From Lentisphaerota bacterium (lineage in GTDB: Bacteria; Verrucomicrobiota; Lentisphaeria; Victivallales; Victivallaceae), in the NCBI GenBank assembly GCA_015061575.1, contig SUWF01000008.1:1-64000 (forward strand): a stretch of 64,000 nucleotides of DNA, read 5' to 3'. This document shows, piece by piece, positions 1-64,000 of the stretch. How positions within the stretch are numbered: the first letter of the stretch is position 1; every line of letters starts with the position of its first letter. Under the pieces are notes generated by a model, which was not told the origin of the DNA, did no database searches, and was given only the letters and a program-made list of their open reading frames with translations. The position numbers and the translations under genes were made by a program.

Positions 1-2167
1 TGAAGAATATTTCAGCCGCATCCCCCGCACTGACTGCTACCGTTGCCTTGCGTGCCTGGTCAGAATAAATCCGGAACGCCATATAAGCTATGCCGTTTTC
101 CGGACTTTTGAAGTGCTTGACCAGATCGCAGTAACCGGTGCGTTCCGGAACCAGATCATGACAATGATTTTTAAGTTCCCCGTCAGTAAGAAATTCCGGT
201 AAAAACTGCTGTTCAGCCATACTTTTGCGGAAGTCATACGGATAAATATCCGAAACCAGCACCTGATGACAATTCAAAACTTTTCGCTCCACCAGATCCG
301 GGAACGCAGTAATGCGCAGCAGCGTTGAGGCATAGGGCACCAGTTCGATCGTTTCGCTATCGCCGATCGCCTGATAAAACAGCGGCACTTCCGGCGTGTA
401 CCGCCCCAGTTCCAGAGCATCAAAGTTGGTGATCTTCTGCGCCTTGACCTTGAGCTTTACCGGCGGAACATCCAGCGGAAATTCTGTTACCGGCGACTTG
501 ACAACTTCCACCGGGACATCCGCTGCGATCGCATAGTTCCACGCTCCCGCCGGATAAACATCACACGGAGCCAACGACCGTTCATCTTCGCGGTGCAGCG
601 TACACGGCACATTGTAAGAAAATACCAATGGACCGTATTCATAATGCGCCCAGTAGCGTTCATTGCAGCGTTTGACCTGCATGGGCAGCGTAAGCTGCAG
701 CACATCGCCAGGCTGCCAGAGCCTTTTGACTGTACAGAAGCCGTTTTCAGCAGCCGGCAGTTCAAGCGCAGAACCGTTGAGCGTGATCGCGGCATTTTTG
801 CACCAGCCGGGAATGCGGAACGTAAAGGGCATATCCACTGCTTCGCCGGAAAATTCAAAGGCTATATCTTCAGCGTATGGGTATGAGGTTTTTTCGTTGA
901 TAACATACTTTTTGCCGTTAAAGACTCCGCTGAACGAACTTGCTCCATAGAGCGCTGCTACGGGGGCATCATTGCTGTCAAGCATCCAGCTGCGCAGTAT
1001 GTAGTTGGGCAATATCCGATGCACATTGCCGGTGCAGCACTGAGCACTGTGGTCGGTGCGGAACTGGCGGAACGTGGCGGTGCCGCGGAAGAAGAAACTG
1101 TTGTTGCTGCCCGCCGTGGCAATGGTCTGATTGGGGCTGGAGAGATACTGCAATCCGGTAAAATCTTTGAGGATCGCCCCGGGGAATGCGTTGTAAAAAA
1201 TCTTTTCCATGCGGTCGGCATATTCCGCCTTGCCGGTCGCCATCAAAAAGTACCCGAGCGCCCAGGCAAAGTCATTTATAACGCAAGTTTCGTAGCCCTG
1301 CAGGGGATCGCGTCCGGCAAAGTCTTCGTTGCAGGAGGGCAGCCCCGGGATCTGTTCGTGGTGTTCAAGCACCCATTGCAACCCCTTTTCGGCATCAGCA
1401 AGATATTCGCTTTTGCCGCTGTATAAATAGAGCATCACCGGCAGCTTGACTGCTTCGCTGAAAGATACGCCATGCAGCACATAGCCGTTATCGCTCACAA
1501 GTTTGTTGCGGAAAAGTTCAAACTCATCTTCCAAATGCAAACTGTAGTGTGCATTGTGCAGCCGGTAAGCCTTTTCAGCTTTTTCCAACAGTGAAGCATC
1601 ATTGCTCCATGCGTAACACAAAAGCACCCCCTCAATATTGTTGATATGACGGAACCCGATGCCCAGCGTTTCCACCGGCAAATTGCGGTAGTGTTCTATA
1701 AAACGCTGTTTGGCATCTTCGTCGCCGAACGCTTCGATGTAAGCGTGCGCAGCCCGGAAAAATACTGCCATGGGCCACTCCGAGGGCGAATCATTGTAGC
1801 AGTGCCCCAACAATCGTTGTTCATTGGGGTGATCAAGCATATAAGAGAGGTTTTTGCGGAAAACATTGAGCAAATTTTCATCATCTTCCAATATTCCCAG
1901 CCGCACCATGCCGTCCAGCAGATAGGCACTCTGTTCGTAAGGCCACCAGGCTTCCTGCGATGGAGTTTCGGCGCTGGCATCGTTGTAGACGATACTGGCT
2001 AAAATGGTTTTACCGACTCCGCCATCCCACATAGGCGTATCAAAAGGAAATTTCTGTTCCTGATAACGGCTGGTCAGATTGCACTTCTGACGTTCTGCAA
2101 AAGTTTTCAATATTCCCGCCGGTTTGACTGCCCGGGGGGAAACTGATTTGAATTTGCCAATATACAT
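1..2167 (-). CDS. GH127/DUF1680-type glycosidase (beta-L-arabinofuranosidase family), C-terminus beyond window
   Basis: An open frame runs without a stop from the ATG at 2167 to the window edge (722 codons), so the protein is truncated here at its C-terminus. It begins MYIGKFKSV, with GAGGAA about 10 nt upstream. An N-terminal all-alpha barrel region is followed by the adjacent cysteines Cys377-Cys378 in QCCTGNVHR. This matches the CC-x-x-N-x-x-R signature around the catalytic cysteine of GH127/GH146. Further on, FTFRIPGWC, a lone NG, and W..GD.L.LTLPM match the family's beta-sandwich domains. Family members remove L-arabinofuranose or related sugars from plant or host glycans; the substrate here is unknown. 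No signal peptide is visible, so a cytoplasmic role is likely. It is divergent from an AraC-type regulator that probably controls it. Confidence 0.85.
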   Translation of the reverse strand, partial: MYIGKFKSVSPRAVKPAGILKTFAERQKCNLTSRYQEQKFPFDTPMWDGGVGKTILASIVYNDASAETPSQEAWWPYEQSAYLLDGMVRLGILEDDENLLNVFRKNLSYMLDHPNEQRLLGHCYNDSPSEWPMAVFFRAAHAYIEAFGDEDAKQRFIEHYRNLPVETLGIGFRHINNIEGVLLCYAWSNDASLLEKAEKAYRLHNAHYSLHLEDEFELFRNKLVSDNGYVLHGVSFSEAVKLPVMLYLYSGKSEYLADAEKGLQWVLEHHEQIPGLPSCNEDFAGRDPLQGYETCVINDFAWALGYFLMATGKAEYADRMEKIFYNAFPGAILKDFTGLQYLSSPNQTIATAGSNNSFFFRGTATFRQFRTDHSAQCCTGNVHRILPNYILRSWMLDSNDAPVAALYGASSFSGVFNGKKYVINEKTSYPYAEDIAFEFSGEAVDMPFTFRIPGWCKNAAITLNGSALELPAAENGFCTVKRLWQPGDVLQLTLPMQVKRCNERYWAHYEYGPLVFSYNVPCTLHREDERSLAPCDVYPAGAWNYAIAADVPVEVVKSPVTEFPLDVPPVKLKVKAQKITNFDALELGRYTPEVPLFYQAIGDSETIELVPYASTLLRITAFPDLVERKVLNCHQVLVSDIYPYDFRKSMAEQQFLPEFLTDGELKNHCHDLVPERTGYCDLVKHFKSPENGIAYMAFRIYSDQARKATVAVSAGDAAEIFF

Positions 2168-2404
2168 AATTGAAACATTCCTCAATATAAAGATTTATTG
2201 TTATACAAGAAATACAATACATTAAAAGCGTACAAAAACAAGTTCGCAATGCTTGCAGTTTGTGATAAAATATGTCAAAAAGATTTTATCGGGATTTTTT
2301 TGCCATTCCGAAGCGATTTTTTGTGGCAATATCCGGAAACACGAATTATAGTAAAACAAACCATCATCAGAAAAGTTGCCATTTGACAACGAAAGATTTT
2401 AGTT

Positions 2405-3298
2405 ATGCTTGAACTTGACAAGATAAGGCTGCGAAGTGTCTTTTTTTCGGCAGAAACCACTTGCCAGTCGTTGCCCTGTCCCGCTACTGTGGTGGAAGAA
2501 GTACAAGGTCAGGGCTACCGTATGCCTCTGACCAATCCGTACAATATCCCCAAATCTGTAGGCGGACAACTTACGTTCACCTTGTCGGGCTGCGGAATTC
2601 TGAAAGTCGGCAGCAAGGAGTTTGAATGCCGCCCGGGGACGGCATTTCTGTACAGCGACAGCGACCCGCAAGTAGCGTACTATGTACCGGAATGCAGCAA
2701 GAAACGCTGGCACTTTATCTGGATCAATTTTACCGGTGAATCATCGGAAAATCTAATCCGGGAAATCAATTCTGCCTACGGTTACTTTTTTGCCAATCCC
2801 AATCCTGCGCTGGAAAAAATCCTGACTGATTATCTGCAATATGCCGGTGCAACTTTGTTTATATCGCAGCTGGAAGGCGCCAAGATATTTTTTGATCTGG
2901 TCAACGAACTTGGTTGCGGCAGCAGTTCAACATCGACCCGCAACAGCAGTCAGAGCATTTGTCAGGAGGTGAAAAACGAAATCGCCAGTGCATTTTATGA
3001 ATCGATTTCCACCAGTTCGCTGGCGCGGCGCATTGGGGTATCGCGCGAACACATGTCGCGGATATTCCACAAAGAAACCGGCCGTACTTTGCGTAATTTC
3101 CGGGCAGAACAGCAACTGGGGGCGGCGATGAATCTTTTGCTCAAAAGCAACTGCAGCTGCAAAGAGATCGCCCAATACTGCAACTATGGCTCGTACTCAA
3201 GCTTTTATCGCGCCTTTATGGCAGTTTATCACATATCGCCGGAAGCATTCCGCAAAAATCATGCCTCTACTGATGCCCGCAAAAACGGTAAACAATAG
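2405..3298 (+). CDS. AraC-family transcriptional regulator
   Basis: A 297-residue regulator. The N-terminal half looks like a cupin-type sugar-sensing domain. The C-terminal third holds two helix-turn-helix motifs, SLARRIGVSREHMSRIFHK near residue 205 and a second from about residue 253 (CKEIAQYCNYGSYSSFYRAF), ending in the typical ISPEAFRK. This is the AraC/XylS DNA-binding domain. The gene is divergent from the GH127-type glycosidase with a 237-bp gap, the usual arrangement for a local activator. The start is uncertain: ATG 2405 has no clear Shine-Dalgarno, and a TTGACA with a TATGCT 15 nt further on overlaps it, so a downstream start such as Met40 is possible. Confidence 0.85.
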   Translation: MLELDKIRLRSVFFSAETTCQSLPCPATVVEEVQGQGYRMPLTNPYNIPKSVGGQLTFTLSGCGILKVGSKEFECRPGTAFLYSDSDPQVAYYVPECSKKRWHFIWINFTGESSENLIREINSAYGYFFANPNPALEKILTDYLQYAGATLFISQLEGAKIFFDLVNELGCGSSSTSTRNSSQSICQEVKNEIASAFYESISTSSLARRIGVSREHMSRIFHKETGRTLRNFRAEQQLGAAMNLLLKSNCSCKEIAQYCNYGSYSSFYRAFMAVYHISPEAFRKNHASTDARKNGKQ

Positions 3299-3325
3299 AG
3301 GCATATATAGTTTGAAGCAGGTTTT

Positions 3326-4459
3326 TCAGCAGCCGAGTTCCTGCCAAACTTCAGTCAGATCGATTTCACGATTTTCGCATGCCGCCCGATCGATGGCAAG
3401 CGAAAATACCGCACTGCGCAAACCTTCACTGCCGCTGCATTTGGGCCGGGTGCCGTTCTGCATGGCATCCCATAATTCGCCCATGATTTTGCCGTCGCCG
3501 CCGCCATGCCCGAGGCAACTGCCGAAGGTGATCAACTGTTCGGTGCTTTCGCCGATCATGTGATAACGCACGCTCATGGTGTAAAACTCCACGACCAGCG
3601 TGCCGTATTCGCAGTGGAAGCGCATACGCCGTTCCGGCAACGCATTGCACATAGTGGCACTGAAACTGCCAATGATGCCGTTGCGGAATTCAAAAAAGCT
3701 GAACGTCGTATCATCCACATCGCTTTCGGCGGTGAACGGCGAATCTGCCTGTTGCTGGTTCTGCTTGACCATCAGGGTATTGGGCGGATATTTTTCAAGC
3801 ATGTAATTACGTTCAGGTATCCAGAAACGGCGGTCGGAAACCGCACGCACTTTCAGCGGCAGATCGCCGGTAAACCACTCCAGCAAATCCAGATCGTGGC
3901 AGCACTTTTCAAGGATGTGCGGACCTGCAAGCTCGCGTTTTCTCCGCCAGGTCGTAAGCATGTAGCCGCCATGTTCGGGCAGAATATTTTCGTTGGCTTC
4001 GATGCTCAAAATTTTACCGAACTTGCCGGAATCAAGCAACTCTTTGACCTTGAGATACAAAGGCGAATAGCGCAGCACAAAACCGGTGGCAAACATGGTG
4101 CCGGCGGCTTTGTGGGCTTTTTCGATTGCCTGACAATCTTCGATGCTCGTCGCCAGCGGTTTTTCAGCAAAGACATGCTTTTTAGCTGCAAAAGCAGCCT
4201 TGATGTGATCGCAGTGCATACTGTTCGGCGAAGTTACGATCACCCATTCCACGCCGGGAGTATTGATCGCAGCTTCAGGCGATTCAGAGTTTTCCACCGC
4301 CGGCAAGTCAAGATCGTTGAAAAACTTGTCACGCATCCATTGCTCCGGATCGTAGACAGCTGCCACTTCCAGATTGCCTTGGGCATGCTTCAAAAGCTCT
4401 TTCATAATGCTGCGGCATCTGCCGCCGGTACCGATTACTGCACACTTGATCTTTTTCAT
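3326..4459 (-). CDS. Gfo/Idh/MocA-family NAD(P)-dependent oxidoreductase
   Basis: A 377-residue dehydrogenase. The start at 4459 (MKKIKCAVIG) is preceded by AGAAAGG and is better than the longer frame extending to 4531. The N-terminus has the Rossmann dinucleotide motif VIGTGGR (residues 8-14). The family EKP signature is at about 99-101, and a CHDLDLLEWFTGD segment carries the His/Asp usually near the active site. Such enzymes oxidise or epimerise sugars, inositols and amino-sugar derivatives; the substrate cannot be read from sequence. It lies 19 nt downstream of the CBM9-like/phosphoesterase gene, and its Shine-Dalgarno lies next to that gene's stop, so the two are probably cotranscribed. 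Its 3' end converges on the AraC gene with no obvious terminator. Confidence 0.9.
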   Translation of the reverse strand: MKKIKCAVIGTGGRCRSIMKELLKHAQGNLEVAAVYDPEQWMRDKFFNDLDLPAVENSESPEAAINTPGVEWVIVTSPNSMHCDHIKAAFAAKKHVFAEKPLATSIEDCQAIEKAHKAAGTMFATGFVLRYSPLYLKVKELLDSGKFGKILSIEANENILPEHGGYMLTTWRRKRELAGPHILEKCCHDLDLLEWFTGDLPLKVRAVSDRRFWIPERNYMLEKYPPNTLMVKQNQQQADSPFTAESDVDDTTFSFFEFRNGIIGSFSATMCNALPERRMRFHCEYGTLVVEFYTMSVRYHMIGESTEQLITFGSCLGHGGGDGKIMGELWDAMQNGTRPKCSGSEGLRSAVFSLAIDRAACENREIDLTEVWQELGC

Positions 4460-4478
4460 AAAAACGACCTTTCTTAGG

Positions 4479-6185
4479 TTATCTTTTGGGTTTGACAATG
4501 TAATCTTCAATAAGTTTTCCGTGCTGGTCAAAAATATTAACCTGCAAGGTTTTACCGAATTTCTTCAGTTGGATCAGTGCCAACTCCGGTGCCGTAAATT
4601 CCGGGAACGGCAGTTGGCGTTCCGCTTTCATACCGTGGATAGTCGGTTCTTCTGAAGTGATGGTTTTATCGCCTGCCAAACAGCGGGTGTACTGGTGGAT
4701 GTGCCCGCTCAATGCCAAATCAAACATTTGCCGGGTTTCCGGCGGCAGTGCCGAAAAGATCGCATAATTTTCGTTGCCCCAGCGCCGCCAGAAAAAACTG
4801 ATCGGTACATGCAGCAGCAGTACCCGGAATTCTGCACGTTTGAACTCATCAGTTGCAGTAACTTTTTTCAGAAATCCGATCTGCAATTTTTTATATTCTT
4901 CAGACATATCAAAGTCACGGTCGGTATCAAGTATCACAAAAAACACCCCTTTGTGACTGAACGCATCGAAGGCGGCTTTTTTGCCGCCGGCAAAAATATC
5001 GTAGAAACTGTCTGCCGCTTCGCCCCGACCTTCATGATTGCCGAAAACAGCATAAAATGGTTTGTTCCAATATTCAAAAATCGTTTTCAGATAGCCGTCA
5101 TAATGGTATTCCCTCGCCAGCGATGCCGCCAGCTGGTCGCCCAGCAAAAACAACAGATCGCTCTTTTGCACATCCGCCCGTTTGAGCAGGTTTTCCAAAT
5201 AAAGCGCCCGACAGTGCAGATCGGGGATCAACACCGCCGAAAAATCGCCATTTTGTTCACTCAAAGTCCGGAACCCGGCAATTTTTTTCATGCCCGGAAC
5301 ATAATACTCATAAATCGTATCCGGTTCAAGCTGTGTTAAATAACAACTGCGCAGCAGCGGCTCTGTTGAGGCGTTTCCGGCAGTCTGCAGCCATTTTTTA
5401 CTGCCCTGTTTGCGGTAGTAAAAGCAACCGTCCACCGGCACACTGCTTTCGTAAGCCAGCCCGGCACTGCGGCTTTTGATTTGAAATGTCCACGCACCGT
5501 ACCGCAGTACATCAATTGCGCCGGGCAAGGCAACTTTGCCAAACGTTTCCACTTCCAGTGCCCGGGCTTTCAATGGCTGCCAGGTGATGATTTCTTTAAC
5601 ACAGCGGCGGGTGCGCAATATATTCATCCGCAGATCGCCGCTGGCGATTTTTCCAAGTTTATCCAGTGGGATCACCAATTCGGCGCTCCAGAAATTTTTG
5701 CTGCGACAGGTTTTACTTTGCCATTGACTTTCGTGGATCATCTGGCTGAATTTTTTGCCGCTTGCTCCTACAACGATCTGGCGGTACCAGGCAGGATGGC
5801 GATTGCCGGCAATAAAAATTTCCACACTGTCAGATTTCCACGGCATCGGGTCATTTTCATCCACGACCACGGCATCGGGTTCTTCGCAAACGATTCCGAT
5901 ATAAAGATTATTCGGGTCGGAACATAACCGCACTACCGTTTTTGCTTTACTGGTCAAGCCGTTCTGGCGGTAAAGCAGCTGCGGTTCAATGACGGCAGCC
6001 TTGCTCCAGAAATCTTCCTTTACTTCGCCGTCCGGAGTCAGCAGCACTTCCGGCAGTGCAGGAATCGTAAGCATATCAGCAGCAGGATTATTTTTTTTAC
6101 TCATAATTTCACCTTGTATATGATTGGAATTGGCAGAAAACATCACTCCGACAGTTAAAAACATACATGCAATTCGGGCAAGCAT
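4479..6185 (-). CDS. CBM9-like domain plus calcineurin-type metallophosphoesterase
   Basis: A 568-residue protein. Residues about 45-220 look like a CBM9/DOMON-type carbohydrate-binding sandwich (SDSVEIFIAGN, FWSAELVIPLDKLG). Residues about 320-510 hold metallophosphoesterase motifs in order: PDLHCR, GDQLA, GNHEGRG, LLHVPI and SGHIHQ (about 494), all consistent with a dinuclear metal site. Two in-frame starts each have a good ribosome binding site. ATG 6185 gives a secretory-looking leader (MLARIACMFLTVGVMFSA) with AAGGAG upstream. ATG 6104 (MSKKNN) has AAGGTG upstream and gives a cytoplasmic form. The longer form is chosen because it supplies an export signal. A promoter at 6216-6244 serves the longer start. 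The gene is probably in an operon with the downstream oxidoreductase. Confidence 0.8.
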   Translation of the reverse strand: MLARIACMFLTVGVMFSANSNHIQGEIMSKKNNPAADMLTIPALPEVLLTPDGEVKEDFWSKAAVIEPQLLYRQNGLTSKAKTVVRLCSDPNNLYIGIVCEEPDAVVVDENDPMPWKSDSVEIFIAGNRHPAWYRQIVVGASGKKFSQMIHESQWQSKTCRSKNFWSAELVIPLDKLGKIASGDLRMNILRTRRCVKEIITWQPLKARALEVETFGKVALPGAIDVLRYGAWTFQIKSRSAGLAYESSVPVDGCFYYRKQGSKKWLQTAGNASTEPLLRSCYLTQLEPDTIYEYYVPGMKKIAGFRTLSEQNGDFSAVLIPDLHCRALYLENLLKRADVQKSDLLFLLGDQLAASLAREYHYDGYLKTIFEYWNKPFYAVFGNHEGRGEAADSFYDIFAGGKKAAFDAFSHKGVFFVILDTDRDFDMSEEYKKLQIGFLKKVTATDEFKRAEFRVLLLHVPISFFWRRWGNENYAIFSALPPETRQMFDLALSGHIHQYTRCLAGDKTITSEEPTIHGMKAERQLPFPEFTAPELALIQLKKFGKTLQVNIFDQHGKLIEDYIVKPKR

Positions 6186-6215
6186 TTTTGACTCCTTTTT
6201 TTCTTACTGCCAGGT

Positions 6216-6244
6216 AATATAGTATAAAGCCCGCCAAAAATCAA
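6216..6244 (-). promoter_or_regulatory. Sigma70-like promoter for the CBM9/phosphoesterase gene
   Basis: Read on the minus strand, TTGATT (6244-6239) is followed after 17 nt by TATATT (6221-6216). It lies about 30 nt upstream of the ATG at 6185. Spacing and hexamers fit a housekeeping promoter; no start site has been measured. Confidence 0.6.
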
Positions 6245-6551
6245 ACCTTAAACAAGTTGCAATCTGTGATATTAGTTAGCAATAAAAAAACGCTTCTGCC
6301 CAACAAATCTCTTACTATTTATTTCTGAAGCATCAAATAATTGAGCTGAGCCGCAGAATAAATCCTGCATAACAAAGTAAATAACAGCAGTCTGATCGTT
6401 GATTTTGATCTGAATATGAAGATGATTTTTATGTAAGTTGTAATAAATTATTGGCGTGCGGAGCACATCATCACCATACGTTCGCAGCTTGCCCCGGCGC
6501 ATCGCATTAAAACGGAAATGACTCCAGACCGCATATTAAGTTTTGATGCTG
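6245..6551. other. Gap with no convincing gene
   Basis: Between the promoter at 6216-6244 and the hairpin at 6552 no convincing coding region is seen. A 76-codon minus-strand frame (6272-6502) has no recognisable ribosome binding site or family. It could be a decayed gene remnant. Confidence 0.4.
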
Positions 6552-6597
6552 AAAAGACATTATGAGAGAAATCCCGGTGTCTCTCATAATATCTTTT
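6552..6597. terminator. Bidirectional-looking hairpin terminator, repeat copy 1
   Basis: An 18-bp stem with one mismatch (arms 6552-6569 and 6580-6597, 10-nt loop), with T-rich sequence on the plus side. It sits 13 nt past the stop of the minus-strand AraC gene. Its arm core AAAGA(C/T)ATTATGAGA recurs at 57603-57646 between two convergent genes. Confidence 0.65.
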
Positions 6598-6610
6598 TTA
6601 TGGCGATTTT

Positions 6611-7546
6611 TCAGGGCGTTGGATGGGCTTTTTTGTTCCGGTATTCGCCGGGTGTTATGCCGTAGCGTTTGCGGAAAACTTTTACAAAATAACTTACGCT
6701 GGAAAATGCACAGCAGCGGGCAGCTTCTTCAACTTTTATATCTTCGCCGCTGGCCAGCAGCACCTCGGCGGTTTCCAACCGCAGCATGGTCAAATATTCT
6801 TTCATGGTCATGTTGAATGTTGCGTGAAAAACTGTTGAAGCGTAGGAGCGGTTGACTGATAACGCTTCGCAAACAGCTGCGCAATCTATAGCGTGGCAGA
6901 AGTTGTGTTCAATATAATTTTTGATCCTGACTGCCAGTTGATTGTTTTTGGGAAGCGTGGTCTTTTCTTCGCTGGTCAGTTCGTAGCGCAGCTGACGTAC
7001 TATTGCCTCCAAAATCGGCCGGGTGCGTTCCTGCCGCATGGTGCCGGTTTCGTGAATTACTTCATCCAGAGCTTTGCGCAACAACTCCAGCACTCCGGAA
7101 GCCGGGTGCAAGGTGTGATAGTAAATGTTGGCCAGCTCCCGGCCGTGGTCAAAATAACCATAATGCAATCTTATGTGGTGCAGATGAAAAATTATCGAAA
7201 AGCCGCCGTAAACTTTATTGCCGGGTTCCACCACCCGGTTGAACCCGTTGTATCCGCCGACCAGAACGTCGCCATTAAAGATCTTGCGTTGGGTCCAGGC
7301 GCCATCAAAGTAGGCTTCCACGGTCACCGGCGAGGGCAGGTCGAACCAGCACAGCCGGGTGGTACAGAGAAAATCCGCACTGCGGTTGAACAGCTGGCTG
7401 TTATGCGGAGTAAAAGCGTAATGCTGGTGGGTATTCAGCCGCTCCGTGGTCAGTATATTATCCAGATATTTCAATATTTCCTGGCTGGAAACCGGATTGC
7501 CAGGCCAATACAAAACCGGAGGCGACTCATGTGAAATACCTGACAT
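6611..7546 (-). CDS. AraC-family transcriptional regulator
   Basis: A 311-residue regulator starting MSGISHESPP at 7546, chosen over the upstream ATG at 7576 because AAGGAA lies just before it. The N-terminal half resembles a cupin sensor (the stretch HHIRLHYGYFDHGRELANIY). The C-terminal domain has two helix-turn-helix units (DCAAVCEALSVNRSYASTVF and VEEAARCCAFSSVSYFVKVF) and ends RKRYGITPGEYR, a textbook AraC/XylS tail. It is flanked by terminators on both sides and is probably monocistronic. No adjacent divergent target exists, so its regulon is unclear. It may act on the CBM9/phosphoesterase-oxidoreductase pair downstream on the same strand. Confidence 0.88.
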   Translation of the reverse strand: MSGISHESPPVLYWPGNPVSSQEILKYLDNILTTERLNTHQHYAFTPHNSQLFNRSADFLCTTRLCWFDLPSPVTVEAYFDGAWTQRKIFNGDVLVGGYNGFNRVVEPGNKVYGGFSIIFHLHHIRLHYGYFDHGRELANIYYHTLHPASGVLELLRKALDEVIHETGTMRQERTRPILEAIVRQLRYELTSEEKTTLPKNNQLAVRIKNYIEHNFCHAIDCAAVCEALSVNRSYASTVFHATFNMTMKEYLTMLRLETAEVLLASGEDIKVEEAARCCAFSSVSYFVKVFRKRYGITPGEYRNKKAHPTP

Positions 7547-7636
7547 AAAAAATTCCTTACTGATTATATATGGCATTTAATATAACCGCTCAAAAAGTAC
7601 ATTGCAACTTTTGCTGCCCATAAAATAGACAAAAAA

Positions 7637-7667
7637 ACTGCGGCAGAACATGGGTTCTTGCCGCAGT
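7637..7667 (-). terminator. Rho-independent terminator of adhE
   Basis: On the minus strand, a stem of about 13 bp (ACTGCGGCA... pairing with ...TGCCGCAGT, one bulged base) is followed directly by a run of T. It starts about 27 nt past the adhE stop codon. Confidence 0.85.
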
Positions 7668-7693
7668 CCGTTTGGTGGAATTTGACTATCTGA

Positions 7694-10324
7694 TCATTTG
7701 CCGTAGTAGGCGGCCAGATACAACTCCTTGATTTCCGAAATCAATGGATAACGCGGGTTGGCGCCCGTGCATTGATCATCGTAGGCTTTTACGCACAATT
7801 CATCCAGCTGCGCCAGGAAGGTAGCTTCGGTGACGCCTTTGCTGTCCAGATACGGCTTCATTGCTGCCGGAACATCCAGCTGCTTTTTGAGCGCTTCGAT
7901 CTTGTCGATGAGCTTGCTGACCAATTCATCGTCGGTTTTGCCGGTGATGCCCACATAGCGTGCCACTTGTGCATAATCCTGCTTGGCGTGCGGAGCATGA
8001 TATTGCGGAAAGGCCGCTTGCTTGGTCATGCAGTCAACAGCATTGTAGCGGATGATGTGACTGATCAGGAACGCATTCGCCAGACCGTGCGGAACGTGGT
8101 ACATGCCGCCCAGTTTGTGCGCCATGCTGTGGCACAAGCCCAAGAAGGCATTGGCAAATGCCATCCCGGCCATAGCCGAAGCATTGAACATGTGTTCACG
8201 GGCCGGTTCATCCATGGGGCCGTTTTCGTAACATTGCGGAAGATTTTCAAAGATCAGCCGGGTCGCTTCGTTGGCCAGAGCGTTGCAGTAGTCGCTCTGC
8301 ATGCACGATACCCGGGCTTCCAGCGCATGGGTCAGCGCATCCAAACCGGATACGGCGGTCAGGCCCTTGGGCATTTTCATGATCAGTTCCGTATCGATGA
8401 TCGCCATGTTGGGAGTCAACGCGTAGTCCGCCAGCGGAAATTTCTGCTGGGTGACTTCATCGGTGATCACGGCAAACGGCGTGACTTCCGAGCCGGTACC
8501 GGCGGTGGTCGGGATTGCTACCATCATGGCTTTGCTGCCCAGATCGGGCAGGCGCACGATACGTTTTCTTATATCCATAAACCGGGCGGCCACATCTTCA
8601 AATTTGATTTCCGGCTGTTCATACATCAGCCACATGATCTTGGCTGCATCCATGGGCGAGCCGCCGCCGACGGCGATGATGACATCGGCTTCAAAGCTCT
8701 TGAGCTGTTCCAAGCCTTTTTTTGCCAACTGGATAGTCGGATCCGGTGCCACGTCGGCAAAGACATGGGTTTGGATGTTCATAGCGGTCAACTTTTCCAG
8801 TATCGGAGTAAGGATGCCGCTGCCGGCCAGGAACTTATCGGTAACAATAAAAGCCTTCTTTTTACCGGCCAGATCGCCCAGCGCAGTACTCAGGCAGCCG
8901 TATTTGAAATATACTTTTTGAGGAACTCGGAACCAGAGCATGTTTTCTCTCCGTTTGGCGATTGACTTGATGTTGAGCAAATTGGCAGGGCCGACATTTT
9001 CGGATACATAATTGCCGCCCCAGGAACCGCAGCCCAGCGTCAGCGACGGGGTCAATGCAAAATTGTAGAGGTCGCCGATAGCACCATGCGACGACGGTGA
9101 ATTGATCAATACCCGACTGGCTTTGACTTCGTGACCGAATTCACGGATGCGCTGTTCATTTTGAGTATTGGTATAAAGCACAGCTGTGTGTCCGAGGCCG
9201 CCGTATTCCAGCAATGCTTTGGCATTGGCCAGCGCCTGATTGTAATCATCTGCGCAGTAGAGAGCCAGCGTGGGCGAGAGTTTTTCCCGCGAAAAGGCTT
9301 CTTCCAAACCAACTTTGCTGACCTCGGCGATCAATACTTTGGTATCGTCCGGAACCGTGATGCCAGCCATTTGGGCGATGGCTTTGGCGGATTGGCCAAC
9401 GATCTTGCTGTTCAGCTTGCCATCGATCTGGATGACTGAGGATACGGCGGCGGCTTCTTTTTTGTTAAGTATATAGCCGCCGCGTCTGGCAAATTCTTTT
9501 TTGACCGCATCATAAATACTCTTGACCGCCGTAACTGACTGTTCGGAAGCGCAGATCATGCCGTTGTCAAACGTTTTGCTCAACAGCACGGAGTTGACAG
9601 CCATTACGCAGTCGCAGCTTTCATCCATCACCACCGGGGTGTTGCCGGGGCCGACCCCGACCGCCGGGGTACCGCTGGAATAAGCGGCTTTGACCATGCC
9701 GGGACCGCCGGTGGCCAGAATCAACGATATATCTTTATGCGACATAAGATAGCCGCTTTTAGCAACTGTAGGTTCTTCGATCCAGCCGATGATGTCAGCC
9801 GGAGCGCCGGCGGCGACTGCTGCATCCAAAACAATTTTGGCGGCCAGATTGGTACATTTTTTGGCCCGGGGATGCGGACTGAAAACGATCGCATTGCGGG
9901 TCTTGAGGGCAATAAGTGCTTTGAAAATAGCCGTGGAAGTCGGGTTGGTCGTCGGAACGATACCGGCAATGACGCCCCGGGGCTCGGCTACTTTGATCAT
10001 GCCGCTGGCATCGTCAGTTTCGATGATACCGCAGGTTTTGGTATTGGCAAATTTGTTGTAGATGTATTCAGAGGCATAATGATTTTTGATGATTTTATCT
10101 TCCACCACCCCCATGGCGGTTTCTTCCACGGCCATTTGGGCGAGCATTATGCGCTGGTTGCAGGCGGCCAAAGCTGCTGCCTTGAAAATTTTGTCTACCT
10201 GTTCCTGGGAAAAGTTTCCATAGATCGCCTGAGCTGCTTTAGCTTTGGCTACAATGGCATCAATTTCCTGGATTTCCGCTGCCGCTTCAGCGGCCGCAGG
10301 TACGGGGTCATCTTTTTTCTCCAT
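7694..10324 (-). CDS. adhE: Bifunctional acetaldehyde-CoA/alcohol dehydrogenase
   Basis: An 876-residue fusion, the usual AdhE length. The N-terminal half is an acylating aldehyde dehydrogenase: GIVPTTNPTSTAIFKAL and the catalytic cysteine in DNGMICASEQS, near residue 255. The C-terminal half is an iron-dependent alcohol dehydrogenase: GGGSPMDAAK near 565 and the metal-binding histidines in GLCHSMAHKLGGMYHVPHG. The enzyme reduces acetyl-CoA through acetaldehyde to ethanol with two NADH, typically forming spirosomes in fermenting anaerobes. A good Shine-Dalgarno (AAGGAG) precedes ATG 10324. The first 20 residues are an Ala/Glu-rich tail not present in all homologues. It is divergent from serC across a region with repeated dyads, suggesting redox or growth-phase control. 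Confidence 0.97.
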   Translation of the reverse strand: MEKKDDPVPAAAEAAAEIQEIDAIVAKAKAAQAIYGNFSQEQVDKIFKAAALAACNQRIMLAQMAVEETAMGVVEDKIIKNHYASEYIYNKFANTKTCGIIETDDASGMIKVAEPRGVIAGIVPTTNPTSTAIFKALIALKTRNAIVFSPHPRAKKCTNLAAKIVLDAAVAAGAPADIIGWIEEPTVAKSGYLMSHKDISLILATGGPGMVKAAYSSGTPAVGVGPGNTPVVMDESCDCVMAVNSVLLSKTFDNGMICASEQSVTAVKSIYDAVKKEFARRGGYILNKKEAAAVSSVIQIDGKLNSKIVGQSAKAIAQMAGITVPDDTKVLIAEVSKVGLEEAFSREKLSPTLALYCADDYNQALANAKALLEYGGLGHTAVLYTNTQNEQRIREFGHEVKASRVLINSPSSHGAIGDLYNFALTPSLTLGCGSWGGNYVSENVGPANLLNIKSIAKRRENMLWFRVPQKVYFKYGCLSTALGDLAGKKKAFIVTDKFLAGSGILTPILEKLTAMNIQTHVFADVAPDPTIQLAKKGLEQLKSFEADVIIAVGGGSPMDAAKIMWLMYEQPEIKFEDVAARFMDIRKRIVRLPDLGSKAMMVAIPTTAGTGSEVTPFAVITDEVTQQKFPLADYALTPNMAIIDTELIMKMPKGLTAVSGLDALTHALEARVSCMQSDYCNALANEATRLIFENLPQCYENGPMDEPAREHMFNASAMAGMAFANAFLGLCHSMAHKLGGMYHVPHGLANAFLISHIIRYNAVDCMTKQAAFPQYHAPHAKQDYAQVARYVGITGKTDDELVSKLIDKIEALKKQLDVPAAMKPYLDSKGVTEATFLAQLDELCVKAYDDQCTGANPRYPLISEIKELYLAAYYGK

Positions 10325-10358
10325 GATTCATACTCCTTGTTGTAATAATTTTGACAAT

Positions 10359-10454
10359 AAAAAAAATATCTTGATCCATTAGATATTTTTTTATCTATAT
10401 TTAAAATAGCACATTTTTTGAGGATTACAAGTTGACTTAGATATTTTTTTATCT
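10359..10454. promoter_or_regulatory. Repeated TAGATA-N6-TATCTA dyads between adhE and serC
   Basis: An 18-nt sequence (TTAGATATTTTTTTATCT) occurs twice as a direct repeat, at 10379-10396 and 10437-10454, 58 bp apart. Each is itself a dyad of TAGATA/TATCT(A). An inverted copy of one half (AATATCT, ending 10371) faces the first. On the minus strand a plausible adhE promoter (TTGTAA, 16 nt, TATTTT) falls between the two dyads, so one lies near the -35 and the other downstream of the start. This is inferred to be an operator pair; the regulator is unknown and the motif is not a Rex box. Confidence 0.55.
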
Positions 10455-10516
10455 TTTTAAAATGTGTTTTTTTTGCAGAATCTTTATCCGGTGTGTAAAT
10501 TTTTTTGAGAGTTGGT

Positions 10517-10578
10517 TTGAAAAAAAAATAAAGTGGTGTATATTATCTGATTGATTATTTTCAAACAATATACTCCAC
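10517..10578 (+). promoter_or_regulatory. serC promoter overlapping an inverted repeat
   Basis: TTGAAA (10517-10522) and TATATT (10539-10544) are 16 nt apart. The -10 is part of a 12-nt inverted repeat with one mismatch (GTGGTGTATATT at 10533-10544 and AATATACTCCAC at 10567-10578). It could be an operator or a leader hairpin just ahead of the serC ribosome binding site. Confidence 0.5.
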
Positions 10579-10599
10579 TATTGAGAAAGGATTGATAAA

Positions 10600-11676
10600 A
10601 TGAAGGTTTACAACTTCAGCGCAGGTCCGGCTATGCTGCCGGAGGATGTTATGAAAATCGCACAGGCGGAATTTTGCAACTTCAAGGAATCCGGCAGCGG
10701 TCTTATCGAACTTTCTCACCGCGGCAAACAGTTTACCGAAGTTATCGAACGCGCCGTGGCAAATGTCAAAGAATTGATGAACATCAGCGATGATTACTCT
10801 GTTATGTTCATCCAGGGCGGTGCCAGTCTGCAGTTTTCCATGCTGGCTATGAACCTGTTGGGCGACAAGGTTGCCGATTATGCCGATACCGGCGTGTGGA
10901 GCAACAAGGCTTACAAAGAAGCCGCCAATCTGGGCAAAGCCCGCATCGTTTGCTCCAGCAAAGAAGATAAATACGCTTACATTCCGGACTTCGCCAAGTG
11001 GGAAGCCACCCCGGCTGATGCTGCTTATCTGCACATTACCAGCAACAACACCGTGGCTGGTACCCAGTATCGGGTATTCCCCAAAGTCGATGTGCCGTTG
11101 ATCGCTGATATGTCCAGCGACATCATGTCCCGCGAAGTTAATGTCAACGATTTCGGCATGATCTATGCCGGTGCTCAGAAGAACCTCGGCCCCAGCGGTA
11201 TGGCGCTGGTGATCATGCGCAATGATCTCTTGGAACGCACTCCGGCCAATCTGCCGACCATGCTCAAATATTCGACCTACAGCGAAAATAACTCGCTGTA
11301 CAACACCCCGCCGACCTTTGCTATCTATCTGCTGGCGCTGGTCACTGACTGGATCAAGGCGCAGGGCGGTGTGGCCGGTGTGGAAAAACTCAATGATGCC
11401 AAGGCGGCCAAACTTTATGATTATCTGGACAGCACCAGCTACTACACCACTCCGGTGCAGAAAGAAAGCCGCTCCCGCATGAACGTGGTGTGGCGTCTGC
11501 CCAGCGAAGAACTGGATGCGCAGTTTGTCAAGGAAGCCACCGCTGCCGGTTTGACCTCACTTAAAGGTCACCGTATCGTCGGCGGCTGCCGTGCCAGTAT
11601 CTACAACGCCATGCCGATGGCGGGTGTGGATGCCTTGATCGACTTCATGCGCGACTTTGAAAAGCGCAACGGTTAA
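10600..11676 (+). CDS. serC: Phosphoserine aminotransferase
   Basis: A 358-residue PLP enzyme of the class V aminotransferase fold, the normal SerC length. It begins MKVYNFSAGPAMLPEDVM, the characteristic SerC N-terminus. The PLP lysine is Lys194 in YAGAQKNLGPSG. Other family blocks are LIELSHRGKQF and FIQGGASLQF. It converts 3-phosphohydroxypyruvate and glutamate to phosphoserine in serine synthesis, and can also serve pyridoxine synthesis. AAAGG lies upstream of ATG 10600. It appears monocistronic, with a terminator directly downstream. Confidence 0.97.
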   Translation: MKVYNFSAGPAMLPEDVMKIAQAEFCNFKESGSGLIELSHRGKQFTEVIERAVANVKELMNISDDYSVMFIQGGASLQFSMLAMNLLGDKVADYADTGVWSNKAYKEAANLGKARIVCSSKEDKYAYIPDFAKWEATPADAAYLHITSNNTVAGTQYRVFPKVDVPLIADMSSDIMSREVNVNDFGMIYAGAQKNLGPSGMALVIMRNDLLERTPANLPTMLKYSTYSENNSLYNTPPTFAIYLLALVTDWIKAQGGVAGVEKLNDAKAAKLYDYLDSTSYYTTPVQKESRSRMNVVWRLPSEELDAQFVKEATAAGLTSLKGHRIVGGCRASIYNAMPMAGVDALIDFMRDFEKRNG

Positions 11677-11693
11677 TCTGTTATTTCAGTTTG

Positions 11694-11718
11694 AAAAGGC
11701 GGCTGAGGCCGCCTTTTT
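11694..11718 (+). terminator. Rho-independent terminator of serC
   Basis: GGCGGC, a TGAG loop and GCCGCC are followed by five T. It lies about 20 nt past the serC stop. Confidence 0.9.
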
Positions 11719-11759
11719 ATTTGTCAAAAAAACAACTCCATATACAAGGTCATTAAATT

Positions 11760-12671
11760 ATGCTTAAAACTTTACTCCGGCCGGCGATGATTTTTATCCC
11801 TCTGGGGTTGGGAATCATCTGCCCACAGGCGGCAGGGATGAATTTTTTGATCCGTTATTTGATCATGGTAATGCTGATGATGGTCTTTTTGGGGTTGAAT
11901 TTGCGGGAAATGCGTATCCGCAGATCGCATTTTCTGCTCCTGCTGGCCAATTTGCTTATCGGAATAGTCAGCTGGCTGGCGGCATGGGGCATTACCGGCG
12001 ATAAGACTCTGGGCCAGGCGGCGTTTTTTGTGGGCATTACCCCTACGGCAACGGCGGCAGCGGTAGTCATGGCTATGCTCAACGGCAATGTCGGATATGT
12101 TTTGACTGCTTTTATGATCACCAATGTGGGGATCGCTTGCGTGCTGCCGTGTCTGTTGGGATTTGTCTGCGGCAATGTATCTTGGGACTTTATGCTGCGG
12201 GTGCTGGAGTCGCTGGTATTTTTGATGCTCATACCTTATGGTTTGTCGCTGATTATACGCAAGCTCCACCCGGCGGCGGAGCAATGGCCGAAACGTTTTA
12301 AGAATCAAACCTTTTCGCTGTGGTCGTTCAGCTTGTTTATTATTGCGGCGACGGCCGCAGAATTTTTTCAGAAAAATCCGGATGTATCGCTGTGGATCGT
12401 GTTGGAAATTGCGTTTATATCGCTGTTGATCTGCGCAGTGAATTTTACCGTCGGATACTTTTTGGGCGAACGCAAACTGCGGCGGGAAGCCAGTCAGAGT
12501 CTGGGACAGAAAAATACCACCCTTACCATCTATCTGGCTTTGGTCTACGCCGGGCCGTTAGCTTCGCTGGGCGTGATTTTTTATGTTTTATGGCACAACA
12601 GCTACAACGCTTTGCAGATGTTTTGCGAAGACCGCCGTCAGAACCGGAGCGTGGCGCTTCAGCAAAAGTAA
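11760..12671 (+). CDS. SBF/BASS-type (bile acid:sodium symporter-like) membrane transporter
   Basis: A 303-residue, very hydrophobic protein with about nine to ten predicted membrane spans. The segments GITPTATAAAVVMAMLNGNVGY and later NTTLTIYLALVYAGPLASLG resemble the conserved discontinuous helices of the SBF/BASS superfamily, which moves organic anions, pantoate or arsenite with sodium or protons. The substrate cannot be assigned. Its 3' end overlaps the convergent GntR gene by 13 bp. There is no clear partner. The start ATG 11760 follows a short AAGG-containing spacer. Confidence 0.7.
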   Translation: MLKTLLRPAMIFIPLGLGIICPQAAGMNFLIRYLIMVMLMMVFLGLNLREMRIRRSHFLLLLANLLIGIVSWLAAWGITGDKTLGQAAFFVGITPTATAAAVVMAMLNGNVGYVLTAFMITNVGIACVLPCLLGFVCGNVSWDFMLRVLESLVFLMLIPYGLSLIIRKLHPAAEQWPKRFKNQTFSLWSFSLFIIAATAAEFFQKNPDVSLWIVLEIAFISLLICAVNFTVGYFLGERKLRREASQSLGQKNTTLTIYLALVYAGPLASLGVIFYVLWHNSYNALQMFCEDRRQNRSVALQQK

Positions 12672-13315
12672 TGAGCAAAGTGCAGGTGGACTTTCTCACG
12701 CCAATCCTGCATGGAATCACTGCGCAGCGATTCGACCAGTTCCATGTGATCAAAGTAGGATCGTTCGGCCGCCAAAGCAGCCTGGTTGCTGGTGTGGGCA
12801 AAGAAAGGCTCCAGCAGCAGCTGAAACTGTTCGATCAAAGTGTTGCCGGAAAGCGAAAACAAGCGGCGGTGAAAATCCTGTTCCACCTGCCGGTATTGCT
12901 GCGAAGTTATGTTTGGTGTCTGGAATTTTCCGGCAATTTCAGCCAATTCAGCGATCGCTTCCGGCGTGCGGTTCAAATATATAAGATCCGACAGGCCCAA
13001 TTCGATGACCAGCCGCAGCTGGGCGATCTCTTTTTTAGTCGCTTCATCGAGCAAGTCATAGCAGATAAGCTTTTGCATACCGCAGAAAAGATCCGGCTTT
13101 TTCAGGATCATGCCGCGGCGGCGACGGCTTTCGATGACTCCGGAAGCCTTCAAGCGGCTCAACGCTTCGCGGGTAATGGTACGCGATACTTCCAGCTCGG
13201 ATGCGAGTTCTTCTTCTTTGGGCAACAAATCACCGAACGCATAACCTTTCTGACGTATATAAAGGTAGATGCGTTCTTCAACTTGCTCGGTCAATGTTTT
13301 TTGCTGCTTACTCAT
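12659..13315 (-). CDS. GntR-family regulator, FadR/FCD subfamily
   Basis: A 218-residue regulator. The N-terminal winged helix contains GDLLPKEEELASELEVSRT and ALSRLKASGVIESRRRRGM, the GntR hallmark. The C-terminal all-helical FCD domain contains the metal/ligand-binding pattern D-x3-H (EQDFHRRLF) and a late His (HLHFAH). FCD regulators usually respond to carboxylic or sugar acids. It is divergent from the DapA/NanA-family lyase with a dyad in between, so it probably represses that gene in the absence of substrate. Confidence 0.9.
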   Translation of the reverse strand: MSKQQKTLTEQVEERIYLYIRQKGYAFGDLLPKEEELASELEVSRTITREALSRLKASGVIESRRRRGMILKKPDLFCGMQKLICYDLLDEATKKEIAQLRLVIELGLSDLIYLNRTPEAIAELAEIAGKFQTPNITSQQYRQVEQDFHRRLFSLSGNTLIEQFQLLLEPFFAHTSNQAALAAERSYFDHMELVESLRSDSMQDWREKVHLHFAHYFC

Positions 13316-13399
13316 AACAGTAATATGGCACTATTTGGGGCAAAAAGCAAAAAAAATCGAAAAAATTTTATTGAATTAAGCTTTTTAACCGAATTTTGA

Positions 13400-13448
13400 T
13401 TTGATTTTTTACCGGAGATGTGTATTTTAAAACAGATAAAATAAATAC
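13400..13448 (+). promoter_or_regulatory. Promoter and candidate GntR operator for the lyase gene
   Basis: TTGATT (13400-13405), 17 nt, TATTTT (13423-13428). The -10 lies inside an imperfect inverted repeat, GTATTTTA at 13422-13429 and TAAAATAAATAC at 13437-13448. This is the expected position for repression by the divergent GntR protein; no binding has been shown. Confidence 0.5.
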
Positions 13449-13483
13449 TACATATTCACGCCGTTTAACAAAGGAGCTTAAAA

Positions 13484-14413
13484 ATGAAGTTCGGTATGGA
13501 TGTTTTCAAGGGTGCCTGGTCGGCCATGTCGACCCCGTTGACCAATGATGGCAAAGTGGACAGCAATGCGTTGTGCAAGCTGGTCGAACACCAGATCAAG
13601 CTGGGGATCAAAGGTCTGTTTTTGGGCGGCACAGCCGGGGAAGGGCCGTTTTTGCCCGATCGTGAACGGCAGCGGCTGGCTGAGTTGACTGTGCGCTATG
13701 TGAATGGCCGTATTCCAGTGGCCATGCAGATCACCGATAACTCGGCGGAACGGATGATCGAAAATCTGGATCGTTATCAGGATTGCGGTATTGATATTGC
13801 GGTGATCGCGCCGCCGTTTTTCCAGCTCAACGCAGCCAAGGGAAATTTTATTTATGATTTGTACAAGCAGGTGATTGATGCCAGTCAGATTCCAGTGGGC
13901 ATTTACAACCGCGGCAAATTTTCCAGCGTTTATGTGGAGCCGGAAGTGCTGGGCAAGCTGCTGGATGATCCCAAGGTCATTCTGTGCAAAGATTCGGCCA
14001 GTATGCCGGAATTTGTTGAAGCGATCATGGCGGCCAAAAAACGCCGCAATAATGAATTGGCCGTACTGTGCGGCGATGAATTTGATTGCGTGACCTACCT
14101 TAAAGCCGGTTATGACGGCGTGTTGTTCGGCGGCGGCTGCTTTAACGGTGCTTACGCAGCTGAAATGTGCCGTCTGGCTGCTGAAGGCAAATATGACGAA
14201 GCTCAGAAAATACAGGATCATCTGGCCGAAGTCATGTTCAAAGTGTTCGGCGGCAAGAGTATCGAATGCTGGATGGCCGGGCAGAAAGAACTCATGGTGC
14301 GCTTGAATGTATTCAATACAGCCAAGACCTATTTGAACTATCAGCTCAACGATGCCTGCTCCAAGGCGATCGATGAAGTGATCCGGGACGAAAAAGCCTG
14401 GTTGATCAAGTAA
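13484..14413 (+). CDS. Dihydrodipicolinate synthase/N-acetylneuraminate lyase family aldolase
   Basis: A 309-residue TIM-barrel aldolase. It has the substrate carboxylate-binding motif GGTAGEG (residues 48-54), the Schiff-base lysine Lys169 in LCKDS and the catalytic Tyr141 in GIYNR. In DapA and NanA the Tyr motif is normally YN-x-P; here the proline position differs. The divergent FCD-type GntR regulator points to catabolism of a 2-keto sugar acid or sialic acid-like compound rather than lysine synthesis. AAAGGAG precedes ATG 13484. Three small Cys-rich genes follow on the same strand. Confidence 0.88.
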   Translation: MKFGMDVFKGAWSAMSTPLTNDGKVDSNALCKLVEHQIKLGIKGLFLGGTAGEGPFLPDRERQRLAELTVRYVNGRIPVAMQITDNSAERMIENLDRYQDCGIDIAVIAPPFFQLNAAKGNFIYDLYKQVIDASQIPVGIYNRGKFSSVYVEPEVLGKLLDDPKVILCKDSASMPEFVEAIMAAKKRRNNELAVLCGDEFDCVTYLKAGYDGVLFGGGCFNGAYAAEMCRLAAEGKYDEAQKIQDHLAEVMFKVFGGKSIECWMAGQKELMVRLNVFNTAKTYLNYQLNDACSKAIDEVIRDEKAWLIK

Positions 14414-14430
14414 TTTTGTATTTACTGTTT

Positions 14431-14458
14431 ACCGTTGCTGTCCTAAGGATGGCAACGG
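14431..14458 (+). other. Intergenic hairpin without T-run
   Basis: ACCGTTGC and GCAACGGT (14431-14438, 14451-14458) enclose a smaller TCC-TAA-GGA stem. It lies between the lyase stop and the next gene's ribosome binding site. With no T-run it is more likely an RNA-stabilising or attenuating element than a terminator. Confidence 0.45.
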
Positions 14459-14479
14459 TATTGTCAGGGAGAAAAAACT

Positions 14480-14983
14480 ATGATTCCCAGCGATCATTTT
14501 GTCCGGTTTTATAACGAAATTTTCAAATATCTGCAAAAGCAGGGCCCGGAAGCAATTGCAGAGTATTATCAAACTATAAGCAAACACCAGGAAACCCATT
14601 GTTGGGAAATTTTTACTCAAAAAGGTATCCCGGGCATGAAAGAATACTGGGATAACATACGCAAAGAGGAAAATTGTGACGGGGAAGTTCTGGAATGCAG
14701 TGAAACTGTCTATCGAAGCATCATGAACAACTGTCCGAGTTTATCCAAAGTAGTGGATAATGATGCCGGAGCTTCCGATATATATTGCCGTCACTGTCCG
14801 GGCTGGGTCATGCCGCTGTTGACCAAATGCGGATATTACTGCGTAGAGGATCTGGTGGGGCTGGATATTCCGCGCTGCCAGCTTTCGATATTCAAAAATC
14901 TGGAAGATGCCCGGGCTTACCGGGAAAGAGTTCTGAAGCGTCATCCCGGTAAACCGGAGCTGGTGGAAAGCAACTTTGATTGA
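14480..14983 (+). CDS. Small Cys-rich protein, paralogue A1 (function unknown)
   Basis: A 167-residue soluble protein starting MIPSDHFVRFYNEIFKYLQK; GGGAGA lies before the ATG. It is clearly homologous along its length to the protein at 15586-16083. Blocks shared by both are ENCD, CPSL.KV.DNDAG, DIYC.HCPGWV, YCV.DL.G.DIPRC and KRHP. Seven cysteines are conserved, including the C-x-x-C pair in YC.HCPG, which suggests metal or thiol chemistry. The CP....C.HC...C layout is loosely like ATC-hydrolase-type proteins (L-2-amino-thiazoline-4-carboxylate hydrolase family), but I do not claim membership. No signal peptide or membrane segment. Confidence 0.75.
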   Translation: MIPSDHFVRFYNEIFKYLQKQGPEAIAEYYQTISKHQETHCWEIFTQKGIPGMKEYWDNIRKEENCDGEVLECSETVYRSIMNNCPSLSKVVDNDAGASDIYCRHCPGWVMPLLTKCGYYCVEDLVGLDIPRCQLSIFKNLEDARAYRERVLKRHPGKPELVESNFD

Positions 14984-15039
14984 TAATTAATGCTGATAAA
15001 GAAATAAGTCATTTTTTCCCTGGATGTACGGATCGTGGT

Positions 15040-15068
15040 TTGTAAAATCAATTATCCTGGGTTATAGT
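15040..15068 (+). promoter_or_regulatory. Promoter for the second small-protein pair
   Basis: TTGTAA (15040-15045), 17 nt, TATAGT (15063-15068), about 60 nt before ATG 15129. It would transcribe the genes at 15129 and 15586 separately from the lyase. Confidence 0.5.
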
Positions 15069-15128
15069 AAATAAAATTTCTGTTGCGGAGTATATCCGGC
15101 GGAATGGTTAATTTAGGAGATTTATAGG

Positions 15129-15578
15129 ATGAAACCTGAAGAAATGCGTTATTGTTCAACCGGAGAAGTACATTTGGACTTTCATGGCAGTACTTATGTA
15201 GGGTTGAAGTATTTGCTGGATCATTTCGGTATGGAAGCGGTTGATGAAGTTTTAAGCAGTACGGCTGAAAAGGTCTATAAATCGATTTATGAACGTCTGC
15301 AGCGGGGGGATTCTTCGGAGCTTATCTGCCACTGGCGTTACTATCTTGAACGGGAAAAATGCGATTTTACGCTGACCGAAAATCCCGATGGTACAGCAGT
15401 GCTGGAGTTGCGTGAATGTCCGGCGTTGCGTCAGCTGGCCAAAGAAAATATCAATGACCGGCCGCTGATCTGCCACGCTACCGATAAGATGAATCAGGTA
15501 TGGTGCGCCAATTCTCCGTTTGAAATCGTGGTTGAACATTTGGAAAAAGGCTGCCGTCAGACGTTGCGCCGCAAGTGA
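15129..15578 (+). CDS. Small Cys-containing protein B (function unknown)
   Basis: A 149-residue soluble protein with AGGAG before ATG 15129. A helical first half (GLKYLLDHFGMEAVDEVL) is followed by ECPAL, LICHATDKMNQVWC and a late Cys. The CPAL...C-H...C order parallels the CPSL...C-x-HC...C order in the two flanking paralogues, so the three may share a fold despite low identity. The general shape is reminiscent of ATC-hydrolase-like families; this is a weak inference. It sits between the paralogues, 7 nt before the second, whose Shine-Dalgarno overlaps this stop codon. Confidence 0.7.
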   Translation: MKPEEMRYCSTGEVHLDFHGSTYVGLKYLLDHFGMEAVDEVLSSTAEKVYKSIYERLQRGDSSELICHWRYYLEREKCDFTLTENPDGTAVLELRECPALRQLAKENINDRPLICHATDKMNQVWCANSPFEIVVEHLEKGCRQTLRRK

Positions 15579-15585
15579 GGTTATA

Positions 15586-16083
15586 ATGATTCCCAGTGAC
15601 CATTTTGTAAAATTTTACAGCGAAGTATTCAAATATCTGCAAAAGCAGGGCCCGGAGGCGATCAAGGAATATTACGACACGATCGCCGAGCACCAGAAGA
15701 CTCACTGCCTGAAACAATTTGAAGAAAAAAGTCTGGCGGGCATGAAGGAATATTGGGATCGCATCATTATTGAAGAAAATTGTGATGCCGATGCTCTGCT
15801 TACTGACAAAAGTTACACCTTCTATATGCACGGTTGTCCGAGTTTGGGCAAAGTTCTGGATAATGATGCCGGAGTCTGCGATATTTATTGCGATCACTGC
15901 CCGGGGTGGGTATTGCCGGTTATGAGTGCCAGCAACCACTACTGCGTATATGATCTGATCGGTAAAGATATACCGCGCTGCATACTTAAGGCTTTTAAAA
16001 ACCGCTGCGATGCAGAAGTTTATCTGGAAAAAGTGAAAAAACGCCACCCGGAACATCCCGAGTTGGTAAAGTGCAATTTCTGA
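15586..16083 (+). CDS. Small Cys-rich protein, paralogue A2 (function unknown)
   Basis: A 165-residue paralogue of the protein at 14480-14983. The start is ATG 15586 (MIPSDHFVKF), which aligns exactly with the paralogue's start and has GTGAGG upstream; a longer frame from 15520 reads through the previous gene and is not used. It keeps all seven shared cysteines and adds Cys in DAGVCDIYC and KNRCDAEVY. It is translationally close to gene B. A duplication giving the order A-B-A is the simplest reading. Confidence 0.75.
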   Translation: MIPSDHFVKFYSEVFKYLQKQGPEAIKEYYDTIAEHQKTHCLKQFEEKSLAGMKEYWDRIIIEENCDADALLTDKSYTFYMHGCPSLGKVLDNDAGVCDIYCDHCPGWVLPVMSASNHYCVYDLIGKDIPRCILKAFKNRCDAEVYLEKVKKRHPEHPELVKCNF

Positions 16084-16088
16084 AAAGT

Positions 16089-16145
16089 AGCCTGAGCAGC
16101 CGGGAATCTTTGTACAAAAAAGGTTCCCGACTGCCTGTTCAGGCT
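16089..16145. terminator. Long hairpin between convergent genes
   Basis: Nested complementary blocks AGCCTGA/TCAGGCT, CAG/CTG and CGGGAA/TTCCCG (outer arms 16089-16095 and 16139-16145). It lies between the A2 gene and the minus-strand permease gene and could stop transcription from either side, although T-runs are weak. Confidence 0.5.
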
Positions 16146-16157
16146 GGATAATTAACC

Positions 16158-17033
16158 TTAAACTGCGGTTTTGCGCAGTTTTTTGATCAGGATGCTGACG
16201 GCAAAGACTATGCAGTTGAGCATCACGATCAATGCGCCGGAAGCGGTGTTGATTTTTTCGTGTACCGAAAGCAGCAGCCCCAATATACCGCACAGCAAGC
16301 CGCATAAACTTGCGTACCAGACCATCATTCCCGCTTTAGTCGTCAGATTTCTGGCCGCCGCCGCCGGTACGACCAGCAGCGCACTGACCAGCAGCACCCC
16401 CACGGCTTTGACGCAGACGATGACGATCAACGCCAGCAATGATATGTATAAATAATTATACCATGCACTTTTGATACGGTGCGCCCGGGCCAGATCTTCG
16501 TCGATGGCGATCAGCAGCATCCGGTTGCCGTTACAAATCATAAAGAGCGTGTGGAGTATGAACAGGATCATCAATAATACAATATCCTGATAATCGATCA
16601 ATAACACATCGCCAAAAATAAAACGCTGTGCCAGATGCGATAATTCATGATTGTGAGCGGTCAGCAGCAATCCTCCGGAAACAATAAAAGCAAAGAGTAT
16701 GCCTATAGCCGTATCGCTGGCGATTTCGCTGGAGCGTTTGAGCCACATTACGCCCAACCCGATAAGCATGGCCAGCAATGGCATTGACCACGCCGGGCCT
16801 TGTGAACCGAGCAATATCAATCCCAAAGCCGCTCCGGCAAAGGCACTGTGCCCGATGGTATCCGCAAAAAACGCCATGCGGAAATTCACTACCTGAACTC
16901 CCGCCGCTGCCGCCAGCGGGGTTATCAGCAGAACGGCCAGCAACGCCATTTGCATAAAGTGCAGCTCCATGCACTCCAGCGGTATTTTACTTAAAAGCCA
17001 GCAGATGTTATCGATTATTTTTTCGAGCAGCAT
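16158..17033 (-). CDS. ABC-3 family metal transporter permease (ZnuB-like)
   Basis: A 291-residue permease with about eight membrane spans. The stretch FRMAFFADTIGHSAFAGAALG is the diagnostic ABC-3 family motif (F-x-D...GHS-x-F-x-G). Members import zinc, manganese or iron with a ZnuC-type ATPase and ZnuA-type binding protein, which are encoded just upstream on the same strand. Start ATG 17033 has AAGGAA at a good distance; a GTG two codons earlier is possible. It overlaps the ATPase gene by 19 bp, showing translational coupling. This is the last gene of a five- or six-gene minus-strand operon. Confidence 0.93.
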   Translation of the reverse strand: MLLEKIIDNICWLLSKIPLECMELHFMQMALLAVLLITPLAAAAGVQVVNFRMAFFADTIGHSAFAGAALGLILLGSQGPAWSMPLLAMLIGLGVMWLKRSSEIASDTAIGILFAFIVSGGLLLTAHNHELSHLAQRFIFGDVLLIDYQDIVLLMILFILHTLFMICNGNRMLLIAIDEDLARAHRIKSAWYNYLYISLLALIVIVCVKAVGVLLVSALLVVPAAAARNLTTKAGMMVWYASLCGLLCGILGLLLSVHEKINTASGALIVMLNCIVFAVSILIKKLRKTAV

Positions 17034-17818
17034 ATACACAGTTCCTTATGTTCCGGCAGATCGAATTTAGCTGTATGCAGACCGAATGCGGCCCGCAGAT
17101 TTTCTTCGGTAAGTACTTCGCTGGGGTGGCCTTGTGCCAAAACATGATTTTTCAGGATTATTACATGCGCAGCGTGGGCGGCCACGGTGGCCAGATCGTG
17201 ACTGATCATGATTTGGGTGAAGTGCCGCTCTTTGCGGAATTTATCCAGCAAACCGCAGCAGAGTTTTTCGCCGGAAAAATCCACCCCGGAGGCCGGTTCG
17301 TCCAGAATCACCACTTCCGGCTCCTGCAGCAGTGCCATCGCTAAAAGTATGCGCTGCAATTCGCCGCCGGAAAGCTTGCCCAGCTGCCGATCGGCCAAAT
17401 GTCCGCACTCCACAGCCTGCAGCATTTCCTGACAGCGGGTTTTTATGGAGCGGTCGATCCCCAAAAAGAGCGGCCGGCAACTGATGGATGCGGCCAGAAA
17501 TTCCAGACTGGTCAACGGCATATTGCGGTCAAACTGCAGCTTTTGCGGCACATATCCCCAGCGGGGAGGGCGCAGCGAAAAAGTTCCGTTGCTTCCGCCG
17601 AACCAGACTTTGCCGGTATGAGGTATATCGCCCAGCAACGCTTTGGCCAGCGTGCTTTTGCCAGCTCCGTTGGGGCCGACGATCGCCGTGCAGACCCCCC
17701 GGGGGATAAAGGCGTTGATGTGCGACAGGATATTGACGCCGTTGAGCGTTACAGAAATATCTTCGAGCCGGAGTGCTGTATGCTCTGCGCAGCAGCAGTT
17801 GTGGATATTGTGGAGCAT
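17015..17818 (-). CDS. Metal ABC transporter ATP-binding protein (ZnuC-like)
   Basis: A 267-residue ABC ATPase: Walker A GPNGAGKST (48-56), Q-loop in YVPQK, signature LSGGELQR, Walker B VVILDEP and H-loop ISHD. It energises the ABC-3 permease encoded downstream. Cys-rich ends are unusual: NCCCAEH at residues 7-13 and CICCSKK at the C-terminus, possibly metal-sensing or metal-binding. It starts on a TAATG overlap with the binding-protein gene. Confidence 0.93.
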   Translation of the reverse strand: MLHNIHNCCCAEHTALRLEDISVTLNGVNILSHINAFIPRGVCTAIVGPNGAGKSTLAKALLGDIPHTGKVWFGGSNGTFSLRPPRWGYVPQKLQFDRNMPLTSLEFLAASISCRPLFLGIDRSIKTRCQEMLQAVECGHLADRQLGKLSGGELQRILLAMALLQEPEVVILDEPASGVDFSGEKLCCGLLDKFRKERHFTQIMISHDLATVAAHAAHVIILKNHVLAQGHPSEVLTEENLRAAFGLHTAKFDLPEHKELCICCSKK

Positions 17819-18645
17819 TATCGCATGACACTTTCCAATTTATAAATGTTTTGGTTCATAACTTTTATGTAATGATCACCCGCCGGTTCGGCCGGGCCGG
17901 ATACGAGCATATCCAGCTCTACGACAGGCAATTTTTCAGTTCGGATAAAAATTTTACAGGCCGGGTCGTGAGCCTCGTCACACCAAAGTGCCACGGCTTG
18001 CAGCTGACGGGATTTTTGAAGCAAAGAAATCAGCGTTCCGGGGGACAGTAAATCGGCATTTTCGTGTTTCAGCAGCAATTCTTTGCCGCCAGATAAATTC
18101 AGCAGATTGCGGAAAACGCCATGCTGCAGCACTACATATTTTTGCCGCAACGGCAGCTGCCGTACCCGTTGGATAAGTTTTTCCAGCTGAGGCAGAAACT
18201 TGTGCAGATTGTTTTGAAAGTGCTGCTGATGCTCCGGCAGCAGCAAACTGAGTTCTCCGGCGATTTTCTGCACCATGAGTTTGGCAGTATCGGGACTGGC
18301 AAAAGTGTGCGGATCAATGGCTGGAACTTCGGCTTTGATCAATTTGATGCGGTCGTTTATTTTCAATGCCGTTGCAATCAAGTGGTCATCCACGCCCTGA
18401 CCGTTGGCTACTAAAATGACCGCTTCTTGCCGCAGTTTCAGCAAGTCGCCGGGGCGGGGCGCAGCGGAGTGCGCGCAACCGCCGCCGGGCGGCATGAGCA
18501 AATCCACGCTGCAGCCGGGAACATTTTCTGCCACCGTGCGGGTCAGCAGCCAGACCGGATAAGTTGTGCAGATAATCTCTGTTGCCGGCAGTTTGACCGC
18601 ACTCAGCAGCAGCAATAAACTGCAAAGGATGTTTTTTACGCTCAT
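17818..18645 (-). CDS. Periplasmic metal-binding protein (ZnuA-like)
   Basis: A 275-residue cluster A-I binding protein with an N-terminal signal peptide (hydrophobic core LCSLLLLLSAV). Candidate metal ligands are His in GGGCAHSAAP, His in IDPHTF and His in LQHGVF, the positions used by ZnuA/PsaA. There is no His-rich loop of the kind common in zinc-specific ZnuA, and a Cys sits beside the first ligand, so the metal is uncertain (Zn, Mn or Fe). The gene overlaps the upstream reductase gene by 4 bp (ATGA) and the downstream ATPase by 1 bp. Confidence 0.88.
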   Translation of the reverse strand: MSVKNILCSLLLLLSAVKLPATEIICTTYPVWLLTRTVAENVPGCSVDLLMPPGGGCAHSAAPRPGDLLKLRQEAVILVANGQGVDDHLIATALKINDRIKLIKAEVPAIDPHTFASPDTAKLMVQKIAGELSLLLPEHQQHFQNNLHKFLPQLEKLIQRVRQLPLRQKYVVLQHGVFRNLLNLSGGKELLLKHENADLLSPGTLISLLQKSRQLQAVALWCDEAHDPACKIFIRTEKLPVVELDMLVSGPAEPAGDHYIKVMNQNIYKLESVMR

Positions 18646-19583
18646 TTACGCAAAGATTTTTTTACTGTTTGTTTATGCAGATCAAACGCTTTGAGCAAAG
18701 CGTAGACGGTTTCCAGACACGGTATGGGAATCTGGTGCTTCCGGGCCAGTGCAACTACTGATCCGGCAATGGCTTCCACTTCCAGCGGCCGGGAATTTTC
18801 GCAATCGATCAGCATACTGGTTTTGTAGGACGGAAAGTTGCGGGTGTATTCAATATTTTCCTCCACCATGGAATCCGGCAGCTTTACTCCGCATTTCCAT
18901 GCGGTGGCAATAACTTCCCTCATCAACTTCCGGCACAGTTCTTCCAGCTCTCCGGAGTCGGTCATCTCGTTGGTCAAAAGCCCGCCGCCCAGTACCGAAA
19001 GACAGTTGAACGGCACGTTCCACAGCAGTTTTTTCCAGCGGTAAAAAGCAATATCTTCAGTGTAATCAGCCTGCACATTAGCTTGGTTGAACAATTGGCA
19101 AAGCCGGGTGCCGGCTTCGCTTTTTCCGCCGCCGAATTTGCCGATGGTCAGACGGCCGGCGCCCTGATGGGCGAGTTTGCCGGGGGCGACCCGGGTCACG
19201 CCGATGTAGGCAACTGCGCTTAATATTTCATTCTCCGGAAAGGCTTCGGCAATGGCATCTTCAATGCCCAGACCGTTTTGGATCAGCACGATCACGGTTC
19301 CGGCTTGAACTGCCGGACGCAGAAGTTCTACCGCGTCAGCATCCGGCAGGACTTTGCTGGTCAGGATGATATAGTCGGCATGTTCATGGTACTCAGCAGC
19401 TGAACTCAACACCTGAGTCGGACGGAAAATGAAATCTCCGGCAATGCTTTGGATCTCAAAACCTTTTTGCGCAATAAGTTCCCGGTCGGAACGCACGGTC
19501 ACGGCCACTTCGGCGCCTTGTTCAGCCAGGCGTCCGCAGAAGTATGCGCCTACTGCGCCACAGGATACGTTAAGTATTTTCAT
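18642..19583 (-). CDS. panE: Ketopantoate reductase-family protein
   Basis: A 313-residue NADPH-dependent reductase. The N-terminal dinucleotide motif is CGAVGAYFCGRLA, and VLIQNGLGIEDAI and the catalytic-lysine region FYRWKKLLWNVPFNCLS match PanE/ApbA. PanE reduces 2-dehydropantoate to pantoate for coenzyme A. Paralogues with other substrates are common, so the symbol is tentative. It lies within the metal transporter operon, overlapping the binding-protein gene by 4 bp and following the GT39-like gene by 9 nt; a functional link is not obvious. Confidence 0.8.
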   Translation of the reverse strand: MKILNVSCGAVGAYFCGRLAEQGAEVAVTVRSDRELIAQKGFEIQSIAGDFIFRPTQVLSSAAEYHEHADYIILTSKVLPDADAVELLRPAVQAGTVIVLIQNGLGIEDAIAEAFPENEILSAVAYIGVTRVAPGKLAHQGAGRLTIGKFGGGKSEAGTRLCQLFNQANVQADYTEDIAFYRWKKLLWNVPFNCLSVLGGGLLTNEMTDSGELEELCRKLMREVIATAWKCGVKLPDSMVEENIEYTRNFPSYKTSMLIDCENSRPLEVEAIAGSVVALARKHQIPIPCLETVYALLKAFDLHKQTVKKSLRK

Positions 19584-19592
19584 AAAATATAT

Positions 19593-21128
19593 TTACTTTC
19601 CCTGAACGGTTGATGGAACAGACGCAGCCTCAGACGATACCGGCGGCAGATAGGCCAGGAAGTAGGCCCGTTTGCGTTTTTTGCCCCACAATGATTTGTA
19701 AGTAAAATTGATCTTTTGAAAGTTGATTTGTTCAATATTCATATCTTTTTTGAACTGTTCAAACTTTTCGGGCTTGCCGATAAGCAATGCGCCTTCCCGG
19801 CGGATCTTTTGGGTATAAAGTTTGAGAAATATCGGGTCGTCGATTTCGCAGGCCGGTGGGCGGTGCGGCAGATAATTTTCCAGCACCGTTGCTTCAAAAC
19901 GGGGGCCGACCACGATGGGAATGGGTTTGGTCGGGTCGTGTTTGCGATAAAATTCTACAGCCGCAAAAGTATAACTTTCGGGCAGGCTGTGTACCCGGGG
20001 TTTACTTTTTAAGGTGACATCCAACGTTGTACCCAGCATCATCAATATGGAGTACATTGTCAGCAGCAGCACTGTTCCGGCAAAGAATCTGCGGTCGATC
20101 TTCCAAGGGAAAAACGCCGTTATTGCGGCTGCTGCCATTGCCGCCATCGTGCAGAACCACATCTGGATGATGTCGCCGAAAAACGACAACACGATCAAGG
20201 TAACAGCCGGAAGCGCCGCAATCAAAAGAAAATCGATTGCCGGAGCTTTTTTGATGGTCGTCCGCTGCAGCGTGCGGCTGTTGAGTATGCTGGTGAGCAG
20301 CAGAACCAGTGCCATCATGCCGTAAGGATAGGCCGCTGTAGATATGGTTACCAGCGGCGTGTACCATTTATATTCATCGCTCAGGCGGTTGCCCACATGC
20401 GTAAGACAGACAAAATCGTTTTCGTAAAGCCAGCGCAAGTGCGGCAGCAGCAATACGATCATCAAAGCTGCCGCAAGATAGGGCTTGGCACTTTTCAGCA
20501 GCTGCAAGTTGGCTTTATTGCGGAAAAATATTACCGCCCATGCTGTCATGACCAGCCCGAACGAGTATTTATTCAGTATGCCCAGCGCTGCCAGCAAGCC
20601 CAGCAGCAGCCAGTTGTGCCATTTATTATCCTGCAGTGCCCGGAAGAAGTAAAAGCTGCTCATCGGTACCAGCATCATTTCCAATGGATAGGTGCAGAAC
20701 TTGGTTTCCGACGGACTGTAATAAAAGAGAAAATAGAGCAGCAGCGCCGCCGTTCCCGATTCATATTTATCCATAAAGATCCGGGCGCATTTGTAGACAT
20801 AGATCACGCTCAACGCTGTGCAGCAGTGGGCCGCCAGATACATGATCCAGTCTTTGTGGCCGCCCAGATACGATATGCCGTAACCCAGCCAGCCGGACAG
20901 CGGCGGATGTTTGGCATGGCCCCAGGCTCCTTGCGCCCCCCAGGTGATAGTTTCAAGTACATCCAGCCCCAGAATGTTCTGAAAGAGCGAGCATTGCACC
21001 GTATAAAACACAGTCAGCACCAGTGCAAAAAACGTTACAGTACGGGCGGGATCTCCGCAATATTTTTCAACTTTTCCGATCGCTTTTCCGGCGTGATCAG
21101 AAATTTTCAGCAATTTATTTTTCCACAT
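19593..21128 (-). CDS. GT39/ArnT-like membrane glycosyltransferase
   Basis: A 511-residue integral membrane protein with about ten to twelve spans and a short soluble C-terminal tail. The first loop has the GT39 pattern: an acidic residue (LDVLETI) followed by WGHAKHPPLSGWLGYG, matching the H-P-P-L block of ArnT and protein mannosyltransferases. Such enzymes use polyprenyl-phosphate sugars to decorate lipid A or proteins outside the membrane. It is first or second in the minus-strand operon leading to the metal transporter. Confidence 0.82.
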   Translation of the reverse strand: MWKNKLLKISDHAGKAIGKVEKYCGDPARTVTFFALVLTVFYTVQCSLFQNILGLDVLETITWGAQGAWGHAKHPPLSGWLGYGISYLGGHKDWIMYLAAHCCTALSVIYVYKCARIFMDKYESGTAALLLYFLFYYSPSETKFCTYPLEMMLVPMSSFYFFRALQDNKWHNWLLLGLLAALGILNKYSFGLVMTAWAVIFFRNKANLQLLKSAKPYLAAALMIVLLLPHLRWLYENDFVCLTHVGNRLSDEYKWYTPLVTISTAAYPYGMMALVLLLTSILNSRTLQRTTIKKAPAIDFLLIAALPAVTLIVLSFFGDIIQMWFCTMAAMAAAAITAFFPWKIDRRFFAGTVLLLTMYSILMMLGTTLDVTLKSKPRVHSLPESYTFAAVEFYRKHDPTKPIPIVVGPRFEATVLENYLPHRPPACEIDDPIFLKLYTQKIRREGALLIGKPEKFEQFKKDMNIEQINFQKINFTYKSLWGKKRKRAYFLAYLPPVSSEAASVPSTVQGK

Positions 21129-21172
21129 AATAAATTCCGGATATTAAAATCAGTTATTGGTTTCGGGGAGTT

Positions 21173-21445
21173 TCAAGCTATCAACATCAGGATGATCGCA
21201 ATGACCAGCAAAGTTCCGCATCCGCAGCCCCATTCGCCAGCCCGGCGGGCTTTGGCTGGATCCCCCACCGGCCAGCGGGAACCGCAATTTTTGCAGACCA
21301 TTTCGTAATCATTGATCCCCAGCAATCCCAGCAGCAACCCCCACCAGCCGAACAGCAGCAGCCCCAAACAACCGCAGCCGCTGTTGTATGGTTTATTGAC
21401 CATTTGCAAATCATCTGATCCGCAATGCGGACATTGTGTTGACAT
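21173..21445 (-). CDS. Small zinc-ribbon membrane protein
   Basis: A 90-residue protein starting MSTQCPHCGSDD at 21445, where AAAGGGAAG precedes the ATG; the longer frame to 21499 lacks this. Two C-x2-C pairs (CPHC, CKNC) form a zinc ribbon. Between them is a Gly/Leu-rich hydrophobic stretch (LLLFGWWGLLLGLLG), and a second span closes the C-terminus (TLLVIAIILMLIA). Function unknown. It is 44 nt upstream of the GT39-like gene and may lead that operon. Confidence 0.7.
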   Translation of the reverse strand: MSTQCPHCGSDDLQMVNKPYNSGCGCLGLLLFGWWGLLLGLLGINDYEMVCKNCGSRWPVGDPAKARRAGEWGCGCGTLLVIAIILMLIA

Positions 21446-21570
21446 AATGTATCTTCCCTTTGCTCTTTTATAAAAAAACACTTTTATATACAATAGCACA
21501 AAAATCCTCTAAAAACAAGCTTGATTGTTGTAACTTATGACAGTAAAAAAGGATTTTTTTGAAATTTTAT

Positions 21571-21598
21571 TTGCAAAAAAACGAAAGTATTGTATAAT
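21571..21598 (+). promoter_or_regulatory. Sigma70-like promoter for the secreted phosphoesterase
   Basis: TTGCAA (21571-21576), 16 nt, TATAAT (21593-21598), about 45 nt before ATG 21644. Confidence 0.7.
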
Positions 21599-21643
21599 AT
21601 TTACAAATTTTTTTTATATAGAATAATGTCTGGAGATGTACTT

Positions 21644-22762
21644 ATGAAAATCAAATCGCTGATGATCTTGCTGGTTGTCGGAGTGACCGCTTTTTTTACC
21701 GTTGCTGCTGCCGATGTCAACAGCCAGGATGCCGCCAAAACTTATAAGGCCCCGGCGCTGGAAAATGCTGAGTCGTGGACTATGGTCGTGGTGCCGGATG
21801 TGCAAGGCTACTCCAAGCTCCGGCGCAACTACGGGATACTGGAAATTATGCACGCCTGGATCGTGGATAATCTGAACACCCTGCGGATCCAGCAGGTACT
21901 TTTTACCGGCGATCTGGCCAATCGCAATGATTCGCCGATAGTGGATCCGGGAAAAAATGATTTGATAGGTGATGAACAGTGGAAAGCTTTCTCCCGGGCC
22001 GCTGAACGGCTGGATGGCGTAGTGCCGTACATCTTGTGTACCGGTAATCACGATTACGGTATCCGCTCGGCCGAAAATCGTCACAGCTTTTTCAATAAAT
22101 ACTTCCCCACTGACCGCAATCCGCTGACCCGGCGCCAGCTGATAGCTTGCAACCTCAATGCCTGGGGTACTACGACTTTGGAAAATGCGGCGTATGAATT
22201 TACAGCTCCGCATCCTGATAACCGTAAATTTCTGGTTATAAGTTTGCAGTTTGCCCCCTCCGATGCGGATCTGCAGTGGGCCAAAAAAATTGCGGATCAA
22301 CCCCGTTTTGCGGAGCATATTGGAATTGTACTTACCCACTCTTACCTCGACAGTACCGGTAAGCGCATCCAAAAAGAAAAATATGCTTTGAGCCAGGCCG
22401 GCGGCAATCCCGGGGAGGAAATATTCAAAAAACTGGTCTATCCGGCCAAAAATATCCGTTTGGTCATTTGCGGACATATTGCTGTACCCGATCAGTGGGA
22501 TAAGGGAATAGCTTTTTCCATGGATAAAAACTCCTCCGGCAAAAGCGTGGCGCAAATGGCGTTCAATACTCAGGCTATCGGCGGCGGATGGCATGGCAGC
22601 GGTGGCGACGGCTGGCTGCGGCTGCTGGAGTTTCTGCCTGACCGGAAAACGGTCAGAGCCCGGACTTTTTCGCCGTTATTTGCCATTTCGCCCTCCACCC
22701 GGCATCTGGCGTGGAAGCATGATAAGTTAAGCGAGTTTACGTTTGAAATCACTGCCAATTGA
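21644..22762 (+). CDS. Secreted calcineurin-like metallophosphoesterase
   Basis: A 372-residue protein starting MKIKSLMILLVVG at 21644 with GGAGATG upstream, giving a clean signal peptide ending ...VAAA. Metal-site motifs appear in order: VVVPDVQGY, FTGDLANRND, CTGNHDYG, LTHSY and CGHI. This is the family of exported phosphodiesterases and acid phosphatases; the substrate is unknown. No second domain is visible, unlike the phosphoesterase at 4479-6185. The stop is 18 nt before the DUF362 gene, so the two are probably cotranscribed. Confidence 0.87.
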   Translation: MKIKSLMILLVVGVTAFFTVAAADVNSQDAAKTYKAPALENAESWTMVVVPDVQGYSKLRRNYGILEIMHAWIVDNLNTLRIQQVLFTGDLANRNDSPIVDPGKNDLIGDEQWKAFSRAAERLDGVVPYILCTGNHDYGIRSAENRHSFFNKYFPTDRNPLTRRQLIACNLNAWGTTTLENAAYEFTAPHPDNRKFLVISLQFAPSDADLQWAKKIADQPRFAEHIGIVLTHSYLDSTGKRIQKEKYALSQAGGNPGEEIFKKLVYPAKNIRLVICGHIAVPDQWDKGIAFSMDKNSSGKSVAQMAFNTQAIGGGWHGSGGDGWLRLLEFLPDRKTVRARTFSPLFAISPSTRHLAWKHDKLSEFTFEITAN

Positions 22763-22779
22763 AATTAGCTTTTTATATT

Positions 22780-23826
22780 ATGAGCAAAGTTTATTTTATT
22801 GCTGTGAATGGTCAGGATCACGCTGCGGTCAGTGCCGCCGGACGTAAATTGCTGGAAACTTTAGTCGAACAATCAGGCGTGACACTGGAAAAACAAGTGC
22901 CGATCAAAACCCATTTCGGCGAAAAAGGCAACCGCACTTTTATTCAACCAGAGTGTTACAACGGCATCATCGACTGCCTTAAAGAGCATGATTGTGCTGA
23001 TCGCTTTCTGGAAACTACCGTGCTTTACGGCGGCAAACGTTTCAAGCGCGATTCCCATTTGGCTTTAGCTGCGGAGCATGGTTTTACTGCTTTGCCGGTG
23101 GAAATCGCTGATGGAGCCAGTGGCGAAGAGCTTTATCAGGTGGATGTGGATTTGAAACACTTTGATAAATGCACTATCGGCAAAGCTTTTGAGCGCTACA
23201 AACAAGTGTTGGTGTTGAGCCATTTCAAAGGTCATGCGCTGGCCGGATTCGGCGGCGCGATCAAGCAATTGAGTATGGGCTTTGCCAGCAAGGGCGGCAA
23301 ATTGGCCATGCACATGAATGTGCGGCCGCGGATCATTAAATTTTTATGCAAACGCTGCGGTATGTGCGTAAGCCGCTGTCAGGCCAATGCGATTACACTG
23401 GGAAAAAAACCGCATATCGATCACCAGAAGTGTTTGGGCTGTGGAGCGTGTTTTTCGGTATGCCGTCACCATGCGGTATCTATTTTAAGCTGGAAAGGTC
23501 TGGTCAATGCGATTTTCAAAGGGAAGTTTTTCCGGGAAAAATTGGTTGAATACGCTTTTGCTGCCTGTCAGAACAAACAGCATATTTTCATAAACTTTGC
23601 GCTGAATATCACCCGGGGGTGCGATTGTGAACCCTTGCCGATGAAACCTTGCATACATGATATCGGCGTTTTTGCCTCGCTGGATCCGGTGGCCATCGAC
23701 CGGGCCTGTTACGATGCAGCCATGAATAAAGGCAAAAAGTTTGCCGGAGCTGAACAGCTGGATTATGCTGAAAAAATCGGTCTGGGCAGCAATAAGTATG
23801 AATTGATCGAACTGCCGTTGAATTAA
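22780..23826 (+). CDS. DUF362 protein with two 4Fe-4S clusters
   Basis: A 348-residue protein. The start MSKVYFIAVNG at 22780 matches family N-termini; a TTG at 22759 overlapping the preceding stop is less likely. The DUF362 domain is split around a ferredoxin module with two C-x2-C-x2-C-x3-C sets (CKRCGMCVSRC and CLGCGACFSVC), each able to hold a 4Fe-4S cluster. Later FASLDPVAIDRACYD is a typical DUF362 block. The family is thought to be redox-related and cytoplasmic; its biochemical role is not established. Confidence 0.88.
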   Translation: MSKVYFIAVNGQDHAAVSAAGRKLLETLVEQSGVTLEKQVPIKTHFGEKGNRTFIQPECYNGIIDCLKEHDCADRFLETTVLYGGKRFKRDSHLALAAEHGFTALPVEIADGASGEELYQVDVDLKHFDKCTIGKAFERYKQVLVLSHFKGHALAGFGGAIKQLSMGFASKGGKLAMHMNVRPRIIKFLCKRCGMCVSRCQANAITLGKKPHIDHQKCLGCGACFSVCRHHAVSILSWKGLVNAIFKGKFFREKLVEYAFAACQNKQHIFINFALNITRGCDCEPLPMKPCIHDIGVFASLDPVAIDRACYDAAMNKGKKFAGAEQLDYAEKIGLGSNKYELIELPLN

Positions 23827-23863
23827 AACCGGTACGACAGATAAACTGACGGGAAAAATAGAT

Positions 23864-24742
23864 ATGGCAAGCGGAGTGATTTTTATTGCAGTTACCGGAT
23901 TATTGTGGATGCTGGTGGGGGTGATTTACAGTAAAGTCAATGAAAAAGCGGTCAATTTTCCGGCGTTCATGTTTTTTTATTCGCTGTTGTTTTTTGCCAT
24001 TATCCATCTTTGGCAGCCGCCGCCAGTTGTGACATTGGAAAAATTGGCTCCGATCGCAGTTTGTATGCTGCCTTCGGCATTGCTGGGGCAGGGCGGGTTT
24101 ATGATGCTTTATCTGGCTATGAAAAAGACCAGCCATGCTGTGGCATGGACATTTGCGCAATCGGCTATGATCATACCTTTTCTGGGCGGCTGGCTGCTGC
24201 TGGGCAATCAGGTCAACTGGATCAATCTTTCCGGTATGATTTTATTGCTGGCGGCACTGCTGCTGTTGGGCAAAGGGCAAAACAAGTTGCCGGAAAACAA
24301 CCGGACAAGTTATCAGGGCCTGATATTGTGTATTATATCACTGCTGCTGACCGGAGTGAGCCAATTTTTGACTCTGCTGGCCGGCGAGTTTTGTTATAAC
24401 GAAGCAAATTTGCTGGCGTGGCGGCTGCCGCTGGTTGCCTGGCCGGGGATATTCAGCTGGGGGGCGGTCTGGCTGATAGAACGAAAGAATGCAACTTGGA
24501 AAACGCTGTACTGGGCTTTGCTGTATGCAGCTGTGGTAAGTATCGGGCAAATTTTTCTTTATATGGCACTGGATAGAATGCAGATGCTCAAACTCAGCAA
24601 TATTGTTTATCCGGCAGCGATCAGTATTTGTATAGTACTGTTTGTGGTGTTTTGCCGGATTTTCCGGCATGAAGTATTCAATCTGCTGAGTGCCAGTGGA
24701 GTAATTTTGATAGTGTTGGCAATAAGTATGCTGTTTGCATAA
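23864..24742 (+). CDS. DMT-superfamily (EamA-like) transporter
   Basis: A 292-residue protein with ten predicted membrane spans arranged as two halves. The first half ends with the GGWLLLGNQVNWINLSGMILLLAA pattern typical of EamA repeats. It begins 37 nt after the DUF362 gene on the same strand. Family members export amino acids, sugars or metabolites; the substrate is unknown. Confidence 0.75.
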   Translation: MASGVIFIAVTGLLWMLVGVIYSKVNEKAVNFPAFMFFYSLLFFAIIHLWQPPPVVTLEKLAPIAVCMLPSALLGQGGFMMLYLAMKKTSHAVAWTFAQSAMIIPFLGGWLLLGNQVNWINLSGMILLLAALLLLGKGQNKLPENNRTSYQGLILCIISLLLTGVSQFLTLLAGEFCYNEANLLAWRLPLVAWPGIFSWGAVWLIERKNATWKTLYWALLYAAVVSIGQIFLYMALDRMQMLKLSNIVYPAAISICIVLFVVFCRIFRHEVFNLLSASGVILIVLAISMLFA

Positions 24743-24769
24743 GCTGCAAGCCGGGTTCGGAGTGCAGTT

Positions 24770-25297
24770 TCAGCTGTTTCTTATTGAAAATTCACATCCG
24801 CAGTAATTCTGGCGGTACAGATTTAACTCTTTTGCCCGCCGGTTGCCTTTCAGAAAGCCGTCACGTTTTTTGAAATCCCATGCTTCAAAACGTTCATATT
24901 TACTGCCGATTTCAAAGATCCGCCGGCTGGATTTATGCGGGCTTACGGTTAAACTGGTGGCAAAACAGTCAAACTTCATTTGCTCTGCGGCCAGCGCAGT
25001 GCGGCTCAGCGACCAGTCAAAACAAATTCCGCAGCGTTGGCCGCGCTCCGGTTCATCGGCCAGGGCGGCAGTGCGTTCCAGCCAGGCGGTATGATCGTAG
25101 TCATCGATAAAAAGCTCAATATTTTCAGCAGCGGCAAGTTTCCCGGCCGCCTCCAGGCGTTTTTCAAACTCCGCAAGGCTGTTGAGATTGCTGTTGGAAA
25201 AATAAAACGCAAACTCCACGTCAGCTTCCCGCAGCTGATCAATACAGCCGCAAGCGCAGGGCGCACAGCAAATATGCAGTAATAATCGTTTTGACAT
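24770..25297 (-). CDS. queH: Epoxyqueuosine reductase QueH
   Basis: A 175-residue protein of the QueH (DUF208) family. The N-terminal HICCAPCACG, then QRCGICFDW and the C-terminal YCGCEFS supply the cysteines that bind the 4Fe-4S cluster and adjacent metal. SLTVSPHKSS is also conserved. It catalyses the last step of queuosine synthesis in tRNA, reducing epoxyqueuosine. It is the non-homologous substitute for QueG. It stands alone on the minus strand, converging on the DMT gene. Confidence 0.93.
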   Translation of the reverse strand: MSKRLLLHICCAPCACGCIDQLREADVEFAFYFSNSNLNSLAEFEKRLEAAGKLAAAENIELFIDDYDHTAWLERTAALADEPERGQRCGICFDWSLSRTALAAEQMKFDCFATSLTVSPHKSSRRIFEIGSKYERFEAWDFKKRDGFLKGNRRAKELNLYRQNYCGCEFSIRNS

Positions 25298-25401
25298 GGC
25301 AATATTTTCTTTTTGGTATTATATTATTGCGGAAAAGATTTTTTCCTGGGTTTAAAATACAATAAAATTGATAAATTTGCAAATTTTAAGCTGTATAAAA
25401 A

Positions 25402-26733
25402 ATGTTGAGTTTTATAATCCGGAGATTGGGTGAATCTGTATTGGTGATGCTGGGAGTGCTGCTGTTGACCTTTGTGTTGTTTCAGATGGCAGCAGGGGAT
25501 CCGGCCGCCGCTGTGCTGGGTAAAAATCCCAAGCCGCTGGAAATCGAAAGTTTGCGGCGGGAGCTGAAAAGCGACCTGCCGCTGTTTTACGGCCACTGGT
25601 GCAAAAGCGAAGTTTACACTGCTTGCGATTACAGGAAAAAGTCAGCTGTTTTACCCGGTATTGAATTGCCGGATAACGCAGAGTTTAAAAATGGCGCTGT
25701 ATATTTGCCATATAATGAAAGTGTAAAATTTCAACGCCGTTTTCCGGAGGGGGATAAAGTCCTTTGCCGTATAAGCGGCAGTGGGATTTGGAGCGTAGAC
25801 AACCGGGAAATAAAATTAACAGTTTGCCGTTGCTGCGGCGGAAGTTCCAGTCAAGAGATAATTCTGGAGAGTGTTCCGGAAACTTTAACCGTAAAGGCTG
25901 CGGAAAAACGGGAACATAATGCGGTGGAAAAAGTGGAGTTTTTCCGCTATCAGGAAAACGCTTTCAACAGTCAATTCCTCAATTCGCTGCGGGAACTGGT
26001 GGATGTTAAAAAGGAATTTCCTTATTTGACATTTTTGAATTTCGGCAAAACCATTACCACCCGGGAGCCGATCAACCGGATCATTGCCCGCGGTATATGG
26101 CCGTCGCTTTCGGTGATGCTGCCGGTATTTCTGCTGGAACTGGTGCTGGGGATCATTCTTGCTTTGCTGGCCACGGCTTGCAAAGATACTTTGATCGACC
26201 GGGCGATGCTGGTGCTGTCGGTAGCCGGTATGAGTATAAGTTATCTGGTGCTGATAATCGGTGGACAGTGGTTTTTAGGGTATTACCTCAACTGGTTTCC
26301 GGTTTGGGGATGGCAGGGAGTGAATTATTTGATATTGCCAATTCTGCTGGGGGTGATTTCCGGCTTGGGCGGCGGAGTGCGATTTTACCGGACAGTTTTT
26401 GTCAACGAGCTGAAAAACGAATATTTGCGGACAGCTTCCGCTAAGGGCTGTTCCCGGGTGAGTGTTTACAGTAAACATCTTTTGCGCAATGCACTTATAC
26501 CTATAATAGCCCGGGCTTCGGCGACTTTGCCGTTTATCTTTACCGGAAGTTTGCTTTTGGAATCATTTTTCGGCATTCCGGGCTTGGGCTATGCTTCGAT
26601 CGACGCATTGAACAACTCGGATTTAGCTTTGCTCAAAGCGCTTACCATTGTCAATGCGCTGCTGTTTGTCGTGATAAATCTGCTGGCCGATTTATTGTGC
26701 GCATGGGCTGATCCACGCATCAGAATTAAATAG
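25402..26733 (+). CDS. DppB-type ABC permease with a large extracytoplasmic insert
   Basis: A 443-residue permease, over 100 residues longer than ordinary DppB/OppB. The N-terminus (MLSFIIRRLGESVLVMLGVL) and the C-terminal five spans are standard, with the ATPase-coupling loop in EYLRTASAKGCSRVSVYSKHLL and the final FFGIPGLGYASIDAL. Between spans 1 and 2, residues about 60-215 form a soluble insert with a CRCCGG cluster. DppB normally pairs with DppC, two ATPases and a binding protein. None is next to it; a regulated pseudopilin gene follows. It may be a relic or may pair with subunits elsewhere. Confidence 0.82.
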   Translation: MLSFIIRRLGESVLVMLGVLLLTFVLFQMAAGDPAAAVLGKNPKPLEIESLRRELKSDLPLFYGHWCKSEVYTACDYRKKSAVLPGIELPDNAEFKNGAVYLPYNESVKFQRRFPEGDKVLCRISGSGIWSVDNREIKLTVCRCCGGSSSQEIILESVPETLTVKAAEKREHNAVEKVEFFRYQENAFNSQFLNSLRELVDVKKEFPYLTFLNFGKTITTREPINRIIARGIWPSLSVMLPVFLLELVLGIILALLATACKDTLIDRAMLVLSVAGMSISYLVLIIGGQWFLGYYLNWFPVWGWQGVNYLILPILLGVISGLGGGVRFYRTVFVNELKNEYLRTASAKGCSRVSVYSKHLLRNALIPIIARASATLPFIFTGSLLLESFFGIPGLGYASIDALNNSDLALLKALTIVNALLFVVINLLADLLCAWADPRIRIK

Positions 26734-26818
26734 TATTACGATTTAAAATATCGTAATAATATTTGATTTTTGCGGAACTTTGTGGTATATTATTACGCTT
26801 TTTAAATTCGTAATAATA
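26734..26818 (+). promoter_or_regulatory. Promoter flanked by two related dyads ahead of the pseudopilin operon
   Basis: TTGATT (26763-26768), 17 nt, TATATT (26786-26791). Dyad 1 is TATTACGAT/ATCGTAATA (26734-26758). Dyad 2 is TATTATTACG/CGTAATAATA (26788-26818). They share the half-site TATTACG and lie upstream of the -35 and over the start region, as expected for a cooperative repressor. The regulator is unknown. Confidence 0.65.
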
Positions 26819-26847
26819 ATTTGTTGACGATCAGAAGGTTTGTCATT

Positions 26848-27948
26848 ATGAAGAAGCAAATTTTCACTTTTATAGAACTATGGGTGAGAGTTGCTTGTCA
26901 GGTAGGTGTTTTGCCGTTATATTACCTCAAAAAAATTTATAAAAACTACACCTCTTTACGCCCGCAAGGGCGCACTTCACGCTTTTTTGGCAATCGCCAA
27001 AAAAGCTCTTCACAACCTCACATCTTCACTCAATCAGCGTTCACGCTGATTGAACTGTTGGTGGTCACCTCACAACTCTGCCGTGATTTTTTCAAACGCT
27101 TTATTTTTACGGATCAGTACGGATGTGTACGGAAACATACGGAGAGTGCCGCTCACAAAAATACGCCGCATCATACTTGCAAAGCAAGTGCTTCATGTTT
27201 GCCGCAGGCAAACGCTTCATGCAGCAACGCTGCGCTTCACACGGCGGAGCCGTGCTTCATTCGATCAGCGTTCACGCTGATTGAACTGTTGGTGGTTATT
27301 GCCATTATAGCCATTCTGGCGGCTTTGCTGTTGCCGGCACTTTCGGCGGCAAGGGGGAGTGCCAAATCGATTTCTTGCGTGAGCAATCTTAAGCAAATAG
27401 GTTTGACGCACATAAATTATTGCAGCGATAATGCAGATATGACTCCTCCGGTATGGTCGCCCCGCCGCTGGATCGATTCGCTGGGGGAATATCTTGAAAA
27501 AAAACAGCAAGATAACGGCAATGTCTGGGTGTGTCCGGAAGATGCCCGCACCGGAGCCGACCGTTGTGTTTGGGGAAATGATAACAGTGTTTTAAGTTAC
27601 GGCATAAATCAGGCGTACCGGCATGACCCGGATTACCGGGTCAAACCGTATCTCTTGTGGAATGGTATTGACAGCAAGCTGATAAAAAATCCCGGTGAAT
27701 TTATCACTTTTGCTGATTGTACTTATTATTGGGTCGGGGCAAGTTTCGGGGAGCCGATGGAACCGATAATTGAACGCAGTGAACCGGCGGTAAATGGCGG
27801 CTGTTACGGACATGTGTCGCTGCGGCATTCGGAAAGCAGCCGGAGATTTAATGCGGCTTTTTTTGACGGCCATGTGGAAAGTCTGACAGCGTACAAGATG
27901 CCCACTCAATATTGGGATTACAATAACGACGCCCACGACGATTTTTAA
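26848..27948 (+). CDS. Pseudopilin-like (DUF1559/H-X9-DG type) protein with a repeat-expanded N-terminus
   Basis: A 366-residue protein starting [11 protein letters not shown] at 26848 (AAGG upstream). The prepilin N-terminal motif appears three times in one frame: FTFIEL at residue 6, FTLIELLVV at 65 and FTLIELLVV at 142. Only the last is followed by the full hydrophobic helix [18 protein letters not shown]. The C-terminus carries the H-X9-DG motif ([20 protein letters not shown]). About 136 extra residues separate the start from the functional pilin helix and are encoded by hairpin arrays. The residue before the functional Phe is Ala, not the usual Gly. It leads an apparent operon with an ABC importer and a radical SAM gene. 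Whether it is processed or even functional is uncertain. Confidence 0.75.
26959..27051 (+). repeat. First hairpin cluster inside the pseudopilin gene
   Basis: Three palindromes lie in sequence: CGCCC-GCAA-GGGCG (26959-26972), GCTTTTTTGGC-AATC-GCCAAAAAAGC (26981-27006) and AATCAGCG-TTCA-CGCTGATT (27032-27051). Linkers contain CTTCAC. The right arm of the third is the start of the codons for FTLIELLVV. Confidence 0.8.
27108..27147 (+). repeat. Four tandem decamers TACGGANNNN
   Basis: TACGGATCAG, TACGGATGTG, TACGGAAACA and TACGGAGAGT run head to tail. The reverse strand of 46021-46060 carries a similar 10-bp periodic repeat. Confidence 0.7.
27175..27281 (+). repeat. Array of variable hairpins with constant GCTTCA(T/C) linkers
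   Basis: Stems differ but the linker is fixed. They are ACTTGC-AAA-GCAAGT (27175-27189), GTTTGCC-GCA-GGCAAAC (27197-27213), GCAGC-AAC-GCTGC (27221-27233), ACGGC-GGA-GCCGT (27241-27253) and ATCAGCG-TTCA-CGCTGAT (27264-27281). GCTTCAT, GCTTCAT, GCTTCAC and GCTTCAT sit between them. All of it is translated in frame. Confidence 0.85.
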
Positions 27949-27958
27949 TAGAGTTGTT

Positions 27959-28771
27959 ATGAAGAAAATAATCAGTTTTTTGGTATTAGCAATATTGCTG
28001 ACCGGGTGTAAACCGGCAGTAACGACGCCAGTCAAAGCAGAAAATTTGCGGATACTGTCGCTGGTAACTTGTGCCGACTATATTATGACCGAACTTGGGA
28101 CAAAGGATAAAATCGTTGCCATTGACCGCCACGGTCGCTTGCTGGATAGTATGCAGAATGTGCCGGTAACAGTTGCTGGTGGCGTGGTATCCCGGGAAAT
28201 GCTGCGAAAATACCGGATCAATTACGCTATAATCTGGTATTATCAGCGTAATTTGCTGGAATTATTCAATAAAGAGCAGATCCCGGTCATGGTCGTGGAG
28301 CCGGTCAGTTTGACGAATTATCCGGAGTTGGTGCGCAAGTTGGGCGAACTTTGCGGAAAGACGGCAGCTGCGGAAAGCCTGGTGGAACATTTTACCGGAG
28401 CGTTTCCGCCTGCAGCCTCAACTCAGAAGGGCGGTGTGCCGGTTTATATTGAGCTTTATGCGCCGTGGAAAAGTCCTTCTGCCAACGGATATATTGCAGA
28501 GATCATGCAGCGGGCAGGGGGGCAGCTGACGGCGGCAGGTACTCAAGGCGGGACTGTTTCGCCGGAAGTTGTGGCGCTGGCCAGAGTGGAAGTTATATTT
28601 TTTGTGGAAGGCTTCGGCTCAGCAGCCGAAATTGCCGGCCGGGCGGCTTTGCGGAATACTCCGGCAGTCAAAAACAAAAGGATTTTTGCCATACCCCGCA
28701 AGCTGGTTTGCGAAGGGGTGGCACCGGAAGAATTATTGAATTTTTTTAGCAATAAAATAAAGGATAAATAA
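27959..28771 (+). CDS. Lipoprotein ABC substrate-binding protein (BtuF/FepB-like)
   Basis: A 270-residue lipoprotein: signal peptide MKKIISFLVLAILLTGC with the lipobox cysteine at 17. The rest has the two-lobed helical-backbone fold of class III binding proteins (RILSLVTCADYIMTELGTKDKIVAI near the start, SPEVVALARVEVIFF late), used for vitamin B12, heme and siderophores. No cobalamin riboswitch is visible upstream, so the ligand is open. It follows the pseudopilin by 10 nt and is probably cotranscribed with it and with the radical SAM, permease and ATPase genes. Confidence 0.85.
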   Translation: MKKIISFLVLAILLTGCKPAVTTPVKAENLRILSLVTCADYIMTELGTKDKIVAIDRHGRLLDSMQNVPVTVAGGVVSREMLRKYRINYAIIWYYQRNLLELFNKEQIPVMVVEPVSLTNYPELVRKLGELCGKTAAAESLVEHFTGAFPPAASTQKGGVPVYIELYAPWKSPSANGYIAEIMQRAGGQLTAAGTQGGTVSPEVVALARVEVIFFVEGFGSAAEIAGRAALRNTPAVKNKRIFAIPRKLVCEGVAPEELLNFFSNKIKDK

Positions 28772-28774
28772 ACC

Positions 28775-29518
28775 ATGGCTTTTCATCGAATAACCTATCA
28801 CGAGCAATATAAATTTGCTACTTTGCACAACTACGGCTGTACTTTCCGCTGTTCATTTTGCAGTTACAAACTCCGCAGCGGAGCCAACGGGCGGCCGGGA
28901 TTTGCTTATCCGGCTCCCAAACAATATTTGAGTGTGGAAGAAATCAAGAAAGTTCTGCTGGAGCTGCGCCCCGAAAAGGTCTATTTTATGGGCGGCGAAC
29001 CTACCGTAGCCAAAGAGTTGCCGGAGATACTCAAGTTCGCCAAAGAGGAACTTCATGCCATGACTAAACTCGGCCACACCAACGGCAGTATGCTGCCATT
29101 GGAGAATTTGGACGGAGCCAACGTGGGATTCAAGGCCTGGAGCCAAGAGCTGCATACAAAGATCACCGGCCGACCGCAGGAATTGATTTACGGTAATTTT
29201 GAGAAAGCCTTCCAAAGCGGGATGCAGCTGGCCGCCAATATGGTCTATGTGCCGGGTTTGGTGGAAAAAACTGAATTTGAAGGATGTGTAAAGTTTTTAA
29301 GTCAGCTTTCCAGCGATATACCGTTCCATATCATGGGTTACATCCCGGTGCCGGGCGAACCGTGGAGAAGACCCACTGAGGAGGAGATGAACGATATTAC
29401 TGATTTGTGCCGGAAGTATTTGAAAAATGTGGCGGCATCGCATTTAAGCACCGAAGAGGCTTTGGATCTGAGCTGCCGGGATGACCGCTTCAGGGTCAAG
29501 ACGGTTGCCGGGGCTTAA
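28775..29518 (+). CDS. Radical SAM enzyme
   Basis: A 247-residue protein with the radical SAM cysteine triad C-x3-C-x2-C in GCTFRCSFCSY (about residues 16-24) and the SAM-binding GGE motif in YFMGGEPTV. It is short, with no SPASM or B12-binding extension, resembling activase-type radical SAM proteins. The gene starts 4 nt after the binding-protein stop and ends 6 nt before the permease start, so it is embedded in the ABC importer operon. This suggests it modifies the imported ligand or needs it. I do not recognise a named family. Confidence 0.85.
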   Translation: MAFHRITYHEQYKFATLHNYGCTFRCSFCSYKLRSGANGRPGFAYPAPKQYLSVEEIKKVLLELRPEKVYFMGGEPTVAKELPEILKFAKEELHAMTKLGHTNGSMLPLENLDGANVGFKAWSQELHTKITGRPQELIYGNFEKAFQSGMQLAANMVYVPGLVEKTEFEGCVKFLSQLSSDIPFHIMGYIPVPGEPWRRPTEEEMNDITDLCRKYLKNVAASHLSTEEALDLSCRDDRFRVKTVAGA

Positions 29519-29524
29519 TAGCTG

Positions 29525-30520
29525 ATGAGTAAGTTGGAAAAAGTAAAATTTCCGGCCGCTGTTCTGCTGCTGCTTTTAACTGCACTCGGGGCGTTATGCT
29601 GCTGCGGCGGAGAGCTGTCATGGAAAGATTTTCTGCAGTGCCTGGGTTCCCCAAGTCAGAATGAGGCAGCCGCGGCTGTATTCTGGCAGATACGCCTGCC
29701 GAGGATCGCCGGGGCTGCTGCCGCCGGAGCTTTGCTGGCCGCTGCGGGCTGTACGGTGCAGCTTTTGTTCCGTAATCCGCTGAGTTCGCCGCATGTGCTT
29801 GGCTCGGTGAATACGGCGGCATTGGGCGCTGTAGCGGTGTGGCTGCTGGGCGGCACGACTATGGCCGGAATGCTGCTGGGCAGTACTGCCGGTGCGCTGG
29901 CTTCGCTGTTGCTGCTGCTGTTTATCGGACGGGGATATCAGCAGACCGGTACGCTGCTGCTGGCCGGGATCGCGCTCAATGCTTTTGCGGCGTCGGCCAT
30001 GAGTGGTATATTGTTTATTTCGGGCGAACATCTGGAGGGAATAATTTTCTGGCTGCTGGGCGGGTTCTGGCGGCTGGATTGGCTGCGCAGTGCGATCTTG
30101 CTGGCGGGGGCAGGGGTGGTCATGCTGATCTTGCTGCTGCAGCGGCGGGAAATGAATATGCTTTATCTGGGGGAAAGGGCAGCGGCCGCCGCCGGAGTCA
30201 ATACCCGGCAGGTGATCGCGGTGGCGGTACTGGCCGCGGCGCTGGCTACTGCTTTGGTGGTCGGCAACTGCGGGGTGATCGGTTTTGTGGGACTGCTGAT
30301 ACCGCATATTGCCCGGCGGATTTATGGCGGAGAGTTCCGGAATCATTTGCTGGGGGCGGGGCTGTTGGGCGCTATATTGCTGATTGCTGCTGATTGGGCA
30401 GGACGGTGTTTATTTGCGCCGCTGGAAATGCCCGTGGGGATATTGACATCGCTGATCGGGGCGCCGTTTTTCTTTGTTTTGATCGTTATGCGGCTGAAAA
30501 CTCCGGGAGGACGGCAATGA
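29525..30520 (+). CDS. FecCD-family ABC permease (BtuC-like)
   Basis: A 331-residue permease with about ten spans. FRNPLSSPHVLGSVNTAALGA and GNCGVIGFVGLLIPHIARRIYG are signature FecCD/BtuC segments; the latter includes the loop that contacts the ATPase. Members import siderophores, heme or cobalamin. It overlaps the ATPase gene by 4 bp (ATGA). Confidence 0.93.
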   Translation: MSKLEKVKFPAAVLLLLLTALGALCCCGGELSWKDFLQCLGSPSQNEAAAAVFWQIRLPRIAGAAAAGALLAAAGCTVQLLFRNPLSSPHVLGSVNTAALGAVAVWLLGGTTMAGMLLGSTAGALASLLLLLFIGRGYQQTGTLLLAGIALNAFAASAMSGILFISGEHLEGIIFWLLGGFWRLDWLRSAILLAGAGVVMLILLLQRREMNMLYLGERAAAAAGVNTRQVIAVAVLAAALATALVVGNCGVIGFVGLLIPHIARRIYGGEFRNHLLGAGLLGAILLIAADWAGRCLFAPLEMPVGILTSLIGAPFFFVLIVMRLKTPGGRQ

Positions 30521-31260
30521 GTTTGCAGATAAAAGAGTTATCTTTTGCCTATCATCAAAACCGGCAGCCGGTTTTGCGCAATATATCTTGCACCTTTGAG
30601 CCCGGGCGGTTTTACGGGATTTTCGGCGCCAACGGCAGCGGCAAAAGTTCTTTGCTCAAACTGGCTGCCGGCGAGCTGGATGCTCAAGGCACAGTGGAGT
30701 TGGAAGGCAAAAATATTGCCAGTTTCACTCCCCGGGAAAAAGCGCTGCTGCTGGCGGTATCGGCGCAGGAAAATGAACTTGTATTGCCGTTCAAAGTCCG
30801 GGAATGTATCCGGCTGGGGAGGTATGTTCACGGCGATGACGGCAACGCAATGGTGGAAAAACTTTTGAGCGAGTGGAACGTACGGCATCTGGCGGAACGG
30901 CCGTTTGCGGAGCTCAGCGGCGGCGAACAGCAGCGCATCAAGCTGCTGCGGGTCTTGGCGCAGGATACTTGTTATCTGCTGTTGGATGAACCGGCAGCTT
31001 CGCTGGATTGGAGTCGTCAGCTGGAGCTTTACGAAAAACTTCAACACCTTTCCCATACGGAAAACCGTTGCGTGATCATGGTCTGCCACGATTTATACAT
31101 TGCACCCGGATTTATTGACGAAATGCTGCTGCTGAAAAATGGCGAACTGCTTTACAGCGGCTTGCCGGAAGGCGCTGCTGCGGAACGGGCGGCGGAAGCG
31201 GCTTTTGACCGGGCCGTAAATATCAAACGGCAGGCCCACAGCGTTCAGGTCAGCTGGTAA
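30517..31260 (+). CDS. ABC ATPase of the FecCD-type importer (BtuD/FepC-like)
   Basis: A 247-residue ATPase. The start MSLQIKELSF at 30517 lies on the ATGA overlap; a longer frame from 30394 runs inside the permease gene and is rejected. Walker A is GANGSGKSS, the signature LSGGEQQR, Walker B YLLLDEP and the H-loop VCHD. It powers the upstream permease. Its 3' end overlaps the convergent GntR-fusion regulator gene by 11 bp. Confidence 0.93.
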   Translation: MSLQIKELSFAYHQNRQPVLRNISCTFEPGRFYGIFGANGSGKSSLLKLAAGELDAQGTVELEGKNIASFTPREKALLLAVSAQENELVLPFKVRECIRLGRYVHGDDGNAMVEKLLSEWNVRHLAERPFAELSGGEQQRIKLLRVLAQDTCYLLLDEPAASLDWSRQLELYEKLQHLSHTENRCVIMVCHDLYIAPGFIDEMLLLKNGELLYSGLPEGAAAERAAEAAFDRAVNIKRQAHSVQVSW

Positions 31261-32659
31261 GGTTGGCTTTCCGGGCGTTACGCAGTATGGCGTTGATCCG
31301 GCGGGCGACATTTTTGCAGTGCAGATTAACTGGTTCAACGCCGCAGATCACGGTACGCAAATAGCGGTTCAGTTCGTTGAGTGCAGCGTAAGGTACCGGA
31401 TGCGGATTATCTGCATAGCTCAATGCGGTATTATATGCGGCAGTCAGTCCGGGAAATTCCGGTTCGTAAGCCGCCAGAGCCAGTTTTTGCATATCCAATC
31501 GAGCCGGCAGCGCAGTGCAGCCGGGCAGCAGACTTTGCACCGAAGCACTCTGCAGATAGTTTAAAACACTTACCGCCAGAGCCGGGTCGCAATTTTTGCC
31601 GACTGCCACGCCCTCCCAGAAGAGCCACGAAGTTGCCTGCCGGGCCTGCGGCAAGGTTTTGATGCGGAAACTCTGGCATCCACAGCCCGGTTTCAGATTG
31701 ATCATCGAAGCAATATGCAAGGGCAGCGGTGTACGCTTGAGTACATCTTTTTTTATTTCATCAAGTACCCGGCGCTGATCGGCGATCAGCAGTCCCAGCT
31801 GTTGATTATGCAGATAGTATTCAAGCATTTTCAATATCTCTTTGACCGGGCGGCTGTCCAGATTTATATGCTGCATATCTTCATTGAACAGCGGTGAACC
31901 GTAACTGCGGAAAATTCCCTCCAGATAGCGGTAGTCCAGCGGCATGATCATCAGCGCCTGACCGGAGCGCTGCAATTTAGTCAGCTGCAGAAACCACGCA
32001 TCATAAAAATTGCTCAGCTCCGGAATTTGCACGCTTATATTTTCTGAACGGTTGATCATTTGCAGAGCCGGTCCGCAAGTCAGGGGCAGGGCGTAGAGTT
32101 CTTTTTGGGGATCCGAGCCCAATCGGATCCCCGCCGGAACAAAATCTGCCGGATCGATCTGCAAGCCCGGCAGGTCGGCCAGCGGCTTCAAGCGGCTGCG
32201 CAAAGTGTGGTTGTGCAGCATGAGTTTTATTTGAATGGAATCGGCAAAAATAAAATCGTAATCGTTGTAATAAATCCGTTCGATCTGTTCTGCCCGGGAA
32301 GCATATTCGCAGCGCAGTTCCAGATTGGGTTCTTTCCGGCAAAATTCCAGCAGCTTTTTTTCCATGATACGGATAAAAAGCCATTGTATGGGCTGGGTAG
32401 CTAATATTTTTAACTGCCGTTTGTTGGAGGATGTATTGGTTTGCTGCGGCGCACAAATCCTGGTTCCGCAGTGTTTTATGCGTTCCAGACGCCCCGCGGC
32501 GGCCAGCTCCCGCAACACCCGGTTCATGGTTATTGAACTTACTGCAAAACGGCGGCACAGCTCCGGCAGGGTCGGCAGATAGTCGCCGATCTGCAAAGAG
32601 TTCAGCAGCTCTTTTTCCAGTGCTTTGCGAACACTTTTATATTTAAATTCCCGGGCCAT
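31250..32659 (-). CDS. GntR-type DNA-binding domain fused to a solute-binding-protein-like sensor
   Basis: A 469-residue regulator. Residues about 1-70 form a GntR winged helix (PTLPELCRRFAVSSITMNRVLRELAAAGRLERI). The remaining 390 residues resemble an ABC extracellular sugar-binding protein (family 1) without a signal peptide: DFIFADSIQIKLM, ADLPGLQIDPADF, LYALPLTCGPALQM. Such cytoplasmic fusions would sense an oligosaccharide directly. It is divergent from the heparinase-like gene, its likely target. Confidence 0.85.
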   Translation of the reverse strand: MAREFKYKSVRKALEKELLNSLQIGDYLPTLPELCRRFAVSSITMNRVLRELAAAGRLERIKHCGTRICAPQQTNTSSNKRQLKILATQPIQWLFIRIMEKKLLEFCRKEPNLELRCEYASRAEQIERIYYNDYDFIFADSIQIKLMLHNHTLRSRLKPLADLPGLQIDPADFVPAGIRLGSDPQKELYALPLTCGPALQMINRSENISVQIPELSNFYDAWFLQLTKLQRSGQALMIMPLDYRYLEGIFRSYGSPLFNEDMQHINLDSRPVKEILKMLEYYLHNQQLGLLIADQRRVLDEIKKDVLKRTPLPLHIASMINLKPGCGCQSFRIKTLPQARQATSWLFWEGVAVGKNCDPALAVSVLNYLQSASVQSLLPGCTALPARLDMQKLALAAYEPEFPGLTAAYNTALSYADNPHPVPYAALNELNRYLRTVICGVEPVNLHCKNVARRINAILRNARKANLTS

Positions 32660-32733
32660 AAACTGATCCTTTATGATTATTTAAAATATACTTTAATACC
32701 AAAATGCCGGTAATGCCAATCGGAAATACTGAA

Positions 32734-32778
32734 AAAAACGTTTTTGAGTTTGAAAATATTGTAAAAATATGGTAAACT
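32734..32778 (+). promoter_or_regulatory. Promoter of the heparinase-like gene with AAAAACGTTTTT palindrome
   Basis: TTGAAA (32750-32755), 17 nt, TAAACT (32773-32778). A 12-bp perfect palindrome AAAAACGTTTTT (32734-32745) lies just upstream of the -35. Its core AAAACGTTTT is also the core of the operator-like palindrome at 62398-62413. Confidence 0.6.
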
Positions 32779-32812
32779 GCCATTGAGAGTAATCTGAAAT
32801 GGGAGAATACTA

Positions 32813-35545
32813 ATGAAAAATTTTTTCAGCAATGTATTATTGACTGTATTATTTGCCTGTCCGGCAGGTCTGTTGGGGGCCGTAGAATTGCCGAATCGGA
32901 TCAAAAGCTTTGATTATACGCACAACTTCCAAGTTAAGCATCCGGTGCTGGCCAGCGAGGCCAAACGGATGGGCTCAACCAAGATTCTGGAAGAACGCAC
33001 CCGGGATGTGATGACCATCAGCGAAAGTGAACTCATCAGGCTCCTGCCCCAAAAAGGCGGCATGATGTTTGCCCGCTGCCCTGAGGTAAAGTGCGGCAAC
33101 CGGGGCGAAAAATTCAAGTGGGATATCCATAAGCCTGATGTGCTGTATTGTTTGATCTGCAAGCGTGATCTGACCACCAAAGATTATCCGGAAGATCATA
33201 CCGTTGAAGCTGTTACTCCGGAAGGACGCAAAGTTCAGTACCGCTATCACAAGCGTTCCGACGGCCACCACTGCTGGATAACCGGCGGAATCGATTTGCG
33301 TAAATACCTGTATTTCAGTGAAAAAGCCTGGCAGTTGGGGGCGCTTTATTTACGGACGAATGATAAAAAGTACGCCCGGCGGGCAGCGGTGATCATTGCG
33401 CAACTTGCTGAAGCTTACTTGAATACACCTTACAAAATTGAACCGTGGTTGCGTTCGCCATATAAAGAAATGCACTTTTATAACGGAATACCTGATGATA
33501 AAGAAAATATTGATGCGCAACGGGCCCGTCCCACCAGCTGGGCCTATTTGGATATACCGGATAAGCTCCTGCTGGCTTACGACTTTATCGGCAGCTCCGG
33601 CGAGCTGGAGCGTTATGCCGGTGAAATCAATATGGATGTACAAAAAGATATTGTGCGCGGCTATTTTATGAATACCGTGGAAAGCACGTCGCTCAAACGG
33701 GAATATTATGGCAACATGAGTCCCTACTATTGGGCGGGGATGTTGATCGCCGGCCGGGTGCTGGGGATCCCGGAGTATGTGCATTTGGCGGTACTGCGGA
33801 CGGCAGAATTTTTCCGGCAGGGTTTTTTCTATGATGGAGCATGGCGGGAAGTAACCAGCGGTTATCACCAGCAATGCGTAAACTCCATGGGGGTTTTTGA
33901 ACGTATCGTCAACGGCTATTCCGATCCGGTGGATTTCCGGTGTAAATATGACAACAGCAACTATCAGAATTTCCGGCTTTTTGCAGGAAATATGGTTTGG
34001 AAAGCAGCTAAGGAGCTGGTAAATAACTATTTGCTTTATCCTGACAATATCGCTGTTGCGCATAATGATACACTCTATAATCTTAAATGGCGCTGGGGAA
34101 AACCGGGCGCGATCACTCCAAGTAATTTTGTTTCCAGCTGGCGGCATCTGGCGCTTAAAGGCCGGATCGATCCGCAGCAGATACAGTTGCGGATCGCCGG
34201 AGGTCCGGTATCGATCCACCGGCAGCAGGATATGTTCAATATCACGATGTGGGCGCTGGGTTCGGAATTATTGGGCGATATCGGCTATACCCACAGCCGT
34301 TACCGGCAGTATGCTTCCAGCCTGCCGCATCACAATACAGTTACGGTGGATTTCAGCCGTCATAACTGGACTACCGGTTATCAGGGGGCGGAGGATAAGT
34401 CCAATCGGATGGCCACCGGAGCTTTGCCGGTTTATGCGGATATAAGTAATACGGCTTTTCAGGTCGGGCAGTTTAAGGCAGTGGATTTATATGACAACGT
34501 AAAAAATCAGCAGCGTACGGTCATGCTGGTCGAACTGGATGCAAAAAACAGCTATGCAGTGGACTTTTTTGATCTGGATAGCGGCGGCCAAAGTTACGAT
34601 TATTTTTTGCACGGCAACTGCGATGAGCAAAATATTGCTCCGCTGGAAACGGGTTTTCAAAACGCCGCTATCATCCCGGAACGGCTCCGCTTGCCGGAAC
34701 CCAAGGGCGAAATCGACCCCAACAGTCGTAAGCCTGGATATGGTTATCAGGGATTTTTTGATACAAAAAAACATCAAGATCCCCCGCAGGTGTTTGTCGG
34801 TCACTGGCAATATAAATCGACTCAGTCAGCCTTGACGGTTTATCTGGCTTCGGATGGCGGCAGGCGTTCGATCTGGAGCGGCAGCAGTCCATCGATCCGG
34901 CAGGCGAAGGAAAACAGTGCGCAAGTCAATAAATTTTTCCGCCGCTTTTACATGCAGCGGGTCGAAAATCCCACCGGCAAAGTCCGTTTTGCCGCTGTTA
35001 TGGAACCGCATAAAATTGGCTGTTCGCAAATCAAAAATGTTACAGTTCCAGCTCTTGGGGTAGTCAAAATTACACTGGAAAAACGGACAGATTATATCTT
35101 TTGCGATTTGGCCAAACCGCAAAAGATCGATGGTTGGAGTTTGAGCGGAAAATTGGGATTTTTGTCGCTGGATCAAACTGGCCAAGTGCGGGATTTTTAT
35201 CTTTATGACGGCCGGATCAGCGGCAAAAATTTCAGCAAAAACGCTCCGGCAGTGCTGCCGCTGGAAATTAGTGGTTGTCCGCATGGAGATACTTTCAGAG
35301 TGCGTGATTTGAGCCGCCTGCCGGAACAATACAATCCCACCGTGGTGTTGGAGCTGCCCGGCGAAAAGAGTGCCTGGCAGTTCAATATAAAAAGCGTTGA
35401 CCGCCAAAACAATTTAGTGAAACTTGACCGTCCGCACGGTTTGCGGCGGCAAGCTGGCAAATGGGTGCGTGACCACTACCAGAATCAAAGTTTTGCTGGA
35501 AAAGCCCTGCTGAAAGTCGGTTTGCCTGAACGTAATAAAAAATAA
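32813..35545 (+). CDS. Secreted heparinase II/III-like polysaccharide lyase
   Basis: A 910-residue protein with signal peptide (MKNFFSNVLLTVLFACPAGLLGA) and GGGAGA before ATG 32813. Near residues 85-130 there is a possible zinc-binding CPEVKC...CLICK pair. The middle is an alpha/alpha toroid (PHNTVTVDFSRHN and NMSPYYWAG blocks) and the C-terminal half is beta-rich, as in heparinase II/III-family lyases that cleave uronic-acid glycans. It is paired with a divergent glycan-sensing GntR fusion. The frameshifted pseudopilin follows after 24 nt. The substrate is unknown; the subfamily is not one I can name. Confidence 0.85.
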   Translation: MKNFFSNVLLTVLFACPAGLLGAVELPNRIKSFDYTHNFQVKHPVLASEAKRMGSTKILEERTRDVMTISESELIRLLPQKGGMMFARCPEVKCGNRGEKFKWDIHKPDVLYCLICKRDLTTKDYPEDHTVEAVTPEGRKVQYRYHKRSDGHHCWITGGIDLRKYLYFSEKAWQLGALYLRTNDKKYARRAAVIIAQLAEAYLNTPYKIEPWLRSPYKEMHFYNGIPDDKENIDAQRARPTSWAYLDIPDKLLLAYDFIGSSGELERYAGEINMDVQKDIVRGYFMNTVESTSLKREYYGNMSPYYWAGMLIAGRVLGIPEYVHLAVLRTAEFFRQGFFYDGAWREVTSGYHQQCVNSMGVFERIVNGYSDPVDFRCKYDNSNYQNFRLFAGNMVWKAAKELVNNYLLYPDNIAVAHNDTLYNLKWRWGKPGAITPSNFVSSWRHLALKGRIDPQQIQLRIAGGPVSIHRQQDMFNITMWALGSELLGDIGYTHSRYRQYASSLPHHNTVTVDFSRHNWTTGYQGAEDKSNRMATGALPVYADISNTAFQVGQFKAVDLYDNVKNQQRTVMLVELDAKNSYAVDFFDLDSGGQSYDYFLHGNCDEQNIAPLETGFQNAAIIPERLRLPEPKGEIDPNSRKPGYGYQGFFDTKKHQDPPQVFVGHWQYKSTQSALTVYLASDGGRRSIWSGSSPSIRQAKENSAQVNKFFRRFYMQRVENPTGKVRFAAVMEPHKIGCSQIKNVTVPALGVVKITLEKRTDYIFCDLAKPQKIDGWSLSGKLGFLSLDQTGQVRDFYLYDGRISGKNFSKNAPAVLPLEISGCPHGDTFRVRDLSRLPEQYNPTVVLELPGEKSAWQFNIKSVDRQNNLVKLDRPHGLRRQAGKWVRDHYQNQSFAGKALLKVGLPERNKK

Positions 35546-35569
35546 CCTCAAGATAAGGAGATGTTGGTA

Positions 35570-36288
35570 ATGAAAAAAATCCAAAAAATGTTTGTTTCCT
35601 CCCGTGGAAAAGCCACCCGTTTTACTTTGATCGAATTGCTGGTTGTCATTGCAATTATTGTTTGGCGGCGATGCTGCTGCCGGCGCTTTCGGCGGCCCGG
35701 GAACGGGCGCGCAGTGCCAACTGTCTGGCCAATCTCAAGCAGTTCGGTATGGGGGTGCATATGTATGCGAATATGTCCAACAGCTATATACCAGTGGTTA
35801 GTGGTAACGGGGCATTGTATACGCTCAATATATCGCTGGGGACCAATGCCAGCAGCAGTCCCTTCCGCCTTATGTATGATTTGGGTCTTTACGGCGAAGA
35901 GTTTATCAATAAAAAAGAAGCAGTTATAAAATTTACTGAGCGCTATTTCAAATGTCCCAGCGATTCTGCCCACTATCGGGCGTGGCCAGAAAAAGGCGAT
36001 ACAGCCCACTACACGAGTTATCTTTACTGGGTCGGGATTGGTCAGGTTTCCAGCAAACTTCCGCCCCGGCTGATTATCGGGCGGGATGAACCGGATGTGG
36101 CCATAAGTGCCGATAAGTGCAAGAAAGTCTGTGCGGATGCAAGTATTCTTGACTCGGTTGCGCATGTTTCGCAGATCAATGTATTGTTTCTGGGCGGCCA
36201 TTGCGGCATGACCAATGCCAAAGTTGGCGAAAGTGCTGCCAGCAATGCAGCCGGAGCGATGTATTGCGACGTTTATAAGATGGATTGA
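35570..36288 (+). pseudogene. Pseudopilin (H-X9-DG-like) gene with an N-terminal frameshift
   Basis: The gene starts MKKIQKMFVSSRGKATRFTLIE at 35570 (AAGGAG upstream), reads [13 protein letters not shown] and then loses frame. The expected codons for [19 protein letters not shown] continue one frame over (TTG at 35662 onward) through to the stop at 36288. Comparison with the family consensus implies loss of 4 nt (or equivalent) near 35657-35662. The downstream part is intact, ending with an H-X9-DG-like segment in which D is replaced (HVSQINVLFLGGH). It could be a real pseudogene, an assembly or read error, or rarely programmed frameshifting. The 3' fragment has internal start options at TTG 35662 or ATG 35671. 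Confidence 0.75.
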
Positions 36289-36315
36289 TTTTATTAAAAA
36301 TAAGGAGTTTGAACT

Positions 36316-37131
36316 GTGTTTTACCGCATGCCGGAAAAATACCATACCGTGGATGTGCATAACCACGTCTGGTTCAAAAACGGGACTTTGGACGGGGAAC
36401 GGATGCACGATCTTTTGATCGCATCAGATTTGCTGGGGATCGAAAAGCTGTGCGTATCTGTGCCGCTGACCAATCCTTACGCCGCGCCGGAAAAATGCCG
36501 TCAGGCTAATGATGTAACTTATCAGGCGATGCAGTATTCGGATCGTCTGTTGGGATTTTGCTTTGCCGATGCTGCCGGCGGCGAAGAGATGATCAAAGAA
36601 GTTGACCGCTGTATTTGCAAGCTGGGCATGGTCGGGATCAAGATGTATCATCAGCATAAATTGCAGGATCGAATCCAAAAAGATCTTATGCAGCGGGCTG
36701 CGGAGCTGGGGGTGCCGGTTTTGATGCACGCCGCCATGGCCCGCAATGCCGCTACGATCGAACGGGGGCCGCTGTGCAGCCATGCCGGAGATTTTCTGGA
36801 AGCGCTGGAAGTTTATCCGGATACGATGTTTATTCAAGGTCATATCGGCGGCGGCGGTGACTGGCAATGGAATTTGCGGACGCTGGAAACGATCGAATCC
36901 GATAACTATTGGATCGACCTCAGCGGTTCGGTCATCGATGCCGGGATTCTGCGCGATACCGTTGACGCAGTAGGGGCCGACCGGGTGCTTTTTGCCACCG
37001 ACGGCAGTTTTGAAGAAGCGGTCGGCAAACTGCAGGCTGCCCATTTGAGCGAAGCGGAAATACTCAAGATAACCTCCGGCAACTTCAACAAGATCATGCA
37101 GCGCAGAAAGGTCGCAGTGAAAAATGTTTGA
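36316..37131 (+). CDS. Amidohydrolase-family TIM-barrel hydrolase
   Basis: A 271-residue amidohydrolase-2-like protein starting at GTG 36316 with AAGGAG eight nt upstream. Metal ligands are visible: H-x-H in VDVHNH (residues about 12-16), His in VLMHAAM, His in IQGHIGGG and Asp in LFATDGS. The family hydrolyses or decarboxylates small carboxylic or lactone substrates (2-pyrone-4,6-dicarboxylate hydrolase and ACMSD are examples). It overlaps the next amidohydrolase gene by 8 bp, indicating translational coupling and perhaps a heteromeric enzyme. Confidence 0.85.
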   Translation: MFYRMPEKYHTVDVHNHVWFKNGTLDGERMHDLLIASDLLGIEKLCVSVPLTNPYAAPEKCRQANDVTYQAMQYSDRLLGFCFADAAGGEEMIKEVDRCICKLGMVGIKMYHQHKLQDRIQKDLMQRAAELGVPVLMHAAMARNAATIERGPLCSHAGDFLEALEVYPDTMFIQGHIGGGGDWQWNLRTLETIESDNYWIDLSGSVIDAGILRDTVDAVGADRVLFATDGSFEEAVGKLQAAHLSEAEILKITSGNFNKIMQRRKVAVKNV

Positions 37132-37879
37132 TATAAATACCTCGATCGGGCACTGGCCATTCCGCCGTTTGACCCGCAATACCGTGCCGGAACTTAAAGA
37201 TTATCTGCAGAGTTTCGGTATCAGCCGGGCCGCTGTGTGTCACAATCATGCGGCATGTTATCAGAATTGTCACGATGCCAATATTGAATTGTACGAAGCA
37301 TTGCAGCAGGATAAAGAGGGATTTTTTGTCGGCATTGCCACGTTGAATCCCACTTATGCCGCCTGGCAGCGGGACTTGGAGTGCTGCGTGAAAAAATTCA
37401 ACTTCCGGGGCGTGCGGATCCTGCCGAAGTATCACAATTATCTGTTGAACAGCCGGGCCAGCTGGGAGTTGTTTGACGCTGCTGCTGAGTACAAAATACC
37501 GGTGATCATTCCCAATGAATTGGTCAACTGCCGTCAGCGGTTCTGGATGGAACCGGAGGAGGCGTTGGGCGCGGGGAATATTTTTGCGACTGCCAGCCGG
37601 TTTTCGGATACGACTTTTGTGGCGATGGAAACGGCTTTTCCGGAAACACCCGGACGTCATCCGCAGAATCTTTATGTGGAAATGTCCCGTTTTTTGAGCT
37701 GCTACGGCCGGAAACTCAATAAATTTATTGCCGCCGCCGGTGCCGACCATGTGTTGTTTGGCAGTGGAGCACCGTTCAAAGAAATCGAACCGGCGCTGCT
37801 GAAACTTTATCACACCGAATTAAGCGACAGCGACCGTCTGCTGATCGCCAGAGGCAATGCAGAAAAGCTTTTCGGCTGA
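37124..37879 (+). CDS. Second amidohydrolase-family protein, divergent metal site
   Basis: A 251-residue TIM-barrel protein coupled to the preceding gene. Its N-terminus is FDINTSIGHWPF, where the usual H-x-H is replaced by I-N-T. The closing block AAGADHVLFGSGAPFKE matches the family's late Asp region, but with Gly/Ser at the Asp site. Missing ligands suggest a single-metal, altered or inactive subunit. A terminator follows at 37899. Confidence 0.8.
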   Translation: MFDINTSIGHWPFRRLTRNTVPELKDYLQSFGISRAAVCHNHAACYQNCHDANIELYEALQQDKEGFFVGIATLNPTYAAWQRDLECCVKKFNFRGVRILPKYHNYLLNSRASWELFDAAAEYKIPVIIPNELVNCRQRFWMEPEEALGAGNIFATASRFSDTTFVAMETAFPETPGRHPQNLYVEMSRFLSCYGRKLNKFIAAAGADHVLFGSGAPFKEIEPALLKLYHTELSDSDRLLIARGNAEKLFG

Positions 37880-37898
37880 AAAAAACTGCGTAAAAAAT

Positions 37899-37946
37899 CC
37901 GGGTCGCAGCAATATTGATAACTGTTGCTGCGGCCCGGTTTTTTTA
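37899..37946 (+). terminator. Rho-independent terminator of the amidohydrolase pair
   Basis: A 14-nt arm starting CCGGG at 37899-37912 pairs with 37925-37938 (one mismatch), followed by eight T. Confidence 0.9.
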
Positions 37947-37951
37947 TTGAA

Positions 37952-38710
37952 TTACCACACCGGATAGAGGTGATGGATGCGTTTGCGGTATTTATCGTGG
38001 ATGGGCTTGTTGTGTTCATCGCAGCCCGGGATGTTGTTGCTGACCCAGATTTCCGGGGTGCCGCCCTTGGCTTTGATCAGGCGGATAGTTTCGCTCATGA
38101 TGCAGTTCAAAGTAAAGCAAGTAAGGATCGTAGCCGTGGGGGTGATTTTTTCTTCAATGCCTTCGCAATCCAGCACGGCATCGGGGTAGGGAACGTGATT
38201 ATCGATGGCAATATCGGCAAACTCATTGATATTTTGTTTGCTGGAGTGACGCCAGATAAAGTTCTTGGGAACTTTCTGGGCAAATTTGTGCGCATTGACG
38301 GTGATAAGCTTTACGCCCCGTTTTTTAGCTTCGATCGCCACATCCACTGCGGTGATGTTAAGACCGTAAAAGTTGACGAGGATCAGCACGTCATCTTTGT
38401 AAACATCGTAAAAGTTGAGTATATACGGCGCATAGCCTTCCAGCTTGGCGGTCGTCGGATTGGCTGAAACGATGTTGGTTCCTGCCGGAAACATGGCATT
38501 GATTTGAGCAATACCACCGGCCCGCCAGAAAATTTCCATTGCCGCAATTGCCGAGTGTCCGCCGGCACCGTATATATTGACGAGGCGGCCTTCAAGCACT
38601 TTATCCGACAAAAGCTCTGCCGCCTGCAAGATGGCCGCTTCTTCATCACGGATAATGTCGCTCATGGCAGTGGTAACGATTTGATTGTACTCTTCCATCA
38701 TCTTGGTCAT
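37952..38710 (-). CDS. SIS-domain sugar-phosphate-binding protein
   Basis: A 252-residue protein starting MTKMMEEYNQ at 38710, where AGGATTC precedes the ATG. The SIS fold is indicated by LVNIYGAGGHSAIAAMEIFWRAGG and DVLILVNFYGLNITAVDVAIEAKKRG, with Ser/Thr phosphate-binding loops. It resembles UPF0309-like SIS proteins, which bind or isomerise phosphosugars. It overlaps the upstream IclR gene by 4 bp, so the two form an operon behind the IclR dyads. Confidence 0.85.
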   Translation of the reverse strand: MTKMMEEYNQIVTTAMSDIIRDEEAAILQAAELLSDKVLEGRLVNIYGAGGHSAIAAMEIFWRAGGIAQINAMFPAGTNIVSANPTTAKLEGYAPYILNFYDVYKDDVLILVNFYGLNITAVDVAIEAKKRGVKLITVNAHKFAQKVPKNFIWRHSSKQNINEFADIAIDNHVPYPDAVLDCEGIEEKITPTATILTCFTLNCIMSETIRLIKAKGGTPEIWVSNNIPGCDEHNKPIHDKYRKRIHHLYPVW

Positions 38711-39504
38711 AATGAATCCTCCGTTATTGATGATATTGAATTTATATCCTGCATGGATATATGATGAAATAAAATTTTTTCCTGCAAATCCGCTGCGATC
38801 TCCTGCAATTTGGCGATGATCTCCTGCTCGCTGAGCTGGTGTCGCCCGGTAAGGTATACTGTTGATATACAAAGCGTATCCGCTCCGGATGCGTCTTGGG
38901 CGGGAACGGCCAGACTGGTCAGGTTGCCATTCTCGCGCATTACGACAGTATGGCGGTTACGACGGATGATTTCGATTTGCTTGTAGAGTTTTTCGGGGGT
39001 GATCGCTTCCGGCCATTCAGCGGCAGTGGGCAGACCGATTTTTTCGATTATCCGGGCGATTTCGTCATCGCTTTGCAGCGCCAGCAGCAGCCGACCGGAG
39101 CTTAAACGATACCATCCGGAGCGTTCAAACCAGCGATCAGCAATGGTCAGCTGCACCATGCGTTCGGGATGGACTTTAGCTAACGTTATGCGCTGCTGTT
39201 GCCAGTAAGCTACGATCACCCCAAGTTCGTTAAGTTCTTTGGCGATCCGATCTGCGCTGTGCTGGGCAAGGATGTTGAGCAAATTCTGCTGACAGTTGCC
39301 GCCGGCCAATTCAAAAATCTTGCTGCCCAGACAGTAATGGCCAAAGCTGGTTTTTTCCAGCAGATGCTTTTCGCAGAGAGCGCTCAGCAAATGAGCTGTA
39401 TTGCTGCGGGTGAGCGAACTTTGTTGCACGATTTCAGCAAAAGAGAGCGTTTCGCCACCGGCAAAAAGCTCCAATATGCGGACAATCTTGGACAGCACTT
39501 TCAT
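38707..39504 (-). CDS. IclR-family transcriptional regulator
   Basis: A 265-residue regulator starting MKVLSKIVRILELF at 39504; the longer frame to 39687 runs through the operator region and is rejected. The N-terminal winged helix (LSFAEIVQQSSLTRSNTAHLLSAL) and the C-terminal ligand-binding domain (ALQSDDEIARIIEKIG, SLAVPAQDASGADTLCISTVYL) match the family. It probably autoregulates through two identical dyads upstream and controls the coupled SIS gene. Confidence 0.9.
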   Translation of the reverse strand: MKVLSKIVRILELFAGGETLSFAEIVQQSSLTRSNTAHLLSALCEKHLLEKTSFGHYCLGSKIFELAGGNCQQNLLNILAQHSADRIAKELNELGVIVAYWQQQRITLAKVHPERMVQLTIADRWFERSGWYRLSSGRLLLALQSDDEIARIIEKIGLPTAAEWPEAITPEKLYKQIEIIRRNRHTVVMRENGNLTSLAVPAQDASGADTLCISTVYLTGRHQLSEQEIIAKLQEIAADLQEKILFHHISMQDINSISSITEDSL

Positions 39505-39510
39505 AAAACA

Positions 39511-39633
39511 ATATTTCCTCACAAGAAATATGGTATCTGCATATAAATATAACCTGCAGATGAATATACTCGCTGCAGTTTTATTTGCAAGTGCGTCAAG
39601 TAAAATAAAGCGATATTTCTTATCAGGAAATAT
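39511..39633 (-). promoter_or_regulatory. Twin ATATTTC-N7-GAAATAT dyads upstream of iclR
   Basis: Two perfect 7-bp inverted repeats with 7-nt spacers lie at 39511-39531 and 39613-39633, centres 102 bp apart. The proximal one covers the iclR Shine-Dalgarno region on the minus strand. They are very likely operators of the IclR protein. Confidence 0.7.
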
Positions 39634-39643
39634 TGCAGGGCAA

Positions 39644-39674
39644 TAAAAAACTGCCGGACAAGTGTACGGCAGTT
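39644..39674 (-). terminator. Terminator of the Hsp20 pair
   Basis: On the minus strand AACTGCCG pairs with CGGCAGTT (39649-39656, 39667-39674) and is followed by T-rich sequence. Confidence 0.85.
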
Positions 39675-39690
39675 GCAGATTTTTCAAAAA

Positions 39691-40044
39691 TCAGGCCACT
39701 GGCACCCGGAATGGCTTGCTGTGTTCAGCTTTGGGCAAAGTCAAAGTCAAAACACCGTCGCAGGTGGCGGCAGAAATTTTGCTTATATCCACCGCCCGGG
39801 AAAGCCGGAAAATACGCTTGAAAAGTATCGGCCGGTGACTGCGGCGCAAAGTGCTGGCACATTCAACAGTCAAAATGCCGTTTTCGACCTCTACTTTGAC
39901 CGAGGCGGCGTTGCAGCCGGGAACTTCAAAATACATGGTAAAAGCGTCCGGATCTTCAGTAATATCCACCGGCGGAACAAGTTCGATATTTTCGACCGGT
40001 TTGGCTGTTTCATCTGTTTTGACGATTTCGTTTTTGCTGCTCAT
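39691..40044 (-). CDS. Hsp20/alpha-crystallin small heat-shock protein
   Basis: A 117-residue protein. The alpha-crystallin domain spans about residues 28-110 with MYFEVPGC, VEVENGILTVE and the conserved GVLTLTLPK. The N-terminal arm is short and charged, and the C-terminal tail lacks a clear I-x-I motif (FRVPVA). It is 9 nt downstream of a second Hsp20 gene. Such pairs often co-assemble as ATP-independent holdases. Confidence 0.92.
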   Translation of the reverse strand: MSSKNEIVKTDETAKPVENIELVPPVDITEDPDAFTMYFEVPGCNAASVKVEVENGILTVECASTLRRSHRPILFKRIFRLSRAVDISKISAATCDGVLTLTLPKAEHSKPFRVPVA

Positions 40045-40053
40045 AAAATCACC

Positions 40054-40512
40054 TCATTTTACTTCAATTTTGCGTGAAAAAGCACAGTTGTTGTTTTCGC
40101 GGGGGATGCTTACGGTAAGCACGCCGTCAGCGTATACAGCTGAAGCGTTGGTGCATTTGATGTTGCCCGGCAGCCGGACGGTCTGAGTTACTTCGGTATG
40201 GAGCCGTTCGCTGCGAAGTATTTTTTGACCTTTGGCATGATGCGGATGACTTTCGCTGTTGTGTTCGGTACGGACGGTCAGGAGGTCATTTTCGATTTCG
40301 ACCGAAATTTCCTGCTTGGTGAAGCCGGGCAGGGAAATGCGTACCGTAACCGCATGTTCGGTAATTTCGATTTCCGGGTGGATGTAGTCATTCAGCTCCG
40401 AATGAAGTTCTTCGCCCGGAAAGAGGTCAAGCTTGCCCATTACCGAGTCGAACATGGAATCCCACCGGCGCACTGATGGCAGCAGTGCATGTTTTCTCAG
40501 ATTGTTCAACAT
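40054..40512 (-). CDS. Hsp20/alpha-crystallin small heat-shock protein
   Basis: A 152-residue protein with the alpha-crystallin domain from about residue 45 (HAVTVRISLPGF, VEIENDLLTVR, GVLTVSIP) and a longer N-terminal arm with WDSMFDSVMG. His-rich loop ESHPHHAKG. The ATG at 40512 has AGGAG seven nt upstream, and this ribosome binding site is buried in the hairpin at 40519-40568, implying temperature- or structure-controlled translation. It is the first gene of the two-gene Hsp20 operon. Confidence 0.93.
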   Translation of the reverse strand: MLNNLRKHALLPSVRRWDSMFDSVMGKLDLFPGEELHSELNDYIHPEIEITEHAVTVRISLPGFTKQEISVEIENDLLTVRTEHNSESHPHHAKGQKILRSERLHTEVTQTVRLPGNIKCTNASAVYADGVLTVSIPRENNNCAFSRKIEVK

Positions 40513-40518
40513 AAAAAA

Positions 40519-40568
40519 ACTCCTTTTTTCTGCAAGGCAAATCAGCTTGCCTTACAAAAAATTGGAGT
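40519..40568 (-). promoter_or_regulatory. Shine-Dalgarno-sequestering leader hairpin (candidate RNA thermometer) of hsp20
   Basis: On the minus strand the 22-nt arms flank a 6-nt loop (GCTGAT). 20 of 22 positions pair if G-U is allowed, with one AA/AA internal loop. ACTCC at the 5' end pairs with GGAGT, which contains the Shine-Dalgarno of the Hsp20 gene starting at 40512. Pairing is A-U-rich near the site, as in thermosensors. A run of T follows, so an intrinsic terminator or attenuator role is also possible. Confidence 0.65.
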
Positions 40569-40733
40569 GCCGGATTTATAGATTTGTTCGATGCGGCATC
40601 GCTTCATAACGCAAATTATTTTCAGCTCGTCGGCCAAGACGTACAGGCTGATAAAATGCAGAAAAAGGTATGCCGCATTGGCAAAATTTACAACATCCTT
40701 AATAAAAGGTTTGAAAAAACCGTGGATTAAAGC

Positions 40734-41831
40734 CTATTTTTTGCGCAGCGGAAAGACCAGGTTGCGGCGCAAAAAGTAATTGCCGAAAAATCCCACGATC
40801 GAGGCCAGGATCTTACCCCACAGTGGTGCATGGAGCCATTTTACCAGCGCCCAGGTCACCAGATAATCGATTCCGCCCATGATCATCAGCGTAAGCAGAT
40901 ACGCCGCCAGTTCACCGGCCGTACTCCAACGGGCCTTGTGGCGGAAAAGTATGGCAATACATAAAAAGTAATTGGCCGCTGCACTGGCAGCGTAAGATAT
41001 TCCAGTGGCCCAATAAAGCGGCATCTGGCAGGTTTTGATCAATACGGCAAAGACCAGCAAGTTGACCAGGGCCGCCGTTGCTCCGATAAAGAAATAGAGC
41101 AATATTTGCATAGGCAACGGCGCATTACATGCTCCATAATGCAAGATGCAATAGAGGGCATGAACGCCATCACGCCAGCCGATTTTTTTGCCTTCTTCAT
41201 ACGAACGGGGATTATAACTTACTGCACACTCATATACCCGTACTTGGGCTTCAGCGATATATGCAGTGACTTCCGGTTCAAAGCCGAAGCGGTTTTCTTT
41301 CAACTTCGGAGCGATAGTTTGAATGACTTCCCGCCGGAAGAGCTTGTAGCAGGTTTCCATATCCGTTATATCCAGATTGGTGAACATGTTGGAGGAAAAA
41401 GTCAGGAATTTATTCATCCAGCTGTGCCAGAAGTAGAGCACCCGGCGGGTATCTGGTTTAAGATAGCGGGAGCCGAAGACCACATCGGCCCGGTTGTCGA
41501 TCAACGGTTCCAGCATGGTCAGATAATCTTGCGGATTGTATTCCATATCGGCATCCTGTACGCCGACAAAATCCCCCGTGGCTTTAATAAAACCGGTGCG
41601 CAGCGCAGCGCCTTTGCCCTGATTGACTTCGTGGGCGGCCAGAACGATTTCGGGGTGTTGTGCGGCCAACTTTGCGGCGATTTCCCGGCTGCGGTCTTTG
41701 GAACAATCGTCAACGATAATAATTTCCAGCTGCAAATTATCGCTTTTGAGAGTCATTACCCGGTCAATGATATCGGCTAAAGTAGCTTCTTCGTTGTAGC
41801 AAGGTACGACCAGACTGAGTTTGACTGCCAT
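40734..41831 (-). CDS. GT2 glycosyltransferase (DPM1-like) fused to a GtrA-like membrane domain
   Basis: A 365-residue protein. The N-terminal GT-A domain has LVVPCYNEEATL, IIVDDCSKD and the DAD metal motif in VQDADMEY, with EVNQGKGAALRTGF, typical of dolichol/undecaprenyl-phosphate sugar synthases. From about residue 235 four membrane spans form a GtrA domain (FFIGATAALVNLLVFAVL). Together they would make and flip an undecaprenyl-phosphate sugar for membrane transferases such as the GT39-like proteins in this window. A small membrane ORF lies upstream on the same strand. Confidence 0.9.
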   Translation of the reverse strand: MAVKLSLVVPCYNEEATLADIIDRVMTLKSDNLQLEIIIVDDCSKDRSREIAAKLAAQHPEIVLAAHEVNQGKGAALRTGFIKATGDFVGVQDADMEYNPQDYLTMLEPLIDNRADVVFGSRYLKPDTRRVLYFWHSWMNKFLTFSSNMFTNLDITDMETCYKLFRREVIQTIAPKLKENRFGFEPEVTAYIAEAQVRVYECAVSYNPRSYEEGKKIGWRDGVHALYCILHYGACNAPLPMQILLYFFIGATAALVNLLVFAVLIKTCQMPLYWATGISYAASAAANYFLCIAILFRHKARWSTAGELAAYLLTLMIMGGIDYLVTWALVKWLHAPLWGKILASIVGFFGNYFLRRNLVFPLRKK

Positions 41832-41864
41832 ATAAAAACCTTTATTTCAAATTATTAAAAAAAT

Positions 41865-42026
41865 CTATTTGCGGATAATATACAACCACAGCGAATAAGT
41901 TGCAATCAAATTAAAGTTTTTTTTGACCCAAATAAAACTGATTACGCTCAAGCAAGTTCCCGCCAATACGATCAATCGCGCGATTACCATAAAAAACAGT
42001 GTAAAATCCACTGCAAAAATTTGCAT
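41865..42026 (-). CDS. Possible 53-residue small membrane protein
   Basis: ATG 42026 to TAG 41865 encodes 53 residues with two hydrophobic stretches (VDFTLFFMVIARLIVLAG and LIATYSLWLYII) separated by VKKN. It lies 33 nt upstream of the glycosyltransferase gene on the same strand. The ribosome binding site is weak, and the start overlaps the -35 of the divergent surface-protein promoter, so it is only a candidate. Confidence 0.35.
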   Translation of the reverse strand: MQIFAVDFTLFFMVIARLIVLAGTCLSVISFIWVKKNFNLIATYSLWLYIIRK

Positions 42027-42049
42027 TACTTATTTATAGATGCTAAATT
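42021..42049 (+). promoter_or_regulatory. Promoter of the repeat surface protein
   Basis: TTGCAT (42021-42026), 17 nt, TAAATT (42044-42049), 40 nt before ATG 42089. Confidence 0.5.
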
Positions 42050-42088
42050 AAATCGGCAGTAAACACAAAGATATCGGGGATTATTATT

Positions 42089-45000
42089 ATGGATAACACA
42101 CAAATTGTCAATGGCGGTTTGCAATCAATAAATCAATCGGCGGACAGCCTGGAGTTTGATTTTAATTTGCCTTGGGCTCAAAACGCAGTTGTTATGGCGG
42201 GTGAAAATTATAAGGTGTATACGGGGATCGTATCCCAAAACATAAGTTTGTCCGGAACTTATGTGTGCGGCGAAAATCTGACTTTGCTTAACGGCGGCGG
42301 CTTTTATGGCTCCGGATTTTCGTTTACCCACGCTGGCGCCGACAGTGCTTATATTGACAGTATCGATTCAACAGGTGTGATCCATAACGTTTCCGGGCTG
42401 CAGACCAGAAGCGGATATGCTGCTTTTACAGTGAACGGAACCGCAAGTAATGTAATATTGCGCGGCAGCAGGTTTGACCGTGACCGTGTAATAGTCTATG
42501 CTTCAATGACTTTGCATGGGCAGTCATTTAATACCACGGTTGATTTTGGAGGTATGTTGCTGGTTGGCAGCGGCGGCACCGCCAATAGTACCACGGTAAA
42601 CAGTCTTGGCAGTATGAGTGTTTTTGCCGGCGGCATCGCCAGTAATACCACGGTCAACAATGGCGGTAATTTTTATCTGTATTCCGGCGGCACCGCTGTC
42701 GGTGGAACTGTAAAAGGTACTATTCATGTATCCAGCGGCTCTATAGCCAGCGATATTGTAGTAGATAATGGTTTGGCTTGGTTGGGCAGTGGCGGTAGTG
42801 CTGGCGGCAGTGCGGTAAATCTGCAGCTGAAAAACTATGCCCGAATCTACGGCAATAAAAATGGTAAATTATCAATTACGCATGTAGGAAGCAATGTTGC
42901 TGTTATTGGCAGTATTGACTCTGATGGCGTGATCGGTGATATATCCGGTTTGCAAACCAGCGGATATAATGCTTTTACAGTAAGTGGCACCGCAAGTAAT
43001 GTAATATTGCGCGGCAGCAGGCTTGACCGTGGAATAGCCTATGCTTCAATGACTTTGCATGGGCAGTCATTTAATACCACGGTTGATTTTGGAGGCATGT
43101 TGCTGGTTAGCAGCGGCGGCACCGCCAGTAATACCACGGTCAACAGTCTTGGCAGTATGGGTGTTTTTGCTGGCGGCACCGCCAGTAATATCACGGTCAA
43201 CAATGGCGGTAATTTTTATCTGTATTCCGGCGGAACAGCTGTTGGTGGAACTGTAAAGGGTACTATTCATGTATCCAGCGGCTCTATAGCCAGCGATATT
43301 GTAGTAGATAATGGTTTAGCTTGGTTGGGCAGCGGCGGTAGTGCTGGCGGCAGTGCGGTAAATATGCAGCTGAAAAACTATGCCCGAATCTACGGCAATA
43401 AAAATGGTAAATTATCAATTACGCATGTAGGAAGCAACATTGCCACTATTGGCAGTATTGATTCAGATGGCGTGATCGGTGATATATCCGGTTTGCAAAC
43501 CAGCGGATATAATGTTTTTGCAGTAAGCGGCACCGCAAGCGATGTGACCATAGGAGGTTATATCAGCAGCGGGGCTTCACGAACTACCATGTCTTTGCAT
43601 GGTTCAGCCATTGATACAGTTGTTAACTCGTGTGGACTTTTAATTGTTTCCAGCGGCGGTACCGCCAATAATACCACGGTCAACAGTGTTGGCGGTATGA
43701 GTGTTTTTGCTGGCGGTACCGCCAGTAATACCTCGGTCAACAGAGGTGGAGATTTTTATTTGTATTCCGGCGGCACTGCTGTTGGTGGAACTGTAAAGGG
43801 TATTGTCTTTTTATCCAGCGGTGCTATTGCCAGCGATATTGTATTATCTGGCGGCGTGTTGCAATTAGGCGACAATTCCGTCAATCCGGGTGGCTCGGCT
43901 ACAAACCTGCAGCTGCATAACAGCGCTACAATCAGGGGGTGGAACGGCACTTCTAAAAAAATATTTATTACGCACGTTGGTGGCAGTGTTGCCACTATTG
44001 GCAGTATTGATTCAGATGGCGTGATTGGTGATATCTCCGGTTTGCAAACCAGCGGATATAATGTTTTTGCAGTAAGCGGCACCGCAAGCGATGTGACCAT
44101 AGGTGGTTCTATCAGCAGCAGCAGGGCTTCACGAACTACCATGTCTTTGCATGGTTCAGCCATTGATACAGTTGTTAACTCGTATGGAGTTTTAATTGTT
44201 TCCAGCGGCGGTACTGCCAATAATACCACGGTCAACAGTGGCGGCATTTTAGATGTTGTTGCCGGCGGAACAATCAGCAATACTGCTTTAAGTAGCGGTT
44301 ACGCCAATGTTTACAGCGGAGGACGGATCACCGGGGATTTGAACATTGCTTATGGTGGTCTGGTTTCCGCTTATGCCGGGTCGATCGTTGAGTTTGATAT
44401 CAGTGATCGCACTATGGATGATAAAGCAGTAATCAATAATTTGTCGTTGATTTCCGGTACTCCAACTTATACGATCACCGTTGCCGCTGCTCAGGCCAAT
44501 GGAGTTTATCAGTTGGCGGCCGGTGCTGCCGGATTCAACGGTTCTATCACTATTGGTGATGGCGCTGAAACTTATGGAACGCTTGCGCTGGACAGCACCT
44601 TTAAGTACAACGGCAAGAGTTACACTATCAACAATACCGATGGTAATTTGACGCTGGCGGTCAGCAGTTATACCCAGTTCTTTACCGGCAACTTTAGTGG
44701 TTCGGCCGATATGCTTCTGGCCAGTAAAGACGGCAAGGTTGCGATTTATAGCAACAATGACGTTTGGGCGGAAATGACTCTGGAAGACGGTTGGAACGTT
44801 GTTGGCGTGGCGGATTTTAATGGTGACGGTAAGGCGGATATTTTGCGCAAGCATGTTTCCGGTTTGGTCATTGGAGAAATGTCTGATGGCGCCGGTAACT
44901 TCACTCCGCAAGTCCTTAACTCCGTTGGTTCCGGTTGGGGAATTGAAGGTACTGGCGACTTTAACGGTGACGGGGTAGGGGACGTTTTGATTGCCAACCC

Positions 45001-45568
45001 CACTGCCGCCAGTGATGGCAATCCCGATTATCCCAAAGATCAGCCTCCGATCGGCCTCTTGGGCTATTGGAAGGGCGGCACTGAGTGGACTTTGATCAAC
45101 GGCTATTCGCCTGAATGGAAAATGGTTGCCACTGGTGACTTCAACAACGATGGCAAAACTGATATGCTCTGGCGCAATGAATTTATCGGCGCCGGTGACT
45201 TGACTTATAATGCCTATTGCACTTGGATCGTTGACAACGCCAACGACTGGCGCATGGTCAGCGTTGCCAATCCTGACGAATGGGATTTCCTCTGCAGCGG
45301 CGACTTCAACGCCGATGGCTGCAACGACATCGCCATGATCAATGGTGATGGCGTAGTCGGCATCTGGGGAGTCAATGACGGCTACATGAACAGCTGGAGC
45401 ATCCTCAGCGCCGTAACAGCTGAATGGACTCTCGCCGGAGTCGGCGACTTCAACGGCGACGGCACCGACGACATCGCCTGGTGCAACACCGAATCCGGCT
45501 TAACCGGCTACTGGCAAATTAAGGACAAAACCTTAGATTCCTGGCAAAACATAGCCACGGTAGCTTAA
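42089..45568 (+). CDS. Large repeat protein: AIDA-like beta-helix repeats plus FG-GAP/VCBS calcium repeats
   Basis: A 1159-residue, Gly/Ser/Thr-rich protein. Residues about 100-760 are stacked AIDA-like strand-loop repeats (SSGGTASNTTVNS, VFAGGTASNTTVN), organised as three near-identical units of about 182 residues plus a partial fourth. After a linker, residues about 860-1155 hold five FG-GAP-type calcium motifs: DFNGDGKADI, DFNGDGVGDV, DFNNDGKTDM, DFNADGCNDI and DFNGDGTDDI. This fits a cell-surface or matrix adhesin. No signal peptide, autotransporter barrel, LPXTG or PEP-CTERM signal is visible, so the export route is unknown. GGGGA precedes the ATG. Confidence 0.85.
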   Translation: MDNTQIVNGGLQSINQSADSLEFDFNLPWAQNAVVMAGENYKVYTGIVSQNISLSGTYVCGENLTLLNGGGFYGSGFSFTHAGADSAYIDSIDSTGVIHNVSGLQTRSGYAAFTVNGTASNVILRGSRFDRDRVIVYASMTLHGQSFNTTVDFGGMLLVGSGGTANSTTVNSLGSMSVFAGGIASNTTVNNGGNFYLYSGGTAVGGTVKGTIHVSSGSIASDIVVDNGLAWLGSGGSAGGSAVNLQLKNYARIYGNKNGKLSITHVGSNVAVIGSIDSDGVIGDISGLQTSGYNAFTVSGTASNVILRGSRLDRGIAYASMTLHGQSFNTTVDFGGMLLVSSGGTASNTTVNSLGSMGVFAGGTASNITVNNGGNFYLYSGGTAVGGTVKGTIHVSSGSIASDIVVDNGLAWLGSGGSAGGSAVNMQLKNYARIYGNKNGKLSITHVGSNIATIGSIDSDGVIGDISGLQTSGYNVFAVSGTASDVTIGGYISSGASRTTMSLHGSAIDTVVNSCGLLIVSSGGTANNTTVNSVGGMSVFAGGTASNTSVNRGGDFYLYSGGTAVGGTVKGIVFLSSGAIASDIVLSGGVLQLGDNSVNPGGSATNLQLHNSATIRGWNGTSKKIFITHVGGSVATIGSIDSDGVIGDISGLQTSGYNVFAVSGTASDVTIGGSISSSRASRTTMSLHGSAIDTVVNSYGVLIVSSGGTANNTTVNSGGILDVVAGGTISNTALSSGYANVYSGGRITGDLNIAYGGLVSAYAGSIVEFDISDRTMDDKAVINNLSLISGTPTYTITVAAAQANGVYQLAAGAAGFNGSITIGDGAETYGTLALDSTFKYNGKSYTINNTDGNLTLAVSSYTQFFTGNFSGSADMLLASKDGKVAIYSNNDVWAEMTLEDGWNVVGVADFNGDGKADILRKHVSGLVIGEMSDGAGNFTPQVLNSVGSGWGIEGTGDFNGDGVGDVLIANPTAASDGNPDYPKDQPPIGLLGYWKGGTEWTLINGYSPEWKMVATGDFNNDGKTDMLWRNEFIGAGDLTYNAYCTWIVDNANDWRMVSVANPDEWDFLCSGDFNADGCNDIAMINGDGVVGIWGVNDGYMNSWSILSAVTAEWTLAGVGDFNGDGTDDIAWCNTESGLTGYWQIKDKTLDSWQNIATVA
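42441..44280 (+). repeat. Long in-gene tandem DNA repeats (units of 543-549 bp)
   Basis: Equivalent points (CCGCAAG) recur at 42441, 42990, 43533 and 44082, spacings 549, 543 and 549 bp, all multiples of three. Units 1 and 2 are almost identical at DNA level over long stretches. Such repeats favour recombination that changes protein length. Confidence 0.85.
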
Positions 45569-45588
45569 AACAAAGTGGGTGGGACTTC

Positions 45589-45637
45589 TTGGGGGAAAGG
45601 AAACTTTTTTTGAGGAAAAAAGTTTCCTTTCCCCCAA
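45589..45637. terminator. Perfect 22-bp hairpin after the surface-protein gene
   Basis: Arms 45589-45610 and 45616-45637 are perfectly complementary with a 5-nt loop (TGAGG); the stem begins TTGGGGGAAAGG. It starts 21 nt past the stop codon. It can act as a terminator, but its length and lack of mismatches are more like a mobile hairpin element. Confidence 0.75.
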
Positions 45638-45666
45638 GCCCCCTTTCTTTCAAAAAACCTTTTCCT

Positions 45667-45705
45667 GGCCATTTTTATTTTTGCTCAGCAAAAATAAAAA
45701 TGGCC
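45667..45705. repeat. Perfect 19-bp palindrome GGCCATTTTTATTTTTGCT
   Basis: Arms of 19 bp around a single central C. On either strand the stem contains T-runs that could stop transcription from both sides. It lies 30 nt after the previous hairpin. Confidence 0.75.
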
Positions 45706-45790
45706 GATCTCGGTTTTAGAAATACTACTCGGCAAGTGGGCCGTGCCGTTCTTACCGCAGGGTCGGCCAGCCATCGGAGCAGCACGGTAA

Positions 45791-46184
45791 AACCCCGACT
45801 GGCTTGTCCGCCGTAGCCTCGTGCGAAGGTGGATGCCGGGCGGCGGCATCGCTTCGCCTTGTCCGCCGGAGCCTTGTGCGTAGGTGGATCGCCGCCAGTA
45901 TTTTGGCGGCCGTGTAATGCCATAGTGGCTCGTCCGCTGTCGTAGTTTTTATAGGACTTATAAGTCTTATAAATAAGCGCATGTCTACAATGATAGCGGC
46001 GGCGATTTCGCCGCCGGGTCCGTTATCGTCTGTTATTGTCCGTTATTGTCCGTACTACTTGGCGCGCAAAACAGGCGTTGGCCTTACAACTGCACTCCGC
46101 CAGTAGCGAGTGCTGAGCGGTGGAACCCCGACTGGCTTGTCCGCTGTAGCCTCGTGCAGAGGTGGCTGCCGGGCAAAGCCCGGC
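45791..46184. repeat. REP-like repeat units
   Basis: A unit containing CTTGTCCGC(C/T)GTAGCCTCGTGC and AGGTGG occurs at about 45792-45840 and 46124-46173, both preceded by CCCCGACTGG. A degenerate copy is at 45855-45893 and a fragment at 45928-45945. Copies alternate with variable hairpins (GATGCCG/CGGCATC at 45832-45850, GCCGCCA/TGGCGGC at 45891-45910). Confidence 0.7.
46021..46060. repeat. Tandem decamers of the CGTTATTGTC type
   Basis: CGTTATCGTC, TGTTATTGTC, CGTTATTGTC and CGTACTACTT run head to tail. On the reverse strand the units read as GACAATAACG or GTACGGACAA-like, resembling the TACGGANNNN decamers in the pseudopilin insertion. Confidence 0.65.
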
Positions 46185-46201
46185 TGAATTGACTGCCTGA
46201 G

Positions 46202-47218
46202 CTAATTTTCGGTCGGGCAGGGCAGTGGGAGTACACTTGAGCCTTCTAAAATGTTGGCGGTAAGATCCAATGTTTCCGGGCGCTGGTTGGTTTTGATCCA
46301 ATTCAGCAGTTGCATGGCGGCTAATCTGCCTTGTTCGATTCGCGGTTGGTTTACGCTGCACAACTGCGGTGAAACCAAATTGCACAATGCTGAACCATTG
46401 ACGCCCATTACTGAGATGTCTTGCGGTATACGCATATTGTGCTGCGGAGCTTGGCTTGTAAATTCAGCAGCTTCCAAATCGCCGTTGAAAAATATTGCTG
46501 TAGGGAATTTTTCCGGAGTTGTTTTTTTTATATACGATAATTCTTCCCATATATGCTTGATATCGTAGGGATTGCTTTGCAGCCAAATTATGGTTTCATT
46601 GGCGTCAAAACAGTACTTTTTTTCCAGTGCAGCTAATTCATTCCAGCGGTTATTGCCTTGTATGAAACAGGCGATGCGGCGGTGATTTTTTTGCAGTAAA
46701 TACTCCAGCCCGATCCGTCCAACTTCGCCGGCCGGAACCCAAACTGCCGGGTAGTGGCCGTTGCTCATGCTTGAGCAAATGACCCATGGCATATCCGGAA
46801 AATAACTTTCTAATTCTTCCTGCCGCTGCATTATTCCGCCGGGATTGCAGATGCCGCCGGCAATCCGCTGCTGAGAAAGCAACCGGCAGCTGGCATGGAA
46901 TTCCTCGTCGGTTCGATAGGTACTCAGCAGTGCATTGTAGTGATTATCGCACAGCACTTCTTCGATGCCTTGCAGCAACTCCGGCATAAATGAATAATTT
47001 ACCCCGGGCAGCAGCAACGCTATCAGTCGGCATTGTCCGCTTTTCAGTTCCCGGGCCACCGAGTTGGGCCGGTAACGAAGTTCGGCTGCGGCTTTGCGGA
47101 TACGTTCCTGAGTTTCCGGACTTACTTTATGCAAGCCGGTTTCGTTCAGTACATAACTGGCCGTGCTGATGCCGACTTTGGCAAGAGCTGCTACATCTTT
47201 AAGGGTGGCCGGGCGCAT
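46202..47218 (-). CDS. LacI-family transcriptional regulator
   Basis: A 338-residue regulator. The N-terminal helix-turn-helix and hinge are canonical: TLKDVAALAKVGISTASYVLN, then RYRPNSVARELKSGQ. The rest is a periplasmic-binding-protein-like sensor. It follows ilvH by 14 nt on the same strand, which would make it the last gene of a housekeeping operon, an odd place for a sugar repressor. Its target genes are not evident locally. Confidence 0.93.
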   Translation of the reverse strand: MRPATLKDVAALAKVGISTASYVLNETGLHKVSPETQERIRKAAAELRYRPNSVARELKSGQCRLIALLLPGVNYSFMPELLQGIEEVLCDNHYNALLSTYRTDEEFHASCRLLSQQRIAGGICNPGGIMQRQEELESYFPDMPWVICSSMSNGHYPAVWVPAGEVGRIGLEYLLQKNHRRIACFIQGNNRWNELAALEKKYCFDANETIIWLQSNPYDIKHIWEELSYIKKTTPEKFPTAIFFNGDLEAAEFTSQAPQHNMRIPQDISVMGVNGSALCNLVSPQLCSVNQPRIEQGRLAAMQLLNWIKTNQRPETLDLTANILEGSSVLPLPCPTEN

Positions 47219-47232
47219 GAAATAAAGCCAAA

Positions 47233-47739
47233 TCAGTTATTGCTGACCGCTTTGGCACGGGCGATCGCCACCCGGCCGGAACGGGCCATATCAATAATGC
47301 CGATGTCCCGCACCATATTCATGAAGTTATCGATCTGCGATGCCCGCCCGGAGATTTCCACTCCCAGTTCAGCCGGGCCGACGGTAACAAATTTGCCGTT
47401 GAAAATTTCTACCAGCTGAATGACCTGTGCCTTCTTTTCCGGAGTATCGGCTGCCAGTTTGAAGAGCGCCAGTTCCCGTTCGATAAAGTCTTCGCCGCTG
47501 AGCCGGTCTACCCGGATCACTTCGATAAGTTTATTAAGCTGTTTTTCGATCTGTTCAATGACCGCATCGTCCCCCCGGGTGACAATGATCATGCGCGATA
47601 CTTCCGGATCGCTGGTGGAATTTACCGTCAGCGATGAAATATTGTAACCACGGCCGCTGAAAAGTCCGGCTATACGGGAAAGTACCCCGAATTTGTTTTC
47701 AACCCGTACTGAAAAGGTGTAGCTTTTTGTTTCGCTCAT
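47233..47739 (-). CDS. ilvH: Acetolactate synthase small (regulatory) subunit
   Basis: A 168-residue protein with an N-terminal ACT domain (FSVRVENKFGVLSRIAGLFSGRGYNISSL) and the C-terminal ACT-like half (IDNFMNMVRDIGIIDMARSGRVAI), the standard IlvH/IlvN layout. It binds valine or leucine and stimulates the catalytic IlvB/IlvI subunit in branched-chain amino acid synthesis. No catalytic-subunit gene is in this window. GGAG-type spacer precedes ATG 47739. Confidence 0.95.
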   Translation of the reverse strand: MSETKSYTFSVRVENKFGVLSRIAGLFSGRGYNISSLTVNSTSDPEVSRMIIVTRGDDAVIEQIEKQLNKLIEVIRVDRLSGEDFIERELALFKLAADTPEKKAQVIQLVEIFNGKFVTVGPAELGVEISGRASQIDNFMNMVRDIGIIDMARSGRVAIARAKAVSNN

Positions 47740-47771
47740 TTTTTTACTCCTGTATCATATCCGGTCAAAGT

Positions 47772-48086
47772 TTAATCTTTGACCAGTTTGTTCAATATCT
47801 TGGCAGCCGTGGTTGAATCCAATCCGCTGACTGCTATAACTTTGCGGCGGCCGGTAAGACCGCTGGACACACTGATGCTTGTTTTGGAAACATTCAAAAC
47901 TTCAGCCATAAACTTAACCAACGCTTTATTGGCTTCGCCATCGACCGGCGGTGCGGCCAATGCCACTTTCAGCCGGTTGTCGTGCCATGCGATCAACGCA
48001 TTGCGTGAAGCGCGCGGCACTACCAGACAACTGATCCGGCAGCCGCTGCCGTCAGTTGTTATGGCATTTTCCGGAACCTGACTCAT
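47772..48086 (-). CDS. yggU: DUF167/YggU-family protein
   Basis: A 104-residue protein starting MSQVPEN at 48086; the longer frame to 48308 overlaps ftsH in another frame and is rejected. RISCLVVPRASRNAL and VALAAPPVDGEANKALVKFMAEVLNVSKTSISV are the DUF167 signature, with the conserved D-G-x-A-N. A small conserved protein of unknown biochemical role, often near membrane-associated genes. It begins 4 nt after the ftsH stop, so it is cotranscribed with ftsH. Confidence 0.92.
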   Translation of the reverse strand: MSQVPENAITTDGSGCRISCLVVPRASRNALIAWHDNRLKVALAAPPVDGEANKALVKFMAEVLNVSKTSISVSSGLTGRRKVIAVSGLDSTTAAKILNKLVKD

Positions 48087-48090
48087 GCGA

Positions 48091-50157
48091 TCACGCCTGC
48101 GAATCGGGGTTATCGGCCGCTGTTTCTGCCGCTTCCGCAGCTGCGGTGACAGACTCTGCGGCCTCAGAGTTATTACTGGCAGCAGAGTCGGTATTTTCAG
48201 CTGGGACATCCTGCGGTTCCGCTGCGGTCCGACCGAGCAGCACATCGACTTCCGCTGCAGAAATTGTTTCTTTTTCCAGCAGCGTTTGTGCCAGTTTTTC
48301 CAATTCATCCCGGTGTTCGTTCAAGATGGCCAACGCTCTGGCGTGAGCATCGTCAATAAGTTTTTTGACCTCAATATCGATCTCCCGGGCGGTGGCTTCG
48401 CTGGACTCATGCACCGGAGGCGCATCAAAACGTATATGCACATGCGAGCGGAAATCGCCGTATTTGATGGGGCCGATCTTGTCGTTCATGCCGTATGCGC
48501 AGACCATCATTCGGGCCAGACGGCTGACGACTTCAATATCCTGACCGGCGCCGGTGGTTATGTCGCCAAAAATAATTTCTTCAGCGGCCCGACCGCCCAG
48601 AGTCATTGCCATTTGATCGAGCAATTCCAGCTTGCTCTTGGTGTAAACATCTTCCTTGGGGATGGAAAAGGTTGCGCCCAAATAAGCCTGGCCACGGGGC
48701 ACGATCGTGATCTTGTGCAGCGGGTCAGTATGTTCGCAATGCAGTCCGACCAGCGCATGGCCGGATTCATGATAGGCCGTGAGCTTGCGTTCCCGTTCGC
48801 TGATCTTGCGGCTGCGGCGTTCCCGGCCGAAACATACCTTGTCACGGGCTTCTTCCATATCGCACTGCAGTACGCTTTCGTGGTTGTAGCGGGCGGCCAG
48901 CAGCGCGGCTTCGTTGCAGAGGTTGGCCAGATCAGCGCCGCTGAATCCGGGGGTGGATTGGGCGATGGTATCCAAATTTACTTCGCTGCTGAGCCGGATA
49001 TTTTTGGCGTGGACATCCAATATTTGGCGCCGCCCCCGGATATCGGGCAGATCCAGCACCACCTGCCGGTCAAAACGGCCGGGGCGCAGCAGCGCAGGGT
49101 CCAGCACATCGGGCCGGTTGGTGGCGGCCAACACGATCACATCGGAGCGATTTTCCAGCCCGTCCATTTCTACGAGCATGGCGTTGAGAGTCTGTTCACG
49201 TTCATCGTGACCGCCGCCCATGCCGGAAAAGCGGGAGCGCCCCACGGCGTCGATTTCATCAATAAAAATCAAACATGGCGTATTGCGCCGGGCGTGTTCA
49301 AACATATCCCGCACCCGGCTGGCACCGACCCCGACAAACATTTCCACAAAATCGGAACCGCTGATCGAAAAGAACGGTACTTTAGCTTCGCAGGCTACTG
49401 CTTTGGCCAGCAGCGTTTTACCGGTTCCGGGCGGGCCGACCAGCAGACATCCCCGGGGAATCTTGCCGCCGAGCAGTTTGAATTTGATCGGATCTTTGAG
49501 ATATTCAACGATTTCCTGAATCTCTTCTTTGGCTTCATCCGCACCGGCTACGTCAGAAAATTTTATTTTCAATTCATCAGGCATGATCATTCTGGCCCGG
49601 GATTTGCCGAACTGCACGGCGTTGCGGTTGGCCATTTTGATCTGCCGGGAAAAGAGTATGTATATGATTATACCAATGATCAACACCGGCAGCACCATTG
49701 CCAGCAGCGAGGTGAACCAGTTATCTTTGGGCTGGATCTTGATTTGAGTTTGCGAGAGCAAATCGGCTATCTTATCGCTTTCCAAAACCCGGGTCTGGAA
49801 TTTGCCGGTGGTGGGCGGATTGGGGTTTTTGAGCTTGGCGGCTTCGATTTCAGCCGGCGAGAGTTTGTATTCGCCTTCGATATAAAGCATACCGCCTTCT
49901 TCCGGCACTACGGTTGCGCTGGTGATATTGCTGCTGGCACACCGCCGTTCAAATTCACTTTGAGTCCACTGTTTGACCGGAGTACTTTCAGAACCTTTCC
50001 AGAAGTACATTACCGCAAAAAATATGATCAAAAGCCCCCAGAAAATCAATGATCCGGGGATCCGCACCACCCGGCCGGGGCCCGGCATATTGGGTTTATT
50101 GTCACGTTTTTCAGCCGGAGGCGGGGTGGCTCCGTTCTTTTTTCCTTCTTCACTCAT
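48091..50157 (-). CDS. ftsH: ATP-dependent membrane zinc metalloprotease FtsH
   Basis: A 688-residue protein. Membrane span 1 is at about 37-53, an extracytoplasmic domain follows, and span 2 lies near 164-180. The AAA module has Walker A GPPGTGKT (about 241) and Walker [10 protein letters not shown], then the second region of homology [21 protein letters not shown]. The zinc site HESGH lies near 463. It degrades misfolded membrane proteins and regulatory proteins such as RpoH or LpxC in other bacteria. The C-terminal 50 residues are Ala/Glu-rich. It heads the ftsH-yggU-ilvH-lacI run. Confidence 0.97.
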
Positions 50158-50265
50158 AAAATAAATTATTCTCCTGCAATACTATGCGATTTTTCTACTG
50201 TTTGCTCAAATTGTTGTTTTGAGTCTGGTTTGTGCGTCAACATGCGCACTTGTTTATATCAAAAC

Positions 50266-50330
50266 GGCACCGACAAAAATCCATGTTCCGTAATCAACAG
50301 ACGGTTTCCTGGACTTTTGTCGGTGTCGCC
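50266..50330. other. Imperfect inverted repeat between the FHA gene and ftsH
   Basis: Arms 50266-50283 (GGCACCGACAAAAATCCA) and 50310-50330 pair except for a 3-nt bulge and one mismatch, with a 26-nt loop. On the minus strand it follows the FHA stop by about 40 nt and is followed by GTTTTGA, so it is probably a terminator or a processed RNA element. Confidence 0.5.
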
Positions 50331-50368
50331 TTACACCGTTCCGGCAGCCATTTGCCGGAGGCAGCCGC

Positions 50369-50905
50369 TCAGAATAAATGATTGACTACTTTTATGATCA
50401 CCCACACCAGCAATGCAGCGATCACCACGCCTGCCAAAGCTATACCACCGGCAACGAGTTTGCGGTTGCGGGCTTCGTTTTTGGCATTATTGCTGGCAAA
50501 AGGCGACAGATTGTTGAAATCTTTAATCGTGGACATACCGGTCTGGGTGCTGGTCAGATCGATCCCGGTTTCGGTTCTGGATATCGACGGCGAAGAGCCA
50601 TCGTCATATTCAAACATCACTTCCACGCTGCCGAGCTGGAGCAGGTCTGAATTTTTCAGCGGGGTCATGACTTCGGCTTCCAGCGGCACGTTGTTGAGTC
50701 GGGTACCGTTGGTACTGTCGCGGTCGCAGACAAAATAGCCTTCCTCGGTATGGATAAAGTCGCAATGATACGAACTCAAGCTGGGATCTTTTATGCAAAT
50801 ATCCCGCTGTTCGTTACGACCCGCACTCATGGAATCTTCTTTAAGTTCAAAGATCATTCCCCGGAATTTTTCTGACAACACCATCAGTTTTGGAAAATCC
50901 GCCAT
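50369..50905 (-). CDS. FHA-domain protein with C-terminal membrane anchor
   Basis: A 178-residue protein. The FHA domain occupies about residues 5-100 with the phosphothreonine-binding signature: GR in SMSAGRNE, SSYHC (S-x-x-H) and STNGTRLNN. A low-complexity linker leads to one membrane span near the C-terminus (GIALAGVVIAALLVWVIIKVV). It would sit on the membrane with FHA in the cytoplasm, reading Thr phosphorylation. No Ser/Thr kinase is in the window. Confidence 0.92.
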   Translation of the reverse strand: MADFPKLMVLSEKFRGMIFELKEDSMSAGRNEQRDICIKDPSLSSYHCDFIHTEEGYFVCDRDSTNGTRLNNVPLEAEVMTPLKNSDLLQLGSVEVMFEYDDGSSPSISRTETGIDLTSTQTGMSTIKDFNNLSPFASNNAKNEARNRKLVAGGIALAGVVIAALLVWVIIKVVNHLF

Positions 50906-50989
50906 TATCTAAACCTCCGTACCAGCTGGCCGTACTCCCGGCATTTGCCGCAAAACAGCCTGTTTTTCTTATTTTTCTGTCATAATGGA

Positions 50990-51018
50990 AATATATATCC
51001 AACTTTGCTTTATTGCAA
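50990..51018 (-). promoter_or_regulatory. Promoter of the FHA gene
   Basis: On the minus strand TTGCAA (51018-51013), 17 nt, TATATT (50995-50990), about 85 nt before ATG 50905. Confidence 0.55.
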
Positions 51019-51056
51019 ATGCCGTACAGTCAACTTTTCAGCTATTTTTACATCTT

Positions 51057-52130
51057 TCAGTCCAAACCGGGGCGGAAACGCTCATTTCCGGTCATGGCGG
51101 CGATCGTTTCGGTCAATATTTTTACTGCTCCATCCACGTCACGCAGGTCGCATATCTCTACCGGACTGTGCATGTAGCGGTTGGGAATACTTATCAACGC
51201 CGTGGCCACGCCGCTGCGGGTCAGCTGAATGGCCGCCGTATCGGTTCCGCCTGACGCCCGGTGGGCGGCGGTTTCCTGATAAGCGACCTTGTGCTTTTTG
51301 GCTGTTTCGCGCAGCATTCTGCCCAAAACGACGTTGTTGTCGGCACTGCGGGTCAGTTCCGGGCCGGCTCCGAGTTTGATATCGCCCAGCAGCTTTTTGG
51401 GTATATCCGGCAAATCAGTTGCAAACCCGACATCAATACCGAATCCCACTTGCGGATCAATGGCAAAGCTGCTGGCAGTAGCACCCCGCAGCCCGAGTTC
51501 TTCCTGAACAGAGCCTACGCCGTAAACCGCAACATTGAGTTTACGTTTGGACAAAGCCCGCATGGTTTCGGCTACAACAAATGCGCCGATCCGGTCATCC
51601 AGACCTTTGCTCATGACCCGGTTTTTGCCCATGAACTGCACATTGCGCTTGAGGGCGACCGGATCGCCGATGGCAACCATAGCTTCGGCTTCCTGACGGT
51701 TTTCAGCACCGATATCGATCCACATATCTTCCAGAGCCACGACCTTTTCCCGTTCGGCAGCCTTCAACAGATGGATCGGTTTTTTGCCGATAACGCCGGG
51801 GATGATGCCGTTGGCGGTTTTGATCTCCACTTCCGAGGCCGGAACGTTGAGTTTGTCGATCCCGCCGTTGGGGCGGAAGTAGATCAATCCGTCATCGTTG
51901 ATGTAGACCACCTGAAAGCCGATTTCATCATAGTGTCCGGAGAGCATGACCCGGAACGGCGCCTGAGCATTGAGTACGGCAATGGTATTGCCCAGCACAT
52001 CGGTATCCACCTGATCGCAAAACTTTTCCATATAATTGCGGAAAACAGCAGCCGGTTCTTCTTCAAAACCGGATGGCCCGACGGTGGAAAGCAGCGATTC
52101 AAAAAATTTTAATGCGGTTTTATCTGGCAT
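51057..52130 (-). CDS. M42-family metallo-aminopeptidase (glutamyl aminopeptidase/endoglucanase-like)
   Basis: A 357-residue protein. Metal and catalytic residues of clan MH appear in order: His in LSGHYDEIGF, the DDR-x-G block GLDDRIGAFV, EE in VQEELGLRGA, D in GFGIDVGFA and His in NRYMHSPVEI. Start MPDKTALKFFESLL at 52130. M42 enzymes form dodecameric tetrahedral aminopeptidases that trim peptides; some homologues were annotated as cellulases without good support. It follows the TetR gene by 66 nt on the same strand. Confidence 0.94.
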   Translation of the reverse strand: MPDKTALKFFESLLSTVGPSGFEEEPAAVFRNYMEKFCDQVDTDVLGNTIAVLNAQAPFRVMLSGHYDEIGFQVVYINDDGLIYFRPNGGIDKLNVPASEVEIKTANGIIPGVIGKKPIHLLKAAEREKVVALEDMWIDIGAENRQEAEAMVAIGDPVALKRNVQFMGKNRVMSKGLDDRIGAFVVAETMRALSKRKLNVAVYGVGSVQEELGLRGATASSFAIDPQVGFGIDVGFATDLPDIPKKLLGDIKLGAGPELTRSADNNVVLGRMLRETAKKHKVAYQETAAHRASGGTDTAAIQLTRSGVATALISIPNRYMHSPVEICDLRDVDGAVKILTETIAAMTGNERFRPGLD

Positions 52131-52196
52131 TTTTCATTTCCTTATTATATTGAATGATATTTAAGATTACATTTTATAAGCTGTTTTTGTTCCAAT

Positions 52197-52763
52197 TTAC
52201 TTGATCATGGCTCCCCGGCAGAAAAAGTTGATCACATCTTCTGGTAAAACTTGATTTCCGGGATCGGAAAAGCTGGATCTGGCACTGCCGTCGATCAGCC
52301 ACAGCAAGGTGCGGGCGTTGAATTCAGCTTCAGCTTCTGACCATTGCGGATTGCTATTTTGCATGACTTGGGCCAAAGCTTCCAGAACTGCTTTGCCGGC
52401 CTGGCGCACCTGTTCGTGCTGTTCACTGCTCATGCTGGCGATCTGCGAAGCCATTTCGCCGATCGAGCCGAAGCTGCTGTTGTGCTGATGGATGAATTTG
52501 TTGACCAGCTCATAAACTTTGGGCGGCAACGTTTGCAGCGAGCAGGGCGCAAGTTCAGCGATTTGCTGTTTAAGCTGTTCCAACTGGTAACAGAGCATTT
52601 CCGCAAAAAGGTCTTCTTTATCATGAAAATACAAATAAATAGTACCTTTGCCGACTTTAGCAGCTTTGGCCACTTCGTCAAGGGTTATTTCATGAAAACG
52701 CTTGCCCGGCAATAATTCTGCCAGGGCAGATAATATTTGTTCACGTTTATTTTCTTTTGACAT
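52197..52763 (-). CDS. TetR-family transcriptional regulator
   Basis: A 188-residue regulator. The N-terminal helix-turn-helix reads EITLDEVAKAAKVGKGTIYLYFHDKEDLF, the family hallmark. The C-terminal ligand-binding half is all helical and not assignable. It could control the M42 gene immediately downstream or itself. No export pump, its common partner, lies nearby. Confidence 0.92.
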   Translation of the reverse strand: MSKENKREQILSALAELLPGKRFHEITLDEVAKAAKVGKGTIYLYFHDKEDLFAEMLCYQLEQLKQQIAELAPCSLQTLPPKVYELVNKFIHQHNSSFGSIGEMASQIASMSSEQHEQVRQAGKAVLEALAQVMQNSNPQWSEAEAEFNARTLLWLIDGSARSSFSDPGNQVLPEDVINFFCRGAMIK

Positions 52764-52875
52764 AGTTCATGTTACCAAATACGATTTAACCTGCAAGGCA
52801 ATTAAAAAAGCCGACTTTTTAAATCACCCTTTGATATAATCTAAATCAGGAATGTAAATTTTGCAACTTTTCTGA

Positions 52876-54240
52876 TCAAAAAATGGGGGTAATTTTTATT
52901 TTTACAGTCTGTTGTGTGGCAACTGTGACCGGCAGCAGGGCGCTGCGCCGCAAATTACCCAACAAATATATATTATTCTGCAGGTCGCTGACCAATACGA
53001 TACGATCTTTATTTTCCACGCCGCTGAGCAGATGTTTGACCCGGCGTCTGGTTTTGCTGCCCCAAACAGTCATGGTTTCGCCGCCCCGCCGGAAATGCAG
53101 CTGCAGAGCTGCGGGGAAAGTATTGCTGTCAAAATAAAAACAGCCGGATCCGGACTCGTTTTTTGCCCCCGGCAGCAGCTGTGCCGTCAGCTGCCAGGCG
53201 CCGAAAGTTGTTACAGCTTGCTGCTGCCAATGCCAGATTTGATGTTCCGGCAACGCTTCCGGAGTTTCCAACAGCAGCTGATATATATTGTTACGCAGTA
53301 CGAAACAGCATTTTTCTGAAAGCTCAATGCGGCGTTTTTCTGGCGATTCCTGCAGTTGCAGTGCCTGCTCGAAGTGCAGTATCTGGCTTTGGGCAAGCTG
53401 CAGGTCTTCGTTATGCAGCATTTGCGCCAGATAACTGCGCAGTACCCGCACCCGCAGTGCCGGATGCAGTTCGGCCCAGAAGCTGCGGGACGTTTTTTCC
53501 GGCAGCGGCAGGCCCAGTTCAGTCAGCCTGGCGGCGGCGCATTGTTCAATAAAATCAGCATCCTGCTCCAGCGAGGATGCCGCTTGCAGCAGCCCATCGG
53601 ATATTTGCGGATACTGTTTTGACCAATTTTTCAGCAGTTGATTGCGCAGGTAGTTGCGGTGAAAATCGCAGCTCGAATTGCTGCTGTCGATCCGCCAATC
53701 GGTCACATTCTGCTGCCGGAGAAAATCTTCCAGTTCGCTTTTTTGATAATCCAATAACGGCCGCAATATAGTCAGATTCCAGAGCTTGCGAACTTTGCGC
53801 AAGCTGCTGAGCGCACTGGAATTACCGCCGCGGGCAATTTTCAGCAGCATCGTTTCCACCCGGTCATTGGCGTGATGCGCCAGCACAACAGGACTGCCGT
53901 CGTCGTTTTGGCGATACCATGTTAAGCGGGCGTTGCGGGCAGCAGCTTCCAGTGATGAACCGGTGAGGTGGTATTCGGATGGCTCCAGCACCACCAGTGT
54001 GAAAGGTATATGGAGTTTTTTGCAGAAATCCCGGCACCAGCAGGCATCGGCACAACTGGCAGCACCCCGCAGGCCGTGGTCAAAATGCACAGCTTCGAGT
54101 TGTTCCGGCAAAAATCCCCACTGCAGAAGTTTCAGCAGCAAAGCGGTGCTGTCGGCTCCGCCGGAAAAGCCGATCCGCAACTTTTTGTGCCGGTAAAATT
54201 CCAAAAACAGCGGAATTTGTTCAAGTTTCTTCGTCTTCAA
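52876..54240 (-). CDS. tilS: tRNA(Ile)-lysidine synthetase
   Basis: A 454-residue protein. The PP-loop SGGADS is at residues 26-31, followed by EAVHFDHGLRG, VLAHHANDRVETMLLKIARG and LRPLLDYQKSELEDFL. The C-terminal domain ends with the TilS substrate-binding region (MTVWGSKTRRRVKHLLSG). It converts cytidine 34 of tRNA-Ile2 to lysidine, essential for reading AUA. The start is a TTG at 54240 with AAGGGT about 10 nt upstream; no better in-frame ATG exists before the PP-loop. Divergent from rdgB. Confidence 0.93.
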   Translation of the reverse strand: MKTKKLEQIPLFLEFYRHKKLRIGFSGGADSTALLLKLLQWGFLPEQLEAVHFDHGLRGAASCADACWCRDFCKKLHIPFTLVVLEPSEYHLTGSSLEAAARNARLTWYRQNDDGSPVVLAHHANDRVETMLLKIARGGNSSALSSLRKVRKLWNLTILRPLLDYQKSELEDFLRQQNVTDWRIDSSNSSCDFHRNYLRNQLLKNWSKQYPQISDGLLQAASSLEQDADFIEQCAAARLTELGLPLPEKTSRSFWAELHPALRVRVLRSYLAQMLHNEDLQLAQSQILHFEQALQLQESPEKRRIELSEKCCFVLRNNIYQLLLETPEALPEHQIWHWQQQAVTTFGAWQLTAQLLPGAKNESGSGCFYFDSNTFPAALQLHFRRGGETMTVWGSKTRRRVKHLLSGVENKDRIVLVSDLQNNIYLLGNLRRSALLPVTVATQQTVKIKITPIF

Positions 54241-54355
54241 ATTTGCTAAAACCCTTAAATGGCTCTATGTTAATGATTGTATGTATCGAGGTGTTGCTCC
54301 GGAAATCGATCCGGGAGCGTACATCTTGCAAAAAACAAACATGGAGATAATATAT

Positions 54356-54961
54356 ATGACAGTTATCGTTGCTGCAACCGCAAACAGCCACAAATTTGAA
54401 GAATATAAGGCACTTTTAGGCTCTGAAGATGTAGAATTGCACAGTTTGCTGGATTATCCGGGGTATACGGCGGCTCCGGAAACGGGTACGACCTTCAAAG
54501 AAAATGCTGCCCAGAAAGCGTTGGATGCCTGCAAATATTGTGATCGGCCCACCTTCGCTGATGACTCCGGGTTGGAAGTAACTGCATTGAATAATGCCCC
54601 CGGTATCTATTCGGCCCGTTACGGGAAGGATGATGCTGACCGCATCAACCGGGTGTTGCGCGAGTTGGAGGGCAAAAGTGACCGCAGCGCCAGATTTGTC
54701 TGCGTGATCGCTATTGCCATCAATGGCGAAGTTATCGAAACGTTTGAAGGCGTCATGGAAGGTACCATTATTGAAGCTCCCCGCGGCGAAAACGGTTTTG
54801 GCTATGATCCGATTTTTGTGCCGGAAGGCGAAAGCAGAACTTTTGCGGAAATGACTCAAGAGGAAAAAAATCAGATCAGCCACCGGGCCCGGGCTTTGAA
54901 AAAAGCTTTGGAGTTTATTGAAGACGAAATGAGCGTGCTGGACGACGAGTTTGATTTATGA
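54356..54961 (+). CDS. rdgB: XTP/dITP diphosphatase (RdgB/HAM1)
   Basis: A 201-residue protein starting MTVIVAATANSHKFEEYK at 54356, with GGAGA upstream; upstream in-frame Met codons lack support. Family motifs are ATANSHKFEE (T/S-x-N-x-x-K), FADDSGLEV, PGIYSARYG, GFGYDPIF and SHRARAL. It hydrolyses non-canonical purine triphosphates to keep them out of DNA. It overlaps the next gene by 4 bp (ATGA). Confidence 0.96.
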   Translation: MTVIVAATANSHKFEEYKALLGSEDVELHSLLDYPGYTAAPETGTTFKENAAQKALDACKYCDRPTFADDSGLEVTALNNAPGIYSARYGKDDADRINRVLRELEGKSDRSARFVCVIAIAINGEVIETFEGVMEGTIIEAPRGENGFGYDPIFVPEGESRTFAEMTQEEKNQISHRARALKKALEFIEDEMSVLDDEFDL

Positions 54962-56337
54962 CGATTCTTGCACAGGGTTTGATCAATCACGATGTGAGTA
55001 AAAAAAGCCGTCTGACCAACCGGAGTTTCTGGCTGCACATCTTGTTGATCGTATTTACAGCGGCCTTGCTCAGAGCAGGGCTGGCCATACCGGCACTGTC
55101 GGATACTGAACTTTTGATGCGTCCGGACAGTTCGGGATATTGGAATCCGGCATTGGCACTGGCCAATGGTGACGGCTGGGTCAGTGCGCCGGGCATGATC
55201 AGTCCGGAAGTTGTGCGTACGATCGGCTACCCGCTGGTTTTGGCGGCAGTGGTGCTGTTGGCAGGCAAGTCGCTGTTTTATGCGGCTTTGAGCGGAATCA
55301 TTTTGAGTGCTTCGGCAGTGATACCCGTAGCGCTGGCGGTGCGCAAGGTCTTCGGGGCCAAAGCCGCTTTGCTGGCCGGATGGTTGTGGGCGCTGAACAT
55401 CACCGCCATTGCGGTATCGCCGTTGATCCTGGCGGATTCGCTGCTGGGTGTGCTGGCGGCATGGCAGTTTTTGCTGTGTGTATACTTTGTACAGGATAAA
55501 AAACTCTGGTACATTGCCGGAGCTGCTTTGCTGGCGATTGTTGGAGCATTTGTCAAACCGGTGAATCTGCCGGTGGTGATCATCGGGCTGCCGGTCATTG
55601 CGTTGGCGGGTTATGAAAGCCGCCGGAAGCTCATTTGGTCGTGGCTGATAATCGCTGTTATGGTGGGGGCATTGCTGGTTCCTTACTGGGTTCGCAACTA
55701 CCGTTTGTGTGGCGATTTTGACGGTAATTCAGCTAATATATATTTCCACAACGGTTCGGCGGTAATGGCCAAAGTTACCGGCGAAAGTTCCGAAATATGG
55801 CGGCAGAAATTGCTGGATAAAGCCGCTGCTGAGTTTGCCGCAGATCCGGAAAAATATGCTTCATTGACAGCGCAGAATCAGTGGAAAAAAGCTCAGTTTG
55901 TGCAGATGGTTAAAACGTATCCGGCTGCAGCTGTGATCACGCATTTGCCCAATATATTCAATCTGCTGCCGGATGTGCCAAGCTTGCTGGAAAACAACCG
56001 TATCACCAGCTCCGGCCGCGGCACTATGGCGGTGCTGCGGCAGTCCGGGGTATGGGCGGCGGCGCAGCATTATTTGAACGGACGCTGGTATTTGCTGGCG
56101 GGTTTGCTGCCGCTTTTGATCATTTATGCGGGAACTTTGCTGCTGGCGCTTGTGCGTTTGCTGATTTGGTTGAAAAATTGGCAGTGGCGGTATTTGCTGC
56201 TGTTTGGCGTACTGGTGTTTTATTACATCTGGGCCCCGGGGCCGGTGATCAGTCCCCGGTATCTGCTGCCGGCTTTACCTATGATCATATTTATGGCTGT
56301 GGGACGGAAAAACAATAAAGCTGAAAAACAAAAATAA
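54958..56337 (+). CDS. GT-C type membrane glycosyltransferase (GT39/PMT-like)
   Basis: A 459-residue membrane protein with about ten spans. The first external loop contains RPDSSGYWNPALALANGDGW, matching the Asp-containing loop of GT-C polyprenol-dependent transferases. A periplasmic loop near residues 255-330 separates the last spans. Substrate unknown. Translationally coupled to rdgB, although their functions are not obviously related. Confidence 0.75.
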   Translation: MTILAQGLINHDVSKKSRLTNRSFWLHILLIVFTAALLRAGLAIPALSDTELLMRPDSSGYWNPALALANGDGWVSAPGMISPEVVRTIGYPLVLAAVVLLAGKSLFYAALSGIILSASAVIPVALAVRKVFGAKAALLAGWLWALNITAIAVSPLILADSLLGVLAAWQFLLCVYFVQDKKLWYIAGAALLAIVGAFVKPVNLPVVIIGLPVIALAGYESRRKLIWSWLIIAVMVGALLVPYWVRNYRLCGDFDGNSANIYFHNGSAVMAKVTGESSEIWRQKLLDKAAAEFAADPEKYASLTAQNQWKKAQFVQMVKTYPAAAVITHLPNIFNLLPDVPSLLENNRITSSGRGTMAVLRQSGVWAAAQHYLNGRWYLLAGLLPLLIIYAGTLLLALVRLLIWLKNWQWRYLLLFGVLVFYYIWAPGPVISPRYLLPALPMIIFMAVGRKNNKAEKQK

Positions 56338-56378
56338 TAACGAGGTGTTTTAAACTCCGAATTTTTGAGGAAATATTT

Positions 56379-57575
56379 ATGGCAGAAAAAAAAGTTACAG
56401 TTTCGGTGGTCGGCTGTTCGCTGGTCGATTGTGTCTATGCCAAGGTCAATTTTGGCAGCGAAGCTTTCCGCAAGTACTCCAGTGTCAAAAATGGTGACGG
56501 CGGTCTGGTTCCCGGCCAGCTGGTTTTTATGGAGTCGCTGGAAAAGTTCACCGGGGTTCCGGCTGCAACCATGCTCAAAGAGCTTACCGGCAATGTTCCG
56601 GCTTCCGGACGCAATGTTGGCGGCCCGGCGGTGGTGGCGGCGGTCAATGCAGCGCAATTGTGCTGCAACTATCCGGTGCAGGTCAAGTTTTACGGCGCAC
56701 TTGGCGAAGATGCGAACGCTGATTTTATCGAAAGCATCCTTAAACAGACTCCGTTGGATATAAGTGCGTACAAACGCCGGTCGGGTGCTACTCCTTCGAC
56801 CGAAGTGCTCAGCGACCCCAACTATCACGATGGCAAAGGGGAACGGACTTTTGTCAATGTCATCGGAGCGGCCAACAACTACCGTCCGGAAGATCTGGGC
56901 GATGAATTTTACGAATCCGATGTGCTGGTTTTCAGTGCTACTGCGCTGGTTCCGCCGCTGCACGACAAGCTTACAACCATGCTTAAACGGGGTAAGGATC
57001 TGGGCAAGATCAATATGGTTTCGACCGTATTTGACTTCCGCAACGAAATGCGTGACCCGGTTGGCCGCTGGCCGTTGGGCGAAAGCGATGATTCCTACAA
57101 GTATATTGACCTGCTGGCTGTGGACTGGGACGAAGCCCGGCGGCTTTCCGGTGAAGAAGAGTTGGAAAAAATCGTGGGATTTTTCAGCAGCAAAGGTGTA
57201 AGCAGTATCTGCATTACCCACGGCGCCAAAAATTTCTACATTTATTCCGATGGCCGCTTGTTCAAAGAGTTCCCGCTTTCGGCTATGCCGGTCAACGAGC
57301 TGGTCAATCAGGATTTGGCCCAATATCCGGAACGCCGGGGCGATACTACCGGCTGTGGCGATAACTTTGCCGGCGGATTGCTGGCCAGCTTGATCATGCA
57401 GCTGGCGGAAGGCAAGACTCCAAGTGAACTTGATATGCGTACAGCTGCAGCGTGGGCAGATGCTTCCGGCGGTTTTGCCTGCTTCTGTTTGGGTGGAACC
57501 TATCTGGAAAAGTTCCCGGGCGATAAATACGAAAAAGTCCGCCGTTACTGCGACTACTATCTGGCCAATCAGTAA
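56379..57575 (+). CDS. PfkB-family carbohydrate/nucleoside kinase
   Basis: A 398-residue kinase, GAGGAAA before ATG 56379. The N-terminal NVGGPAVVAAVNAAQLC matches the PfkB signature 1 region. The C-terminal TTGCGDNFAGGLLASL is signature 2 with the catalytic Asp in GCGDN. It is longer than ribokinase or adenosine kinase (about 300-350) and the N-terminus is extended with a VSVVGCSLVDCVY start. The sugar or nucleoside substrate cannot be told. It is followed by a bidirectional terminator. Confidence 0.88.
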   Translation: MAEKKVTVSVVGCSLVDCVYAKVNFGSEAFRKYSSVKNGDGGLVPGQLVFMESLEKFTGVPAATMLKELTGNVPASGRNVGGPAVVAAVNAAQLCCNYPVQVKFYGALGEDANADFIESILKQTPLDISAYKRRSGATPSTEVLSDPNYHDGKGERTFVNVIGAANNYRPEDLGDEFYESDVLVFSATALVPPLHDKLTTMLKRGKDLGKINMVSTVFDFRNEMRDPVGRWPLGESDDSYKYIDLLAVDWDEARRLSGEEELEKIVGFFSSKGVSSICITHGAKNFYIYSDGRLFKEFPLSAMPVNELVNQDLAQYPERRGDTTGCGDNFAGGLLASLIMQLAEGKTPSELDMRTAAAWADASGGFACFCLGGTYLEKFPGDKYEKVRRYCDYYLANQ

Positions 57576-57602
57576 TTAATTGTTTTTTTGAACATACAAA
57601 AC

Positions 57603-57646
57603 AAAGATATTATGAGAGACCGCCTGGGGTTTCTCATAATATCTTT
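57603..57646. terminator. Bidirectional hairpin terminator, repeat copy 2
   Basis: Arms AAAGATATTATGAGA (57603-57617) and its exact complement (57632-57646) around a 14-nt loop, with A before and T after. It lies between the convergent PfkB and phosphatase genes. It is nearly the same sequence as the hairpin at 6552-6597. Confidence 0.85.
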
Positions 57647-57668
57647 TGCTGGCCATTTTTTAGGTTGA

Positions 57669-58319
57669 TCAGAAAGTTAATGTGGCGTGTTGGGCGAGAT
57701 TTTCCAGATGCGCAGTATCGTTCCAGCTTATCAGCTGCCAGCCGCCGGGGCGCTTTTGAAATGTTGATATACTGGCGTTGCCGCACAACGGTTTGATGTT
57801 GGTACTGTTGATTGGGCCGACCGTATGCCGGAACATTCGCTGCATGACTCCGCCATGGGTGATGATCAACAGCCGTTTACCCAAATTATCTGCGGCGGTT
57901 TTTTCCATAAAAGTGCTTATGCGTTCTTGAAATTCACCCGAATTTTCGCCGCCCGGGATCTCCGGTACCGGACCATCGATTTTAAATGCATTGAGCATAT
58001 TCGGGTAAAAGTTGCGCAGCTCTTCAAAGCTTTTGCCCTGCAGTTCACCCAAATGCCATTCCCGTAACTCTGCTGTGTGATTGATGGCAAGCTCCGGATG
58101 ATATTTCATGATCGCCTGAGCCGTTACCACCGTTCGTGATAGATCGCTGCACCACGCTGCATCAAAGTGTTGATTGCGCAAGCGTTCAGCCAGAGCACGA
58201 GCCTGCTCCAGACCCTGTTCATCCAGCGGCCAATCCATCTGTCCCTGCAGGATGCCGCTCAAATTGGCCGTAGTCTGGCCATGGCGCACGACCAGAAATT
58301 CGCAAATATTCTTATCCAT
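57669..58319 (-). CDS. Histidine phosphatase (phosphoglycerate mutase-like)
   Basis: A 216-residue protein of the histidine phosphatase superfamily. The catalytic RHG is in FLVVRHGQTTANLSGILQG near residue 12, Glu in ELREWHLGELQG, and the second His in LLIITHGGVMQR. This branch includes cofactor-dependent mutases, fructose-2,6-bisphosphatase-like and alpha-ribazole phosphatases. Start MDKNICEF at 58319 puts RHG at the usual place; an ATG at 58376 would add 19 hydrophobic residues and cannot be excluded. Confidence 0.88.
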   Translation of the reverse strand: MDKNICEFLVVRHGQTTANLSGILQGQMDWPLDEQGLEQARALAERLRNQHFDAAWCSDLSRTVVTAQAIMKYHPELAINHTAELREWHLGELQGKSFEELRNFYPNMLNAFKIDGPVPEIPGGENSGEFQERISTFMEKTAADNLGKRLLIITHGGVMQRMFRHTVGPINSTNIKPLCGNASISTFQKRPGGWQLISWNDTAHLENLAQHATLTF

Positions 58320-58390
58320 AAAAATCCAGTTGAAAAAAGCGGCAGAAATCAAGATCCCTGCCGCATATTTGCTCAAAATTGTATTGATTT

Positions 58391-59053
58391 TCAGCAGAAT
58401 TCCAACACGCCGAAATCTTCCGGCTTATGGAAATTCAGTTCCCGAACCGGGTTCCAGCTGATCCAGTGCGGATGGCTGGTGGCATCGCCGCACTTATAAG
58501 CATTCATTCGCCAGAATGTGCCGGGTTGGGGCAGGGCGCAGCTGGTGTATTTTTGGATCAGAGCGTAAGGCACAAAGAACCCGACCCGGTAGGTCACTTT
58601 TTCGGTGATTTCCGGCTCGATGGTATCGGGCAGGGTGTGGAATTTTTCCAGCATGAGCATATCTTCTTCGGGCAGAATAACAAAGTCCTTGAAGCCGCCG
58701 GCCACCCGGGAATTGTCCCGCACATAATAAAGGAGCATACCTTTACCGGCGTTCATTTCCAGATTGAAATATCCGGCTCCGGGCAGTTCAAAAAAGAATT
58801 CCACACAGCTGTCCCGGCAGACGGAATCCTGAAAGTTGTTATGTACGCAGCGGACATACTGATCATTGACCTGAAAAAGTCCATAGATACCCTTGTCGGT
58901 ATACTGCAATTTGAGTTCAGTTTCGGGGCGGTGATTGCTGCTTTCGATGCGTGCATTAACGATTTTCAGAGCTTCCACATCTTTCCAGCAAGCGGAATTC
59001 CAATCCGCAGTAATATCCACAGCACCGGCTGCCGGTTTGATTTGATACTTCAT
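58391..59053 (-). CDS. CBM9/DOMON-like carbohydrate-binding protein without signal peptide
   Basis: A 220-residue beta-rich protein that appears to be a single CBM9-like domain (YGLFQVNDQYVRC, DSCVEFFFELPG, YFNLEMNAGKG, FWRMNAYKCGD, HWISWNP). It resembles the N-terminal region of the protein at 4479-6185 but stands alone. No signal peptide is seen, so it would be cytoplasmic unless exported another way. The gene is downstream of the small RNA candidate. Confidence 0.8.
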   Translation of the reverse strand: MKYQIKPAAGAVDITADWNSACWKDVEALKIVNARIESSNHRPETELKLQYTDKGIYGLFQVNDQYVRCVHNNFQDSVCRDSCVEFFFELPGAGYFNLEMNAGKGMLLYYVRDNSRVAGGFKDFVILPEEDMLMLEKFHTLPDTIEPEITEKVTYRVGFFVPYALIQKYTSCALPQPGTFWRMNAYKCGDATSHPHWISWNPVRELNFHKPEDFGVLEFC

Positions 59054-59245
59054 AATAGTGATTCCTTTTATTAAATAGTGGTATATTCAATATAACAGAA
59101 AAATCTGAAAATCCAAATTATTCAGCAAAAAAATTGCCAATTTCTTCTCTTGATGATTGTCGTTATTGTTTTGCAGCAAAATAGACTTTCAAGAGTTTTA
59201 TCCGATATTTTGCAAGTATGGCCGGTTTTCTCTGATAATGTGTTT

Positions 59246-59373
59246 AAAAAAGAACCGGCGCAGGTGGGGGGAACGCTGCGCCGGCAAGAACGAACACCTG
59301 TAACACCCAAGGGGAGGCGGGGAACCTAATTAAGTATAGCGAGTATTGCAGGCTTAATCGTTCGTCCTTGTAC
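59246..59373 (-). ncRNA. Candidate free-standing small RNA (about 128 nt) with C-rich loops
   Basis: On the minus strand a promoter (59406-59379) is followed by a likely start near 59373. The RNA closes with CAAGGACGAAC (59370-59360) pairing with GUUCGUUCUUG (59295-59285). Inside are AUUAAG/CUUAAU and a possible CCUG/CAGG pseudoknot. It ends in a strong terminator: CCGGCGCAG/CTGCGCCGG (59284-59255) then TTCTTTTTT. Unpaired C-rich stretches (GGUUCCCCGCCUCCCCUU and GUUCCCCCC) resemble anti-Shine-Dalgarno seed loops of trans-acting sRNAs. No known RNA family recognised; no ORF inside has support. Confidence 0.7.
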
Positions 59374-59378
59374 CTATT

Positions 59379-59406
59379 AATATAGTCGTGATTTTGAAAT
59401 TTTCAA
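59379..59406 (-). promoter_or_regulatory. Promoter of the small RNA candidate
   Basis: On the minus strand TTGAAA (59406-59401), 16 nt, TATATT (59384-59379). The predicted start is 6-8 nt downstream, just before the closing stem. Confidence 0.7.
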
Positions 59407-59471
59407 CTGAAATTTTGAAAAAAATCGCTTTTTTTGTCATATTTCAGCTTCAAACCGCTCTTTTGCTGAAA

Positions 59472-60287
59472 TCATTTCTCCGGATCGTCGGGATTTCCGG
59501 AATCTGCTTCCACGGCTGTAGCAGGGGCAGCGGCATCTTCAGCTGGTTCTTCCGGCAGCAAGGCGAGGTAAAAATTGGCACCAAAAGCACACAGCAGCGG
59601 CAATATTGCTATGATCAGCAACGCCGACAAAAGTATTCCCAGCCAGAACAGAGTAAGCGCAGCAACCAAATTGAGCAGGAGTGTAATGCTGATAATAAGT
59701 ACGCCCCACAATAACGTGTAGCCAAACAAGCGGAGTTTGTAGCCGTAAATAAGTTCAATACTCTTTTGCATGGCATTGCGCACTGACATGGCCGGAGCAT
59801 CCAGCATAATGTAATAGGTCATGCTGTAGCGATAAGTGGCGCTGATCGGCAGGAACAGCAGTATTATCAGCAGGGCAGAGAACAGTAATGTGATCCATAC
59901 TGCAGGATGCTGGTTGTGTTGCGAAACATAATACCCGAACAAACCAATCAATGCTATTCCCGGCAGCGCCCACAAAAACACAAAGATCCCCACCCGCAGG
60001 CAGCCCCAGAGCATCCTCCAGTATTGACGGAATGGTTCAAAGAGCGAACTTACCGGAGCAGCTTCATTGCGGCTGGCCCGCAAATAAAATAACATCATAC
60101 CTACATTCAGCGGAAACAGCAGCCAGCCGCTGAGCAATTGTACGATCGGTATAAAGTTGACCGCAAGATTGACAGCTCCGGCGATGCAAAATAAGAGGAG
60201 CCCTTTCCAGTAATGGCCTTTAAGGCTTTGACTGCTGCGTTTGATCAAGGCGGCAAAACTGATTTCTCTGACGGACTTGTTGCACAT
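59472..60287 (-). CDS. Polytopic membrane protein (DUF975-like)
   Basis: A 271-residue protein with about six membrane spans and an acidic C-terminal tail (PEEPAEDAAAP...). The start region (SFAALIKRSSQSLKGHYWKGLLLF) and the amphipathic AMSVRNAMQKSIELIYGYKLRLF resemble DUF975-type integral membrane proteins of unknown function. Good AAAGGA before ATG 60287. No partner is evident. Confidence 0.7.
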   Translation of the reverse strand: MCNKSVREISFAALIKRSSQSLKGHYWKGLLLFCIAGAVNLAVNFIPIVQLLSGWLLFPLNVGMMLFYLRASRNEAAPVSSLFEPFRQYWRMLWGCLRVGIFVFLWALPGIALIGLFGYYVSQHNQHPAVWITLLFSALLIILLFLPISATYRYSMTYYIMLDAPAMSVRNAMQKSIELIYGYKLRLFGYTLLWGVLIISITLLLNLVAALTLFWLGILLSALLIIAILPLLCAFGANFYLALLPEEPAEDAAAPATAVEADSGNPDDPEK

Positions 60288-60438
60288 GATAGTATTTTCC
60301 TTTCCCCCGGTCGGGATTTGTTTTAATCAATGAATCAACTCCAAGCTAATATAAGTTCACGGGGGCGCAAATGCAAATCCTTAATCGTTTGATCATGTCG
60401 TTTTTCTGCATTTTTTATTTAAGTCGTATTTGGCCAAA

Positions 60439-62205
60439 TCAATCAGTCTGTTTTTTTATGATCAACTGAACAAAGCGTACCGGACGGCGTGAGTTCAAAT
60501 GCTGAAAGACGATCCGGCATTTTCCAGCTGGCGCAGTAAAGCTGATTTCTCGCTGCCTGGGGTGGAGTTTTTGTCCGTTGCAGTAAATCGTATCGGGCAG
60601 GGTGCCCTGCAAGGTTATGGCCTGACCGCCGGTAAACTCCGCAACTACTGTCAGAGATTCCTTGTTGACCACTTTGCCGGAAACCTTAAACACTGTTTCC
60701 CGATAGTTGAGCTGGGTGGATGCCGGGGCAAAAACAGCCGGATCAAGTGCAGTATCGGGCAGCGAAAGTTTTTCCAAATCCTGCGTTGTAAACTTTTGTT
60801 GGGCGCAGAATACTTTTAGTGAATCAGATGGTTGCGGCGGAGTCTGCAATGTGTGCTGGACCCAGAGGCGGGCGTTTTCCTGATTCCGTAAAAAATCCAT
60901 CTGCAGGGCGGTCAACTGTATGCCGGTACTTTTTCCGGCCGGATGGGGGGTAAGTTTCCACTCGCGACTGTATTGGTTATGGATAGTGCCGACCTCGGTG
61001 AAAATCGTTTCTTCGGCAAAGTCCGGCGGCAGATGCAAAATAAACCGGACGTTTTCCAACGGGGCAGCTGTGTTGACGACCTCCAAGCGGACACGGTCAG
61101 GCTCAGGAAAGGATAATTTTGCCTTGATTTCCGGAAAAATTTCATTGCTGCCATTGGGATTGGCAACGGCAATTTTAGCGGGGAGCTTTCGGGTATGAGC
61201 AATGGCAACAGATTTGCCGCTGCACTCAGCCCAGAGCGGTGTATCGCTGCCCAAATATTCCGGCATCGGCAGTTGTACTGTGAATTCAACCTGGTTGGCG
61301 TTGACTTTTTTATCAATTACTTTGGCGTATTTGTGCATATAGGCGTAAGCTAAAAACTCATTTTCGTTGCAATACCACCAATCCGGCCGGTGCGCATATT
61401 TTTTCATAGATTTTTCCAACTCCGCAAAGTCTTTGTCGGAGTGCCAGACGTGGATACCCAAATTCATGTGAGCGGTTTTACCGGGAGCGGGCATGAACTT
61501 TTTTACATAAAAATCAAACTTTTTAGTGCTGGTGTTCCGGTCGCCGGGAGTGATGATGCGGCCTTCAGTAGTAAAAAAATCATTACCGGGGATCTTGTTC
61601 AAACGGGGCGTGCTCTTGCCGGGGCCGCCAAGAATCCCGGTGCGGCGCATGCAAGTGCTGAAGTCATGGGCTGTTTCCGGATAAAAGGTGGTGGCAAAAC
61701 TGCCGCCGGGGAATATAAATGCCGTTACGGTCTGGTGGGATAATCTTTCCAGCAATATTCTATTGGCCATCATTTCGTAAAAGATACCATTGGGGGTCAA
61801 GCTTGATAAATTGTAATGATGCAAAGTGTGATTGCCGATGGTAAAACCATCCTTGCAGAGTTCACCTAACACTGTCTGCTTGAACTTTTCGGAGGGCTGG
61901 AGCAAATAAAAAGTGCCTTTGTAGCCATATTGCTGCATCAGTTTTTTCATCCGGAGATTGGCAACGTTATTGTCATCCCAGCGGCAGGAAAACGCAACTT
62001 TTTTACCGGGCGGCAAAGGCAGAAACCTCAAATCAGCCTGAGCTGCTGCTGCCGGTGAATCGCACTCAACAGAAACTTTGACTTCATACGACTTCAGCGG
62101 ATAGCCAGACTCATTGCCTGCTCCGCAAACTGAACTGCCTGCCAGAGTCAACAGCATAAGTGTAATAAGAATCCGGATGGGGAAAATCAGGCGGAGTTTG
62201 CTCAT
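60439..62205 (-). CDS. Secreted polysaccharide deacetylase-like (NodB) protein
   Basis: A 588-residue protein with a signal peptide (core IRILITLMLLTLAGSSVCGA). The NodB domain lies at about residues 65-290: the Asp pair in SCRWDDNN, the H-x3-H-type metal site GNHTLHH, and FIFPGGS. The C-terminal 300 residues are beta-rich, possibly carbohydrate-binding. It would de-N-acetylate a surface or host glycan. It is divergent from the LacI regulator with the AAAACGTTTT operator, a plausible controller. Confidence 0.85.
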   Translation of the reverse strand: MSKLRLIFPIRILITLMLLTLAGSSVCGAGNESGYPLKSYEVKVSVECDSPAAAAQADLRFLPLPPGKKVAFSCRWDDNNVANLRMKKLMQQYGYKGTFYLLQPSEKFKQTVLGELCKDGFTIGNHTLHHYNLSSLTPNGIFYEMMANRILLERLSHQTVTAFIFPGGSFATTFYPETAHDFSTCMRRTGILGGPGKSTPRLNKIPGNDFFTTEGRIITPGDRNTSTKKFDFYVKKFMPAPGKTAHMNLGIHVWHSDKDFAELEKSMKKYAHRPDWWYCNENEFLAYAYMHKYAKVIDKKVNANQVEFTVQLPMPEYLGSDTPLWAECSGKSVAIAHTRKLPAKIAVANPNGSNEIFPEIKAKLSFPEPDRVRLEVVNTAAPLENVRFILHLPPDFAEETIFTEVGTIHNQYSREWKLTPHPAGKSTGIQLTALQMDFLRNQENARLWVQHTLQTPPQPSDSLKVFCAQQKFTTQDLEKLSLPDTALDPAVFAPASTQLNYRETVFKVSGKVVNKESLTVVAEFTGGQAITLQGTLPDTIYCNGQKLHPRQREISFTAPAGKCRIVFQHLNSRRPVRFVQLIIKKQTD

Positions 62206-62366
62206 ATAATACTCCTTTCTTCATTGAAATATATTGATAACAGATTTGCTGTGATAATGTAGCACAAATTGATGATTTTGTCAAATTATCTGCCGGAGAT
62301 ATAAATAGAACCGGTGTGCAGTATGGTGCAATGCAGGAATTTTTTAGAAAAAATTTTTGTTCACCC

Positions 62367-62413
62367 TTGACAAAGTATAATTTTTGGTGTATACTTTATT
62401 AAAACGTTTTAAT
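62367..62413 (+). promoter_or_regulatory. Strong promoter with a 16-bp LacI-type palindrome at the start site
   Basis: TTGACA (62367-62372), 17 nt, TATACT (62390-62395). The perfect palindrome ATTAAAACGTTTTAAT (62398-62413) follows immediately over the expected transcription start. The central CG fits LacI-family operators, suggesting autorepression by the downstream gene. Confidence 0.8.
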
Positions 62414-62436
62414 TAATATTTCAGATCGAGCTTTTT

Positions 62437-63528
62437 ATGCAGAAAATGCAGGGTAAAATCCGGCTTAAAGACATTGCAGCGGCGTTGAATGTATCCACTG
62501 CAACGGTGTCGCTTTGCTTGAATGAACGTCAGAGCCGGTATCAGGTCAATGCCGATACGGTTGCCAAAGTGCGGGAGTTTGCGGCCAAGGTCGGCTATGT
62601 GCCGGATCGCAATGCAAGGAACCTCAAGCGGGGTATCCGGCGGTGCGTGGGCTTGCTGACCAACCGGCACTGGCGGGCAGGGCAGAAGTGTCTGCCCGCG
62701 GTGTTCGCTGCCGAACAGCAGCTCAGCAGCTGCGGTATTGAGTGCCGGCAATTGAGTGCCCGCAACCACCTTGAGGGGTTGTCGCAGCTGCGGGAACTGG
62801 GCTGCAGCGAAGTTATTGTATTTGAACCGGTCATCGAAGATCCTGCTGTTGGCAGTGTAAGCTGGCAGCCGGACGATTTGGTGCAGCGTTTTCCGGGGCT
62901 GAAAATATATTCAGTTGATTATTCCGTAAACAATCAGCTGCCGCCGCCGGATAAATCGGGATTGATCAAGCGGTTTGGGGTTAAAGTTTGGGATTTTCAG
63001 CAGCAGCTGGTGCAGATCATGCAAAAGTACTATCCCGGCGAGATCATGCTGCACTCGTGGCGGTGCAGTCAGCTTTTGGCCCGGGAGTTGCGGCAGCGCA
63101 ATCCGGAGCTGATTTTTGAGGTGGATGCCGAAAACCCTTTCAAAATCGGTATTGCCGGAGCGCAAAAATATTTGCGATTGCGCAATAAATACAATATCCG
63201 CAACGTCTTTTGGGGCGATGACCGCATGGCATGCGGGTTTATCAATGAATTGCTCAAATACGGTGTTTCCGTTCCCGGCGAAGTTAATGTAATAAGCTTT
63301 GACAATCTGGAATTTGCCCAGTATTTGACTATTCCGCTGACCACTTGGGGGGTGCCGATTTTGCGCCACACTCAGGCCGTGGTAGATTCCATAATCCATC
63401 AAAGCGAGCTGTCGGATACGATTTCGCTGCCGGTGCTGTCACCGGGCGGTTCGGCGGCATTGACACCAGCTATGCTTGACGAATTGCAAAAATATTGTCA
63501 TATTTCCAGTGAGGAAGATGTTATATAA
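62437..63528 (+). CDS. LacI-family transcriptional regulator
   Basis: A 363-residue regulator. The DNA-binding part reads IRLKDIAAALNVSTATVSLCLN, then VGYVPDRNARNLKRG. The sensor domain is shorter in motifs than typical LacI and resembles XylR-like sensors (FWGDDRMACGFINELLKYGVSVPGEVNVISFDN). It is the likely binder of the palindrome at 62398-62413. Divergent from the deacetylase gene and followed by a pseudopilin gene, a common pairing of regulator and surface functions in this window. Confidence 0.92.
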   Translation: MQKMQGKIRLKDIAAALNVSTATVSLCLNERQSRYQVNADTVAKVREFAAKVGYVPDRNARNLKRGIRRCVGLLTNRHWRAGQKCLPAVFAAEQQLSSCGIECRQLSARNHLEGLSQLRELGCSEVIVFEPVIEDPAVGSVSWQPDDLVQRFPGLKIYSVDYSVNNQLPPPDKSGLIKRFGVKVWDFQQQLVQIMQKYYPGEIMLHSWRCSQLLARELRQRNPELIFEVDAENPFKIGIAGAQKYLRLRNKYNIRNVFWGDDRMACGFINELLKYGVSVPGEVNVISFDNLEFAQYLTIPLTTWGVPILRHTQAVVDSIIHQSELSDTISLPVLSPGGSAALTPAMLDELQKYCHISSEEDVI

Positions 63529-63574
63529 AAGAGTCAATACTTAATAAATAACCATAAAACGAAAGGTTGAAGTT

Positions 63575-64000
63575 ATGAAAAACTCCCAACAAGATGTCAA
63601 GGTCAACGCCGCCCATGGGCGGGTAAAGGTTTGCAGAACCTTTACCCTTATTGAACTTTTGGTGGTAATTGCCATCATTGCCATTTTGGCAGCGATGCTG
63701 CTGCCGGCTCTTTCCGCCGCTCGGGAACGCGCCCGGGGCGCCAACTGTATTGCCAAACTCAAACAAATCGGCTTGGCTGTACACATGTATGCAGACACCA
63801 ATAACGGCAACGTGCCGGTCGGATGCCGGGCCGGTTGTGAGGCCAAAGGATGTATCTTGATGATGCAGAATAAATTTGGTACTAATAATACTATGGCCAA
63901 TCCGGTTCTTCTGTTGCTGACCAGCGGCTGCTTCCCGGTGGAGGAATTCCCCAGCGGCTATACTTCAGCGCACAGCGTGGCTAAAGTCAAAATGTGTCGC
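63575..64000 (+). CDS. Pseudopilin-like (DUF1559-type) protein, cut by the right edge
   Basis: The start [10 protein letters not shown] at 63575 is preceded by AAAGG. The prepilin motif [26 protein letters not shown] begins at residue 23, followed by [19 protein letters not shown]. The residue before the Phe is Thr, not Gly. 142 codons are visible and the C-terminus lies outside. The 22-residue leader is longer than a normal prepilin leader and is encoded by two adjacent palindromes. Homologous to the pseudopilins at 26848 and 35570. Confidence 0.88.
63609..63647 (+). repeat. Two adjacent palindromes in the pseudopilin leader
   Basis: CCGCCCATGGGCGG (63609-63622) is followed by GGGTAAAGGTT-TGCAG-AACCTTTACCC (63621-63647). 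The right arm of the second contains the first codons of FTLIELLVV, as in the gene at 26848. Confidence 0.8.

Follow-up and report, generated by a model that had tools for sequence, protein, structure and literature searches.

What are the small Cys-rich proteins encoded beside an aldolase-like gene in a Lentisphaerota genome, and what might they do? The window analyzed here is a stretch of 64,000 nucleotides (positions 1 to 64,000 of GenBank contig SUWF01000008.1, assembly GCA_015061575.1; contig C62 in our numbering of this 2.86-Mb draft genome). A first-pass annotation had described two such proteins, here A1 and A2, with a third, B, between them. We find that the adjacent genes B and A2 represent a widely distributed pair of genes, B-A, which had no prior family assignment and whose predicted place is in a known superfamily. 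No paper recognisable as describing this nameless family was found among open-licence papers.

Genes A1, B and A2 in the window

The genes of the locus are as follows.

11760..12671, + strand: hydrophobic protein, possible solute transporter of the cluster (PanS, 27.5 bits against a cut-off of 400; no Pfam match)
12659..13315, - strand: divergent GntR/FCD regulator (best NCBIfam match NanR subfamily, 68.1 bits against a cut-off of 260)
13484..14413, + strand: D, class I aldolase or dehydratase of the DHDPS/NAL superfamily, 66 nt 5' of A1
14480..14983, + strand: A1, extra copy of the putative A subunit, 167 aa
15129..15578, + strand: B, putative partner subunit, 149 aa, with the same predicted fold as A and a probable remote relative of PF14196
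15586..16083, + strand: A2, putative A subunit directly 3' of B after a 7-nt gap, 165 aa
15129..16083, + strand: conserved B-A pair

The alignment of A1 with A2 shows 103 identities over 167 positions (62%); the two proteins have exactly seven Cys residues in common (41, 66, 84, 102, 105, 120 and 132 in A2 numbering) and both contain a DIYC-x-HCPGW block. These features had been pointed out before, and the ORFs, their lengths and the Cys residues were all verified in the sequence. The parallel CPAL...C-H...C order claimed for the protein between them was also recovered, as C97 (in CPAL), C115-H and C142 of B. When the genome was searched with A1, A1 and A2 were its only matches. For A2, ATG at 15586 is a likelier start than the mechanically assigned TTG at 15520 because relatives begin with M-I-P-S-D.

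Distribution and gene order of the B-A pair

At E<=0.01, 60 of 387 genomes of the phylum had a match to A and 53 had one to B, several of these matches being marginal (E >0.001). Loci were collected from 60 regions of the phylum genomes and from 79 named loci; the latter came from a scan of one genome per species for 84,980 species, from which the best 80 of 167 relatives were taken, a set biased toward sequences near A2. Removal of 29 loci as duplicates (identical C-terminal 100 residues of the A protein) left 111. Neighbour genes were called as simple longest ORFs, with no trained gene finder, and some may be antisense artefacts. Within the best 80 of 167, the nearest named relatives by A protein were Lentisphaerae metagenome genomes. 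The pair occurred in Lentisphaeria, Kiritimatiellae, other Verrucomicrobiota, Phycisphaerae, Spirochaetaceae and Alphaproteobacteria, including SAR11. Of 110 genomes sampled from the family that includes one SAR11 genome (L185), 23 had A. No PLSDB plasmid record encoded a relative of A2 or B (tblastn, E<=1e-5).

B lies directly 5' of A nearly everywhere, both in the phylum regions and at the named loci. The stop-to-stop distance was <=700 bp in 104/106 cases, and a 4-bp gene overlap was seen in 39 of the 61 pairs examined (with starts trimmed); in this set the value of -993 for L143 comes from an A that precedes B at a locus whose downstream A lies beyond the contig end. The A-B-A order emphasized earlier was seen in the window and in two of its relatives, while a third (L063) shows A-B at a contig end; however, the unit is the B-A pair, with A and B both found at 107/111 deduplicated loci (including the best 80 of 167 named relatives), and the extra A is clade-specific. 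A-B-A is a local duplication of the A partner; B-A-A order occurs at other loci. In the A tree, A1 of the window stands beside the A2 clade (95/90) and not with the first copies of its relatives. At the DNA level, the first 60 bases of A1 and A2 match at 50/60, and later blocks at 34 to 40/60. The tree position and the block identities together suggest that there may have been sequence exchange between the copies, or two rounds of duplication. In the same tree, Alphaproteobacterial sequences are nested among those of Lentisphaeria, which suggests horizontal transfer.

A was found with no detected B at four loci, two on contigs <4.5 kb (L198 and L216) and two in long stretches (L076 and L102). 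B-less A genes lie at 5697-6938 in L076, 9729-10310 in L102 and 467-955 in L198, the last right behind a fragment of D. These may be solo A proteins, or B may possibly be too diverged for detection.

Homology of A and B and their conserved residues

Profiles begun from A or from B arrived at the same 127 ORFs. Direct comparison with hhalign gave Prob 96.5 (88.5 on larger alignments), a score reached by 0/150 column shuffles, which bears out the parallel between the two proteins drawn in the first-pass annotation. In addition, pairwise tblastn with A as query picked up, besides A itself, a weak match immediately upstream in 17 of the 23 A-positive genomes of the SAR11 family; for one genome (G388) it was placed inside B through L185. 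As judged from these profiles, A and B are homologous and represent divergent paralogs.

The conserved positions, all on the + strand, are listed below.

15835-15837: A2 C84, invariant in 68/68 A proteins
15889-15891: A2 C102, 68/68
15895-15897: A2 H104, 68/68
15898-15900: A2 C105, 68/68
15979-15981: A2 C132, 68/68
15354-15356: B E76, 59/59 B proteins, same column as A E64
15417-15419: B C97, 56/59, same column as A C84
15471-15473: B C115, 49/59, same column as A C102
15552-15554: B C142, 49/59, same column as A C132

The equivalents of the four invariant Cys in A1 are Cys85, 103, 106 and 133. Conservation was counted over 68 A proteins for C41, C66, C84, C102, C105 and C132, with C120 left out. 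The first-pass annotation had treated the shared Cys residues as invariant; this holds for C84, C102, C105 and C132, but C41 is kept in 42/68 and C66 in 48/68 A proteins. In the joint alignment of A and B, E64, C84, C102 and C132 of A are all present in 68/68, and B proteins lack the first Cys in 3/59, the second in 10/59 and the third in 10/59. Aromatic residues F7, Y11, F15 and Y101 of A are invariant too. The three common Cys are spaced by 18 and 27-30 residues in 68/68 A and 45/50 B proteins. Such an invariant Cys pattern would be compatible with a metal site.

Relationship to PF14196 and other families

In single-sequence searches, no match above any Pfam or NCBIfam cut-off was found for A1, B or A2, the matches being at chance level; likewise, A1 had chance-level matches to PDB sequences. 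PDB profile searches were at chance level as well; two designed repeat proteins had low E-values there, but neither contained a stretch that passed alone. None of the three proteins matched PF14196 (ATC_hydrolase), whose expected reaction is hydrolysis of L-2-amino-thiazoline-4-carboxylate and whose gathering cut-off is 28.1 bits, nor did any protein of the same genome at E<=0.001. A direct assignment of A or B as ATC hydrolase was thus rejected, as the Pfam threshold was missed.

A weak signal for PF14196 was nevertheless concentrated in B. The best B homolog matched it with an E-value of 7.4e-4. Of 15 sub-threshold PF14196 places in the 387 phylum genomes, eight were B genes, which sit in 7 of the 53 B-bearing genomes; six further genomes with the pair gave a single match (E 0.09), inside B. 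At E<=0.1, PF14196 was detected in 17/50 B proteins, the next family in 3/50. For the 68 A proteins, PF14196 was absent among the 15 families listed.

Comparison of alignments was more sensitive. An initial hhalign run, with only four sequences of PF14196, gave low values (Prob 4.3 and 0.3). With 19 members, B was aligned with Prob 94.5-95.4 (E 8e-8 to 2e-8) and A with Prob 44 (E 2e-4), in both cases with Cys residues in register. These members comprised 15 from the phylum of a Clostridia genome (L212), used out of 19 PF14196 places found, and 4 from the phylum of the window, which lie above the cut-off. When columns were shuffled, 0/150 shuffles reached each score: the maximum was 22.9, compared to 58.2, 54.1 and 33.8 for the real profiles. 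Three Cys occur in 18/19 members, mostly spaced by 18-21 and 27-32 residues. These profile data indicate that A and B are remotely related to PF14196, which would be their nearest family in the superfamily. The loose resemblance to ATC-hydrolase-type proteins suggested by the first-pass annotation was therefore right in kind, given the profile match above shuffles and the Cys register, although the Pfam threshold was missed; at the Pfam level no characterised family is matched with confidence, and such a match appears only at the level of the superfamily. In a genome of the Clostridia phylum (L222), a PF14196 domain was seen behind a cupin-like domain (assigned by eye) in one reading frame.

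Predicted fold

AlphaFold models of A and B had pLDDT values of 93.6 and 95.4. Both consist of helices and four main strands, as in the Bet3/V4R/H-NOX fold (helices on a four-stranded antiparallel sheet). Bet3/TPC6/TRAPP proteins and BcsD were the top structural matches for both models in the VIA comparison (Z up to 8.5 and 8.3), followed at Z ~5 to 6.4 by PoxR and H-NOX for both and by DmpR and MopR for A. A best Z of about 8 is a level that chance can produce, and is supportive rather than decisive. In Foldseek searches the best E-value was 0.0086, with none <=0.001, and designed proteins were among the top matches. The A and B frames of L205 and the B frames of L212 look broken, and were omitted, unrepaired, from the structure alignments.

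Each of these searches is by itself only suggestive, but the two models, which are independent, agree with each other and with the sequence data, and on this ground A and B very probably belong to the Bet3/V4R/H-NOX/ATC-hydrolase superfamily. The same top structural matches for both models also indicate that the two share a fold, so that the possibility of unrelated folds was not borne out.

Excerpts from the literature allow the superfamily to be described further. Paralogous subunits of the Bet3 fold form homo- or heterodimers, and conserved glycine pairs occur in helices 2 and 5 (PMC2253512, in part). In DmpR, zinc is bound by Cys151, Glu172, Cys177 and Cys185 (PMC7264223, in part). A and B have three Cys and an invariant Glu in common, in an order and spacing unlike those of the DmpR zinc site. 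MetOD1 ties ATC hydrolase, V4R and HNOB together, and its three conserved Cys are mentioned in the same excerpt (PMC5847659). ATC hydrolase itself hydrolyses a thiazoline compound to a carbamyl-cysteine (PMC10821248, as excerpted).

Genomic context

D matched PF00701 with an E-value of 7.7e-41. It passed none of the NCBIfam equivalogs considered: PRK04147 (80.3 bits against 281), nanA (67.2 against 382) and dapA (125.1 against 206). The adjoining sugar-acid lyase of the earlier description is thus a DHDPS-family protein, but one that passes no listed equivalog cut-off, including that for N-acetylneuraminate lyase; identification of D as this lyase is unsupported, as the NAL cut-offs were missed. 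Tyr141 and Lys169, which we take to be the catalytic residues of D-type proteins, were invariant in 38/38 aligned DHDPS neighbours.

Over the 111 loci (including the best 80 of 167 named relatives), the same-strand gene directly 5' of the pair encoded a DHDPS protein in 41 and a NagA-like deacetylase in 22, and the upstream neighbour belonged to no cluster in 31. HpaI-like (17), D-Ser-dehydratase-like (20), RidA (19) and SDR (36) genes were also counted over these loci; the names of these four groups derive from family scans at one SAR11 locus, L185. D-Ser-dehydratase-like PLP enzymes include glucosaminate dehydratases; a literature search on the latter within this group gave nothing useful. 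Alphaproteobacterial clusters contain an HpaI/GarL-like aldolase, a D-Ser-dehydratase/BhcC-like PLP enzyme, RidA, SDRs, MFS and BNR proteins, as established by reading five loci, scanning L185 and then counting clusters. In Verrucomicrobiota, an HpaI-type aldolase gene adjoins B at L115 and L135 (recognised by eye from sequence), kelch mutarotase-like genes adjoin A at L115 and L102, and right 3' of A at the Kiritimatiellae locus L172 are genes for a NAL-like lyase, scoring 201 bits, and for a sodium symporter. While B-A stays, the class of aldolase varies; this suggests a role of B-A along the same substrate line rather than that of a dedicated partner of one aldolase.

Several other features of the window were observed. 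A ZnuB/ZnuC/ZnuA-like metal ABC transporter (16158-18645, - strand; Pfam ABC-3, ABC_tran and ZnuA) is encoded convergently with A2, a tempting juxtaposition if A2 binds metal. An AdhE-like protein of 876 aa (7694-10324, - strand) joins an aldehyde dehydrogenase to an iron alcohol dehydrogenase. A Radical SAM protein (28775-29518) lies inside an iron/corrinoid-type ABC uptake-like cluster (27959-31260, + strand) consisting of a binding protein, a permease and an ATPase, all recognised by eye. A 1159-aa protein (42089-45568, + strand) combines AIDA-type stalk repeats with FG-GAP repeats, an unusual surface architecture.

Possible function of the B-A pair

We propose, at even chances, that B-A is an obligate two-subunit Cys-metal enzyme involved in the breakdown of (acylamino-)sugar acids. 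A and B would be divergent paralogous subunits of one obligate heteromer, most likely a heterodimer of the kind that Bet3-fold proteins form, a suggestion that comes from the gene pairing and the 4-bp overlap. Each chain has an E...CP...C...C constellation, complete in A and there extended by Y-C-x-H-C, which probably holds a metal such as zinc. The complex would act on a small molecule, most likely as a hydrolase that opens or removes a C-N (or C-S/C-O) linkage; this hydrolytic step is proposed by analogy to ATC hydrolase. The substrate might be an N-acylated or otherwise modified sugar acid, cyclic or N-substituted, whose carbon skeleton would then be split by a pyruvate aldolase, of DHDPS type here and of HpaI type in Alphaproteobacteria. 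We infer the heterodimer, the metal and the catalysis, and guess the bond and the substrate. Most characterised members of the superfamily are ligand-binding proteins or parts of complexes and not catalysts, and this counts against an enzymatic role of B-A.

An unlikely alternative is a non-catalytic, V4R-like ligand-binding or sensor heterodimer, which would serve the neighbouring aldolase or some other enzyme encoded in the cluster as a regulator or chaperone. Small-ligand binding and signalling are known for V4R, H-NOX and DmpR/PoxR/MopR domains (PMC2253512 and PMC7264223, both in part), V4R/H-NOX-type domains appear among the structural matches, and the invariant aromatic residues of A would suit such a role. 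However, the fold fills both A (165 aa) and B (149 aa) with no DNA-binding or output domain, and the clusters have separate GntR or AraC regulators. The switch of the aldolase between DHDPS and HpaI types while B-A persists argues against a dedicated aldolase partner, and the invariant Cys, His and Glu resemble a metal or active site more than a purely hydrophobic pocket. It is very improbable, though the Cys4/Cys3-type arrangement and the structural role of Bet3 proteins (PMC2253512, in part) are in its favour, that the Cys residues bind zinc for structural reasons only and that A-B serves in structure or assembly; the tight tie to catabolic operons in several phyla, the kinship with a family named for an enzyme (PF14196) and the invariant Glu and His beside the Cys suggest more than structure.

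B-A might also be specific to sialic-acid (nonulosonate) use, for instance by removing a modification before a NanA-like lyase acts. This is attractive but not established, and we regard it as quite unlikely. The lyase and symporter right after A at L172 fit it, as do BNR sialidase-like, kelch mutarotase-like (L115 and L102) and NagA-like deacetylase genes at other loci, and A is present in 13/34 genomes with NAL-like genes compared to 60/387 overall (odds ratio 4, kinship ignored). However, the NAL cut-off was passed by 0/387 genomes, although an E. coli control passes it; the DHDPS neighbours scanned (window, L094 and L107) are closer to dapA than to NAL, with both cut-offs missed; and the Alphaproteobacterial clusters read carry HpaI aldolase and PLP dehydratase-like genes and no nan operon.

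The proposed Cys-metal enzyme on a sugar-acid route has a broader form, which we hold tentatively and at somewhat less than even chances: B-A would found a new class of two-subunit Cys-metal enzymes built from two Bet3/V4R-fold paralogs, acting at an undescribed step of acylamino-sugar or nonulosonic-acid breakdown common to gut Lentisphaeria and marine SAR11. The superfamily has chiefly been associated with the sensing of gases and phenols and with vesicle tethering. Were B-A an enzyme, the superfamily would gain a catalytic heteromer, and the pair would mark a sugar-acid breakdown route in the 23/110 sampled genomes of the SAR11 family of L185. What had been an unassigned Cys-rich cluster is now a defined, widespread two-gene family for which there is a predicted fold, a possible metal site and a catabolic gene context, and genes of many genomes that had no family assignment become testable.

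Comparison with known systems

The closest comparison is with ATC hydrolases of PF14196, in which CP, C and C occur in the same order and with nearly the same spacing as in A and B. In contrast to these, A and B form a tandem pair of divergent paralogs in a sugar-acid gene neighbourhood, and the second Cys of A is followed by a further invariant H-C. The MetOD1 domain of archaeal signalling proteins, likened here by its description in part of PMC5847659, has three conserved Cys as in A and B, but is a methanogen domain. V4R domains of the phenol sensors DmpR, PoxR and MopR resemble the predicted fold of A and B and, in DmpR, provide an example of a Cys/Glu metal site in the superfamily; however, Cys spacing in DmpR is 26 and 8, compared to 18 and 27-30 in A and B, and A and B lack the attached AAA+ or DNA-binding domain of DmpR-type sensors. 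Finally, the TRAPP subunits Bet3, Trs33 and Trs31 are among the best structural matches for both models, although Bet3 functions in eukaryotic vesicle tethering and sequence identity in these structural matches is ~10%.

Follow-up and report, generated by a model that had tools for sequence, protein, structure and literature searches.

The hsp20 locus and its leader

The window analysed here, the whole stretch of 64,000 nucleotides from the start of contig SUWF01000008.1 of a Lentisphaerota bacterium, carries on its minus strand a pair of small heat shock genes, the first of which has a leader able to fold over its own ribosome binding site (Table 1). The start codon used for this gene (ATG, 40512-40510) is backed by an N-terminus conserved across four species. 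In all four genomes of the genus that carry hsp20 the upstream neighbour is a codirectional glycosyltransferase gene, separated from hsp20 by 88-221 nt; the gap is very short in two genomes, and besides the hairpin no obvious terminator is seen in it. Translational coupling of hsp20 to the glycosyltransferase gene was considered and rejected, the stop codon of the latter being too distant in the window genome. Here the intergenic region (40590-40735, minus strand) exceeds that of the congeners by about 110-130 nt, and it is edged by a 9-bp inverted repeat, ATGCGGCAT/ATGCCGCAT, that abuts TCGAAC; an origin as an inserted repeat was rejected, with no second copy found elsewhere in the sampled sequence. 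Farther along, on the plus strand at 42089-45568, a large secreted repeat protein is encoded with SGGTANNTTVNSGG-type repeats (AIDA-like) and, at its C-terminus, FG-GAP-like DFNGDG repeats.

Table 1. Positions in the window of the hsp20 genes, the leader elements and the upstream neighbour
Feature	Position	Strand	Remarks
Second Hsp20 gene, probable operon partner of the first	39691..40044	-	starts 9 nt downstream of the first
First Hsp20 gene	40054..40512	-	PF00011
T7 between SD and ATG, terminator-like U-tract	40513..40519	-	T5 in one congener (G003)
SD-sequestering hairpin	40519..40568	-	ACUCC/GGAGU base helix, 2x2 A/A internal loop, 15-pair upper stem, 6-nt loop
Shine-Dalgarno (SD) core GGAG, inside AAAAAAGGAG	40520..40523	-	invariant in 4 species (hand alignment)
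Apical loop GCUGAU	40541..40546	-	R-C-U-N-A-N in 4/4 species
Anti-SD arm ACUCC	40564..40568	-	
TCGAAC box (TYGAACAAA in congeners), possible -35-like box	40586..40591	-	exactly 17 nt before ACTCC, 4/4 genomes
Glycosyltransferase gene (GT2 + GtrA domains), upstream of hsp20, same direction	40734..41831	-	

The leader transcript reads ACUCC-AA-UUUUUUGUAAGGCAA-GCUGAU-UUGCCUUGCAGAAAA-AA-GGAGU-UUUUUU-AUG, and the minimum free energy fold of its 50-nt inverted repeat forms 5+15 = 20 pairs. The first-pass annotation had described a leader hairpin of 20 pairs and two A-A mismatches that hides the SD through ACUCC and leaves the ATG just outside, and this description is exact for the minus-strand fold, with GGAGU fully paired and followed by the U-run and then AUG. 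It had also noted that neither the ROSE nor the fourU signature is present, which agrees with the failure of either family to match in Rfam at gathering score or below; over the whole window Rfam gave nothing at gathering score, and the sub-threshold matches were to chance eukaryotic families. Folding of the plus strand was rejected, being less stable and on a strand with no gene. A 101-nt stretch with the hairpin has a z of -3.57, equally stable shuffles being found once in 200, and among 500 dinucleotide shuffles of the leader for each of the four species 18, 4, 4 and 9 reached the real cost of opening the SD.

Conservation of pairing and of sequence

An hsp20 gene is found in four of the five genomes of the genus, those of the window genome and three congeners, at 64-69% protein identity, and the hairpin is present in all four, a small group of gut bacteria; among 84,980 species genomes scanned, no carriers came up beyond the same three congeners. 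In a MAFFT alignment no covariation excess was seen and a gap was misplaced; the four sequences were therefore aligned by hand, and their arms were swapped as a second test. In the hand alignment four pairs of the upper stem have changed on both sides in a compensatory way, and 76 of the 78 cells pair, in line with the first-pass suggestion to look for a stem kept as structure in homologues. When arms are swapped between species the mean energy goes from -22.3 (native) to -16.9 kcal/mol; of 24 pairings the native one is the best, though the runner-up is only 0.1 away, the 3' arms of two species being nearly identical. The ACUCC/GGAGU helix is invariant in the four species and, constrained as it is by the SD, provides no covariation evidence.

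Some parts are conserved as sequence: the unpaired AA, the R-C-U-N-A-N loop and the TYGAACAAA box 17 nt upstream of the stem, while the 14 spacer nt from GAACAAA to ACTCC hold no invariant column in the four genomes. On this comparison the hsp20 leader is under constraint on pairing and also on sequence, since compensatory changes in the stem go together with invariant AA, loop letters and box.

Promoters and sigma factors

Elsewhere in the order, in genera that belong mostly to the same family, a sigma54 promoter (TGGCAC-N5-TTGC) stands before 22 of 25 hsp20 genes, scoring at least 0.75 within -60 to -210 and lying in most cases about 60-110 nt before the ATG; in these leaders the SD is mostly open. 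At the hsp20 genes of the window genus no sigma54 promoter was found: the best sites mostly score near background and sit inside or close to the upstream gene, at -163 to -225. The genus has rpoN, and its dnaK-groES-groEL locus keeps an invariant sigma54 promoter, TTGTCAAAATTGGCACGCATATTGCTT, about 60-80 nt before dnaK. An enrichment of such promoters at heat shock genes has been reported for Planctomycetota and Bacteroidota (PMC12316311). With the sigma54 promoter kept at dnaK, absent at hsp20 and common at hsp20 in other genera, it appears from these comparisons that in this genus hsp20 alone changed its mode of control. Upstream of the dnaK sigma54 promoter, GTGTGCCA/TGTGTCA repeats are seen (loci L042-L045), and the locus is read as a Lentisphaeria heat shock operon under sigma54. 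RpoH was not found above its cut-off in the window genus, and control by CIRCE was rejected after a pattern search of the dnaK-groESL loci gave no site.

The TYGAAC-N17-ACTCCAAT spacing is constant in the four genomes and, with its variable spacer, looks promoter-like; within the inverted repeat no recognisable -10 element is present. A sigma54 promoter inside the hairpin loop (GGCAAGC..TTGC) was rejected, its spacing being off by one and its GG not conserved in the four sequences, as was an ECF-like regulon defined by GAAC-N16..18-ACTCCAA, whose matches are only scattered. A search with the two-box motif of TYGAAC plus stem found no regulon among other genes. Two sigma70-type factors occur in every genome of the genus (in the window genome, at C40:22205 and C68:6311), and the second could be the reader of the non-canonical hsp20 boxes.

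Recurrence of the design at other genes

When the four leaders were built into a covariance model and 78 genomes of the family were searched with it, the four hsp20 copies came first, followed by weak matches of the same design at other genes. Folding of 86 matches from a family-wide pattern search sets apart a distinct group with opening costs above 10 kcal/mol. Behind this strong group or the weak matches lie, among others, genes for a portal protein and a small terminase (both by PHROGs) and for thioredoxin-like, LacI-type regulator, HD-domain, phosphotransferase-like and unknown proteins. Many of the recurrent elements have TTGACAAAA directly 5' of the stem, and in part of them TTGAMA is followed at 15-17 nt by a sigma70 -10 sequence (TATATT, TACATT, TATTTT or TATAGT) that falls within the loop; initiation there would fall after the 5' arm, and so the gene's own transcript would lack that arm. 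What sets the hsp20 copies apart from this class is their internal loop and a TYGAAC box that precedes the stem by 17 nt. The arrangement TTGACAAAA-hairpin-SD-T6/7-ATG is possibly a family-wide class of terminator/ribosome-site elements, and is seen at L127:1611-2483, L081:1452-1961, L083:1187-2371, L129, L131, L132, L134, L135, L191 and L197.

In a blind sample of 960 leaders from four genomes, made with a home-made gene caller, strong SD hairpins occur in 4 of 64 leaders with a T-run and in 5 of 896 others at 8.5 kcal/mol (Fisher p 0.0018, for a threshold set post hoc), with p 0.008 at 7.5 and 0.04 at 10 kcal/mol. The hsp20 leader ranks eighth of the 960.

Heat sensing, termination or a regulated leader

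The first-pass annotation had proposed a candidate RNA thermometer. On such a reading the full stem would always be part of the hsp20 mRNA, and heat would melt the base helix beside the A/A loop to free the SD. An Hsp20 gene is a fitting target, SD sequestration is complete and conserved in four species and is predicted at low temperature, thermometers make use of weak points such as the conserved A/A internal loop that adjoins the SD helix, and hsp20 of this genus, lacking the sigma54 promoter of other genera, would need some other heat control. The energetics speak otherwise. By nearest-neighbour energies the cost of opening the SD in the four species is 7.6, 10.7, 11.3 and 9.8 kcal/mol at 37 °C and 7.0, 9.9, 10.5 and 9.1 kcal/mol at 42 °C, a drop of about 0.6-0.8, and between 37 and 50 °C single SD bases have a predicted probability of about 1e-5 to 2e-2 of being unpaired, so that in silico the stem is too stable to open over about 30-45 °C. 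In each of the four species the SD is held by Watson-Crick pairs over its whole length, and the stem exceeds the range of the Pseudomonas ibpA sensing hairpins (-4.1 to -7.6 kcal/mol), of which a mutant whose SD was perfectly paired showed no activity at either temperature (PMC3669281). When the nearest-neighbour calculation is applied to E. coli, the SD cost is 1.8 for ibpA and 5.2 for ibpB, values that leave out the non-canonical ROSE pairs, which lie outside the energy model. The same design also stands before genes without a heat shock link, and an SD hairpin before a small heat shock gene does not by itself make a thermometer. Simple melting of the hsp20 stem by heat is unlikely on these models, because the opening cost is high, the SD bases stay paired and known sensing hairpins are weaker; the heat-sensing part of the earlier proposal is therefore not sustained by the predictions, and a thermometer seems to us an unlikely account of the leader.

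The same annotation had allowed for a terminator or attenuator, and there it was better founded, a stem being followed by a U-run and the terminator d-score being positive in three of the four copies at +19.5, +12.8 and +13.9, with -10.3 for G003, which has T5. Taken alone, this could describe a glycosyltransferase terminator of the plain intrinsic kind, whose overlap with the hsp20 SD is due to chance and want of space in a compact genome and which has no regulatory role; the very short intergenic gaps of two genomes fit such an overlap. We regard it as improbable, since G003 has lost the long U-tract but keeps the SD pairing, the A/A internal loop is retained though a perfect stem would terminate better, and complementarity to the SD is exact in 4/4. 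Those features that go beyond the needs of pairing (the loop R-C-U-N-A-N, the CAA/UUG closing pairs, the unpaired AA) and the conserved GAACAAA box would suit instead a full-length leader working as a translational or termination switch, to be opened by a trans factor (a small RNA, a protein or Hsp20 itself) that recognises the loop and the upstream box. The loop CUNA fits the YUNR U-turn motif of antisense-target loops, but a six-base loop matches YUNR by chance roughly once in 5 or 6, no such factor or small RNA is known, and the proposal draws on four sequences; a leader regulated in this way is about as doubtful as the thermometer.

A candidate anti-read-through element

The reading to which we lean, tentatively and with somewhat less than even confidence, is that the hairpin on the hsp20 start site is a bifunctional anti-read-through element. 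Read-through RNA from the glycosyltransferase gene would contain both arms, so that the SD would be folded away and no Hsp20 made, and in most species such RNA would tend to end at the U-run just before the AUG. The productive hsp20 mRNA would start inside the inverted repeat and lack the 5' arm; with a start near the G after TTTTTT, for example, only a short stem-loop would remain at its 5' end and the SD would be free, and for RNA starting at the G after the T-run the predicted SD cost is 0.7-2.3 kcal/mol as against 7.6-11.3 kcal/mol for the full stem. Alternatively, a factor may open the stem for the productive mRNA. The structure, its conservation, the SD occlusion in silico, the arrangement of neighbours and the recurrence at unrelated genes can be read directly from the sequence; we infer termination in vivo, the internal transcript start and the silencing of read-through.

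Support for an anti-read-through role comes from conservation of the hairpin, the codirectional upstream glycosyltransferase gene, the recurrence, the d-score, the promoter-like spacing of the TYGAAC box and a precedent in phage T4. Its weak point, as far as the repeat can be read, is the missing hsp20 -10; also counting against it are the T5 and negative terminator score of G003, and an A/A loop and loop letters that are superfluous for a simple insulator. Wider, and rather doubtful, is the proposal that one Lentisphaeria genus swapped sigma54 control of hsp20 for a new class of structured leader, one that acts at the start codon both as a terminator and by occluding the ribosome site, and that is used family-wide at prophage and housekeeping genes to silence read-through. 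If right, this would mean a compact insulation of neighbouring genes, in transcription and translation at once, and a heat shock gene able to switch its mode of control within one family.

Comparison with known systems

With ROSE and ROSE-like ibpA thermometers the hsp20 hairpin shares its place in the leader of a small heat shock gene and the SD in the 3' arm, but it is much more stable, matches no Rfam family, has an SD helix free of mismatches and lacks a U(U/C)GCU element. FourU thermometers are likewise SD-sequestering leader hairpins, although here the partner of the SD is ACUCC and not UUUU, again with no Rfam match. Intrinsic (Rho-independent) terminators and attenuators also have a stable stem directly followed by U5-7; in contrast to them the 3' arm is here the SD, the AUG comes immediately after, the U-tract is not long in all copies and an internal loop is conserved. 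A precedent is phage T4 I-TevI, where the SD hairpin forms only on upstream transcripts and the promoter overlaps the hairpin (PMC2988022). In common with I-TevI and the T4 e and soc type, hsp20 has a very stable SD-hiding hairpin under codirectional upstream transcription, with the SD predicted to be occluded in read-through RNA, and an own start within the repeat would free the SD as for I-TevI. It differs in that the hsp20 promoter within the repeat is a putative one, the gene is a chromosomal heat shock gene of Lentisphaeria, and the U-run is terminator-like.

Follow-up and report, generated by a model that had tools for sequence, protein, structure and literature searches.

C-rich segments are a feature of several described bacterial small RNAs. 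In LhrC, UCCC motifs located in a stem-loop, in a single strand and in the terminator loop are used for pairing (PMC4132741), and RepG of Helicobacter pylori pairs through a C/U-rich terminator loop with a G-repeat leader (PMC8295292). IsrR carries three C-rich regions (PMC9410917). A structured RNA, the Acido-Lenti-1 motif (RF01687), has been reported from Acidobacteria and Lentisphaerae (PMC2864571). Our searches of the literature and Rfam turned up hardly any work on Lentisphaerota small RNAs, and no description of the RNA analysed here. Its locus lies in a 64,000-nucleotide stretch of DNA (hereafter the window) that is part of contig C62 in a 2.86-Mb draft genome (G000), and it was compared with those of four other members of the genus (G001–G004); the lineage is represented here by metagenome assemblies. 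Rfam gave no real match to the RNA, either at gathering thresholds or at E up to 10. This agrees with the earlier note on this DNA, which had recognised no named family and had proposed 6S RNA (RF00013) as a check; neither 6S nor another Rfam family was matched. Membership in Acido-Lenti-1 was rejected, the motif being absent from the cmscan matches at E up to 10, as was membership in LhrC (RF00616; 19.3 bits at E = 1.7, where the gathering score is 110).

The promoter that the earlier note had claimed, TTGAAA-16-TATATT, was found on the minus strand at 59406–59379 (–35 element TTGAAA, 59401–59406; –10 element TATATT, 59379–59384), where, of the 6 promoter-like sites within 1.6 kb (expectation 2.7), it was joint best. 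The –10 element was conserved in 5/5 genomes. The same hexamer and spacing of the –35 element recurred in G001 and G003, G002 carried TTGCTT-16-TATATT, and in G004 no –35 element was recognisable, though TATATT was present. At the other end, the terminator hairpin CCGGCGCAG-[CGUUCCCCCCAC]-CUGCGCCGG (59255–59284, minus strand) consists of a GC-rich stem of nine pairs, CCGGCGCAG/CUGCGCCGG, and a 12-nt C-rich loop (59264–59275), and is followed by the tail UUCUUUUUU (59246–59254), the T-run of which was conserved in 5/5 genomes. It was absent from the list of a simple scanner because its loop is longer than 8 nt. In the five-genome alignment 100% of the cells of the terminator stem were paired and three of its pairs had changed on both sides, which bears out the GC-rich terminator with T-run that had been described. 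With the start placed 5–7 nt downstream of the –10 element and the end at the T-run, the predicted transcript would cover 59246–59374 of the minus strand (about 127–129 nt). The only open reading frames at the locus are short, overlapping ones (62 aa on the minus strand, 59 aa on the plus strand), and the locus is conserved in the way an RNA would be. A conserved promoter, a covarying terminator stem and a T-run are what is expected of a stand-alone intergenic small RNA.

The RNA folded at –47.6 kcal/mol (z = –4.6 against dinucleotide shuffles; 0/200 shuffles as good) into an 11-bp closing stem, an inner stem of 12 positions with a 32-nt apical loop, and the terminator hairpin with its T-run. 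The closing stem P1 pairs CAAGGACGAAC (59360–59370, minus strand) with GUUCGUUCUUG (59285–59295), and 6 of its 11 pairs had changed on both sides; the inner stem P2/P3 pairs CCUGCAAUACUC (59341–59352) with GGGUGUUACAGG (59297–59308), again with both-side changes, in 6 of 12 pairs. Overall, both-side changes were observed in 15/32 pairs among the five genomes, where 6.5 were expected after shuffling; this count comes from alignment A4, which was fitted to the model and leans toward its structure, and an earlier, model-free MAFFT alignment gave 11 such pairs. Standard pairs made up 97.5% of the pair cells in A4. When the partners were slid by 1–3 columns, at most 3 pairs showed both-side changes, against 15 in the unshifted structure, and 0/500 shuffles reached any of the five covariation measures. 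Read on the minus strand, the pair cells included 17 G-U and 1 C-A, and the RNA is therefore on the minus strand. Consistently, P1 (59370–59360 with 59295–59285) is complete as RNA only on that strand because of one G-U pair, exactly as the earlier note had it, and the covariation analysis that the note had called for thus yielded a conserved structure with compensatory changes in the homologues, as expected of a stand-alone small RNA. The gene and its fold are solid: fold, strand, orthology (see below) and the conservation of promoter and terminator all follow from computation.

A pseudoknot, GAUUAAG/CUUAAUU, is likely, not proven, from the comparison of species. Its 5' strand (59353–59359, minus strand) precedes the inner stem and could form 7 bp with the 3' strand (59328–59334) within the apical loop. 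G004 has AAAUAAG/CUUAUUU, again 7 bp, by a compensatory change, and G003 has AAUAA/UUAUU, one base shorter on both sides by a matching deletion. These two are the only species that differ in the apical pseudoknot segment, and the partner strand differs in both too. Swapping the partners between G000 and G004 shortened the helix from 7 to 4–5 bp. The helix of G001 has only 5 bp, with a G-U pair, and taken singly those of G001 and G003 were no better than shuffles. The pseudoknot suggested in the earlier note thus gained support from one compensatory change and one matching one-base deletion, weaker support than that of the stems.

The C-rich loops were present as previously described, and loops of this kind characterise the C-rich small RNAs that block Shine-Dalgarno (SD) sequences. 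The apical segment AGGUUCCCCGCCUCCCCUU (59309–59327, minus strand) was invariant in 5/5 genomes, and in the terminator loop a tract of five or six C, with AC after it, was kept across the five. The stems vary freely with compensation while AGGUUCCCCGCCUCCCCUU stays fixed, and this combination of an invariant apical segment and a conserved terminator-loop C-run with changing stems points to a functional single-stranded site, beyond a stable hairpin.

One copy of the RNA was present in each of the five genomes of the genus examined (5/5). By blastn against 61 genomes it was found in all four other members of the genus (81–92% identity) and in none of the remaining genomes. With a covariance model built on the full-length RNA, the five scored 122–152 bits and all else among 78 genomes of the family <30 bits; the 20–29-bit matches in other genera of the family were rejected as terminators downstream of unrelated genes, matched via the terminator part of the model. 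When the terminator was dropped from the model, the remaining core had no hit outside the genus, either in 137 order genomes or in 388 genomes taken from the phylum; these scans applied strict filters and scored only part of the first-look candidates, so that a relative that has diverged strongly may have escaped them. Among GTDB genomes, sequences identical to the RNA core were confined to four Lentisphaerae/Lentisphaeria bacterium MAGs, apparently G001–G004 themselves, one of which came from sheep colon; this agrees with the placement in Lentisphaerota made in the earlier note. An 18-mer, TAGGTTCCCCGCCTCCCC, occurs in two IMG/VR contigs (L011:7263-7280 and L012:9198-9215) with identical local surroundings; it lacks the RNA structure (15 bits), was rejected as a homologue, and probably reflects chance, approximately as expected for a collection of that size. 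We conclude that this is a new, genus-restricted structured small RNA family of Lentisphaerota; the earlier expectation of homologues across the phylum was too wide.

The RNA is divergent from an adjacent NUDIX hydrolase gene in G001–G004, with an MFS transporter gene after the NUDIX gene in G001–G003. In G000 the NUDIX gene is on contig C37, and a gene for a DUF975 membrane protein lies upstream of the RNA instead; a rearrangement directly upstream of the RNA has parted the two (C37:94492-94983 vs window 59246–60287). Downstream, G000 and G002 share a CBM9-like gene on the same strand as the RNA, as well as a histidine-phosphatase gene. G002 therefore bridges both gene arrangements, which supports orthology. 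G003 has a convergent ORF downstream, G001 a glyoxalase-like ORF further away, and the G004 contig ends beside the RNA. No downstream gene was consistently associated with the RNA across G000–G003, as expected of a stand-alone small RNA. A synteny search found no related RNA adjoining the NUDIX gene in other genera.

The earlier note had proposed that the C-rich loops pair with SD-like sequences, and had called for target prediction at ribosome binding sites. We examined a 392-kb sample of the same genome with about 290 start regions called by a crude gene finder. The SD sequence in use is AGGAG/GGAG (AGGAG at 12% of starts vs 0.7% in genes), GGGG at starts was at background (3.9% vs 3.2%), and AAGGGG occurred in no start region. 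Complementarity to the apical loop averaged –10.1 kcal/mol in start regions and –10.6 within genes, compared with –11.7 for shuffled loops, so that with these crudely called starts there was no enrichment at ribosome binding sites of the kind expected of a C-rich SD-blocking RNA. Pattern searches for long or extended loop complements found none conserved across the genus apart from the RNA gene itself. Given no start-region enrichment and no conserved extended complements, a general SD-blocking RNA is unsupported. The earlier interpretation thus stands as to a stand-alone, structured minus-strand RNA with promoter, terminator and no named family, but not as to SD pairing as a general mechanism; a few G-rich mRNA targets, or a protein partner, remain as options.

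Among individual candidates, neighbouring genes were weak targets, the DUF975 gene excepted. Before its start (window 60288–60327, minus strand), GGGGGAAAGG is complementary to the GUUCCCC loop (–16.3 kcal/mol), a pairing energy not unusual against background; this leader is a possible target, unproven. Prepilin-type genes, which gave one strong match, were rejected because the loops and the ribosome binding sites of these genes have no motif in common. Such genes are numerous in the sampled genome (loci L065–L082, and one at window 63575). At window 26848–27300, an insert of ~190 bases with short repeats splits a prepilin-type N-terminus (FTFIELW...), and a 42-base segment coding for FTLIELLVV recurs after the insert (27024–27065 vs 27255–27296, 95% identical). 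A similar insert occurs in L082 near 3300–3514 (81% over 224 bases). It looks like a repeated element set into prepilin-like genes.

As to possible partners, the genome encodes two KH_KhpA-B domain proteins. Neither Hfq nor 6S RNA (by RF00013) was matched in it, and these absences are not firm because the Hfq model misses most of 14 control genomes and RF00013 detects only 5/14.

With a probability of roughly 0.45, we read this RNA as a single-copy, stand-alone regulatory RNA of ~128 nt that acts in trans by base-pairing with a few G-rich mRNAs. The mechanism that we infer, from transcription through base-pairing to targets and partner protein, has moderate support at best. A sigma-70-type promoter of its own would drive transcription, which would stop at the intrinsic terminator after ~128 nt. 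P1 and P2/P3 with the pseudoknot would then form a closed domain that keeps the invariant C-rich apical segment open, adjoined by the terminator hairpin with the second C-rich loop. One or both loops may pair with a few G-rich segments of mRNAs, in a RepG/LhrC/IsrR-like manner without Hfq, possibly with KhpA/KhpB as partner. Trans base-pairing is favoured because CCCC tracts sit in two distinct loops of the RNA, a layout that LhrC, RepG and IsrR use for pairing, and the lack of an Hfq match together with the two KH_KhpA-B proteins was counted in its favour. Against it weigh the absence of enrichment at start codons and of any long complementary site conserved in the genus. An invariant loop of ~20 nt with a pseudoknot also exceeds the 6–8 nt that a seed needs, and would equally fit a protein-binding site.

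That last point leads to a distinct possibility, tentative as it is, that the RNA binds or decoys a protein, its pseudoknotted scaffold offering the C-rich strands to a KH protein, a cold-shock protein or Rho, so that it titrates or guides the protein and mRNA pairing is not its main function. The ~20-nt loop is invariant in five species whose stems vary freely, its geometry would be held by the pseudoknot, there are two C-rich sites, KH proteins are encoded in the genome, and start codons show no target enrichment; yet no protein with such a site is known, and C-rich loops commonly serve mRNA pairing. A bolder version, that it represents a new pseudoknotted class giving two fixed C-rich strands to, for example, a KhpA/KhpB-type KH protein, we regard as rather unlikely. 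If true, it would make the RNA an Hfq-independent riboregulatory hub in a phylum whose small RNAs have hardly been studied. It is less plausible still that the RNA is a lineage-specific global regulator, whether as a replacement for 6S or as an anti-SD mimic on ribosomes. RF00013 detects no 6S here, and the loop CCUCCCCUU resembles the anti-SD sequence CCUCCUU. However, the low sensitivity of RF00013 means that its silence says little, the SD of this genome is AGGAG rather than GGGGAGG, the architecture differs from the centrally bubbled rod of 6S, and the RNA is confined to one genus, whereas 6S is an ancient RNA. A cis-acting leader (riboswitch or attenuator), with the hairpin as a regulated terminator of the downstream gene, is very improbable: the compact pseudoknotted fold does stand directly before the terminator, and the CBM9-like gene is next on the same strand in G000 and G002, but G001 and G003 have different downstream genes, which argues against a riboswitch, and P1 and the terminator stem use different bases, with no conserved antiterminator pairing seen. 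Finally, an untranscribed locus, whether an element conserved as DNA or a fold arisen by chance, is scarcely credible beside the 15 compensatory pairs, the failure of all 500 shuffles, the far worse slid structures, and the conserved promoter and T-run; nor would 17 G-U against 1 C-A cells be expected of DNA.

Fifteen compensatory pairs from just five sequences make this a well-supported new RNA family. As its genome has no detectable Hfq, the RNA gives a tangible starting point for work on regulation independent of Hfq in a gut/rumen lineage.

Among known systems, 6S RNA also stands alone and has a structure that includes a closing stem, but it gave no match, and the Lentisphaerota RNA is shorter and has a likely pseudoknot instead of a rod with a central bubble. 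IsrR and the RsaE/RoxS-type small RNAs of Firmicutes resemble the RNA in combining an intrinsic terminator with several C-rich regions that are single-stranded (PMC9410917); IsrR has no demonstrated sequence relation to it. Staphylococcus has few G-rich stretches apart from SD sequences, whereas the sample here has 50% GC with GGGG unlinked to starts. RepG is also an intergenic small RNA with a C/U-rich terminator loop (PMC8295292); no sequence relation is shown, and its target is a homopolymeric G-repeat leader, of which none was found conserved for this RNA. LhrC is multicopy, belongs to Listeria and has a described structure without a pseudoknotted closed domain, but it gave the best sub-threshold bit score of the Rfam families in this stretch, and it shares with the RNA a stem-loop, a C-rich terminator loop and a similar length.
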